Of a stretch of DNA of 41,465 bases, positions 1 through 41,465 are shown one piece after another. Position 1 is the stretch's first letter, and each line of letters begins with the position of its first letter. This DNA is from Acidobacteriaceae bacterium. GTDB lineage: Bacteria > Acidobacteriota > Terriglobia > Terriglobales > Acidobacteriaceae. Below the pieces are notes generated by a model that saw nothing but the letters and a program-made list of their open reading frames with translations, was not told the origin of the DNA and made no database searches. The stretch is taken from contig JANXZM010000088.1 of assembly GCA_025355505.1 (NCBI GenBank), forward strand, positions 1-41,465. The letters are read 5' to 3'. Made by a program: the position numbers and the translations under genes.

Positions 1-86
1 CCGACTTTCCCTGTCCGCTTGGAAATCCCGCACAACCCGCGGGATTCCCACTTTCCCACAGCCCCGACGGCGGCTGGTTATTAACC

Positions 87-136
87 AAAACCGGACATGT
101 CACGTGCTACAAAAACCGGACATTTTAACTTGCTAC
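87..136. repeat. Two tandem IS-end-like repeats
   Basis: Two adjacent related units share AAAACCGGACAT followed, after a variable stretch, by TGCTAC (87-110 and 112-136). Repeated terminal motifs of this kind are typical of insertion sequence ends, for example IS21-like elements. To the left (1-81) there is an open plus-strand frame that ends in TAA at 80-82; it could be the tail of an element gene, but I do not recognise it. It also contains a hairpin with CCCGC/GCGGG arms (about 30-46) that could terminate pyrC transcription coming from the right. The IS assignment is an inference. Confidence 0.35.
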
Positions 137-143
137 CGACAAC

Positions 144-1448
144 TCACCCTGCATACACTATCCGTCCTCCAACAATGGTCGCCACTACTTTCCCCGTTAG
201 CTGCCATCCATCGAAGGGCGTGTTCTTCGATTTCGAGCAAGATTTGGCGGCGTCGAAGGTCCACTTCCTCTTCGGATCGAAAACGGTAACGTCGGCGACG
301 GAGCCGCGGACAAGGGAACCGCGGCCGCGAAGATCGAAACAGCGAGCCGGACCGGCGGTGAAGAGTTCGACGACGCGGGCCAGCGGGATGTGCTTCTCGC
401 GATGCAGCCTGGTGATCGCGAGCGCGAACGCAGTTTCCAGTCCGGTGATGCCGAACGCGGCGCGCTCGAATTCCATCTCTTTTTCGTGGGCGGCGTGGGG
501 AGCGTGATCGGTGGCGATGGCGTCCACCGTACCGTCCGCGAGCGCAGCCAGGATGGCCTCGATATCGGAAGCCGAGCGCAGCGGGGGACTCATCTTGTAA
601 TTGCTGTCGTAGTCACGCATGTCTTCGTCGGTCAGCGTGAAATGGTGCGGCGTAACTTCAAAAGTGACACGCGCTTTCGCGCGCTTGCCGCGGCGCACAC
701 TCTTCAGCGCGTCCGCCGTGGAAAGATGCGCAACGTGCAGGCGGGCATTCGGAATGTGCATGGCAAGCTGCACGTCGCGCTCCACGATCGACGCCTCGGC
801 AGCCGCCGTCATGCCACGCAGCCCGAGACGGAACGATCGTGCCCCCGCGTGCATGGAGCAATTCTCCGTCATCCGGGTGTCTTCCGCATGTTGCACGACG
901 GGGAGATTCAGTTCGCCCGCCAGAACCAGGGCCTCGCGCATAATGTCGTCATCGAGGATGGGCTTGCCATCGTCGGTGACCGCGATGGCTCCAGCCGTGT
1001 GTAGCGCGCGGAAGTCGGTGAGCGTGACGCCCTTGCTCGCTCGCGTCGCGGCGGCGATGCCAAACACATTGACGACCGCGCCGCGTTCGGGCTGGCGAAG
1101 CCACTCGATCCACTCCACCGAATCGACGATCGGCACCGTGTTGGGCATGGTGCAAACAGAAGTGAAGCCGCCAGCAGCGGCAGCGGCCGTGCCCGTCGCG
1201 ATCGTCTCTTTGTGCGTCTGGCCAGGCTCGCGCAGGTGCACGTGCAGATCGATGAAGCCGGGCGCAACGATGAGTCCGCGAGCATCGAATTTCTCGTCCG
1301 CCGCACCCTTGATCTTGTTGGGAGCAGCCACTTCGGCGACGCGGCCATTTTTCAGCAGCACGTCCATGGGCGCGTCGATGCGCGCCGCCGGGTCGATGAG
1401 GTGGCCGCCTTTGATTAGCAGGCTTCGATTTGTTTGTCCGCTTGTCAT
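144..1448 (-). CDS. pyrC: Dihydroorotase (class I)
   Basis: Zinc amidohydrolase that cyclises carbamoyl-aspartate to dihydroorotate, the third step of de novo UMP synthesis, in the cytoplasm. The 434-residue protein has the DLHVHLREPG metal-binding motif about 67 residues in and the C-terminal ATDHAPH motif, both characteristic of bacterial class I dihydroorotases, and it is of normal length. Its ATG overlaps the pyrB stop in an ATGA arrangement (bases 1445-1448), so translation is probably coupled. It is the last gene of a pyrR-pyrB-pyrC operon. Class I enzymes often work in a complex with PyrB, which fits the adjacency. Identity is secure. Confidence 0.96.
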   Translation of the reverse strand: MTSGQTNRSLLIKGGHLIDPAARIDAPMDVLLKNGRVAEVAAPNKIKGAADEKFDARGLIVAPGFIDLHVHLREPGQTHKETIATGTAAAAAGGFTSVCTMPNTVPIVDSVEWIEWLRQPERGAVVNVFGIAAATRASKGVTLTDFRALHTAGAIAVTDDGKPILDDDIMREALVLAGELNLPVVQHAEDTRMTENCSMHAGARSFRLGLRGMTAAAEASIVERDVQLAMHIPNARLHVAHLSTADALKSVRRGKRAKARVTFEVTPHHFTLTDEDMRDYDSNYKMSPPLRSASDIEAILAALADGTVDAIATDHAPHAAHEKEMEFERAAFGITGLETAFALAITRLHREKHIPLARVVELFTAGPARCFDLRGRGSLVRGSVADVTVFDPKRKWTFDAAKSCSKSKNTPFDGWQLTGKVVATIVGGRIVYAG

Positions 1449-2356
1449 CGCATCTTTCCCATCGCCCTAGCCAGGATCGCCATCCGCATGGGCACGCCGT
1501 TGCGCACTTCCTCCAGGATGCGCGCCTGAGCGCCATCGGCAACTTCGCTGGTCAACTCGAGACCGCGAATGATCGGGCCGGGATGCATCACGATGGCATC
1601 CTTCTTCGCCATCTTCAAACGCGCCGGAGTCATCTGGTAACGCGCGATATATCCCGCGAGATCGATCTTCAATCCGGAAAAGCGCTCTTTCTGCACGCGC
1701 AGCAGCATGACCACGTCGGTGCCGCGCAAGGCGTCTTCGATATGGCGCGTAACGCGCACGCCGGGCGCGAGGGTCGTTGCGATGTCGGGCGCCAGTTCCG
1801 GCGGACCGCAGAGAATAATCTTCACGCCGAATTTACTTAGCAGGTGGCACGCCGACCGCGCCACGCGACTGTGAAAGATGTCGCCCACAATCGCGACCTG
1901 CAAACCTTTGAAAGTCTTCTTGTTGCGCAAAATCGTGTACCCATCGAGCAGCGCCTGCGAGGGATGTTCGTGCAGTCCATCTCCGGCGTTAATCACGGGC
2001 ACGTCGAGGTGCTGGGCCATCAGGTAGGGCGCACCGGCGTTGGGGTGGCGGATTACGATGATGTCGGCGCCCACCGCGCGCACCGTGTATCCCGTGTCCA
2101 GCAGCGATTCGCCCTTCTCGATACTCGATCCGGCGGATTGGATAAGGACAGTGTGCGCGCCCAGCGATTTGGCCGCGATTTCAAACGAGCTCCGCGTGCG
2201 GGTGGAAGCCTCGTAAAAAAGAAGCAGCACCCGCTTGCCCTTGAGCAGTGGCCGCGGCTTCTCCAGATTCATGCGCCGGGCAAACTTCAAAAGTTTCAGG
2301 ATCTCGGCTGCTTCCATGTGCTCGATACCGAGCAGGGAACCACGCGCTGGATTCAT
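1445..2356 (-). CDS. pyrB: Aspartate carbamoyltransferase catalytic subunit
   Basis: Transfers the carbamoyl group from carbamoyl phosphate to aspartate, the committed step of pyrimidine synthesis. The 303-residue protein has the carbamoyl-phosphate motif ASTRTRSSFE around residue 50, the HEHPSQALLDGYT motif around residue 130 and the C-terminal HPGPIIRG motif, all expected for the PyrB family, at normal length. No regulatory pyrI subunit is present nearby, as usual outside enterobacteria. It lies 21 bp after pyrR and overlaps pyrC by 4 bp, so the three genes form one transcription unit. Identity is secure. Confidence 0.96.
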   Translation of the reverse strand: MNPARGSLLGIEHMEAAEILKLLKFARRMNLEKPRPLLKGKRVLLLFYEASTRTRSSFEIAAKSLGAHTVLIQSAGSSIEKGESLLDTGYTVRAVGADIIVIRHPNAGAPYLMAQHLDVPVINAGDGLHEHPSQALLDGYTILRNKKTFKGLQVAIVGDIFHSRVARSACHLLSKFGVKIILCGPPELAPDIATTLAPGVRVTRHIEDALRGTDVVMLLRVQKERFSGLKIDLAGYIARYQMTPARLKMAKKDAIVMHPGPIIRGLELTSEVADGAQARILEEVRNGVPMRMAILARAMGKMR

Positions 2357-2377
2357 AGGTGTCTAAGCGATCGCCGT

Positions 2378-2950
2378 CTACTGCTTTTCCATCAGCAGGA
2401 CTTTCTCCGCGTCATCGACCTCGCGAAGTTTGACTTCAATAATCTGGTTTTCCGTCGTCTGCACCGTTCGTCCAACGAAGGCGGCCTCAATCGGCAGCTC
2501 GCGATGGCCGCGATCGATCAATACGCACAACTGCAAGCGCCGGGGACGGCCCCAGCGAAACAGCGCGTCCATCGCGGCACGGGTGGTGCGGCCGGTATAG
2601 AGCACGTCGTCAACCAGCACCACCGACTTACCGGTAATCGGAATTTCCAGTTCGGTTTTATGCACCACCGGCTTGGAGTCGAGGGTGGAAAGATCGTCGC
2701 GATAGAGGGTAATGTCGAGCGTGCCGAGCAGCACCGGTTTCTTTTCAATGCGCTGAATAATTTTTGCCAGCCGCTCCGCCAGCGGAACCCCACGACGCCG
2801 GATGCCGACCAAAGCCAGATCTTCGACGCCATTATTTTTCTCGAGAATCTCATGCGCCAGCCGGATCAAGGTGCGCTCCACCTCGGACGCCGACATGAGC
2901 TGCGCTTTCTGATGGATCTCGACGGGACGACCTGGCACGCGTGAATTCAT
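2378..2950 (-). CDS. pyrR: Bifunctional PyrR: pyr operon regulator / uracil phosphoribosyltransferase
   Basis: PyrR family protein, 190 residues, with the PRPP-binding loop [20 protein letters not shown]. In many bacteria PyrR binds the pyr mRNA leader in response to UMP and also has weak uracil phosphoribosyltransferase activity. The frame stays open upstream to 3178, but the upstream 76 residues do not resemble the family. The ATG at 2950, giving [14 protein letters not shown], matches the usual PyrR length, so I chose it. It is first in the pyrR-pyrB-pyrC operon. I cannot identify a definite anti-antiterminator leader in the roughly 270 bp upstream. Confidence 0.93.
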
Positions 2951-3198
2951 AAACGCTGCATCATACGCGTGCGGAAAGATGAGAGCAAGGGCGGGTCCGA
3001 AACCGCGGTGAATACGGGAAGCAATTGAACTGACTGAATTTACAGGATTTATAAATGGCTTGCAACAAATAGGGGTAGGGCGTAGTCTATTGAAAGGATG
3101 GGTAAATCCTGGAACAACCGCGACGCCCTTAACTGGGTATCGTAAGCGCGCTGTAAGCGCGTCGGACTCAGGGGCCATCCAAATTATAGATCATCCCG

Positions 3199-3225
3199 AA
3201 AGCTCCTGTTTGGAGCTTTTTGTTT
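3199..3225 (+). terminator. Rho-independent terminator-like hairpin
   Basis: AAAGCTCC, a short loop and GGAGCTTT form a near-perfect stem followed by a T-rich run (TTTTTG, then TTTTT). It sits just upstream of the DUF3800 start. No recognisable plus-strand gene precedes it, so it may end a short non-coding transcript from the 2951-3198 gap, or be part of the mobile context that brought in the DUF3800 gene. Confidence 0.6.
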
Positions 3226-3234
3226 TTGGCGCCC

Positions 3235-3900
3235 GTGAGTTCAATAATCTACGTAGACGAGAGTGGCGACCTTGGATGGTCTTTCGGCGCTCCGTATCGA
3301 CTAGGCGGCTCAAGTCGCTACCTCACGGTGGCCGTTGTTTGTGTCCCATCTTCCAAGAAGCACATCCCAAAGCGTGTTATTAGAAACCTCTACACAAAAT
3401 TTAAGTGGCCGACTGGTGTTGAGAAGAAGTGGAAAGACATGGGGCCGACGGAGAGAGCTGCCTTTGCGACCGCTGCACAAAAGATGTGCGACGACCATCC
3501 TGACATTCACCTGCACGCGATTACCGTCAAGAAGGAGCGAGTCGAGGAACACGTTAGGGCGGACGAGAACAAACTCTATAACTACATGATTCGTCTTTGC
3601 GTTCTCGACTGCATGGCAACACAGGATGCGGTGACCATGATCCCCGATCCGCGTTCCATGAAAGTTGAGAGCGGAAGAAGCCTCCACGACTATTTGCAGA
3701 TCGAGCTTTGGTTTACACGCCACGTCAAGACCAAGCTGTCCACCTGTCCCATGGACAGTAAAAGCTGCAAAGGAATTCAATTTGCAGATATGCTTGCGGG
3801 TCTCGTTCAGCAACGATTCGAAGATAGGTATTTTGAGCACATTCGAATTTGTATTAGACGATTGAAATTAAAGAAGCTATTTTTTGGTGACGGCAACTAG
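3235..3900 (+). CDS. DUF3800 domain protein
   Basis: The 221-residue protein begins MSSIIYVDESGDLG, the hallmark N-terminus of DUF3800 proteins, and carries the matching C-terminal motif FADMLAGLVQQRFE. Acidic residues in both motifs are thought to form a metal-dependent, RNase H-like centre, but the family's function is not established. Members often lie as single genes in variable or defence-associated regions. I prefer the GTG at 3235 because it places the conserved strand directly at the N-terminus; a TTG at 3220 would add five residues but lies in the tract after the hairpin. Its codon use is less GC-biased than that of its neighbours, suggesting acquisition. It stands alone between two opposing operons. 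Confidence 0.8.
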   Translation: MSSIIYVDESGDLGWSFGAPYRLGGSSRYLTVAVVCVPSSKKHIPKRVIRNLYTKFKWPTGVEKKWKDMGPTERAAFATAAQKMCDDHPDIHLHAITVKKERVEEHVRADENKLYNYMIRLCVLDCMATQDAVTMIPDPRSMKVESGRSLHDYLQIELWFTRHVKTKLSTCPMDSKSCKGIQFADMLAGLVQQRFEDRYFEHIRICIRRLKLKKLFFGDGN

Positions 3901-3972
3901 AGTGCGGATCATTTGATAGGTGGATTCAAAATGCACCACCATCCCGGAAACCACCGCCGCTAGTGACTGAAA

Positions 3973-4698
3973 TTACCCGCGTGGGTTGCGGGGCCGCAGG
4001 AACAGCGAGGCCACCGCCCCGCCAACTGAGGCGAGGACCACCGTAACAATCATCCCAAAAAAGAAGGTGAGCGCCAGCCCTGCCGGCGTGAACAAGTTGT
4101 GGATGCTGGCTTGAATGTCAGGGTCCGCCGTGTTGGCTCCAAACCTTTGAGCAACTTTCAAGATGGCATCGGTGTATTCCTGCTGAGCATGAAAGACAAA
4201 GATGCGGATCGTGATCAACAGAGCGTTGATGGCGAAGGCGACCACTCCCGCTGCTCCCCCGAGACGCGACCCGAGAGCGGCAGGAAGTGCAGATCCATTT
4301 TCGCGACGGTAGAAAAAGACGGCCACGGCTCCGGTCAGCACGATGCCGAGGAATGGGATCATGCCGATGAAAACGCCGAGCACTCCGGCCTTGAGCGCGG
4401 CTCGAACGGCAATGCCCCTGTCCATCGTGCTTCCGGACGCGGCTTGCCGCGTCTGAGACCAGGCAAGCCTCGTCTCCGCGGGAATCTCCGGAGAGAACTC
4501 GTCCGGCGCGGAATTCAAGCCCGCGGCAATTCCAACCTCCGGAATCGCAACCTGCACGTGGATCTGAGGAGCGCGGCATTGCGGACAAAACGGCCGACCG
4601 TCCTCGACCGGGGTCCTACATTGTTGGCAGGGGTGCTCCACGTCTTTGAAGCTAGCGCACAACGAACCGGAGAGCAAGGCATCGGGTGATCCGATCAT
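3973..4698 (-). CDS. Zinc-ribbon membrane protein, function unknown
   Basis: The 241-residue protein has a zinc ribbon (CQQC at residues 24-27 and CPQC at 38-41), a polar linker, and three hydrophobic segments at about residues 103-130, 147-172 and 208-233. Such short 'double-cysteine-pair plus transmembrane' proteins are common in Acidobacteriota and have no assigned role. The ATG at 4698 places the first residues inside a repeat cluster; a GTG at 4641, just before the first CxxC, is a plausible alternative. The linker DNA contains an 18-bp palindrome (4436-4453). It follows the lipoprotein gene on the same strand by 72 bp. Confidence 0.7.
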   Translation of the reverse strand: MIGSPDALLSGSLCASFKDVEHPCQQCRTPVEDGRPFCPQCRAPQIHVQVAIPEVGIAAGLNSAPDEFSPEIPAETRLAWSQTRQAASGSTMDRGIAVRAALKAGVLGVFIGMIPFLGIVLTGAVAVFFYRRENGSALPAALGSRLGGAAGVVAFAINALLITIRIFVFHAQQEYTDAILKVAQRFGANTADPDIQASIHNLFTPAGLALTFFFGMIVTVVLASVGGAVASLFLRPRNPRG

Positions 4699-4763
4699 CT
4701 GCCCATCGGGTCATCTTAACCCTGCCGGCACTTCCGATCACCCGATGGCCAGATCACCCGATC
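4680..4763. repeat. Cluster of four 12-bp GATCACCCGATG-type repeats, two in each orientation
   Basis: Copies: CATCGGGTGATC (4680-4691), CATCGGGTCATC (4704-4715), GATCACCCGATG (4736-4747) and GATCACCCGATC (4752-4763). The first two are reverse complements of the last two, so the region can fold into competing hairpins in the spacer between the lipoprotein and zinc-ribbon genes, reaching into the first codons of the latter. This may be a palindromic intergenic repeat or an attenuator of downstream expression. Confidence 0.7.
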
Positions 4764-4770
4764 TCTTCGA

Positions 4771-5388
4771 TCAGATCGTCTCGTCCTTGCCGGTGTGCAT
4801 GCGCACATAAACCAGCGCAAAGCGAGTTCCATGGCTGTTGGGCTTCACTTCGACGATGTGCTGGTTGCCCTCGGTTCCAACCTTTAACTCCACCGAGTCT
4901 CCGTTGCCGTTATTCCCACACGAGACGGGCTTCGAGCCTTCGTCCTTGCCGGGTGAGGATTCCACGTGACCGCCGCTCCAGTCGCCATGGCACTGGATGG
5001 GCTTGCCATATTTCTGCAGCTCTTTGTCGTAGTAGGCGATGACCTTGTCGGCAGCGTCGTCGGAGATGAACTCCGCGGCCACCACCTTCAACGAGAATCC
5101 CGGAATCAAAAGGTTTACATTGGCGCTCTTCTTGTCATCACTATTGTCTTTCGGAGCGGGCTTAGCGCCGGGATAGACCGTCAGTCCAGCGTCGCGGATA
5201 TCGGCTCGCTCGCTGACGTGCAAATCGCCCACGGGAGACTTGATGTCAACGTGGGTCTCGCCATCCTTGCTATTGTGCTTGTCGTTCGCATTGATGCTGC
5301 AAGCGGGAAGAACGCAGAGAACGGCAAACAACGCACCCAGGGAAATTTTTGCGCTAACTCTACGGCTGAACGTTTTACTGTTGAACAT
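4771..5388 (-). CDS. Putative lipoprotein, function unknown
   Basis: The 205-residue protein starts with a basic N-terminus and hydrophobic core ending in the lipobox VLPAC (Cys at about residue 29), so it is predicted to be exported and lipid-anchored. The mature part is rich in Asp, Lys and Ser. It contains a stretch resembling acidobacterial proteins that sense or bind at the envelope (VYPGAKP, then FISDDAADKVIAYYDKEL), but I cannot assign a function. Its ATG lies 14 bp inside the end of the upstream GH3 gene, so the two are translated from one mRNA, suggesting a cell-envelope role linked to peptidoglycan or sugar turnover. Confidence 0.7.
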   Translation of the reverse strand: MFNSKTFSRRVSAKISLGALFAVLCVLPACSINANDKHNSKDGETHVDIKSPVGDLHVSERADIRDAGLTVYPGAKPAPKDNSDDKKSANVNLLIPGFSLKVVAAEFISDDAADKVIAYYDKELQKYGKPIQCHGDWSGGHVESSPGKDEGSKPVSCGNNGNGDSVELKVGTEGNQHIVEVKPNSHGTRFALVYVRMHTGKDETI

Positions 5389-7294
5389 GGAAGGAACCTC
5401 CTGAGCTTGGCTGGGCGGGACGTTCGAGACCCTCGCCTCGGGATGCGATGCCCGGAATGGTAACGGGCAGATGCCCGCCGATCGGGATCTCGCCGAAGAT
5501 CGCCTTCACGGCTGCTGTTTCCGAAACGGTTGCATTGGAGAACGCGCACACATAATTTTGGATCGCGGGGAAATCCTGCACCACATAGGGATTGCCCATG
5601 GCAAGTACGACGGTGCGATCGGCGGCGCGATCGAGGATCGCGTTAAGCAACGACCCTGTGGCATTGTCCATGGCGACCGTATTCTTCAAACCTCCGCCGG
5701 CAGCACGCATGGCCTTGCCCGCGGTGGGCACGACGTAGACGGCGGCGATCACGTGCTCCGCCGCTTCCACCGCTTCGACCACGTCCGGCTTCATGCCGGC
5801 GGCCGAACGCGCATCGACGTAGATCACGCGGGCGTCCGGCACTCGGGTTAGAATTTGGCGTTCGAGCATACGTCCGGAGTCGGTGCGCAGGTCGTCGGAA
5901 AAAATCACCGCTACCAGACGGTTGCTCACCTCGGTCAATGATTGATACGGAAGCGCGACCTCGGGAGTTCCAAGAGAAGTTCCAAAAGACTGCAGCGGGA
6001 TGACTCTACCGTTGTCGCGGATAAGGGTGATCGCTTCGTCGGCAATGCGTTGGCCGACGGCCAGATTCTCCGGCTTCGCAATCTCGATGGAAAGTCGACC
6101 TGGGTCCACCAGCCGCGCCTTGTTCAACCCGAGAGAAGCCTTTAGTTCCAGAATTTTGCGCACGGATTGATCGAGCCGCGAGCGGCTGATTTCGCCACTT
6201 TGCACCGCTTGCAGCACCGAGCGATAGCTAGCGTCGAGATTGGCGGGAATAATCAGCATGTCATTGCCCGCCTTGAAGGATTCGACCGCTGCCCGGCCGA
6301 TATCCTTGGCGTAGAGCCGCGTCAACCCCGCCATGTCGAGGGCGTCGGTTACCACGATCCCTCTGAATCCCATGTCTTCTTTGAGCAGTCCGGTCACAAT
6401 CGCCTTGGAAGTTGTGGCCACCCGGTTGGGCTCGGGATCGAGAGCGGGAACGGTTACGTGCGCTACCATCACGGCATCGACGCCTGCCGCGATCGCGCGC
6501 CGGAACGGCTGGAGTTCAACCGCATCGAGGCGCGCGCGGTCGCCCGTGACGTGAGCGAGTCCGAGATGAGAGTCGGCAGCAGTGTCGCCGTGTCCGGGAA
6601 AATGTTTGGCCGTAGTCAGCATGCCGCCTTCGTGAGCGCCGCGGATGTACGCCGCAACGAAATCGCCCACCTGCTTCGGGTCCTCTCCGAACGAGCGCGT
6701 ATTGATGATGGGATTCGCAGGGTTGGAATTCACGTCCGCATCGGGAAAGAAATTCCAATGTACCCCGACGGCCCTCGCCTCCAGCGCGGTGATGCGTCCA
6801 AAAGCTTCGGCATTTTCCATTTTGCCGGTAGCTCCAAAGGCCATGGCATGGGGAAAGACCGTCGTTCCATTGAGGCGCATGGCCACGCCTCGCTCGAAGT
6901 CTGCCGCGACAATGAGCGGCAGCTTGGATGATCTTTGCAGCCGGTTGAGCAGGTCGGCGGCAACATAAGGCTGGCTCTTGAGCAGGACGGGGCCATCCAC
7001 CGGCACGCTCATCACCAGCGCTCCAATGTGATATCTGCGGATGTTGTCGCGCAGTTGAATAAAGATGGGGTCGGCGTCATTCAGGAATTGCACTCTCACC
7101 CAGATCGCGAAGAGTTGACCGACTTTATGTTCGGACGACATCTTGCGCATCGTCTTGTCGACCCACTTCTGGCCCGCTTTGTCGGCATGGATAAGACCAG
7201 GCTGCAGAAAGCGGTCTCTGTTCTTGTCGTTGTCTTTAGCAAAGCAGAGCGACGCGGCTAGCAGCAGCGTAGTCAGCAGAAGATGTTGGAGCAT
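5375..7294 (-). CDS. Glycoside hydrolase family 3 protein (beta-N-acetylhexosaminidase / NagZ-like), exported
   Basis: The 639-residue protein has a signal peptide (MLQHLLLTTLLLAASLCFA), then a GH3 N-terminal TIM barrel with the family motifs ADFERGV, KHFPGHGDT (about 40% along) and GFRGIVVTDALDM, which carries the catalytic Asp, then a C-terminal alpha/beta-sandwich domain. The KHFPGHGDT motif, which supplies the general acid/base His, is typical of NagZ-like GlcNAc-cleaving members; a beta-glucosidase is less likely. The frame is open upstream to 7630, but that stretch overlaps miaA antisense-free on the same strand and lacks family similarity. The ATG at 7294 begins a clean signal peptide, so I chose it. 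It sits 70 bp after miaA. Confidence 0.88.
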   Translation of the reverse strand: MLQHLLLTTLLLAASLCFAKDNDKNRDRFLQPGLIHADKAGQKWVDKTMRKMSSEHKVGQLFAIWVRVQFLNDADPIFIQLRDNIRRYHIGALVMSVPVDGPVLLKSQPYVAADLLNRLQRSSKLPLIVAADFERGVAMRLNGTTVFPHAMAFGATGKMENAEAFGRITALEARAVGVHWNFFPDADVNSNPANPIINTRSFGEDPKQVGDFVAAYIRGAHEGGMLTTAKHFPGHGDTAADSHLGLAHVTGDRARLDAVELQPFRRAIAAGVDAVMVAHVTVPALDPEPNRVATTSKAIVTGLLKEDMGFRGIVVTDALDMAGLTRLYAKDIGRAAVESFKAGNDMLIIPANLDASYRSVLQAVQSGEISRSRLDQSVRKILELKASLGLNKARLVDPGRLSIEIAKPENLAVGQRIADEAITLIRDNGRVIPLQSFGTSLGTPEVALPYQSLTEVSNRLVAVIFSDDLRTDSGRMLERQILTRVPDARVIYVDARSAAGMKPDVVEAVEAAEHVIAAVYVVPTAGKAMRAAGGGLKNTVAMDNATGSLLNAILDRAADRTVVLAMGNPYVVQDFPAIQNYVCAFSNATVSETAAVKAIFGEIPIGGHLPVTIPGIASRGEGLERPAQPSSGGSFHVQQ

Positions 7295-7364
7295 GCCATC
7301 GACAATAGCAAAAACGGAGAGAAACGTCCTCGAAATGCGGGCCCGTGCTCGCTCACGAACTCTC

Positions 7365-8345
7365 TCAAACTTGGGGCTCGATCGTTGCAATGCTTTCCGC
7401 TTGGATGGCTTGGTCATCACCAAACCCGGCCAACCAATGCACCTCCGGTTCTCGCCGAAACCATGTGATCTGGCGCTTGGCATAGTTGCGATGCGCCTGC
7501 TGCGCCGCCGCGAGCGCTGTTTCCCGATCCACTTCGCCGCGCAAGAACTCCACCGCCTGCTTGTATCCCAACGACGCGAGCGGGCGGGCTTGCTCGCCAT
7601 ATTTTCCGAGAAGTCTTTGCGTCTCGCCAATCAGTCCTTGGTCAAACATCTTCGCGGCCCGCTGATTGATGCGCGCATAAAGAGCTTCGCGCTCCGGATT
7701 GAGTCCAAGACGCAGAATGCGAAAACCGTGCAGTGGTTCGCGTCCCTGCCGCCAAAGTTCGGTCATGGGCTGGCGTGAAGCGAGACACACTTCGATTGCG
7801 CGGATCACCTTGGGAACGTCATTGGCGTGAATGCGGTCCGCTGCCAAAGCGTCGAGCCGCCGCAAAATGCGATGCAAGTGCCCGGTTCCGTGTTTCTCCA
7901 CGCGGCCGCGCAGTTTGTTGCGCAGTTCTTCGGACCGCTGCGGGCCAGGGAAAAGCCCTTCAAGTAGAGCGCGCAGATAGAGCCCGGTTCCTCCGCTGAC
8001 GATGGGCAGGTGGCTTCGCTGCTCGCTCTCGCGCAAAACTATTTCACCCAGAACCTGTCGCGCCTGGCGCGCATATTCGCCCGCGGTAATGTCGGCAAGC
8101 GGATCGACGCAATCCACGAGGTGATGCGGAACTTCCGCGCGCTCCGCCGCACTGGGCTTGGCCGTGCCAATTTCAAATTCGCGGTACATCGCAACCGAGT
8201 CGCAGTTGACGATTTCTCCGCCGAAGCGCCGCGCAATTCCCAGTGCCAGCGCTGTCTTTCCGCTCGCCGTCGGACCAAGCACCACGACGACCAGCGGCTC
8301 GCGATCTAATTTCGGAAACCTCGGCGACTTCAGCGCGCGCTCCAA
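7365..8345 (-). CDS. miaA: tRNA dimethylallyltransferase
   Basis: Adds a dimethylallyl group to N6 of A37 in tRNAs reading UNN codons. The 326-residue protein has the P-loop GPTASGKTALAL near residue 25, the substrate motif NCDSVAMYREFEIGTAKP, HHLVDCVDP, and the GGTGLYLRALLEGLFPGP motif, all expected of MiaA at normal length. The start appears to be TTG at 8345, giving MERALKSPRF; it lies within the end of a small upstream gene (overlap 16 bp), so translation is probably coupled. A weak rare start behind an overlapping gene would keep expression modest. Confidence 0.95.
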   Translation of the reverse strand: MERALKSPRFPKLDREPLVVVVLGPTASGKTALALGIARRFGGEIVNCDSVAMYREFEIGTAKPSAAERAEVPHHLVDCVDPLADITAGEYARQARQVLGEIVLRESEQRSHLPIVSGGTGLYLRALLEGLFPGPQRSEELRNKLRGRVEKHGTGHLHRILRRLDALAADRIHANDVPKVIRAIEVCLASRQPMTELWRQGREPLHGFRILRLGLNPEREALYARINQRAAKMFDQGLIGETQRLLGKYGEQARPLASLGYKQAVEFLRGEVDRETALAAAQQAHRNYAKRQITWFRREPEVHWLAGFGDDQAIQAESIATIEPQV

Positions 8346-8506
8346 GGAATGTACCGCCAGTAGCGAATGATGGTGAGAACCAGCAGCAGAACCGCCATAA
8401 GAAGCAACCCTGTGGCTTCGGCGGCGTAGATGGAATGGCGGTGCCGATGCTTGTTGTCCCGATGCTCGTTGTCAGCTACCGGCTTTGGCGGAACGGGGGC
8501 GTTCAC
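8330..8506 (-). CDS. Small single-pass membrane protein (58 aa)
   Basis: From a GTG at 8506 the frame encodes a 58-residue peptide: a Pro/His/Arg/Asn-rich N-terminal third (about 27 residues with several His-Arg pairs), one hydrophobic helix (GLLLMAVLLLVLTIIRYW) and a short tail ending WSAR. The stop codon overlaps the miaA start by 16 bp, and a GAAAGG sequence lies about 14 bp upstream of the GTG. The clear charged-helix-charged layout and the tight coupling to miaA support a real gene, although I do not recognise a family. Confidence 0.6.
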   Translation of the reverse strand: MNAPVPPKPVADNEHRDNKHRHRHSIYAAEATGLLLMAVLLLVLTIIRYWRYIPWSAR

Positions 8507-8624
8507 GCCGCTATTGTAGCCCTTTCGTCGGTCGGTGATCGATGCTGGACTAACGACCGGCCCGCGATAACTGACTCCCGGCGAGGTTCGTGTTCCGGGC
8601 GGTGTAAACTACGGGCGCGCCGTC

Positions 8625-9470
8625 ATGCCGATGCCTCCCTCCAACCGCGAAGCTGCGCTTCTGCGCTTTGGCGTTTTTGAAGTCGACCTCGCCGCTGGCG
8701 AGTTGCGCAAAAACGGCGCTCGCATACGGCTTCAGGAACAGCCGTTTCAAGTCCTCACCACCCTGCTGCAGAATGCCGGTCAGGTGGTCACGCGCGAAAA
8801 CCTGCGCGAAACAATTTGGCCTGCCGATACCTTCGTTGATTTCGATCACAGCCTGAATACCGCCGTGAACAAGATTCGCGAGTCCCTGGGCGATTCCGCA
8901 TCGAGCCCGCGCTTCGTCGAAACCCTGGCCCGCCGCGGATACCGCTTCATCGCCCCCGTCGACAGCGCCGCCGCCGCCGCGACAGTATCCGTGCCCGCCC
9001 TCGAAATCGCACTGCATCCCGAGTTGCACGTGCCCGTTCCCCGGCGCGGATTGGTGCGCGCACTCTTCGCGCTGATTCAAGCGATGTATCTCATTTTCTA
9101 CGTGAGCGGCCTCGCCCATCTGCACGATGCGGACCAGGTCGCCAGCAGCTTTCTCCCCGGCTGGAGAGCTCTGTTCATCGTGGGCGCGGTGTTGGTGACG
9201 GGAGCGGTGGGGATTCCGCTGCGGCTGTATTTGCTGTCTGCGATTGCCTTCGATTTTCGCCGGCTTGGCTCGACATTCGGCCGACTCTTTCCATTCGTGC
9301 TGGCGCTGGATCAGCTCTGGGCCATTGCACCGTTCCTGCTGGTGCCACAGATCGGAGTTGGCTTGGCGTTTGCCGCGACCGCGGCTCTGCTCTATGTGCC
9401 TTTCTCCGAGAGAACCTTGGTGCGGATGGCGTATTCCTTGCCCGTGACTCCGGATGCATTAAGCAATTAG
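8625..9470 (+). CDS. Winged-helix (OmpR/PhoB-type) regulator fused to a membrane domain
   Basis: The 281-residue protein has a DNA-binding winged helix at about residues 13-112 (FGVFEVDLAAGELRKNG, then WPADTFVDFDHSLNTAVNKI and ETLARRGYRFIAPV), as in CadC-like regulators abundant in Acidobacteriota. The rest is four or five hydrophobic helices (about 145-275) instead of the usual TolB or TPR sensor domain. The regulator would therefore be held at the inner membrane and might respond to a membrane signal. No receiver domain is present. No neighbouring target is obvious; it diverges from the miaA operon. Confidence 0.85.
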   Translation: MPMPPSNREAALLRFGVFEVDLAAGELRKNGARIRLQEQPFQVLTTLLQNAGQVVTRENLRETIWPADTFVDFDHSLNTAVNKIRESLGDSASSPRFVETLARRGYRFIAPVDSAAAAATVSVPALEIALHPELHVPVPRRGLVRALFALIQAMYLIFYVSGLAHLHDADQVASSFLPGWRALFIVGAVLVTGAVGIPLRLYLLSAIAFDFRRLGSTFGRLFPFVLALDQLWAIAPFLLVPQIGVGLAFAATAALLYVPFSERTLVRMAYSLPVTPDALSN

Positions 9471-9535
9471 TATCGGGCAAAAAACACACCCCAAGCTGGT
9501 CTTTTGAAATCATAGAGTTAGGAGGAAATTCCCAT

Positions 9536-9751
9536 GTTGAGAGGACGAACCTGAGTGTGAGGATGCATCTTCGCCGCTTTACGCGCTTAACGAACGCTCA
9601 CAGCAAGACGTTGGCGAACATGCAAGCGGCAGTGACGCTCTATGTCGCTTTTTACAATTTCTGCCGGGTGAATCGCGCGGCGAAGAAAACGCCTGCAATG
9701 GCGGCGGGAATTGCGGATCACATCTGAAGCTTGGAAGAATTACTCGCCTAA
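9536..9751 (+). pseudogene. C-terminal remnant of an IS1-like transposase
   Basis: Translation from 9536 gives VERTNLSVRMHLRRFTRLTN, then a stretch ending TPAMAAGIADHI, a stop, and SLEELLA. This is the conserved C-terminus of IS1-type DDE transposases (arrangement RRFTRLTNAFSKK ... HYNFVRIHxT ... TPAMAAGVTDxxWSLEE). The codon for the invariant Trp in DHxWSLEE is TGA (9725-9727), a nonsense change from TGG. The N-terminal part and the left end are absent. No gene start or ribosome site is seen, so this is a dead fragment, marking past transposition here. Confidence 0.75.
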
Positions 9752-9858
9752 GAGTAGTATTCTGTTGACAAGGCAACCCGCTGGCAGGCGGGCTACTTGT
9801 GTTTCTGACTTGTCGCGTCGGGCAACGCTAAAAACAGCGTATCAGTGGAGTGTGTCCG

Positions 9859-11007
9859 ATGCAAGCGGCAGAAAATAATGTCGTATCCACTTCCCCCAAG
9901 GTATTAGTTTTCCGCACACGTATGGGCGCACAAATTCCACCTCCGTTGCAACCTGATCCGCCGCTCGCGCAAGCTGGATACCACGCACCTACCCATGGAA
10001 CATGGGCACAATGGGTCGCTCCAGCTGTCACGCTGATTATCGGCATCGCAAGCGTCTCCATGATTGTGCATTACCGTAACGAAGACAATGCGGGGAAAAT
10101 CTCCGATGAGCACATTCGCACTCTAGTCGAGGACAAGTTCAAACCACTGAATCGCGATGTTTTTGATGACAAAATTGGCAAACTCAGTGACAAGATCGAC
10201 AAACTCGGTGACAAGTTTGATGCTCTATCACAGAGAGTGTCCAATATCGAAGGCAGGCTGGGCAATCGGGTATCGAGCCTTGAGCGCCGCGCAGATCAGC
10301 AAACATCCCTCGCTAAACTTATCGACCCGAACCGCGTTTTGGCCACAATACGCGCCGAAATTCACATGGCCGAAAACGACAAAAAACCTCTGGCAACTTC
10401 AACTCTAGCCGACTACAAGAATGCCATACAGACTTTTCCAACTACGTCTGAATATTGGCCCGTCGCCGCTCAGTTCATCAGCTATCGCTCACGAGTCAAC
10501 GTAGGCACGGCCTTTCAAACTCTCTCACGGCCCGATATGCCAAATTGCACGGACAGTCTACCCACTCGGATGGAATATCGTATGACCTCGGAGGAGGAAC
10601 GCAGCACAAAAGAAGAAACTAATAGGGTGGGGCTAGATTCGGGACGATTCACCCCCGCAATATATGAGAATTGTCGCTTTGTACTTGACTCTCCGGAAGA
10701 AGCTAAGAGGTTTCCTCTCCTAGGCCAGTCCTTCAGTCTAGAATTTAAGAACTGCCAAATTATTTACAATGGCGGCCCGATCGCCATAGTTACCCCAAAT
10801 CCGAGAGTTAGCGCTTTCGTCGGAAAAGGACCGACGCGAAGCGATGTCTTCATAATGAACGGTCAGGCGCTGCGCTTTGAGAATTGCCTGTTTCTCTTCA
10901 CCATTAAAGCAGTCCCTCCGCAAGAAGGGCAGCAGATGACCCATGAACTCTTGGCGCAGTCCGGACCAACGCTTTCTTATGGTCACGTCAGCATTGGAGG
11001 CGCATAG
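9859..11007 (+). CDS. Membrane-anchored coiled-coil protein, function unknown (382 aa)
   Basis: I do not recognise a family. After a Pro-rich cytoplasmic N-terminus there is one transmembrane helix (VAPAVTLIIGIASVSMIV, about residues 54-71), then a charged coiled coil with heptad-like repeats (KIGKLSDKIDKLGDKFDAL, about 105-150), and a soluble C-terminal domain of about 230 residues with regularly spaced NCR/NCQ/NCL strands (YENCRFVLD, FKNCQIIYN, FENCLFLF) suggesting a beta-helix-like fold. The start is the ATG at 9859, preceded by GGAG 8 bp upstream; a GTG at 9850 would overlap that site. Base composition is less GC-rich than its neighbours, and it sits beside a transposase remnant, so lateral acquisition is plausible. 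Confidence 0.75.
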   Translation: MQAAENNVVSTSPKVLVFRTRMGAQIPPPLQPDPPLAQAGYHAPTHGTWAQWVAPAVTLIIGIASVSMIVHYRNEDNAGKISDEHIRTLVEDKFKPLNRDVFDDKIGKLSDKIDKLGDKFDALSQRVSNIEGRLGNRVSSLERRADQQTSLAKLIDPNRVLATIRAEIHMAENDKKPLATSTLADYKNAIQTFPTTSEYWPVAAQFISYRSRVNVGTAFQTLSRPDMPNCTDSLPTRMEYRMTSEEERSTKEETNRVGLDSGRFTPAIYENCRFVLDSPEEAKRFPLLGQSFSLEFKNCQIIYNGGPIAIVTPNPRVSAFVGKGPTRSDVFIMNGQALRFENCLFLFTIKAVPPQEGQQMTHELLAQSGPTLSYGHVSIGGA

Positions 11008-11425
11008 AAAACGAGCAACGCACTATTAGGACACTACCGAAATTCCAGCCAGGTTTTTAAGTTTAAAGGACTTACATCTAAAGCCTTCCAGAATCAACGA
11101 CTTAGGTTGTCAAAGAGCGCTGAAAATGGCTTTGGGGCAGCTTCGAGGGCCGTCTGAGTTGACCGGTACACCTCGGGACTGCCCCAATCAGGGAAAATGG
11201 TCGCACTGGTCGGGTCGGATGTCTGTGACGGCGGTCCCCGGCTGGTCGTGATAAAAAAGTCAGAGATCCCGCCCAAGCGGGAACTTAGGGTGGAGCACGC
11301 TGCGCCCACACAATCGCAAAAAACGCGAATCTATGGGGCACCCGGCCACCCAAAATCAAGCACCCCAGCAAGTTTTTCCGCAGCCTGTAAAGCGACGCCC
11401 GGAACCCGGAATTTCCCGCGGCTTG
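11008..11425. other. Intergenic stretch without a recognised gene
   Basis: 418 bp between two convergent genes. It holds a hairpin, TCCCGC plus loop plus GCGGGA (about 11266-11282), which could terminate transcription from either side, and several short open frames that resemble nothing I know. A 71-codon minus-strand frame (11094-11309) lacks a credible ribosome site. The text resembles repeated non-coding sequence more than a gene. Confidence 0.5.
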
Positions 11426-12469
11426 CTAGGCCAGCAGTTTCGCCGCTTCCTTGGCGTAGTAAGTCAGAATGATGCTCGCCCCCGCGCGGCGGATGCAGAG
11501 CAGCGATTCCATCAGCACGCGGTCGCGATCGATCCACTGGTTCCGGGCTGCGGCTTCGATCATGGCGTACTCGCCCGAGACCTGATAAGCCGCCAGCGGC
11601 AGGTCGAAACGGTCCCGGGCCGCGGCAATAACATCGAGGTAGGGTATGGCCGGCTTCACCATGATCATGTCGGCGCCCTCTTCAATATCCAACTCGATCT
11701 CCCGCATGGCCTCGTGAATGTTCGCCGGATCCATCTGGTAGGAACGGCGATCCCCGAACTGCGGCGTTGAATCCGCCGCCTCACGGAACGGCCCGTAGAA
11801 GCCGGAAGCGAACTTTGCCGCATAGGAGAGAATCGGCGTATTTTCGAATCCCGTTTTGTCGAGCGCGCGGCGTATCGCCCCGACCCGGCCATCCATCATG
11901 TCCGACGGGGCGATGATGTCCACGCCCGCCCGCGCCAGCGAAACCGACGTGCGGGCCAGTAACTCCAGGCTTGCGTCATTCACGATCTCGTACTCCGCGG
12001 TAGCCGGTGGCGCCGCCGCCGCGCCCAGCGATTGCGGTCCCGCTTTCGCGTTCACTTTAGCGTTGTCTTTCACTATGCCGCAATGTCCATGCGACATGTA
12101 CTCGCAGAGGCACACGTCGCCCATCACTACCACGTCTCGCACTGCACTCTTGATAGCGCGCGCCGCCTTCTGCACGATGCCATCCTCTGCCCACGCGCCC
12201 GTGGCCACTTCATCTTTTTTTTCCGGCAGCCCGAACAGGATGATCGACAGCACTCCCAGCGCACGCGTCTCGCGCACCTCCTTCACGGCCTCGTCTACCG
12301 AAAGGTTGAAGACGCCGGGCATCGAGCGTACTTCTTTCCGAACCCCCGTTCCCGGGCAAATGAACAGCGGATACACCAGCGATTCGGGAGTAAGCCGGGT
12401 CTCGCGGACCAGGGCACGCAGGGTTTCAGTGCGCCGCAAACGGCGCAGGCGGTTAGCGGGGAATGCCAT
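11426..12469 (-). CDS. hemB: Porphobilinogen synthase (delta-aminolevulinic acid dehydratase)
   Basis: Condenses two 5-aminolevulinate molecules to porphobilinogen in haem synthesis. The 347-residue protein has the zinc-binding cysteine motif [14 protein letters not shown], so it is of the zinc-dependent type, the allosteric-loop region [16 protein letters not shown], and the two active-site lysines in [15 protein letters not shown] and [10 protein letters not shown]. The frame runs on upstream to 12550, but the ATG at 12469 ([12 protein letters not shown]) fits the family start. It diverges from the histidine-kinase gene, with about 98 bp between starts. Identity is secure. Confidence 0.96.
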
Positions 12470-12567
12470 GACAGGAATTCTAGCAGTTGCCAACCGAAGC
12501 GACCGAACGTTACCCCAGTACCTCTGGTAACCAGTCCGTGATCTAAACATCTGGTGGCGAACGTCAT

Positions 12568-14328
12568 ATGATGCAGAGGGTGTCTGGGCGCCACATCTCG
12601 TCGCTCCTCTTCGGAGTTGGTCTGCTGCTGGCCTTTGCTCTGGCTCCCGCTGTGTTTCCCAGCCCTTTCTTTCGCGTGGTCATGGGAGAACTCGTCCCAC
12701 TGCTGTTGATCACGACTGCCGCCATCCTCGCCGCCAGAAACGCGTTCGACAGCCGCGGACATACACGCCTGTTCTGGAGTCTTATGACGACGGGCATGGT
12801 CATGTGGTGTTTCAACCAGTCATGCTGGGTGTGGTTTGAAGTGATCGTTCGTACACCGGTGCCCGACCCGTTTCCGGGGGATATTGTGTTGTTCCTGCAC
12901 GTTGTCCCCCTGATGGCGGCGGTGGCCATCCGCCCCCATCAGACCACCGAGCGCGAGGGAATGTTGCCCAGTGCGCTGAATGTCCTCATGCTCCTGGTGT
13001 GGTGGATCGTGGTCTACGCCTTCTTCGTTTTTCCGGAGGAATACATCGTTACCAATCTTACGGTGTACAGCGTGCGCTGGGATTTCTTGTATTTCGTCGA
13101 AGGAGTGATATTGATTGCCGCGTCAGCGTCGGCATACTTTGGCAGCTCCGGATCGTGGCGCGAACTCTATCGCAATATGTTTTTCGCCAGCGTCCTCTAC
13201 ACATTTTCCTCGGAAGCCATAAATGCCGGCATCCTGCGCGGCACTTACAAAAGTGGCGGAATCTTCGACATCCCGTTTCTCGCCGCCGCGCTGGGGTTCC
13301 TTTGGGTCTCTATCGCCGGGCGGCGCTGCCTTCGCGATACCGAGATGACACCATCGATCGCGTTTGCCAGTCGACCGGTGGCTCCTCACCTGGCAAAGCT
13401 CGCCCTGCTCTCTCTGCCACTCATGGGATATTGGGCATTGTTCCTGAGCCACGACCAGCCTTATCTGCGCCAGGTACGTTTTGCGGTGGCCATGGGCGGC
13501 GTCGCCCTTCTCGCCTTTGTCGTTTTCCTCAAACAACATCTGCTGGACCAGAAGCTTCTGCGGTTGCTCAAGCATTCGCGCAACGGCTTCGATAATCTCC
13601 AGCGGCTGCAGGGAAGAGTAATCCAGCAAGCCAAGCTGGCCTCGCTCGGAGAACTGGTCGCGCTAGCCGCCAGCGAACTCGAGTTTCCGCTCTCAACCAT
13701 CCTCAGCAGCTCCGAACGCATGGCCGCCAGCAGCAACCTCAGCCGCGAGCAACTCTCCAACGCGCAGAAGATCGGCCAGCAAGCCCGGCGCACTCGCGAA
13801 CTGGTCGGCGATCTGCTCAGCTTCGCCCAGCAGACTCCTGGGGAAAAATGTCCTCTCGAACTGAAGCCTCTCTTGCAGCGCGCGGTTCAAATGGAAGGGT
13901 TCAAGCTGGAGAACAGGAAGATCAGCCTGACCGTGGAAAGCAACGAACCCCTTCCTAGAGTTCTCGGCAACGCCAACCAACTCTTGCAGGCCTTTCTTCA
14001 GATCGTCGAGAACGCCGTGGACGCATTACAGGAAATCGGCGGCGGGCGTCTCCAGGTCTCCCTCTGGCGCGAACACAACGAGGTGGTGGTGCAGTTCGCC
14101 GACTCCGGCCCCGGCTTGCGCGATCCCGAGCGCGTCTTCGATCCTTTCTATACCACCAAGCCGGTCGGCAAAGGCACCGGTCTTGGACTCAGCGCCACCT
14201 ACGGAGTAGTCCAGGACCACAAAGGACAAATCACGTGCTACAACCGCCCCGAAGGCGGCGCCGCATTTGAAATTCGGCTGCCCGTGCTCAAAGCCACCGC
14301 CCCACTTGCCGAAGCCGCCCGCGTCTGA
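12568..14328 (+). CDS. Membrane sensor histidine-kinase-like protein lacking the phospho-acceptor His
   Basis: The 586-residue protein has about seven to nine hydrophobic helices in residues 1-330, a HisKA-like helix pair at about 355-425 and a GHKL ATPase domain at about 430-578. The ATPase boxes look intact: N box [10 protein letters not shown]1 DSGPGL, F box FYTTK, G2 GTGLGLS. In the HisKA helix, where NtrB-like kinases have VAHEINNPL, this protein reads AASELEFPL, so Ser369 (AGC, 13672-13674) replaces the His. Autophosphorylation of the usual kind is therefore unlikely. No response regulator lies next to it. It is divergent from hemB, and ATG at 12571 is an equal alternative start. Confidence 0.85.
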
Positions 14329-14349
14329 GCCTGTCCAAGCACTGTCTTT

Positions 14350-15237
14350 CTATCCTCCACTCGCCACAATCGCATCCGCCACTCGTGCCGCCTCCACCGC
14401 AAATCGTACGTCGTGGGTCCGAATGATGTGCGCGCCTTTCAGGATCAAAGCTGTTTCCGCAGCCAGCGTCCCATAAAGCCGCTCGGTAACCTCCGCATCC
14501 TTGCCATCGCGCGCCAGCGTTCGTCCAATAAATGACTTCCGCGACACTCCTGCCAGCAGCGGGAAACCCGCCTGCTGCAAATCGGCAAAGTGCGCCAGCA
14601 GCGGATAATTCTCCTCGAAGCGTTTCCCGAACCCAAACCCCGGATCCAGCACCAGGCGATCGCGCTTGATCCCGGCCAGTGTTGCCGCCTCAGCCCACTG
14701 GCGCAAATCCCGCTTGACCATCAGCACCGGATCGCCAATCGGCGGCAGCGAGTGCCATTCCTCCGGCCGCCCGCGCGTGTGCATTAGCACCGCTCCCACT
14801 TTGAGTTCAGCCAGCGTTTTCGCCATCTTCGGATCCCAGCGGAATCCGCTCACGTCGTTCACAACTTCCGCTCCGACATCGACCGCTGCCCGCGCCACGC
14901 CCGCCTTGTGCGTATCGACGCTAACCACCGCATCCGGCCGACGCCGCTTCAAGTCCCGGATCACCGGCAGCACCCGCCTCCGTTCTTCTTCTTCCGACAC
15001 GGATTCCGTTACCAACGCCACCAACGCTCCTGGCCGCGTCGACTCCCCACCCACGTCAATGATGGTCGCGCCTTCGTCCAATAGCTGCTCGGCGCGGACC
15101 ACGGCCTTCTCGGCATCGATGTAGAGTCCACCGTCGGAAAACGAATCGGGAGTTACATTCACGACGCCCATGATCAGAGTGCGCCGCCCCAACTCAAGGA
15201 CGCGAGAGCCCACATTCCACTGAAAAATTGCGCGCAT
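14350..15237 (-). CDS. folP: Dihydropteroate synthase
   Basis: Joins p-aminobenzoate to the pterin pyrophosphate in folate synthesis; the target of sulfonamides. The 295-residue protein has the MGVVNVTPDSFSDGG motif at about residue 24, GATIIDVGGESTRPGA, VSVDTHKAGVARAAVD, VNDVSGF, LDPGFGFGKRFEEN and a C-terminal RTHDV, so all pterin- and substrate-binding segments are present. Its end lies 22 bp from the convergent kinase stop, and it diverges from dacB with about 53 bp between. Identity is secure. Confidence 0.96.
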   Translation of the reverse strand: MRAIFQWNVGSRVLELGRRTLIMGVVNVTPDSFSDGGLYIDAEKAVVRAEQLLDEGATIIDVGGESTRPGALVALVTESVSEEEERRRVLPVIRDLKRRRPDAVVSVDTHKAGVARAAVDVGAEVVNDVSGFRWDPKMAKTLAELKVGAVLMHTRGRPEEWHSLPPIGDPVLMVKRDLRQWAEAATLAGIKRDRLVLDPGFGFGKRFEENYPLLAHFADLQQAGFPLLAGVSRKSFIGRTLARDGKDAEVTERLYGTLAAETALILKGAHIIRTHDVRFAVEAARVADAIVASGG

Positions 15238-15290
15238 GTTGCCGCTATTCTAGACCGAGCCCATTTTTTCTGGGTGTTACAATCCGCTGA

Positions 15291-16862
15291 ATGCCTCGCC
15301 GGCGATCAGTTGCGCGTCTGCTTCCTATCGTCCTTCTGCTGGTCGCGCCACTGCTCGCCGCGCCCGTCAAACCGCTGCAGGATCGCCTTGCCGATGTACT
15401 CAGCGCCCCCGATCTCGCCCGGGGCTTCTGGGGAATCGAAGTGGTTTCCCTTTCGACGGGCAAGACGTTGTACTCGCTAAACGCCGACAAGCTCTTCACG
15501 CCCGCTTCGAACACCAAGCTCTTCACCACCGCCGCCACGCTCGCGCTGATTGGTCCCGACTACAAGTTCCACACCACCGTCGAAACCACCGGCACGCTGG
15601 ACCGCTACGGCCGCCTTAACGGAGATCTCGTGCTTGTCGGCCGCGGTGATCCCAATCTCTCCGGACGCGAACTTCCTTACGATCTCCGCACCCAGCGCAA
15701 CGACGATCCTATTCAAGCGCTCGAAGCGCTGGCCGACACGCTCGTGCAAAAAGGCGTGAAATTCATCGACGGCGACATCGTGGCCGACGATTCCTATTTC
15801 GCCTTCGAGCGCTACGGCGAAGGTTGGAGCCAGGATGACCTCGTCTGGGCTGAGGGCGCTCCCGTTTCCGCCCTCACCATTAACGACAACGTAGTCTTCG
15901 TTAACATTTTGCCTGCCGACCGCCCCGGCGAAAAAGCCTTCGTCAGCGTCAAGCCCTTCGCCGATTACTATCGCCTAGACAATCGCATTATCACCACCCC
16001 CGCAGGCAGCGGACGCAAATTCTTCGTCAACCGCGAGCCCGGTTCCACCGTTCTCACCCTCTGGGGAAACATGGCGCTCGATGATGCCGGCGCCAACGAA
16101 GCTCTCGCCATCGAAGATCCGGCCGAGTTTGCCGCCGGGCTCTTCCGTCAGTTACTCGAGAAACGCGGCATCGTAATCTACGGACACCAGCGCACCCGCC
16201 ACACCGAACTCGCCACGCTTTCCACTTTCAGCGTGACCGCCCTCGCGCCGTCCCGCGGAGGCAGTGATGGCCAGTCGCGTCCGCTGAAAACCGATCAGCC
16301 CATCATCCTCGCCAGTTACGAATCCAAGCCGCTGCTGCAAGACGTCCGCGTAATCAACAAGGTCAGCCAGAATCTGCATGCCGAAATTTTCTTACGGCTC
16401 TTAGGACGGGAGCGCGGCAACGCCGGAACGATCGAAGGCGGCCTCGAGGTTCTCCGCGGATTCCTGACTCCGGCCGGGATCGCCAGCGACCAGTACGTTT
16501 TCTACGACGGTTCCGGACTCTCCCGTCAGAACTTAGTAACTCCCCGCGCCATTGTCCAGTTACTGCGCTATTGCTCGACGCAGCCCTGGGGCGCCGATTA
16601 TAAGGCGACCTTCCCGATCTCTGGCGTCGATGGCTCGCTCTCCGAACGCTTCAACTCTCCCCGTCTGCAAAACCGTATTATGGCCAAAACCGGGTCGCTA
16701 GGCGGCGTTAAGGCGCTCTCCGGATACGCCACAACCGATGCCGGACAAGTGGTTGTCTTCTCCATCCTCTCCAATAACTTCAATCTCCCCGCCAAGCGAG
16801 TTACAGACGCGATCGATCAGTTAGTCCAAGTCATCCTCGATGACGCGCCGGCAGGACGTTAG
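15291..16862 (+). CDS. dacB: D-alanyl-D-alanine carboxypeptidase/endopeptidase (PBP4, peptidase S13)
   Basis: Periplasmic low-molecular-weight penicillin-binding protein that trims or cleaves peptidoglycan cross-links. The 523-residue protein has a signal peptide (RLLPIVLLLVAPLLAAPVK), the active-site SxxK in TPASNTKLF at about residue 73, the DGSGLSRQN motif at about 405-413 and the KTG triad in MAKTGSLGG near 465. The long insertion between the SxxK and SxN motifs is typical of class C PBPs. ATG at 15291 opens the signal peptide directly. It diverges from folP and is followed by a 180-bp spacer. Confidence 0.94.
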   Translation: MPRRRSVARLLPIVLLLVAPLLAAPVKPLQDRLADVLSAPDLARGFWGIEVVSLSTGKTLYSLNADKLFTPASNTKLFTTAATLALIGPDYKFHTTVETTGTLDRYGRLNGDLVLVGRGDPNLSGRELPYDLRTQRNDDPIQALEALADTLVQKGVKFIDGDIVADDSYFAFERYGEGWSQDDLVWAEGAPVSALTINDNVVFVNILPADRPGEKAFVSVKPFADYYRLDNRIITTPAGSGRKFFVNREPGSTVLTLWGNMALDDAGANEALAIEDPAEFAAGLFRQLLEKRGIVIYGHQRTRHTELATLSTFSVTALAPSRGGSDGQSRPLKTDQPIILASYESKPLLQDVRVINKVSQNLHAEIFLRLLGRERGNAGTIEGGLEVLRGFLTPAGIASDQYVFYDGSGLSRQNLVTPRAIVQLLRYCSTQPWGADYKATFPISGVDGSLSERFNSPRLQNRIMAKTGSLGGVKALSGYATTDAGQVVVFSILSNNFNLPAKRVTDAIDQLVQVILDDAPAGR

Positions 16863-17043
16863 CCAGGGGAGAGACGGTTCGCTCTTGCGACCCACAACGC
16901 ACGGCAGGTGGGGACGTGTGCCGTTGCCGATCAACCCGCCCTACCGAGCGCCCGATCGTCAGATGGGACACAACTACGCTCTCGCGTGGAAGGCCAAAAG
17001 GGAGCTGCATCGCGGGTTCCGGCTACATGGTCCGCTGGTAGTC

Positions 17044-17289
17044 CTACGCCGCTTTTCTTAAACCGCCGGACATCTCGAGGCCAGCGCCGTCGCGGGCTCG
17101 TAGCTCGGAAGCTATACAGATCACGAAGCACGCTACACTGACTTCAAACAGATTTCGCTTCGTCAGGTGCATCGCCAGGAACTGTGTCCTTGCGATGTTA
17201 AGATGCATCAATCCACCGCCTACCAGCGCGATCCAGCCGACGTAGTAGGTGATCCTTCCAATCAACCGCAGACGAACGAAGTGACCCAT
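17044..17289 (-). CDS. Small membrane protein (81 aa)
   Basis: Starts at ATG 17289, which has a strong GGGAGG ribosome site 7 bp upstream; an in-frame start at 17310 would be without such a site. The 81-residue peptide has two hydrophobic helices, LIGRITYYVGWIALVGGGLM and NLFEVSVACFVICIASELRA, with a short loop between, and a basic C-terminus. I do not recognise a family. It is on the same strand as kbl, downstream of it beyond a hairpin. Confidence 0.65.
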   Translation of the reverse strand: MGHFVRLRLIGRITYYVGWIALVGGGLMHLNIARTQFLAMHLTKRNLFEVSVACFVICIASELRARDGAGLEMSGGLRKAA

Positions 17290-17322
17290 GGTGAAACCTC
17301 CCGGTTGCACAGAGTAAGAGAA

Positions 17323-17340
17323 TGCCCCGAAATCGGGGCA
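17323..17340 (-). terminator. Probable kbl transcription terminator hairpin
   Basis: TGCCCCGA, AA and TCGGGGCA form a perfect 8-bp stem. Read on the minus strand it lies about 90 bp after the kbl stop, followed by TTCTCTTACTCT, which is pyrimidine-rich though not a pure T run. It also precedes the ribosome site of the small membrane gene, so partial read-through is possible. Confidence 0.5.
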
Positions 17341-17426
17341 GTCGGCGAACGGGTGGAATTATACAACGGCTTGGCAGGGAGACCCAAAACAAGGCTGGTT
17401 ACGCGTGGTTGGTTACGCGGATTGCG

Positions 17427-18641
17427 TCATCCGAGAATTCCCATCTTCTTCCCTACCCGCTGCAGCACTTCGAGCGCCCGCTGCAGTTCTTCTTTCGTGT
17501 GCGTGGCGGTCATGATGGTTCGGATGCGCGCTTTGCCTTCGGGGACGGTCGGAGATGCGATCCCGGTTCCGAGCACGCCTTCTTTAAACAGTTCGCGGGA
17601 AAAATCCATGGTCAGGCGACCGTCGCCAATGATGATCGGCGTGATCGGCGTTTCGCTGGCGGGAGTTGTCTGGCCGCCGATGTTGAAGCCGAGCAGGCCG
17701 AGTTCTTTCTTCCAGAAGCGCGTGTTCGCCCAGAGCTGCTCCATCCACTGCGGCTCGGTTTCAAGAACATCGAAAGCCGCAATGCAGGTGGCCGCGACCG
17801 ACGGCGGATGAGACGTCGAAAACAGAAAGGGCCGCGCGCGGTGATAAAGGAAATCGATCAAATCGCGCGTGCCGCAGACGTATCCACCGAGAGCGCCGAT
17901 TGCTTTCGACAAGGTTCCGACCTGAATGTCAACGCGCCCGTGCATCGAAAAATGATCGATGGTGCCGCGTCCCTGGCGGCCGAGGACGCCGGAAGAATGC
18001 GCGTCGTCCACCATCATGATCGCGCCGTATTTTTCGGCCGCCTCGCACAGTCCGGGCAGCGGACCGATGTCGCCGTCCATCGAGAACACGCCGTCGGAGA
18101 TGAGCAGCTTCTTTCCCGGCTGGTTCTTCACGCTGGCCAGTTGCTCTTCGGCGTGGGCGACGTCTTTGTGACGGAAGACGAGAATCTTCGCCCGTGAAAG
18201 ACGGCAGCCATCGATGATCGAGGCGTGATTCAGCTCGTCGGAGACGATAAAGTCGTCTTTGCCGAGGAAAGACGAGACCGTGCCCGCGTTCGCCGTGAAT
18301 CCCGACTGGAAAACCACGCAGGCCTCGACATTTTTGAAGCGCGCGATCTTCTCTTCCAGCTCCATATGGATTTTCATGGTGCCCGCAATGGTGCGCACCG
18401 CGCCCGATCCGACGCCATACTTGCGCGTGGCTGCAAGCGCCGCTTCGCGCAGTTTGGGATGCGTCGTGAACCCGAGGTAATTGTTCGAGGCGAGGTTGAT
18501 GACTCGCTTGCCGTCGAAGGTACAGACCGGCGCCTGCTCGTCTTCCAGGACGCGCAGCTTGAAGTGCGTGCCCTTCGCCTTGAGTTCGTCGAGCTGCTCG
18601 GTCAGGAACGAAAGCGGATTGGTGCGGGTGGCGGTCGGCAT
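17427..18641 (-). CDS. kbl: Glycine C-acetyltransferase (2-amino-3-ketobutyrate CoA ligase)
   Basis: PLP enzyme of the alpha-oxoamine synthase family; cleaves 2-amino-3-ketobutyrate with CoA to glycine and acetyl-CoA, the second step of threonine degradation. The 404-residue protein has the cofactor motif VDDAHSSGVLGRQGRGTIDH, and the PLP lysine in VGTLSKAIGALGGYV. 8-amino-7-oxononanoate synthase (BioF) has the same fold; the presence of tdh in this window and the full-length match favour Kbl, but the distinction is by context and similarity. An 8-bp inverted repeat lies 16-45 bp upstream. Confidence 0.88.
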   Translation of the reverse strand: MPTATRTNPLSFLTEQLDELKAKGTHFKLRVLEDEQAPVCTFDGKRVINLASNNYLGFTTHPKLREAALAATRKYGVGSGAVRTIAGTMKIHMELEEKIARFKNVEACVVFQSGFTANAGTVSSFLGKDDFIVSDELNHASIIDGCRLSRAKILVFRHKDVAHAEEQLASVKNQPGKKLLISDGVFSMDGDIGPLPGLCEAAEKYGAIMMVDDAHSSGVLGRQGRGTIDHFSMHGRVDIQVGTLSKAIGALGGYVCGTRDLIDFLYHRARPFLFSTSHPPSVAATCIAAFDVLETEPQWMEQLWANTRFWKKELGLLGFNIGGQTTPASETPITPIIIGDGRLTMDFSRELFKEGVLGTGIASPTVPEGKARIRTIMTATHTKEELQRALEVLQRVGKKMGILG

Positions 18642-18656
18642 GTCTTACCTCGAATC

Positions 18657-18685
18657 GGTATTAGGAGCTTAATTAGTCTAATACC
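18657..18685. promoter_or_regulatory. Inverted repeat upstream of kbl
   Basis: GGTATTAG (18657-18664) and CTAATACC (18678-18685) are perfect reverse complements separated by 13 bp, just before the kbl start on the minus strand. It could be an operator for a dimeric regulator or a leader hairpin. The right arm also begins the dispersed repeat copy that follows, so the pairing may instead be a by-product of that element. Confidence 0.4.
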
Positions 18686-18699
18686 GGCGCCGCAACCGC

Positions 18700-18803
18700 G
18701 TGCCGGTGGAGAGCCGGGCGCCCTCGCCCGGGCCGCCGAACTGCCGGACGGGCGAGACGCCCGTCGCTCCACCGCACGGCTCATCGCGCGGTAACGGTAC
18801 TAG
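18700..18803. repeat. Dispersed GC-rich repeat, copy 1
   Basis: Begins GTGCCGGTGGAGAGCCGGGCG, contains ACGGGCGAGACGCCCGTCGC (an inverted repeat), CTCCAC, then CTCATCGCGCGGTAACGGTACTAG. A second copy at 23339-23434 matches along its whole length with small changes. Both are intergenic and contain nested palindromes, so they look like a non-autonomous mobile or REP-type element of this genome. This copy ends at the last codons of the YbaK gene (stop at 18800). Confidence 0.8.
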
Positions 18804-19288
18804 ATATTCTTCCTGGGTTCTGCAAGCGCCGCGATCGTTCCTTTGATCGCGCGCAGATAGTCCGCGGGCGCGATCAGAATCTGCAGGCCGCGAACGCCTG
18901 CCGAAATGGAAACAACGTCAAACAGTTTGATCGTGTCGTCCACGTACACGGGGAAATTGCGCTTGGCCGCGAGCGCGGTCACTCCGCCGCGAATGTAACC
19001 GGTGAGCGCTTGCAGCTCTTTCACCGGGACAAGCTGTATCTTTCTCTCCCCCGCCGCGGTCGCCAGCGCCTTCAGATTTAGCTCTTGATTTCCGGGGATC
19101 ACCGCCACAGCAATTCCGTTTCGATCGCCGCGCGCGACCAGCGTTTTGAAAACCTGCTCTGGCGGCAACCCGATCTTGGCCGCAACCGTTTCCGCGGCGA
19201 GGTCGTCGGGATCCACCTCGTACTCGCGCAGTTCGTAGTGGATTCCCATCCGATCCAGCAGCCGCGCGGCGTTAGTCTTCTGAGCCAT
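18800..19288 (-). CDS. ybaK: Cys-tRNA(Pro)/Cys-tRNA deacylase, YbaK/EbsC family
   Basis: Editing enzyme that hydrolyses cysteine mis-attached to tRNA-Pro. The 162-residue protein has the YbaK features YELREYEVDPDDLAAETVA, a QVFKTLVARGD segment with the catalytic Lys, and the VTALAAKRNFPVYVDD region preceded by GYIRGG. Length is normal for stand-alone YbaK. The stop is located at the edge of the dispersed repeat. ATG at 19288 is the only sensible start. Substrate specificity within the family (Cys versus other amino acids) cannot be settled here. Confidence 0.9.
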   Translation of the reverse strand: MAQKTNAARLLDRMGIHYELREYEVDPDDLAAETVAAKIGLPPEQVFKTLVARGDRNGIAVAVIPGNQELNLKALATAAGERKIQLVPVKELQALTGYIRGGVTALAAKRNFPVYVDDTIKLFDVVSISAGVRGLQILIAPADYLRAIKGTIAALAEPRKNI

Positions 19289-19357
19289 TGTTTTCTGAGC
19301 CGGTTTTACGTTGTATAGTTTTCAATGATTCTCTTTGAGCTTTGAAGGAGGCTTATC

Positions 19358-19711
19358 GTGCGTCTTCTGCTCCATTGGATTCTAAGCGCTGTAGCGGTCT
19401 GGATCGTTGCCCACATCGTGCCGGGCATTAGCGTTAGCAGCCCGGCGGCGGCACTGATCGCGGCACTGGTCATCGGCCTGGTCAACGCAACACTTGGATT
19501 GCTGCTCAAGATCCTCACTTTTCCGCTGACGATTCTGACACTCGGCCTGTTCTGGTTCGTGATCAACGCGCTGATGCTGGAACTGGCGGCGTGGCTGATG
19601 CGTGGATTCTACGTGCAAAACTTCGTGGCCGCTCTGATCGGCGCCGTCATGCTGAGCTTGGTGAGTTCGGTGCTGCAATGGCTGGTCATCCCGAGCCGCA
19701 AAGAGCGCTAA
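19358..19711 (+). CDS. Phage holin family 4 (DUF360-type) membrane protein
   Basis: The 117-residue protein has four hydrophobic helices with the conserved segment PGISVSSPAAALIAALVIGL followed by VNATLG, and a second LTFPLTILTLGLFWFVINAL, the signature of the 'phage holin superfamily IV' proteins common on bacterial chromosomes. They are annotated as holins by distant similarity; a lysis role is not established and no phage genes are near. The GTG at 19358 has a strong GGAGG 7 bp upstream. The stop overlaps the convergent ATP-grasp stop by 4 bp. Confidence 0.88.
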   Translation: MRLLLHWILSAVAVWIVAHIVPGISVSSPAAALIAALVIGLVNATLGLLLKILTFPLTILTLGLFWFVINALMLELAAWLMRGFYVQNFVAALIGAVMLSLVSSVLQWLVIPSRKER

Positions 19712-20592
19712 GCAACTGGAAGCCCGGCCAACTTAACGATAGCGTCCGCGAATTTCTGCGCCGCGCCGTCATGGGCGCGAAAAAAAAGTTCGGGCTCGAT
19801 TAACTCCAGCTCCATCAGCACAAATTCATTCGCGACTTCAACACCATCGACCCTTGCGTATAACAGGGGACTGTCTATTTTTTGTATAACGCCCTTGGCA
19901 GTCGCTACCAGCGCAGGCGACGGGATTTCATCGCTCAAGTAGCCGCCGAAGTCTTTCTGGACGCGAAAATCTCCGACGTTGGCCCGTTTCAAAACTGCAT
20001 GGCTGTATTGATTGCCAAAAAAGACGAACGACCATTCTCCGCGGGTCTGCACTTCGGTGACGAACGGCTGGACCAAGGCGCCTCTCTGTTCAAGTATCGA
20101 ATCGAGCTTCGACTGATCTTCCGCCGCCCTCGCACGAGAAGTGATCCAGGTGCTCCACGCGGTAGCGGAGATGGCTGGTTTAATCACTGCCTGATCCCAC
20201 TGCGAGTCAAATAAAACTGCCTTCAGATCAACCACCTCACCACGGCCGACCCAGACGGTTGGCGTCACTGCCACACCTTGCTCCGACAATTTGCGGAGAT
20301 AAATCTTGTCAATATTATTGCGGATCACTGACGCCGAATTCCACAGACGGACTTTCCGCCGCTCCATTTCAGCAAGCCAGGCCAGGAACTCGCGATGGCG
20401 GCGATGATAGTCCCAAGCCGATCGTACGATCACAGCATCGAAAGTTTCCCACCCGATTGCAGAAGCGTCCCACGCGATGACGGAGATGGAAAAACCAAGT
20501 TGAATGAGATGGTCGGCTGCGATTGAGTCGTCCGTCGTTAAGCTCCCCAGCTCGCGACAGGTGACCATGGCGATGTTGAGTTGAGGAGGCAT
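19708..20592 (-). CDS. ATP-grasp family protein
   Basis: The 294-residue protein has an N-terminal pre-ATP-grasp domain (NIAMVTCRELGSLTTDD, then VIVRSAWDYHRRHREFLAWL) and a C-terminal ATP-grasp fold with AVIKPAISATAWST (ATP lysine), GALVQPFVTEVQTRGEWS and VANEFVLMELELIEPELFFR, where the acidic cluster binds magnesium. The lay-out resembles glutathione-synthetase-like and DcsG-like ligases that join a carboxylate to an amine, but the substrate is unknown. It is alone: no obvious biosynthetic partner gene adjoins it, and its stop overlaps the holin-like gene. Confidence 0.8.
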   Translation of the reverse strand: MPPQLNIAMVTCRELGSLTTDDSIAADHLIQLGFSISVIAWDASAIGWETFDAVIVRSAWDYHRRHREFLAWLAEMERRKVRLWNSASVIRNNIDKIYLRKLSEQGVAVTPTVWVGRGEVVDLKAVLFDSQWDQAVIKPAISATAWSTWITSRARAAEDQSKLDSILEQRGALVQPFVTEVQTRGEWSFVFFGNQYSHAVLKRANVGDFRVQKDFGGYLSDEIPSPALVATAKGVIQKIDSPLLYARVDGVEVANEFVLMELELIEPELFFRAHDGAAQKFADAIVKLAGLPVA

Positions 20593-20649
20593 CCATCTTC
20601 ACCGCTACCTGGTGCTGAATTATAAGGTGGAGCGCAACGCAGATCGGAT

Positions 20650-21270
20650 TTACCGGTGGAGCAGGGCGAACACCCGCTGCACTTGTTGCTCGGTGGAATC
20701 GGGCGATCCGGAGTTATCGATTACGAAATCGGCGGCTTTGATTTTTTCTTCGTCGGGGATTTGTGCTGCTATGCGGCGCGTTACTTCGGCACGGGCAGCG
20801 TCTTCCGAAATTCCGAGGCGACGAGCAAAACGCTGAATGCGCTGTTCGGGATGGCAGGTCACAACGATCAAACGGTCGAAACGGCCGGCGGCGCGCGCTT
20901 CGAGGATGAGGGCAGCTTCGACGATGGCGATGGCGCCCGGATCGCGGCGCCCGATCTCTTCCATCCACTGGTTTTCGTGCGCGATTACGGCGGGGTGGAC
21001 AATCTCGTTGAGTTCCCGGACGCGGGGGGGCGCGCTGCCCGGCGTGCTGAACGCGGCTTCGGCGAGATTGGGGCGGTTGATGGTTCCGTCGGGATTCAGG
21101 ATTTCGCGGCCGAAGCGGCGAACCACTTCCTCATAGACCGCGCAGCCGGGCTGCATGAGTTCGTGCGCGACAGCATCCGACTGGATCAGGTACGCGCCGA
21201 GTTTGACAAACATCTCGCCGACAGCGGATTTGCCGCTTGCGATGCCGCCGGTGAGGCCGAGTTTTAGCAA
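20650..21270 (-). CDS. coaE: Dephospho-CoA kinase
   Basis: Phosphorylates the 3'-OH of dephospho-CoA, the last step of CoA synthesis. The protein has the P-loop LGLTGGIASGKSAV, the DAVAHELMQPG motif and HPAVIAHEN, as in CoaE. The frame is open to ATG 21369, which would add 33 residues without family similarity. A TTG at 21270 gives the usual start, MLKLGLTGG, so I prefer it (206 residues). If the ATG is right, it begins just 7 bp after folD. The gene is downstream of folD on the same strand and probably co-transcribed with it. Confidence 0.92.
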   Translation of the reverse strand: MLKLGLTGGIASGKSAVGEMFVKLGAYLIQSDAVAHELMQPGCAVYEEVVRRFGREILNPDGTINRPNLAEAAFSTPGSAPPRVRELNEIVHPAVIAHENQWMEEIGRRDPGAIAIVEAALILEARAAGRFDRLIVVTCHPEQRIQRFARRLGISEDAARAEVTRRIAAQIPDEEKIKAADFVIDNSGSPDSTEQQVQRVFALLHR

Positions 21271-21376
21271 TGGGTGCTCGCAGTCGATGGCAAAAGTTGA
21301 ACGGCCCTCAGCGCCTAAGCCGCTTGTATCGCGGCTTCTAACCGCGCGGCTGGCGGCGCGCCCCTTCAAAACAAAG

Positions 21377-22306
<930 letters not shown>

Positions 22307-22422
22307 TCCACCTCAGCTCGCAGTAAATTGAAAGCCGATTCTACCGCATCGGACCTCCCTGTGTTCCCCGTGGTAAAGAAGTTGTCTTTGACTGCGTCGC
22401 GCAGCATTACAATGATGTCACC

Positions 22423-22593
22423 ATGATTTCTCAGGATCTGCTTGACATGCTGGTCTGCCCGGTCTGCAAGAAGCCGGTGGCCCTGAATCCGAACGGCGCA
22501 AGCCTGAAATGCGCAGACTGCCGCCGTGTGTACCCCATTCAGGACGACATCCCGATCATGCTCGTGGACGCGGCTACGATTGACCCCGCCTGA
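22423..22593 (+). CDS. Trm112-family zinc-ribbon protein (56 aa)
   Basis: The 56-residue protein reads MISQDLLDMLVCPVCKKPV and later LKCADCRRVYPI, ending with DDIPIMLVD. This is the bacterial Trm112/YcaR pattern: two CxxC pairs (residues 12-15 and 30-33) binding zinc and a conserved IPIML tail. Relatives act as partners or stabilisers of methyltransferases; YcaR-like proteins are often linked to cell-envelope genes. Here it stands alone, divergent from folD. No specific partner is adjacent. Confidence 0.88.
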   Translation: MISQDLLDMLVCPVCKKPVALNPNGASLKCADCRRVYPIQDDIPIMLVDAATIDPA

Positions 22594-22873
22594 AGCCGGA
22601 GCCGGCAGATCACACGACAGATCACACGACAAAGTCCGGTTCTCTCCCGCGACGAAACGACATTTAGTGTCATTCTGGCAACAACCGCCGTTGTTATGTC
22701 TTCCGCTCGCCTGCCGATGATATCCTCGCAACCTTTTGCAAAATCTTGGGTTCTAAGAGCTTACAGTTCCAAGAATGCGTACCGGAGGGTGTACCAACGT
22801 TACGGCATTACGATTGCATGAAACGAAGTAGGTTGCCGATGAATCTAACTGGGCAACGGTAGGGAGGTCGAAG

Positions 22874-23116
22874 ATGAGAATGGCCATGAAGGAAAGGTTT
22901 ACGGTGACGGAACTGTGCGCCTTGAGAAACGACCTACTCCAGGGCGGCATGGTGGATTCCCGCGAAGCGGCCGAACTGCTGCAGGTTTTTTTGATGGGGC
23001 GCGGCTATGGCGTTTCGCAGTCAGCTGCGATCGACGCCGCCGGGCGGGTGGAGATGGCGGGCTGTTCTCTGCCGGTGCTGGAGCGTGAACTGGAAGGGCT
23101 CGCGCTGGTGATGTAA
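22874..23116 (+). CDS. Small conserved-looking protein of unknown function (80 aa)
   Basis: Starts at ATG 22874 with GGGAGG 8 bp upstream. The 80-residue protein is mostly helical: RFTVTELCALRNDLL, GMVDSREAAELLQVFLMGRG and VLERELEGLALVM. I do not recognise a family. It has no membrane helix or signal. About 280 bp without genes precede it, containing an AACAAC/GTTGTT inverted repeat (about 22679-22694). A terminator hairpin about 120 bp later closes the unit, supporting a real, independently transcribed gene. Confidence 0.6.
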   Translation: MRMAMKERFTVTELCALRNDLLQGGMVDSREAAELLQVFLMGRGYGVSQSAAIDAAGRVEMAGCSLPVLERELEGLALVM

Positions 23117-23234
23117 GGTTTCTCACAACGATGCTTGGCGCAACGATAAAGACTAAAACAACGATTCGAGACTAAAACGAGGTTAACGGGAAACTGATCT
23201 AGCTTAACTCAGCGATTGACAGTTTCTCAGTACG

Positions 23235-23263
23235 AAAAGCCGGGCCCAATCGCCCGGCCTTTT
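23235..23263 (+). terminator. Rho-independent terminator of the 80-aa gene
   Basis: AAAAGCCGGGC, a six-base loop and GCCCGGCCTTTT: a 7-bp GC stem flanked by A and T runs, about 120 bp after the 80-residue gene. It could act in both directions. Confidence 0.75.
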
Positions 23264-23338
23264 GCCTTTCTGGAGCGTTTCTTCGGGCGCGAGTTTCCCT
23301 CCTGATTGAAGATCATGACGCCGGGCATGGCGTGAGAT

Positions 23339-23434
23339 GTGCCCGTGGAGAGCCGGGCGTCCCCGCCCGGCAAGACGGGCGAGACGCCCGTCGCTCCACT
23401 GTATGTATGACTCATCACGCGGTCACGGTACTAG
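23339..23434. repeat. Dispersed GC-rich repeat, copy 2
   Basis: Starts GTGCCCGTGGAGAGCCGGGCG, has the same ACGGGCGAGACGCCCGTCGC palindrome and ends CTCATCACGCGGTCACGGTACTAG, matching the copy at 18700-18803 apart from point changes and an internal deletion of several bases. It lies between the 80-residue gene and the toxin gene. Confidence 0.8.
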
Positions 23435-23793
23435 CGGTTCTCCGCAGCCTTTTGTAGTGCCCGCGCGATTTCTTCTGGGTCAGTTTCTGGCGCGAACTAC
23501 ACCGGCCTGGTTCGCGCCGCTATCCTCGCAGAAACACGTAGCAGCCTGCCGTGAATCTCCAGCGCCAAACCCAGCGCCTAAAGGCGCATTCACAACACGA
23601 CACTTACGCTATGCCCTAAAAGCAATACCCTGATACAAATCGTGCTTACACCACGGGCAGGCAGGCACAGGCGCCACCCCAACGCTCGAAATCGTCCAGT
23701 AAATCCAGCACACTTGCCCGCACACCCTGTTTAGTAGCACAATGCCCAGAATGTTACATGGGTGACTGCGCTCGAGGCGTAGTCTGGGGCCAG

Positions 23794-24339
23794 ATGACTA
23801 AGTCTTTCAGAATTTGCGCAGTGATCGTCCGCATCGTTTTCGCCCTGGGACTGTGCGGCCTGATCTCGTGCCAGCCACCCGCCTCCACGGATGGGGCGGG
23901 TTCGGCGCCGTCTTCATCTATCGCCGTACGGGCGGCCGAGATTCATCCGATGAATGGTCCTGTGCGCGACCTCAGCCAGGACGAGGCCGCCGGCGGACAT
24001 ATTCTGCGCAAGCATGTTGGGCAGACCGATGAGCAACTGCGCGAGCGTCTGGAGCGCGAACGCCGCATTACGGGCGCGTCGACCTACACTGACCGCCCGG
24101 CCGCTGAACATGCTGTGGGCGCAGCCATCGCAGAATCGCAGGATCGAATCCAGCGCTGGCTCAGTCGCTCGGGTGGACATCCTAATTTTGTGCTCGACTA
24201 CCACAGCCCGACTTCGATCGGCCGCACCATCAATCGTGGCGAGAACCAGTCGCGTCCGTGCGCGCACGCGCTGGTCGTATTGAAGTATGCCGGGCCTGAC
24301 GATTACTACGTTCTGACTTCTTATCCGGAGTGCCGCTAA
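23794..24339 (+). CDS. Putative secreted RNase A-like toxin (CdiA-CT RNase A domain)
   Basis: The 181-residue protein has a lipoprotein-type leader ending in LISC (Cys26), a Ser/Ala-rich spacer and then a C-terminal domain (about residues 57-181) matching the bacterial RNase A-like toxin domain described in CdiA-CT proteins: GGHILRKHVGQ, STYTDR, a RIQRWLS helix, and VLTSYPE near the end. His74, Arg85, Thr175 and Tyr177 have the spacing I recall for the catalytic residues of the Yersinia kristensenii CdiA toxin. Start: the ATG at 23794 follows GGGG and opens the leader; ATG 23758 would precede it with unrelated residues. Downstream gene overlaps by one base (TAATG) and is a CdiI-like immunity protein. 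Here the toxin has no large CdiA or Rhs carrier, so the delivery route is unknown. Confidence 0.8.
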   Translation: MTKSFRICAVIVRIVFALGLCGLISCQPPASTDGAGSAPSSSIAVRAAEIHPMNGPVRDLSQDEAAGGHILRKHVGQTDEQLRERLERERRITGASTYTDRPAAEHAVGAAIAESQDRIQRWLSRSGGHPNFVLDYHSPTSIGRTINRGENQSRPCAHALVVLKYAGPDDYYVLTSYPECR

Positions 24340-24674
24340 TGAACCCGAAGCCGGAAATCACCGCCGCCAACTTTCCCGCGCTGCATACCTTCCTGCGGGG
24401 CTACTTCCATGAGGATGTCGCCGATGAGTACGGAACTCCTCCGGAAGCGGCCGATCAGTTTTGCGACGACGCCGAAACCGACGAGCGCATTCCAGTTGCG
24501 CGGGAGTGGCAGCAGGTCGTGGAACTGACGCGGGCACAGCCCGCCGCTCTGAATGCGGCATTGAAGAAACTGGGCAGCGCGATTAAGTTGAATGAAGAAG
24601 AGATTCCGGAGGTTACGGCGATCTTCGCGCGTTACCTGGCGGTGAAACCGCACCGGCGGGTGGCGAACGAGTGA
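24339..24674 (+). CDS. CdiI-type immunity protein for the RNase A-like toxin
   Basis: The 111-residue acidic cytosolic protein has the pattern FPALHTFLRGYFHEDVADEY followed by a series of amphipathic helices, as in the CdiI_2 family of contact-dependent inhibition immunity proteins (the FLRGYxHxD motif is diagnostic). It starts at ATG 24339, which shares its A with the toxin stop (TAATG), so the two proteins are translationally coupled, the usual arrangement for a toxin and its protector. A GTG at 24330 in the same frame is possible but less likely. It has no signal peptide, consistent with binding the toxin inside the cell. Confidence 0.8.
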   Translation: MNPKPEITAANFPALHTFLRGYFHEDVADEYGTPPEAADQFCDDAETDERIPVAREWQQVVELTRAQPAALNAALKKLGSAIKLNEEEIPEVTAIFARYLAVKPHRRVANE

Positions 24675-24692
24675 AGGTTTAGGAAAAGACCC

Positions 24693-24710
24693 GACGCGGC
24701 AAGCCGCGTT
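24693..24710. terminator. Hairpin between convergent genes
   Basis: GACGCGGC, AA, GCCGCGTT: an 8-bp palindrome in the 49-bp gap between the immunity gene and the AhpD-like gene, placed to end transcription from either side. An almost identical palindrome with TT in the centre occurs inside the zinc-ribbon gene at 4436-4453, so it may also be a small repeat of this genome. Confidence 0.45.
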
Positions 24711-24723
24711 CTACCTTCTCGCA

Positions 24724-25293
24724 TTAAGGCTCCCGGCCTACACCCAGCGCGTCGGCTACGCGGTTGATGTAGTTGAACCAGGAAGCAATCAGCGTGATCT
24801 GCAGGATGGCCTGATCCTCGAAGCCTGCGGCCCGTAATTTCTCGTGATCGTCTTTGCAGACCTTGGTCGCGTCTTTGGTGAGCTTCACGACGTAATCGAC
24901 CATCACGCGCTCCTGCGGTGAGATGGACGCGGTGGTGTAATCGCGTTCCAGCGCTTCGACCAGTCCCTTATCCAGCGTGACGCGACGCAGAAACTCTGCG
25001 TGGGACTCGATTCAATACACGCACCGGTTGGTCACCGAGACCATGGTGGCGATCATCTCGTGATGACGCCGCTGCAGCGGCAGGTCGGGAGACATCAGCG
25101 CGCCGAAGGTCGAGAAGGCATGGTAAAGCGCCTGCGGGATGAGCGAGTGAGAGGCGACAATCAGCGAGCCGCCGCCTTCGGCAGGATGGATGGGAACGGC
25201 GTACTCCTGCGGATAAAGCGGCTTCTGCCCTTCCATTGCCTGCCGCAGTTCGTCGTCAGCTTCCGAGAACGGAATGGTACGAATCCAGGTCAT
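24724..25293 (-). CDS. AhpD-like peroxidase-related protein, candidate selenoprotein (in-frame UGA)
   Basis: Reads as one 189-residue carboxymuconolactone-decarboxylase/AhpD-like protein (peroxidase-related family) if the TGA at 25012-25014 is read through. Start is ATG 25293 (MTWIRTIPF), with GGAGGG about 11 bp upstream. N-terminal part: [27 protein letters not shown] and [12 protein letters not shown], then TGA, then [12 protein letters not shown] and a normal C-terminus ([17 protein letters not shown]). The TGA is exactly where family members have the second Cys of the redox CxxC (CVYC), so it would encode CxxU, with Cys91 and Sec94. The frame continues open for 95 further codons, and a perfect hairpin follows. 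The alternatives are a nonsense pseudogene or a sequencing error; the two halves would otherwise look like separate genes at 25012-25293 and 24724-24906. Confidence 0.8.
24985..25014 (-). promoter_or_regulatory. Candidate bacterial SECIS element after UGA
   Basis: On the mRNA, the UGA is followed after 10 bases by ACGCAGA-GUU-UCUGCGU: a perfect 7-bp stem with a three-base loop starting with G. The loop G lies 18 bases after the UGA, within the known range for bacterial SECIS elements (about 16-37) and close to the position in E. coli fdhF. It lies inside the coding sequence, as bacterial SECIS elements do. Its function is inferred from structure alone. Confidence 0.7.
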
Positions 25294-25571
25294 GGTTCGA
25301 TTTGCCCTCCACCCGGAGTTGCCGGCAAAGCATGCCTGCAATTCGGGCGTTTCCTCACCCTACACGCAGACCCCCGCAGTTGCCAATCGTTGCAAAGCGC
25401 TACCGGGCTTGGTGCTGGTAGCATGAACCTGAGCGGCTGCGGAATGCGCAAGTAAACATTCTATTGTGACGCAAGCTCACTGCGTTTCATTGCCGGCGGT
25501 CGATACTATTGGTCCAGGCGAGCTTCGTCTCGCGTTATATTTCGCTTGCAGTTGTTCTCAGGAGAACTCGG

Positions 25572-26876
25572 ATGCCGCAAGATACCTTGACCATCACCGA
25601 CAACCGTACCGGCCAGAGCTACACGCTTCCCGTCGAAAACGGAACCATCCGCGCGATGGATCTGCGCAAAATCAAGACCGCACCTGAAGATTTCGGCTTG
25701 ATGACCTACGACCCGGCCTTCATGAATACCGCGTCCTGCCGCAGCGCGATCACGTACATTGACGGCGATCGGGGAATCCTTCGCTACCGTGGCTATCCCA
25801 TCGATGTTCTCGCCCAACACTGTACGTATCTCGAAGTTGCCTACCTCCTTCTGTTCGGCGAACTGCCCAACCCGAGTCAATTGAAGAATTGGGTGGATGA
25901 CATCACCCACCACACCATGCTCCATGAAACGACCAAGAAGTTCATGGAGGGCTTCCGCTACAACGCGCACCCCATGGCGATTCTGGTGAGCACGGTGGCG
26001 GCGCTGTCGACCGTGTATCCGGATGCGAAAAACATTCACGACCCCGAGAACCGGCTGCTGCAGATCAAGCGCCTGATCGGCAAGATGCCCTCCATCGCGG
26101 CCATGTCGTATCGCCACATTGTAGGATTCCCTTACATCTATCCGGACAACGACCTCACCTATACCGAAAACTTCATGAATATGCTGTGGAAGATGGTGGA
26201 GCCGAAGTACGTCGCCAATCCCGTGATTGCCCGAGCGCTCGACATCCTCTTTATTCTGCACGCCGACCATGAGCAGAACTGCAGCACGAACGCCATGCGC
26301 GCCGTGGGCAGCTCCCACAGCGACCCCTACCTGGCCACGGCCGCCGCCGCCGCCGCTCTTTCCGGTCCCCTGCACGGTGGAGCTAACGAAGAAGTCCTGC
26401 ACATGCTCGACGAGATCGGGTCCAAGGACCACGTCCCCGCCTACATCAAGAAGATCAAGGAAGGCAAAGGCAGGCTGATGGGCTTCGGGCACCGGGTTTA
26501 CAAGAACTACGACCCGCGAGCCAAGATCATCAAGTGGGCCGCCGACCAAGTGTTCGAAGTTACCGGACGCAACACCAAACTTGAGATTGCTCTGGAGCTG
26601 GAGCGCATTGCGCTCGAAGACGATTATTTCGTGAGCCGCAAGCTCTATCCGAACGTGGATTTTTACTCCGGCATCATGTATCAGGCGATGGGCTTCAAGC
26701 CGGAGATGTTTACCGTGCTGTTCGCAATTCCGCGCACCATCGGCTGGCTGGCGCAATGGCAGGAAATGCTGACCGACCCCGAACAGAAGATCGCACGCCC
26801 GCGGCAGGTGTGGATTGGGCACGAAACTCGAGAGTTTGTGGCGATCGAGAAGCGAGCGGCGCTCGCCGCTAAGTGA
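25572..26876 (+). CDS. gltA: Citrate synthase (type I/II)
   Basis: Condenses acetyl-CoA and oxaloacetate, the entry step of the TCA cycle. The 434-residue protein has HADHEQNCSTNAMRAVGSSH with an active-site His, the GPLHGGANEEVL motif and the conserved GFGHRVYKNYDPRAKI, which holds another active-site His, then an FYSGIMYQAMGF segment with the catalytic Asp. Length and motifs fit Gram-negative-type GltA. The frame is open upstream to 25509, but ATG 25572 (MPQDTLTITDN) has GGAG 7 bp before it and starts with the family's N-terminus. Confidence 0.96.
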   Translation: MPQDTLTITDNRTGQSYTLPVENGTIRAMDLRKIKTAPEDFGLMTYDPAFMNTASCRSAITYIDGDRGILRYRGYPIDVLAQHCTYLEVAYLLLFGELPNPSQLKNWVDDITHHTMLHETTKKFMEGFRYNAHPMAILVSTVAALSTVYPDAKNIHDPENRLLQIKRLIGKMPSIAAMSYRHIVGFPYIYPDNDLTYTENFMNMLWKMVEPKYVANPVIARALDILFILHADHEQNCSTNAMRAVGSSHSDPYLATAAAAAALSGPLHGGANEEVLHMLDEIGSKDHVPAYIKKIKEGKGRLMGFGHRVYKNYDPRAKIIKWAADQVFEVTGRNTKLEIALELERIALEDDYFVSRKLYPNVDFYSGIMYQAMGFKPEMFTVLFAIPRTIGWLAQWQEMLTDPEQKIARPRQVWIGHETREFVAIEKRAALAAK

Positions 26877-26954
26877 GGGCGACATCCGGAGATCAGAGCA
26901 TCCCTGCTGAAGCGTTGCGTGGACGGAGTGTTCGCTAGCCCAGTCTGGGTAAGA

Positions 26955-27251
26955 CTAGCCGCCCGCGATAGCCCCTATGACGATCAACGGCTCCGCCCCA
27001 GATGCCACCGCGTCGGGCAGCGGGGCGTCCGGCGGCTCATGGGACAGATCCTCCTGGCCGGCGAAGAAGCGCAGGAACGCGCGGCGCTGCTCGGTGACCT
27101 GGTCGCGAATGGTGCCGCGCAGCATGGGATAGCGGGCCTCAAGCGCGTGGAGGACCGAGCGCTGCGTGATGGGACCCTCGACTTCGAGTTCCACTTCGCT
27201 GCCAACGTGCGCGAGCGTTCGCAGATGTTGCGGGAGTATGACTCGGATCAC
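26955..27251 (-). CDS. MoaD/ThiS-family sulfur-carrier-like protein
   Basis: The 98-residue protein has a ubiquitin-like fold pattern: [19 protein letters not shown], a helix [14 protein letters not shown], and the terminal IVIGAIAGG ending in Gly-Gly, needed for adenylation and thiocarboxylation in sulfur carriers. GTG at 27251 has GGAGAGG upstream. No moaE, moeB, thiF or thiG lies beside it. In other bacteria, similar MoaD-like genes often accompany BNR-propeller genes, as here (two genes upstream). Its substrate is unknown: molybdopterin, thiamine or another thiolation target. Confidence 0.78.
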
Positions 27252-27299
27252 GTTGTTCGTCCTCTCCGAGTTGCCATCATAAAGACACGCGACACGCCT

Positions 27300-27755
27300 C
27301 TAGATCGTGGGAATCAGTATTTCGGTGACTAATTGCTCTTCCGGTGTTGCTCTTGGATCATTGACGTAATTTTCAATGTAGTAGTCGTCTCGAAGCGGTA
27401 GTTTTGTCTCGGAGACAATCTCGAAAACACGACCACACGCTTGCGGTAAGTTTGAATAAGGTCCGGTCAAAACAAAACGACAGTACTTGCCGCCTTCGAA
27501 TTTCGAGTATTCGAGTCCGTCGGGTAATTCTGTCGGCGGCGCCGCGAGCGAAACACCTGCACGATATATCTTTCGCTGCACTTTGTAGAGGCTCAAGTAT
27601 CCCGTGATTCTATTGTGTTCTGAAATCCCAGGAACAAGTTGATGCAGGTTTTGCCAAGCTTGAGGAGCAGTATTTTGGAAAGGCCCCGTTTTCTCGATAA
27701 AGACGTAGTGGGTTTCGGGCCAAGTGACACTCTCGGGTTCTTGAGTGAGATTCAT
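27300..27755 (-). CDS. GyrI-like / effector-binding domain protein
   Basis: The 151-residue protein resembles the stand-alone GyrI-like small-molecule-binding domain (also found as the C-terminal part of AraC/BmrR regulators): HYVFIEKTGPFQNTAPQAW, GYLSLYKVQRKIYRAG, FEGGKYCRFVLTGPYSNLPQ and DDYYIENYVNDPRATPEEQL, which match the SH3-like repeat and the family's YxxYxxxP-type end. It has no DNA-binding domain. Its codon use is less GC-rich than the flanking genes and it is inserted between the BNR and MoaD-like genes, so it may be a later arrival. Ligand unknown. Confidence 0.8.
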   Translation of the reverse strand: MNLTQEPESVTWPETHYVFIEKTGPFQNTAPQAWQNLHQLVPGISEHNRITGYLSLYKVQRKIYRAGVSLAAPPTELPDGLEYSKFEGGKYCRFVLTGPYSNLPQACGRVFEIVSETKLPLRDDYYIENYVNDPRATPEEQLVTEILIPTI

Positions 27756-27850
27756 ACAGTCTCCTTAAGTTGCGGTTGACTTGATGTTCCCGGACGAGCG
27801 GCCCCTATTCGGTACGTCTGGGCGGCTCGCGCACGTGGGTACCGATGGGC

Positions 27851-29032
27851 TCACGGCAGCGTCTGCACTTCGACCGACAGCACGGCGGGGAGGTCGCGGA
27901 CGATGGGCGCCCAACTGTCTCCCGCATCGGCCGAACAGTACACTTGTCCACCGGTCGTCCCAAAATAGATCCCGCACTGATCCAAAGAATCGACCGCCAT
28001 CGCATCCCGCAGCACATTGACGTAGCAGTTGCTCTGCGGCAGGCCCTTGGTTAGCGCCTCCCACTCATTGCCACCCGACCGGCTCCGGAACACCCGTAGT
28101 TTTCCCTCATGCACATAGTGCTCCCCATCGCTCTTAATCGGGACCACGTAAATCGTCTCCGGTTCGTGGGCATGTACATCGATGACGAATCCAAAGTCGG
28201 TGGGCAGGTTTCCGCTGATTTTGGTCCAGTTGTCCCCGGCATCGTCCGAACGCATCACGTCCCAATGCTTCTGCATGAAGAGGACGCCCGGTCGCTTCGG
28301 ATTCATGGCGACGTGGTGCACGCAGTGGCCAACCTCGGCCGTCGGATCGGGTATGTATTTCGAGTACAGGCCGCGATTAATCGGTTTCCACGTCGTGCCG
28401 CCATCGTCTGTACGAAAAACTCCGGCCGCGGAAATGGCAATGAATATCCGCTGTGGGTCGCTCGGATCGAGCAGGATGGTGTGGAGGCACATTCCGCCAG
28501 CACCCGGCTGCCATTTCGGCCCGGTTCCATGGCCACGCAGGCCCGGAAGTTCTTTCCAGTTCTCGCCGCCGTCGGTGGAGCGGAAAATGGCGGCGTCTTC
28601 GACGCCCGCGTACACCGTGTCCGGATCAGTGAGCGACGGCTCCACGTGCCACACCCGCTTGAACTCCCACGGATGCTGCGTACCATCGTAGAACTGATGC
28701 GTGGTGAGCGCTTTTCCCGTCTCGGCCGACGTGTCATACACGAACTTGTTGCTCGCGGCCTTCGGCGGCCCGGCGGCGGGTATTTCTCCCGGAGGCGTCC
28801 CCGGCTGGTGCCAGGTTTTGCCGCCGTCATCGGAGCGTTGAATGATCTGGCCGAACCAGCCACTCGTCTGCGACGCATAGATCCGGTTCGGATCCACAGG
28901 CGACCCTTTGAGATGATAAAGCTCCCAACCCGCAAAATGCGGGCCGCTGACGTCCCACTTATCGCGCTTGCCGTCTGACGTGAGGATGAATGCGCCCTTA
29001 CGTGTGCCTACCAGAACTCGTACTTGGCTCAT
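27851..29032 (-). CDS. BNR-repeat beta-propeller (exo-sialidase-like) protein
   Basis: The 393-residue protein carries repeated Asp-box motifs ([40 protein letters not shown]), i.e. the S-x-D-x-G-x-x-W signature of BNR beta-propellers such as sialidases and sortilin-like proteins. Sialidase catalytic residues (Arg triad) are not evident, so I would not call it a sialidase. There is no signal peptide: the start is ATG 29032 ([15 protein letters not shown]) with AGGAGG 6 bp upstream. It is upstream of the GyrI-like and MoaD-like genes on the same strand, so it likely shares an operon with them. Confidence 0.85.
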
Positions 29033-29054
29033 AGTGTCCTCCTTAGCTTTCATT

Positions 29055-29288
29055 TCATTCAACCAGAAAAGCCCGCTTCAAGCTTTCAATGTCAATCTTG
29101 GTCATTGGTAGCGTGGCCTTGGAGGCCCTCTGCGATTTCACCGGGTCTTTGTCCTGCATCAGTTCGAGCAACGCCCTCGGGACGATCTGCCACAACACGC
29201 CGAATATGTCTTTTAGCCATGCGCATTGCAGTTTTTCTCCGTCCGCGGAATGCTTCTCCCACAACTCATCTGCTGATCCTTGCTTTCT
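29055..29288 (-). pseudogene. C-terminal fragment of a PhnB-like VOC family protein
   Basis: The frame reads DELWEKHSADGEKLQCAWLK, then DIFGVLWQIVPRAL and [13 protein letters not shown] before a stop: the conserved C-terminus of PhnB/3-demethylubiquinone-methyltransferase-like VOC proteins (WLKDxFGVxWQIVP). Upstream a stop codon (29289-29291) ends the frame; the preceding residues (FLNEESKDQQ) continue in another frame, consistent with a frameshift. The N-terminal two thirds are absent, so this is a dead fragment, divergent from an HxlR remnant. Confidence 0.65.
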
Positions 29289-29304
29289 TCATTGAGGAAC
29301 GGCG

Positions 29305-29347
29305 ATGTTCGTGAGATTACGAACATATCATTTGCATAATGCAAGTG
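29305..29347. promoter_or_regulatory. Two inverted repeats, possible HxlR operator
   Basis: ATGTTCGT/ACGAACAT (29305-29326, perfect 8-bp arms) and CATTTGCAT/ATGCAAGTG (29329-29347, one wobble). Both lie between the divergent VOC and HxlR remnants, where HxlR-type regulators usually bind. They may be relict operators that control genes no longer intact. Confidence 0.5.
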
Positions 29348-29360
29348 ATGATGAAAAAAT

Positions 29361-29528
29361 ATGCCGCGCCACAAAACGAAGCGGAGGTCCGAGTGTCTTC
29401 TGAATGCTTCGGTGGAGATGTTGGGCGATCGCTGGTCGCTGCTTATCATCCGCGAACGGGAGAATAAGGAGAAGTTTTTGACGGGAGTGCGGGAGCGCTG
29501 GGCCCACCGCCGTTCAGGTCGAGGCTAA
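29361..29528 (+). pseudogene. N-terminal fragment of an HxlR-family regulator
   Basis: From ATG 29361: MPRHKTKRRSECLLNASVEM, then LGDRWSLLIIRE, the conserved start of HxlR winged-helix regulators (CPxNxxVEMLGDRWSLLIIRDL). After Arg-Glu the sequence loses similarity and ends at a stop after 55 codons, so the DNA-recognition helix is missing. It is divergent from the VOC remnant, the usual partner arrangement of HxlR and a detoxification gene. Confidence 0.65.
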
Positions 29529-29824
29529 CGCCGGCGTTGTCATTCCGAAGCCCCATCCAGCTGCGGTTTCTGGTCTCCCATTTCTGTAGAGCGGGGGCGG
29601 TTTTTTCCAAACCCGGACGTACACTCCCTTTCGGTAACCCCGGTAATCGTTGGTAACCATCCGACAAAGAGTACCCGGCCTTACAATTACTTTACTCCGC
29701 GATTTTGTTAGCGCGGTTTGCGGGGTTTCGTCTGGGAATCTCCCGGCGAGGTTCGGACCCGCTTGGTAACGCTGGCGAAAATCGCGGGCGTTCGGCGGGA
29801 AAAAGGCTGGAGTCCGTACACCCT

Positions 29825-32800
29825 ATGGCGTTTGGTTTTGGTTTTAACAAACAGAAGGTTCTCAGCGCCGCGGAAAAGTTTGTCCAGCAGGGCAAGCTGC
29901 AGAACGCCATTGCTGAGTACGATAAGGTTCTGCAGCACGATGCCAAGGATCTTACCGTCAACAACACCATCGGCGATCTTTACGCGCGTCTCGGCGACAG
30001 CGCCAAAGCCATCGAGTGCTTCAAGACGGTTGGCGATGCCTATGCTGCCCAGGGCTTCACCGTCAAGGGCATCGCCATGTACAAGAAGATCACCAAGCTC
30101 CTTCCGAGCGTGGATGGATCTCTGAAACTGGCGGAACTCTACACCCAACAGGGACTGTTCAACGACGCCCGCGCCCAGTACCTGCAAGTCGCCGAAAACT
30201 TCATGAAGAATGGCGACCTGGAGCAAGCGGTGCGGCTTTTCCAGAAGGTCCTCGAAATGGACCCGGAAAATGTGCCCATGCGGGTCAAGCTCGCCGAGGT
30301 TTATCTCCGGCTCGGGAAGAAGAAAGAGGCGTGGGAGATTTTCAGCGCTGCGGCTGAAGCGCTGCGCGGGCGTGGTTCACTCGCCGCTGCCGAAGATATT
30401 CTCAAGCGGATGCTGGTGCTCGATCCGGGCAGCAGCTACGTTCTGCTGCTGCGCGGGAAGGCCGCCCTCGAGAGCGACGATCCCAAGAACGCCATCGAGT
30501 ACCTGGAGAAGGTCGCCGACCTCGATTCTCATCCCGAAGGTTTACGCGATCTGCTGAAAGCATACCTGCAGATCGGAAACTCGATCCAGGCTACCCCGAT
30601 CGCCGAGAAGCTGCTCACGGTGCACAACGATTCCGAGGGGCTGTTTCTGCTGGCGGAGGGTTGCGCCCGCCTCGGCCAGTATCACCAGGCACTCGACATT
30701 TACACCCGGCACGCCGATCGGCTGCTGGCGACCGACTCAACCAAACTGCTGGCCAGCCTGCATTCCATGATCAGCCATGTGCGCGACGATTCGGGCGCGC
30801 TGGACGCGCTGATGATGCTCCTGAACAAAGCCGGCGAGAGCACGCACCTCAACGAAATCACCGAACTTCTCGCTCACTCCTCCGTCAAGGACGGAAACCT
30901 GGCCCGCGCTCGCGACCTGTACCAGATGCTGGCCACCACCGAGCCCCAGAACCAGTTGCACATGCAGAACTATCAGCAGGTGGTGGAGCGCATGCAGGGA
31001 GCAGCGCCTGCCCCCGGGATCACCGCCGAAGAAGGGGCGGTCATCGTGGAAGATTTGGAAGCGACCGCACCGGTCATCGATCAGTTTTATCCCGATCAGG
31101 TCGCGATTGCGGTGCGCTCGGCGGTCACCGATGCGGACCTGTTCCTTTCTTACAATCTGCCGGACAAGGCCGCCGTGCCCCTGCTGGGGGCTCTGCCGCA
31201 GGCGCCGCGCGATGTGCGCCTGAACCAGCGTCTGGCTGCTCTTCATACCCGCTTCCAGCGCTTTACCGAAGCCGCCGTCTGCTGCCGCACTCTGGAAGGC
31301 GTGTACCACGATGCCGGCCACCCTGATGAAGCCGTGCGCTATGGAGAATTGGCCGCGCGCTACGAGCAGAACGCCGAAGCCACCGCTGCACTGTCTGCTG
31401 CACCATTGTCTGCCGCTTCATCGGCTTTTGCTTCATCGGTCCCCGTTCGACTTGCGGCTCCGTCCTCACCCTGGCCGATGGCGGCACCCGCGGCTTCCGA
31501 TCACGAAATTGCCCCTGGCGCACATCCGGAATTCGCCGTTCAGGAATTGGCGGTGCACGCCCCCTCGGACACGCACGACTTTTCTTCCGACCTTTCTTCC
31601 GAGTGGGAGCATTCCCTTTCCGTCGACGAGCACGCTCCGGCCGCAGGACTGCCGGCCTTCGTCGAAAGCAAAACCGAGGCCGAGGCTTCCAGCAATCCCG
31701 AGATCGCCGAGACCGTTGAAGAAGTCCGTTTCTATCTCGAACACTTCATGACGGACCAGGCCCGCGCCGGGATCGAGAAGCTCGAATCCCTGACCAGCGA
31801 TGCCCGCATTCTCGATCCGTTGCGCGCTGCCGTCGAATCCGCTGGCCAGCCGCCAGCCGAGCCCGAGCCGGAAATCACCGAGATCAACGCCGACGAGCCC
31901 GCGGAATTCGAACTTGAAGGGGATAGTCAGCACAGGTCTGAGTTTGCAGCGTCGTCCGATCTGATGTCCGGGTACGACCACGAGACGCACAACGAGGCGG
32001 AACCCGCGCCGGAACCAACCTGCGCCGAACCCGCTCACCCAGAAACCGTGCACGCGAAGGCCAGCGAGCTGAACGAGATTGTCGCGGATTTGGAAGCTTC
32101 GCTCGGCGATTCTTTCCCGCAAGCGCAGCCGCACCCTGCCCTGCCGTTGCCGGGCTGGCCGATGGCGCCAGCGCCGCAGCACGCCGCGGCGTCAGCATCG
32201 GCCGCACCCAGAACACCCGCGCCGGAAGCCGCGCCCGTGGCCCATATCGAAATCCCCGCTGCCCCGGCTGCCCTCCCCGCGATCACAGCATCGGCGGGAG
32301 GCGCCGCAGCCGCTCCAGCCTTGAGCTACAGTTCTGCTGCCGTGCGTCCCTTGGGAGCGGGAGCCCAGGCGATGCATGCTTCCGGCAGCGTCGATCTTTC
32401 GGAGATGTTCAGCGAGTTGAAACAGGAACTCGAAGAAGAGATTGTTGCCGGCGACGACGATCCGGAAACGCATTACAACCTGGGCGTTGCCTTCCGCGAA
32501 ATGGGCCTGCTCGACGAAGCCATCGCCGAATTGCAGAAAGTTTGCATTGCGATTGATCGCGGCAAAGAATTTTCGCAGCCCGTCCAGACCTACACCTGGC
32601 TGGCCCAGTGCTTCCTCGATAAAGGAGTTCCTGACGCCGCCATCCGCTGGTATGAAAAGGCGCTTACCATCCCGGGGCTCGATAACGAAGCGCGCCTTGC
32701 CATTAACTATGAACTGGGGTCGGCCTGCGAAACTGCCCAGGACAAGCCCTCTGCACTGCGTCATTTCACCGATGTGTACGGCACGAATATTGATTATCGC

Positions 32801-32836
32801 GACGTGGCCGAGCGCATTCAGGCTCTGAAGTCGTAG
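29825..32836 (+). CDS. Large TPR-repeat protein (1003 aa)
   Basis: Residues 1-430 form consecutive tetratricopeptide repeats (for example AIAEYDKVLQHDAKDL, AIECFKTVGDAYAAQG, EQAVRLFQKVLEMDPENVPM), followed by about 450 residues rich in Ala, Pro, Glu and Ser, with a second TPR-like block at about 425-520, and a C-terminal TPR block (about 895-1000: THYNLGVAFREMGLLDEAIA). There is no signal peptide or membrane helix in the chosen start. The frame is open to 29705, but the family-like N-terminus begins at ATG 29825 (MAFGFGFNKQKVL). Such proteins are common in Acidobacteriota; the role may be in scaffolding protein complexes, but it is unknown. Confidence 0.85.
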   Translation: MAFGFGFNKQKVLSAAEKFVQQGKLQNAIAEYDKVLQHDAKDLTVNNTIGDLYARLGDSAKAIECFKTVGDAYAAQGFTVKGIAMYKKITKLLPSVDGSLKLAELYTQQGLFNDARAQYLQVAENFMKNGDLEQAVRLFQKVLEMDPENVPMRVKLAEVYLRLGKKKEAWEIFSAAAEALRGRGSLAAAEDILKRMLVLDPGSSYVLLLRGKAALESDDPKNAIEYLEKVADLDSHPEGLRDLLKAYLQIGNSIQATPIAEKLLTVHNDSEGLFLLAEGCARLGQYHQALDIYTRHADRLLATDSTKLLASLHSMISHVRDDSGALDALMMLLNKAGESTHLNEITELLAHSSVKDGNLARARDLYQMLATTEPQNQLHMQNYQQVVERMQGAAPAPGITAEEGAVIVEDLEATAPVIDQFYPDQVAIAVRSAVTDADLFLSYNLPDKAAVPLLGALPQAPRDVRLNQRLAALHTRFQRFTEAAVCCRTLEGVYHDAGHPDEAVRYGELAARYEQNAEATAALSAAPLSAASSAFASSVPVRLAAPSSPWPMAAPAASDHEIAPGAHPEFAVQELAVHAPSDTHDFSSDLSSEWEHSLSVDEHAPAAGLPAFVESKTEAEASSNPEIAETVEEVRFYLEHFMTDQARAGIEKLESLTSDARILDPLRAAVESAGQPPAEPEPEITEINADEPAEFELEGDSQHRSEFAASSDLMSGYDHETHNEAEPAPEPTCAEPAHPETVHAKASELNEIVADLEASLGDSFPQAQPHPALPLPGWPMAPAPQHAAASASAAPRTPAPEAAPVAHIEIPAAPAALPAITASAGGAAAAPALSYSSAAVRPLGAGAQAMHASGSVDLSEMFSELKQELEEEIVAGDDDPETHYNLGVAFREMGLLDEAIAELQKVCIAIDRGKEFSQPVQTYTWLAQCFLDKGVPDAAIRWYEKALTIPGLDNEARLAINYELGSACETAQDKPSALRHFTDVYGTNIDYRDVAERIQALKS

Positions 32837-32934
32837 AATGCACCAAGTGGGTTCGAAATTTGTGCCGGGATGCCACCCGATCCTGCGCCCACCTCACGGC
32901 CTTACTCACTGCCATATTGACAACGACGCGTTCA

Positions 32935-33303
32935 ATGATTTTCGATTCCAAGCGACCATTTGCCAGCGACTCCACCGGTGTCGGAGAACTCAAATCCCCG
33001 ACCGAAACATCAGTCCCGCTCGTTCCAGTGCCAGTTTCCGTTACCCGGCCCTCGCCTTCGGTTATGCGTCTGTGGCTCCGCCGCATCGGAGTGCTTCTGT
33101 TCGTATTTTTGTGTGCGACGATTGGGGTGATGCTCATGATTCTGCCCTGGCGCCCCGAGTGGTCCGACAACCCTCTGCTTTTCCCTTATCCCACGCTTCG
33201 CGCGGTGCTAGCCAGCGGCTTCGCGCGCGGCGTCTTTACCGGCTTAGGCGCGCTCAATGTGTGGATGGGATTTGGGGAGGCTATTCAATATCGGGAAGAA
33301 TGA
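32935..33303 (+). CDS. Small membrane protein (122 aa)
   Basis: From ATG 32935 (MIFDSKRPFASDSTGVG) a 122-residue protein has a polar Pro/Val-rich N-terminal half and two hydrophobic stretches, GVLLFVFLCATIGVMLMILP and a weaker second helix around AVLASGFARGVFTGLGALNV. I do not recognise a family. The frame extends upstream to a GTG at 32860, but those residues look non-coding. It follows the TPR gene after 98 bp and precedes the LOG gene. Confidence 0.6.
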   Translation: MIFDSKRPFASDSTGVGELKSPTETSVPLVPVPVSVTRPSPSVMRLWLRRIGVLLFVFLCATIGVMLMILPWRPEWSDNPLLFPYPTLRAVLASGFARGVFTGLGALNVWMGFGEAIQYREE

Positions 33304-33311
33304 AGAATTGA

Positions 33312-33381
33312 GACATTGAATCGTTAACCCCAACGCCACAATGATTCAATGTCAAAATAATTCGATGTCAAAATAATTCAA
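33312..33381. repeat. Short tandem and inverted repeats upstream of the LOG gene
   Basis: ATTCAATGTCAAAATA (33344-33359) is repeated as ATTCGATGTCAAAATA (33360-33375) and begins again as ATTCAA (33376-33381). GACATTGAAT (33312-33321) is an exact inverted copy of ATTCAATGTC. The AT-rich tract ends 4 bp before the LOG start codon and stands out from the GC-rich surroundings. It could bind a regulator or fold in the leader mRNA. Confidence 0.7.
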
Positions 33382-33384
33382 CTT

Positions 33385-34272
33385 ATGACCGATCACAAAC
33401 TTAATCCAGCTCCACTCGCGTATCAGAACGAACCATTTCTCAACAGCCCTGACGGCAGAATTCTGCGCCTGCTGTCCGAGTACAGCGAGCCGCTCTCGCG
33501 CTTCCGCCGGGAACAGATCCAGGACACGGTCGTATTCTTTGGCTCTGCGCGCATCCTTAGTCGCGACCACGCCGCGAACCGTCTGAACGAAGCCCGCGGC
33601 GATGGCGCTCAGCTCTCCGCCGCACAGCAAGCTAAAGATATGAAGCGCGCTGAGGCCGCCGTTGATATGGCTCGCTACTACGAGGACGCGCGCCGGTTGG
33701 CCTTCCTGCTAACCGAATGGTCCACCCAAATTCCCGCCAAGCGTCATCGCTTTGTCGTCACCACCGGCGGCGGCCCCGGCATCATGGAAGCTGCCAATTT
33801 CGGCGCCCACGAAGCGGGAGGAAAAACCATCGGCCTCAACATCAACCTGCCCTTCGAGCAGAATCCGAACCCCTACATCACGCCTTCGCTCAACTTCGAG
33901 TTCCATTATTTTTTCATGAGGAAGTTCTGGTTCGCGTACCTGGCCAAAGCGCTGGTGATTTTTCCCGGGGGCTTTGGCACGCTCGACGAACTTTTTGAAA
34001 TCCTCACCCTCGCCCAAACGGAGAAGCTAGCCAAGAAAATTGTTGTTGTCATCTATGGCAGCGCTTACTGGAAGAAGATCGTCAATTTCGAAGCCATGGT
34101 CGATGCCGGCGTGGTCTCAGCACCGGACCTCGATCTGTTCAAGATGTCGGATTCGCCAGAAGAAAGTTTCGAGTTCCTGAAAGAAGGACTGACCAAGTAT
34201 CATCTCGGCCCGCAACAACCTAAGCGCTCCGGCGAGGCGGCCGTCCCGGAAATCGCCAGGACGCGTCCGTAG
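33385..34272 (+). CDS. LOG family protein (TIGR00730-type nucleotide 5'-monophosphate phosphoribohydrolase-like)
   Basis: The 295-residue protein has TTGGGPGIMEAANFGA and the diagnostic FPGGFGTLDELFE motif (PGGxGTxxE), the signature of LOG/'lysine decarboxylase-like' proteins, which cleave cytokinin or other nucleotide 5'-monophosphates to free base and ribose 5-phosphate. An N-terminal extension (about 60 residues) is longer than in plant LOGs. The exact substrate is unknown; it is not a lysine decarboxylase. The start is ATG 33385, immediately after the AT-rich repeat tract. Confidence 0.9.
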   Translation: MTDHKLNPAPLAYQNEPFLNSPDGRILRLLSEYSEPLSRFRREQIQDTVVFFGSARILSRDHAANRLNEARGDGAQLSAAQQAKDMKRAEAAVDMARYYEDARRLAFLLTEWSTQIPAKRHRFVVTTGGGPGIMEAANFGAHEAGGKTIGLNINLPFEQNPNPYITPSLNFEFHYFFMRKFWFAYLAKALVIFPGGFGTLDELFEILTLAQTEKLAKKIVVVIYGSAYWKKIVNFEAMVDAGVVSAPDLDLFKMSDSPEESFEFLKEGLTKYHLGPQQPKRSGEAAVPEIARTRP

Positions 34273-34282
34273 CTCGCGTGGC

Positions 34283-34300
34283 GCGGACACTGTTGTCCGC
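34283..34300. repeat. Short palindrome after the LOG gene
   Basis: GCGGACA, CTGT, TGTCCGC: a 7-bp stem 11 bp after the LOG stop. The arm sequence resembles those of the inverted-repeat element at 35741-35821 (GCGGACAAGAGTGTCC), so the two may be members of one repeat family; it may also terminate transcription. Confidence 0.5.
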
Positions 34301-34413
34301 GTGCCCTTAAACGGCACCGAGCGGCGGCGCCACCACGCCCATTCAAATTGAACTCCCGGCATCCTGTCTCCGTATACACTTCTACGGGTCGGTGTTTCCC
34401 GGAGACAAACAAG

Positions 34414-35736
34414 ATGCCATCACGAACAGGTTTAGCGACAGCACTCGGTTGTGCGATCTTGTTCTGCACAGCGTTTGCGCTCGCTCAGCCGCCAGCGGCG
34501 AATGAAATGCCGTCCGTCGTCCAGGTTCCCGCCGAGGCACAGGCCTCACCGCACTTTGACGCTACTGCGGCCACCAACGCTTACCTCGCGCAGATTCCTG
34601 CCGACAAAACGGCCCGTTCCGACGCCTATTTCGAGGGCGGCTACTGGATGATTCTTTGGGACTTTCTCTATGGAGCCGCAGTCGCGCTGCTGCTGCTGAA
34701 TCTGCGGTGGTCCGCCCGCATGCGGGATATGGCGGAGCGGGTCACTCGCTTCAAGCCGGTACACACGTTCGTCTACTGGTTGCAATATCTTGTGCTCACC
34801 ACTTTCCTGGTTTTCCCGCTCTCGGTTTACGAAGATTATTTCCGCGAACATAAGTACGGACTCGCCACCCAAACTTTTGGCCCCTGGATGGGAGATCAGA
34901 TGAAAGGTCTTGGGGTGAACCTGGTGCTGGGCGGCCTGCTTACGATGCTGCTCTTCGGCGTTGTCCGCCGCCTCTCGCGAACCTGGTGGATCTGGGGTGC
35001 GGTCGTGACCACCATGTTCCTGATCTTCGCCTCGCTGATCGCACCTGTTTACATAGTTCCCATCTTTAATAAGGTCACGCGCCTTGACGATCCGAAGATT
35101 GTCGATCCCATCCTGAGCCTGGCGCGGGCCGACGGAATCCCCGCCAAGAATGTGTACACGATGGATGCCTCGCGGCAGACGACGCGGATGAGCGCCAACG
35201 TCAGCGGTTTCGCAAATACGATGCGCATCACCCTGAACGACAACCTTCTGCGCCGCGGCTCACCGGAAGAAATTCAGGCGGTCATGGGACACGAGATGGG
35301 ACATTACGTTCTAAACCACGTCTACAAGGGCATCATGTTCTTCTTTATCGTCACGGTGCTGGCTTTCGTCTATTTGCGCTGGGGGCTCGACTGGACGCTC
35401 CAACGCTGGGGCGAGAAGTGGCAGATTCGAGGCGCAGGCGACACGGCCGTTCTTCCGCTCGTGGTGTTGCTGGTCGCCATCTTTGGTTTCGTCCTCTCTC
35501 CCGTCATGAACACCTTCACCCGCACCCAGGAATACGAAGCCGACATGTACGGTCTGAACACGAGCCGGCAGCCCGATGGCTTTGCCCAGGGGGCGATCCA
35601 TCTCGGCGAGTACCGCAAGATGAATCCCGGCCCAATCGAAGAGTGGATTTTTTTCGATCACCCCAGCGGCCGCAATCGCATTTACGCCTCGATGCGCTGG
35701 AAGGCTGAGAATTTGAAGTTGTTCACCGGTCAGTAA
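34414..35736 (+). CDS. M48-family (Ste24-like) membrane metalloprotease
   Basis: The 440-residue protein starts with a signal-like helix (CAILFCTAFALAQPPAANE), then four or more transmembrane helices and the zinc motif VMGHEMGHYVLNH (HExxH), followed by an EYEADMYGLN motif carrying the third zinc ligand Glu. The N-terminal region resembles CAAX-prenyl-protease/Ste24 domains with a HEKYGLA-like REHKYGLATQ sequence. In bacteria such proteases take part in envelope quality control. ATG 34414 was chosen as the first Met opening the signal helix. Confidence 0.92.
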   Translation: MPSRTGLATALGCAILFCTAFALAQPPAANEMPSVVQVPAEAQASPHFDATAATNAYLAQIPADKTARSDAYFEGGYWMILWDFLYGAAVALLLLNLRWSARMRDMAERVTRFKPVHTFVYWLQYLVLTTFLVFPLSVYEDYFREHKYGLATQTFGPWMGDQMKGLGVNLVLGGLLTMLLFGVVRRLSRTWWIWGAVVTTMFLIFASLIAPVYIVPIFNKVTRLDDPKIVDPILSLARADGIPAKNVYTMDASRQTTRMSANVSGFANTMRITLNDNLLRRGSPEEIQAVMGHEMGHYVLNHVYKGIMFFFIVTVLAFVYLRWGLDWTLQRWGEKWQIRGAGDTAVLPLVVLLVAIFGFVLSPVMNTFTRTQEYEADMYGLNTSRQPDGFAQGAIHLGEYRKMNPGPIEEWIFFDHPSGRNRIYASMRWKAENLKLFTGQ

Positions 35737-35740
35737 GCCC

Positions 35741-35821
35741 GTGTAGAGCGGCCACTCTTGTCCGCTGCCGGTGCATTTTTCTGGCGCCACCGTTTCGCGG
35801 ACAAGAGTGTCCACGCCACAC
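35741..35821. repeat. Inverted-repeat element (81 bp)
   Basis: Begins GTGTAGAGCGGCCACTCTTG and ends with GCGGACAAGAGTGTCCACGC followed by CACAC; the two ends are reverse complements over about 24 bp with a few mismatches, around a 30-bp loop. It fills the gap between the protease stop and thiE. It looks like a miniature mobile element or a REP-like hairpin. No thiamine (TPP) riboswitch motif is visible in its place. Confidence 0.7.
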
Positions 35822-35826
35822 AAGAA

Positions 35827-36477
35827 ATGAGCTGTCTACTTTATTACATCACCGACCGAAGCCAGTTTCGCGGCGACGAATGCACCCGCCGCCGGGCGCT
35901 ACTCGCCAAAGCCGCCGAAGCCGCGCGTGCCGGCGTCGACTACATCCAACTCCGCGAAAAAGATCTGAGAACCCGGGAACTGGAAACTTTGGCTCGGGAA
36001 GTGGTCGCAGCCGTGCGCCAAAATTCGCCATCGACGCGAGTTTTAGTTAACTTCCGCACCGATGTCGCGCTGGCTGCCGAAGCCGACGGCGTCCATCTCC
36101 GCGCAGACGACGTCGCACCCCATGAGGTGCGCCTGGTGCTGGAAGCCTCTGCCCACCGCCCACTGATCGCTGACCATTTTCTCGTGGCCACCTCCTGCCA
36201 CTCAAACAAGGACGTGATTCGCGCCGAGGCCGAAGCTGCCGACTTCGCCGTCTTCGCTCCGGTATTCGAAAAAAACAAAACTCCCGGAACGCAACCCACC
36301 GGCCTCGCCGCTTTAAGTGAAGCCTGCCAGGCGAATATCCCAATTCTTGCTCTCGGCGGCGTCACGATAGAGAACGCTGCATCGTGCTTGCATGCTGGTG
36401 CGGCCGGCATCGCCGGCATCCGCTTGTTCCAGGAGAATAAAATTGAAGACGTAGTTAGCGCTCTGCGGGCACTCTGA
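35827..36477 (+). CDS. thiE: Thiamine-phosphate synthase
   Basis: Joins the pyrimidine and thiazole phosphates to thiamine monophosphate. The 216-residue protein has LYYITDRSQF, the pyrophosphate-binding YIQLREKDL, VLVNFRTDVALAAEADGVHL, and C-terminal ILALGGVTIENAASCLHAGA and GIAGIRLFQ. The PxFxxxxKT-type loop appears as VFEKNKTPG. The ATG at 35827 follows the repeat element; the frame runs further upstream through it without similarity. No other thi genes are adjacent. A SUMF1-domain gene follows 4 bp after the stop. Confidence 0.93.
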   Translation: MSCLLYYITDRSQFRGDECTRRRALLAKAAEAARAGVDYIQLREKDLRTRELETLAREVVAAVRQNSPSTRVLVNFRTDVALAAEADGVHLRADDVAPHEVRLVLEASAHRPLIADHFLVATSCHSNKDVIRAEAEAADFAVFAPVFEKNKTPGTQPTGLAALSEACQANIPILALGGVTIENAASCLHAGAAGIAGIRLFQENKIEDVVSALRAL

Positions 36478-36481
36478 CTCC

Positions 36482-37243
36482 ATGGAACCGACGGCACCGA
36501 CGATGCGGCTCTCCCAATTCCGCGCCGAAGAATACGTTCCCGCGCTCGTCCGCATCCCCGCGGGATGGTTCCTCATGGGCTGCGACAGCGGACAGGACAG
36601 CGAGAAGCCGGTCCATCGCGTCTGGGTTGACGAATTCTTCCTCGCCGCCCGCCAAGTCACCAACGCCGACTACGAGCGCTTCCTGCGCGACACCGCATCT
36701 CTATCCCTGCCGCCACCTTTCTGGAGCGACGCTGCGTTCAACCATTCCGAGCAGCCCGTTGTCGGAGTGTCGTGGTACGAGGCAGTTCGCTACTGCGAGT
36801 GGCTCACCTCAAACACTGGCGGAAAGTTTCGCTTGCCTGGTGAGGCAGAGTGGGAGCGCGCGGCGCGCGGAGGCCGAGAGGGCGCACTATTTCCGTGGGG
36901 CGATGCAACGCCACAGTCGCTTCCCGGCTACGCCGATCGTTGCGGCGGTCATTGGAAGACGGGCCCCGAGCCGGTTGACCGCGGCGAATCGAATGCATAC
37001 GGCCTCTACAACATGTGCGACAACGTGCATGAATGGTGCAGCGACTGGTATGCCCCAGGCTATTATGCGGTGTCTCCCGAGCGCAATCCACGCGGCCCTG
37101 AAACCGGCGAACGGCGCGCTTCTCGCGGCGGCTCATGGCGTCACTACGTGAAGATGTCGCGCTGCGCGGCCCGCTCCAGTATCCCTCCGGAATTTAAGTA
37201 CGCCGACTATGGGTTCCGCGTCGCGTGCGACAATCCTGAATAA
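36482..37243 (+). CDS. SUMF1/FGE-domain protein (probably not a formylglycine-generating enzyme)
   Basis: The 253-residue protein is a single FGE-sulfatase (C-type-lectin-like) domain: VRIPAGWFLMGCDSGQDSEK, VTNADYERFL, PVVGVSWYEAVRYCEWL, FRLPGEAEWERAARGG, VHEWCSDWY, RASRGGSWRHYVKMSRCAAR, and the final YADYGFRVA. True FGE has two Cys in GSYxCHxSYCxRYR; here that segment contains only one Cys and not in that spacing, so copper-dependent sulfatase activation is unlikely. It lies 4 bp after thiE and 16 bp before an NTF2-like gene, so the three form an operon. Confidence 0.85.
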   Translation: MEPTAPTMRLSQFRAEEYVPALVRIPAGWFLMGCDSGQDSEKPVHRVWVDEFFLAARQVTNADYERFLRDTASLSLPPPFWSDAAFNHSEQPVVGVSWYEAVRYCEWLTSNTGGKFRLPGEAEWERAARGGREGALFPWGDATPQSLPGYADRCGGHWKTGPEPVDRGESNAYGLYNMCDNVHEWCSDWYAPGYYAVSPERNPRGPETGERRASRGGSWRHYVKMSRCAARSSIPPEFKYADYGFRVACDNPE

Positions 37244-37259
37244 GTGAGGAAACTAGGCC

Positions 37260-37724
37260 ATGCGAAAAGTATTCACAATCTCGATTCTTCTGGCCCTGAG
37301 CATTGCGCTAACCGCGCAGCAGCCCATCGCGCAAGCCGACGCGAATCCCACCGCAGTGGCCGAAGTCAAAGCCCTGGAATTAAAACTGGCAGAACTAAGT
37401 GTCAGCGGTAACTGGGACGACTACGCGAAGCATCTTGCATCCGATTACCTGCACACCCGCGACAACGGGCATGTCGAAAGCAGAGACGAGGCGCTGGCGA
37501 ATCTGCGCGACGTTAAGCGCAAGATCATCGTCATGGAAATCGAGCCGGCGAATCTCGCAATCCGCATCTACGGCGACACGGCTGTTTCCAACGCGGAGTT
37601 CACGATCTCCGCGCGGGAGGCCGGGCAGGTCAAGACCCGCCGTACCCGCCGTACCGACGTTTTCGTGAAACGCGACGCTCAATGGTGTCTGGTCGCCGGA
37701 CAGGACACGACGATCGGCAAGTAA
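37260..37724 (+). CDS. Exported NTF2-like (DUF4440) protein
   Basis: The 154-residue protein has a signal peptide (VFTISILLALSIALTA) followed by a cone-shaped NTF2-like fold typical of DUF4440: AVAEVKALELKLAELSVSGN, WDDYAKHLASDYLHTRDNG, and RTDVFVKRDAQWCLVAGQDT. These proteins are secreted or periplasmic and often bind small ligands; the ligand here is unknown. It lies 16 bp downstream of the SUMF1-domain gene. A GAGGAAAC sequence precedes the ATG. Confidence 0.85.
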   Translation: MRKVFTISILLALSIALTAQQPIAQADANPTAVAEVKALELKLAELSVSGNWDDYAKHLASDYLHTRDNGHVESRDEALANLRDVKRKIIVMEIEPANLAIRIYGDTAVSNAEFTISAREAGQVKTRRTRRTDVFVKRDAQWCLVAGQDTTIGK

Positions 37725-37792
37725 TCTTTTCGTCCCCCGGTGCTAGAATAGCCCGTTTGCCGTTTTAATTCCGCACTCATAAGGGGGCTTGC

Positions 37793-38857
37793 ATGCCCAG
37801 TAACATGCCCGGCAAGATGCTCGCAGTGGTCAAGCCGGAAGCCGCGCCGGGCGCGGAAATCCGCGAAGTCAAAATTCCCGGCTACGGCCGCACCGACGTC
37901 CTCGTCAAAGTCAAAGTCGCCTCCATCTGTGGCACCGATCTCCACATTTACGAATGGGACCGCTGGGCCCAGGGACGAATTCATCCGCCGCTGATCCCCG
38001 GACACGAATTCTGCGGAGAGGTCGTCGCCTTTGGCGATGAAGTCACCAGCGTCAAGGAGGGCGATTTCGTGTCCGCCGAAATGCATGTGGCCTGTGGCAA
38101 GTGCCTGCAGTGCCGCACCGGCGAAGCTCACATCTGCCAGAACGTGAAAATCATCGGCGTCGACACCGACGGAGCTTTCGCCGAATACGTCGTCATCCCC
38201 GAGTCCAATATCTGGAAACTCGATCCGGCCATACCGCAGGAGTACGCTTCCATTCTCGATCCGCTGGGCAACGCCGTGCACACGGTGCTGGCCGGAGAAA
38301 TCGCCGCGAAAACGGTCGCTGTCACCGGCTGTGGCCCCATCGGCTTGTTCTCGATCGCGGTGGCGCGAGCCGTAGGCGCAACCACGATCTTCGCGATCGA
38401 AGTCAACGAACACCGGCGCAAGCTCGCGACCAGAATGAACGCCGACTACGCGCTCGATCCGTCCAAAGAAGACGTCCGCGCCATCATCGCCGAAAAAACT
38501 GGTGGCCTCGGCGTGGACGTTGTCCTCGAAATGGCCGGTCATCCCGACGCCATCCGCACCGCCTTCGACATCATCCGCCGCGGCGGACGCATTTCGCTTC
38601 TCGGCCTCACCTCGAAACCCATCCCGCTCAATTTCTCCGAAGACATCATTTTCAAAGGCATCACCGTTCAAGGCATCAACGGCCGCCGCATGTATCAGAC
38701 CTGGTACCAGATGACCGCCCTGCTCAAGAGCGGACGCCTCGATCTTCACCCCGTAATCACCGACCGCATCCCGATGAAAGATTTTTCCATAGCCATGGCA
38801 CGCCTGAAAACAGGTGAAGCCAGCAAAATACTGGTGTACCCAAACGGAATTAAATAA
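37793..38857 (+). CDS. tdh: L-threonine 3-dehydrogenase
   Basis: Zinc-dependent medium-chain dehydrogenase that oxidises threonine to 2-amino-3-ketobutyrate with NAD. The 354-residue protein has SICGTDLHIYEWD (catalytic zinc Cys), HEFCGEVVAFG, the structural zinc cysteines CGKCLQCRTGEAHIC, and the Rossmann motif VTGCGPIGLF. The specific WDRWAQGRI sequence and 354-residue length fit Tdh rather than other zinc alcohol dehydrogenases. Kbl, the partner enzyme, is encoded about 19 kb away on the opposite strand. It precedes tRNA-Ser. Confidence 0.93.
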   Translation: MPSNMPGKMLAVVKPEAAPGAEIREVKIPGYGRTDVLVKVKVASICGTDLHIYEWDRWAQGRIHPPLIPGHEFCGEVVAFGDEVTSVKEGDFVSAEMHVACGKCLQCRTGEAHICQNVKIIGVDTDGAFAEYVVIPESNIWKLDPAIPQEYASILDPLGNAVHTVLAGEIAAKTVAVTGCGPIGLFSIAVARAVGATTIFAIEVNEHRRKLATRMNADYALDPSKEDVRAIIAEKTGGLGVDVVLEMAGHPDAIRTAFDIIRRGGRISLLGLTSKPIPLNFSEDIIFKGITVQGINGRRMYQTWYQMTALLKSGRLDLHPVITDRIPMKDFSIAMARLKTGEASKILVYPNGIK

Positions 38858-38982
38858 CGTGTCGCGATCGATCCCCTGCTCTATGTATGCCGCGCTAGTT
38901 TTTGCCAATCCCGTTTGACCGGGTGATTGTTTTCTGCCGTATATGCCGTAAGATTGATCATTGTAGTAAAACTCTAGTAGCC

Positions 38983-39072
38983 GGAGAGGTGGCCGAGTGG
39001 TTTATGGCTCCGGTCTTGAAAACCGGCATACCCGAAACGGTATCGGGGGTTCGAATCCCTCCCTCTCCGCCA
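38983..39072 (+). tRNA. tRNA-Ser (anticodon UGA)
   Basis: A 90-base tRNA with acceptor arms GGAGAGG/CCTCTCC, discriminator G, and encoded CCA (39070-39072). The anticodon loop CTTGAAA gives UGA, reading UCA. A long variable arm and T arm GGGGGTTCGAATCCCTC confirm serine. It is not the selenocysteine tRNA: that would have an 8-bp acceptor stem and anticodon UCA. Confidence 0.97.
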
Positions 39073-39140
39073 GTACCTTGTCAGCTCAATCGTGTTTAAG
39101 CAAGTCGTGGAGAAATGATCATGATCGTGCACAACTCCGT

Positions 39141-41465
39141 CTAGCGCGACATCGGGAATTCGACCTGCTGTTCAATTTCAGCAATCGCGATGGGAGCGAA
39201 GTTGGCCTCACGCAGTTGCTGGTTCAGTTGCGCCAATCTTGTTTGCTTGAATCGGGCCCACTCTGCGATGCCTGCTTTCACCTGTGGGCTTGACTCCTTG
39301 TAAACCGCGATCGCCTGCGAAGGCACGGCTCGATCTCCGCCTTCGACAACTTGCAGAGCGGATGCCAGACCCGTGTAGGCATCCTGCAGCCCGGGACCCG
39401 CCTCCCCCGCGTCTTCCTTATTCGTCAGAATTTTGCCGATTCCGGATTGAGCTTCCGCCAACGCCGACTTGAGCTGTGCGCTTTGTGTTTCCAGCCTCGG
39501 TTGAATGTCAGCAAGCTGTTTCTGAACCGAGCTGATCTCAGCCAGTGCGCGCCGCGCTTCGATGGTTTCGCCGAACATCTGTTGGCCCATCTGGAACTGC
39601 TGCGCCAGTACCTCGGGAGTCGCTGGCGAGCGCGGGTCCATGATGACTTTCAGTGCTTGGTTTTTCGTTTTTCCATCGACCGTCAGGCGGACCTGGTAGG
39701 TTCCCGGTACAACCTTCGGCCCGCTGGGATTGCGGTACTCGGCGTCTTCCTCCGCGCTCGGGCCCCCGGAACTACCCCAGGCAAGGTTCCAGACGAAGCG
39801 GTGCATCCCCGCAGTTTTCTCCAGGACTTCAGGCTTGGAGAACCAGCGCTCGGCGACCGGAAGCGGCGGGTGCTTCCCCGTGTTTTTATCTTCGGAAGAA
39901 AACTTCCGGACAAGATTCTGTTGCGCATCGAAAACTTCCAGTCGAACGTCGCTCGCCGCAGACGGGAGGAAATAATCAATCATCGCGCCATTAGGAGGAT
40001 TTTCTGCCGTGGGTTCCTCGGGCGGAAGCGGCGTGCCCGAAAAGGTGTCGTTATCCACGCGAACCGCTGTAGCCGGCCGATAAAACCACGGGCCACTCGC
40101 TCGTCTCGCCTCAAGCACCTGGCGAAGCGGCGTGATGTTATCGAGAATCCAGAAGGAACGCCCGAACGTGGCTATCACCAGGTCATCGCCGTGGATGGTG
40201 AGATCGCGAACTGAAGTGACAGGCAGGTTCAGTTGCAAAGACTGCCAGTTGTCTCCGTCATCAAAAGATACGTAAACTCCGAATTCGGTTCCAGCGAAGA
40301 GGAGCCCTTTGCTCTGAGGGTCTTCGCGAACGGCGCGCAAGAATGACGGAGCAGTAATGCCGTTCGTAACCAGTTGCCAGGTAGCCCCGTAGTCACGCGT
40401 GCGATAGATGTACGGCGTCCGATCGTCGAGGCGCCCTCGATCGACGGCTGCATAGGCGACGGCGGGATCAAAATGCGAAGCTTCGATCAGCGAAATTTTG
40501 CTCCAGTCGCTTAGTCCCGGAGGGGTGACACTTTTCCAGTTCTTTCCGCCATCGCGGGTCAAGTGAATTAATCCCGTATCGCTCCCCGCCCAGATCAGAT
40601 CGCGATTGAGAGGCGATGGCGCGATCGTGAACACGACACCGTAACCGTCACGTTTAGCGTTCTCGACTGTTGGTGGGCCTTGCGGTTTCTTGCCTCTTCC
40701 ATCCTGCGCATCATGGCCCGCTCCGGTGAGGTCGGGACTGATGCTCTCCCAGTGCAGGCCGCCATCGACCGTCTTCATCACATACTGCGTCCCGAGATAA
40801 AGCGTCGTCGAATCAGCCGGGGAAAGAACCAGCACCGGAGTCCAAGGGTTACGATACTTGCGCTGATTGATCTCGGAATCAAATGCAACCGCGGGCCACG
40901 GAGTTATGTCATGGCTGAGGCCGGTGCGTTTATCGAAACGGGCAATAGGACCGTAAGTCCCACTCAGATAAATAATGTTGGGATCGTTCGGATCGACCAC
41001 CATGTATCCGCTCTCGCTGGGGCCGGCGGAAAACCAGTCTCGCGGCGTGATCTGACCGTGGTCGGTGCGGCTTACAACCGCAGCACTGCCGCTATCCTGC
41101 TGCGTGCCGTACACGATATAAGGAAACTGGTTGTCGGTGGTCACATGATAGAACTGGGCTGTCGGCTGGTTGTACCAACTGCTCCAACTCTCCCCTCCAT
41201 TTACGGTAATCGTTGCTCCCTGGTCGGTAGCAAAGAGCATGATCTCGGGCTTCTCCCAGTGGATCCAGATGCGGTGGTAGTCGTCGCCACCTGGAGCCCC
41301 TTTGAATGCGGTAAATGTCTTGCCTCCATCTCGCGATACATAGCTGGCCGTGTTCGCGACAAACATCATCTCCGGGTCTTTGGGGTGAACACGAATTTCT
41401 GCAAAGTCTGACCCGCGCCCCCAAGTGCGTGCGTCTCGACTCACCTGCCGCCAATTTTCGCCAGC
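39141..41465 (-). CDS. VPS10/sortilin-like BNR beta-propeller protein (5' end beyond window)
   Basis: The frame is open across the right edge (AGENWRQVSRDART at 41465), so this is the C-terminal 774 residues of a longer protein. It has many Asp-box/BNR motifs (SRDGGKTF, VNGGESW, TRDGGKNW, FDDGDNWQ) forming propeller blades, then FGRSFWILDNITPLRQVLEA and a C-terminal domain of about 300 residues with TRLAQLNQQLREANFAP near the end. This architecture is common in Acidobacteriota as exported glycosyl-hydrolase-like or sortilin-like proteins with unclear activity. It converges on the tRNA-Ser gene. Confidence 0.88.
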   Translation of the reverse strand, partial: AGENWRQVSRDARTWGRGSDFAEIRVHPKDPEMMFVANTASYVSRDGGKTFTAFKGAPGGDDYHRIWIHWEKPEIMLFATDQGATITVNGGESWSSWYNQPTAQFYHVTTDNQFPYIVYGTQQDSGSAAVVSRTDHGQITPRDWFSAGPSESGYMVVDPNDPNIIYLSGTYGPIARFDKRTGLSHDITPWPAVAFDSEINQRKYRNPWTPVLVLSPADSTTLYLGTQYVMKTVDGGLHWESISPDLTGAGHDAQDGRGKKPQGPPTVENAKRDGYGVVFTIAPSPLNRDLIWAGSDTGLIHLTRDGGKNWKSVTPPGLSDWSKISLIEASHFDPAVAYAAVDRGRLDDRTPYIYRTRDYGATWQLVTNGITAPSFLRAVREDPQSKGLLFAGTEFGVYVSFDDGDNWQSLQLNLPVTSVRDLTIHGDDLVIATFGRSFWILDNITPLRQVLEARRASGPWFYRPATAVRVDNDTFSGTPLPPEEPTAENPPNGAMIDYFLPSAASDVRLEVFDAQQNLVRKFSSEDKNTGKHPPLPVAERWFSKPEVLEKTAGMHRFVWNLAWGSSGGPSAEEDAEYRNPSGPKVVPGTYQVRLTVDGKTKNQALKVIMDPRSPATPEVLAQQFQMGQQMFGETIEARRALAEISSVQKQLADIQPRLETQSAQLKSALAEAQSGIGKILTNKEDAGEAGPGLQDAYTGLASALQVVEGGDRAVPSQAIAVYKESSPQVKAGIAEWARFKQTRLAQLNQQLREANFAPIAIAEIEQQVEFPMSR

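Follow-up and report, generated by a model that had tools for sequence, protein, structure and literature searches.

A gene interrupted by a single UGA

What does a UGA codon mean when it stands in the middle of an otherwise ordinary AhpD-like reading frame of a soil acidobacterium? The frame lies on a 41,465-nucleotide stretch of DNA from an Acidobacteriaceae bacterium (contig JANXZM010000088.1, positions 1 to 41,465, assembly GCA_025355505.1), the whole of which is referred to below as the window. It runs on the minus strand from 25293 to 24724 and comprises 189 codons from ATG to TAA with a single in-frame TGA. Under the standard code it ends at this TGA (25014-25012) after 93 codons, and the ORF list closes it there; another 95 sense codons lie beyond. 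The initial annotation had described an AhpD-like frame broken by one TGA at the second Cys of a CVYC redox motif and continuing for 95 codons to its usual end. Translation reproduces this description and supplies the strand, which the annotation had left out: the motif reads C91-V-Y-U94, the candidate selenocysteine (Sec) is residue 94 within a stretch of 13 residues, and the UGA occupies the second CxxC position, with 95 sense codons following before the TAA. The gene very probably encodes a selenoprotein, in which UGA94 would be read as Sec by means of SelB and a SECIS element to give a CxxU redox enzyme of the AhpD/CMD fold. The features on which the argument turns are listed here.

24724..25293, minus strand: candidate selenoprotein gene, AhpD-like (TIGR01926, CMD fold), from translation, matches to TIGR01926 and Pfam CMD, and full-length relatives.
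25012..25014, minus strand: UGA codon, predicted selenocysteine 94; TGA at 110 of 110 loci (30 plus the best 80 of 231, own gene L022 included), with Cys codons in some farther homologs and in one near ortholog.
25021..25023, minus strand: Cys91, CxxU partner of Sec94 with a putative resolving role; present in all 20 Sec sequences of alignment A1, replaced by Thr in the Cys-type ortholog L185.
25057..25059, minus strand: Glu79 of the AhpD-type proton relay; invariant in alignments A1 and A2, with the spacing of PA0269 (PMC3141380).
25000..25002, minus strand: His98 of the proton relay, whose codon overlaps the start of the hairpin by two bases; A1 and A2 show no other residue here.
24985..25001, minus strand: SECIS-like hairpin with a 7-bp stem (24995-25001 with 24985-24991) and a GUU loop (24992-24994), from folding, codon constancy, covariation and a scan of the TGA triplets of the window.

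Family, fold and predicted chemistry

The window protein scores 117.4 bits against the NCBIfam model TIGR01926, "peroxidase-related enzyme" (cut-off 81.8), and 35.4 bits against Pfam CMD (cut-off 23), and all 24 members of alignment A2 match TIGR01926 at E ≤ 0.001. The canonical AhpD model TIGR00777 is not reached (21.6 against a cut-off of 191.95 bits). Two further models, NF041238 AhpD_rel_CFYUT and NF053654 for YciW-related (seleno)proteins (GroundWater_YciW), also align with the CMD part of the protein (residues 50-186 for the first, 76-185 for the second), at scores far under their cut-offs (60.3 against 175 bits and 32.7 against 310 bits).

AhpD-like CxxU selenoproteins have been known since 2005, and the window gene adds a member to them. 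A Sargasso Sea study of that year placed an AhpD-like protein (COG2128, CXXU, 27 sequences) among its new selenoprotein families (PMC1088965), a 2008 GOS paper had 299 such sequences under the name "AhpD-like 1" (PMC2398784), a 2022 review likewise includes an AhpD-like selenoprotein (PMC9312934), and Table 1 of a 2026 review gives "AhpD-like protein, TIGR01926, CxxU" (PMC13188914). The annotation had stated that Sec-containing AhpD-like proteins are known, and the first and last of these sources (PMC1088965; PMC13188914) agree. In common with this family (TIGR01926/COG2128, CxxU) the window gene scores over the cut-off of the NCBIfam subfamily and has CxxU with the UGA at the second Cys; as in the Sargasso Sea family, a stem-loop lies directly downstream of the UGA. 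The hosts differ, being soil Acidobacteriota for the window gene whereas the Sargasso Sea family came from marine metagenome reads. The published representative of the family is MCB9421940.1. Within the phylum, a 2006 survey attributes to Acidobacteria four selenoproteins in three families (PMC1794560), and the deep-Sep study counts three genes of known selenoproteins in a single acidobacterium (PMC12013277). No description of this acidobacterial AhpD-like group was found in the open-access literature searched, and the window gene is, as far as the searches go, new by sequence and by host; it perhaps belongs to an uncurated soil subfamily.

The AhpD-like family is described by a proton relay, which in PA0269 (2O4D) is formed by Glu36, Cys48, Tyr50, Cys51 and His55 (PMC3141380). 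The window protein has the same relay at identical spacing (E-12-C-2-Y-1-U-4-H), and its residues E79, C91, Y93, U94 and H98 are all invariant in A1, an alignment of 20 hand-chosen Sec sequences in which invariant residues extend as far as position 187. At the site of Sec94, the alignments of PA0269, 3c1l and 2pfx have Cys, and the second-Cys site it occupies is that of Cys133 in Mycobacterium tuberculosis AhpD. An AlphaFold2 model built on a 24-sequence alignment is nearly all-helical (mean pLDDT 81.6, residues 1-6 below 50). Its five top-ranking structural matches in the PDB are chains of 6k40, 2oyo, 3c1l and 2prr (TM 0.76-0.79), Cys-type proteins named AhpD-like or "peroxidase-related" that have the fold in common with the window protein at 24-27% identity. 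M. tuberculosis AhpD (1gu9, 1knc) shares the local CxxC helical hairpin motif (PMC3141380) and is a weak match to the model as a whole (TM approximately 0.4-0.5, E of about 0.1 or more).

These features suggest a course of events from codon to catalysis. At UGA94, SelB carrying Sec-tRNA(UCA) would bind the hairpin just downstream and selenocysteine would be inserted, whereupon translation would run on through residue 189 to the TAA. What results would be an all-helical protein of the AhpD/CMD fold with its CxxU pair set within the relay E79-C91-Y93-U94-H98. The selenol of Sec94 would most likely attack peroxide, or an oxidized thiol partner, and a Cys91-Sec94 selenenylsulfide would form and then be resolved by a cellular thiol reductant. 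From the sequence we infer Sec insertion, SelB binding and the chemistry of a selenol peroxidase or disulfide reductase.

Could such a selenoprotein mainly catalyze something other than the reduction of peroxides, such as a reductive dehalogenation or some other selenol or thiol reaction of the CMD fold? We regard this as unlikely, though it is the alternative that deserves most weight. The full relay at its exact spacing argues against it, given that the all-Cys PA0269 shows weak thiol-dependent reduction of H2O2 (PMC3141380), and the closest structures are named antioxidant, AhpD or peroxidase-related. In its favor, the debrominase Bmp8 (6ohi, 6ohj) is found among the more distant structural matches (TM approximately 0.69, 15% identity), and the canonical AhpD model lies far out of reach. 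Gene neighborhood counts on the same side: the frames next to the gene in the window recur at no more than 32 of 108 loci, an absence that is weak because the flanks span only about 1.5 or 3 kb. The frame at 32 loci is a divergent one encoding a putative citrate synthase (25509-26876), and all other neighboring frames are seen at 28 or fewer.

Selenol-based peroxidase or disulfide reductase activity of the full-length protein is thus the favored reading, but would the truncated product matter as well? Sec codons in general compete with termination, and a selenium shortage could lead to termination at the UGA and a deliberate 93-residue protein. That both products have a role is nevertheless very improbable, since in the model the short form would end one residue into helix 92-106, without Sec94, His98 and all later helices.

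Conservation of the UGA and of the protein beyond it

Is UGA94 kept in relatives, and with it the protein that follows? The relatives were assembled as 110 loci (L022-L131), of which 30 come from a set of 61 genomes that includes the host and 80 are the best of 231 found on contigs of named genomes. They hold 94 distinct coding sequences, the 16 duplicates stemming from genomes present in both collections, and comprise three distant members (L049-L051) and one visibly broken copy (L048, genome G017). TGA stands at codon 94 in all 110 (30 plus the best 80 of 231, own gene included), although Cys forms lower among the 231 could escape the best-80 sample. Recurrence at all these loci excludes a sequencing error, and the doubt raised in the initial annotation, that resequencing might turn the TGA into TGC or TGT, is removed with it. 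In 85 comparisons of the window gene with distinct sequences whose proteins reach 70% identity to its own, median dN/dS was 0.136 for codons 1-93 and 0.086 for codons 95-188; the part after the UGA is therefore under protein selection at least as strong as the part before it.

Farther homologs vary at the site. Among 41 distant loci the codon is TGA in 29, Cys in 11 and Ala in one; 38 of these were chosen by hand from distant matches, with TGA-containing ones favored, and were joined by L049-L051, so that the figures are no census. When 396 genomes were drawn evenly from the Acidobacteriota, 77 had a match at E ≤ 1e-20, and 59 of the 60 Acidobacteriota matches fetched could be placed at the site (57 TGA, two TGC). 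The one dropped, L241 of genome G373, matches over residues 118-188 only, at 56% identity and on a contig that continues, and is possibly a truncated or frameshifted copy. Aligning homologs had been put forward as the way of telling whether the position is Cys or Sec, and the answer is UGA at all 110 loci (30 plus the best 80 of 231) and Cys in some distant forms and one near ortholog.

Several other sequences were noted in the course of these searches. Nine orthologs (L098, L116, L118, L123, L125-L127, L130 and L131) that are 72-77% identical and carry the same hairpin letters lie on contigs labeled Gemmatimonadota (eight) or Latescibacterota (one), as a result either of transfer or of mis-binning. 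Other CMD/AhpD-like groups (L136-L138, L140-L143, L145-L148, L152 and L154-L165) have UGA at the same Cys and, as we read their folds, often a well-paired hairpin of other letters with its loop 1-3 bases farther downstream. The host genome itself has two paralogs. L153 (contig C39, approximately 54383-54739) is a Cys-type CMD/AhpD protein with the motif NGCHYCTQHH and adjoins selB on the opposite strand; L166 (contig C72, approximately 13984-14496) is a CMD protein with NGSEYAIAAH, lacking either redox residue. In a quick tree of 133 rows, which took every second near locus and held 119 Sec and 13 Cys rows, the L153 clade mixes three Sec with seven Cys forms, and the rows nearest to L166 are L161 and L165, both with UGA at the site.

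A SECIS-like hairpin under selection

Bacterial SECIS elements are stem-loops placed directly after the UGA, with a small apical loop that contains G (PMC1088965). The window hairpin, ACGCAGA-GUU-UCUGCGU, is likewise an adjacent stem-loop with a small G-containing loop. It covers positions +11 to +27 after the UGA, from which it is separated by 10 bases, and its loop G lies at +18. The initial annotation had reported this 7-bp hairpin, its start and its loop G, and it was found at 25001..24985 of the minus strand. A perfect 7-bp stem with a 3-nt loop at +11 follows only this one of the 1107 TGA triplets on both strands of the window; with the conditions loosened to a perfect Watson-Crick stem of 7 bp, a loop of 3-8 nt and a start at +6 to +25, the number is 12 of 1107. 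Compared with shuffled sequences its folding energy is unexceptional (z = -0.31 over 45 nt and -0.49 over 40 nt), which makes the hairpin of a single sequence weak evidence.

The comparison of relatives is more telling. Codon constancy was assessed at 105 conserved degenerate columns in 86 distinct sequences with 70% or more identity to the window protein; in the median column the commonest codon accounts for 60%. The codons of H98-R103 (CAC GCA GAG TTT CTG CGT) are six of the seven most constant: synonymous change is wholly absent only at A99, E100, F101 and L102, and next in rank come H98 and R103 (84 of 86 sequences alike), level with Y175. When six columns were drawn at random 100000 times, no draw was as low as the hairpin codons, a result uncorrected for kinship, and median dS is 0.00 in these codons against 1.38 in codons 104-188.

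Pairing was followed in 114 Sec sequences, all different from one another in the 33 nt after the UGA; in the aligned part, the most distant of them have a protein identity of approximately 34%. All seven pairs are formed in 89 of them and six in another 11. The mean is 6.53 pairs and falls to 1.4-4.4 when one arm is slid by 1-3 bases. Pair +14/+24 is C-G in 82 sequences and G-C in 21, pair +17/+21 is A-U in 90 and C-G in six, and pair +15/+23 is G-U in 19. In the 33 relatives below 50% identity the mean is 5.73 of seven pairs, compared with 4.03 (sd 0.16, maximum 4.61) in 500 trials of synonymous recoding. The first loop base (+18) is G in 106 of the 114, and 69 carry the identical 17 nt of stem and loop. 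Nine distant Sec relatives retain just 3-4 of the seven pairs, and for several of these an alternative downstream hairpin is predicted.

The six near-constant codons, and the shifts of stem sequence with pairing kept in distant relatives, together argue that the hairpin is under selection at the RNA level. Of the claim that it is a SECIS element, conservation and covariation give strong support and folding energy gives none (z = -0.31 and -0.49). Homologs without a conserved hairpin would have spoken against it; instead its nucleotides are conserved, and its paired bases covary among distant relatives.

Selenocysteine-decoding genes in the host and its relatives

Is the host equipped to decode Sec? 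Its genome, 96% complete at 4.16 Mb in 119 contigs, contains a single selA (540 bits against a cut-off of 267.9), one selB over the cut-off (387 against 242.25 bits), a tRNA-Sec (69.7 bits against 47) with anticodon UCA according to ARAGORN, and a selD scoring 360 bits across two pieces of one frame. The annotation had supposed a Sec-decoding host, and the genome accordingly contains selA, selB, tRNA-Sec(UCA) and selD. The selD frame has an in-frame TGA of its own, in the motif AAGUASK (L170:1542-1544; contig C57, about 28341), behind which a 7-bp stem closed by a GGU triloop is predicted, an architecture similar to that of the AhpD-like hairpin. In the window, a tRNA-Ser(UGA) at 38983-39072 on the plus strand barely passes the Rfam tRNA-Sec threshold (47.2 against 47 bits) and would, on the strength of a family search alone, be mistaken for a second selC. 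The classic selenoprotein, the alpha subunit of formate dehydrogenase (FdhA), has five matches in the host genome, all of which stay under the cut-off and read without a stop across the matched region; FdhA thus seems not to be what the Sec machinery is retained for.

Across the first set of 61 genomes, selA exceeds its cut-off in 50, and in 24 of the 27 that have the Sec gene, the other three being 75-82% complete. With selA in 50 genomes and the Sec gene in 27, many Sec-decoding relatives must do without this AhpD-like gene. From the 396-genome draw, selA was tested in 45 of the 77 genomes with a match, G000, G029 and G033 being tested in the 61-genome set. It is over the cut-off in 14 of 17 genomes with distant forms, the other three being 72-75% complete, and in two of 18 same-family genomes without an AhpD-like match. 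G297 (90% complete) has the UGA gene and selA, and its two best matches to the tRNA-Sec model are tRNA-Ser.

Among the 59 placed Acidobacteriota matches, the group at least 59% identical contains a single Cys copy, L185 of genome G073 (TGC), in which the first motif Cys is replaced by Thr (TxxC) and three of the seven hairpin pairs are left. G073 is 99% complete and gave no match to selA; its two tRNA-Sec-model matches at E ≤ 1e-7 are tRNA-Ser(UGA) and tRNA-Cys (150 of 503 candidates scored). The 25 other genomes of the group that were tested all have selA over the cut-off. In the quick tree L185 falls inside a well-supported clade of 58 rows, the remaining 57 being Sec forms. Because the copy is nested among these, its simplest reading is a probable Sec-to-Cys reversion coupled with loss of the Sec trait. 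The second TGC case, a distant Cys form in G350, keeps selA.

Other readings of the UGA

Would some other form of recoding serve equally well? A changed code, or near-cognate readthrough to Trp or Cys with the hairpin as a mere stimulator, would also yield the full-length protein, whose selection past the UGA such a reading would explain, and hairpins that follow a stop codon can in principle promote readthrough. UGA is, however, the ordinary stop of nine of the 26 long frames of the window, as listed by hand, and a changed genetic code is rejected on this ground. The complete Sec machinery of the genome argues against the remaining variants, as do the non-UGA homologs, mostly Cys (11 Cys and one Ala among the 12 distant ones, and two of two Cys in the phylum set), and G073, where the absence of a selA match goes with TGC at the site and a hairpin gone to three of seven pairs. 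Recoding of this kind is therefore very unlikely. Least likely of all, to a degree that makes it negligible, is a nonsense mutation or sequencing error in a decaying gene whose downstream frame is a remnant: the ORF list closes the frame at the TGA and the G017 copy is visibly broken (two matches overlapping in different frames, with an ambiguous base), but this pseudogene reading is rejected by the conservation of the UGA in many genera (110 of 110 loci, 30 plus the best 80 of 231), by the dN/dS of 0.086 past it and by invariant residues up to position 187.

Significance for the family and its hosts

Insertion of Sec at UGA94 being the favored reading, what does the gene add? The conceptual surprise is modest because the enzyme family is already known, and its value is that of a clean and well-documented case. 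A gene caller that takes UGA as stop ends the protein after residue 93, and a conserved soil selenoenzyme is thus likely to be overlooked or annotated as a fragment. The collected set, with 119 Sec and 13 Cys rows, a covarying SECIS and one probable reversion, offers a compact test case for SelB recognition and for the loss of Sec.

A wider picture can be drawn tentatively, and we would put it at somewhat less than an even prospect. The window gene may be the soil representative of a distinct, uncurated subfamily of AhpD-like selenoproteins, nearly always of the Sec form in Acidobacteriota and with close copies in Gemmatimonadota-binned contigs. Its SECIS would be nearly frozen in its letters, as if SelB read stem and triloop as a specific sequence, and Sec would be lost, maybe, only along with the Sec trait, as in the single case of G073. 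In these soil lineages it may then be small redox selenoproteins, and not formate dehydrogenase, that keep the use of selenium alive.
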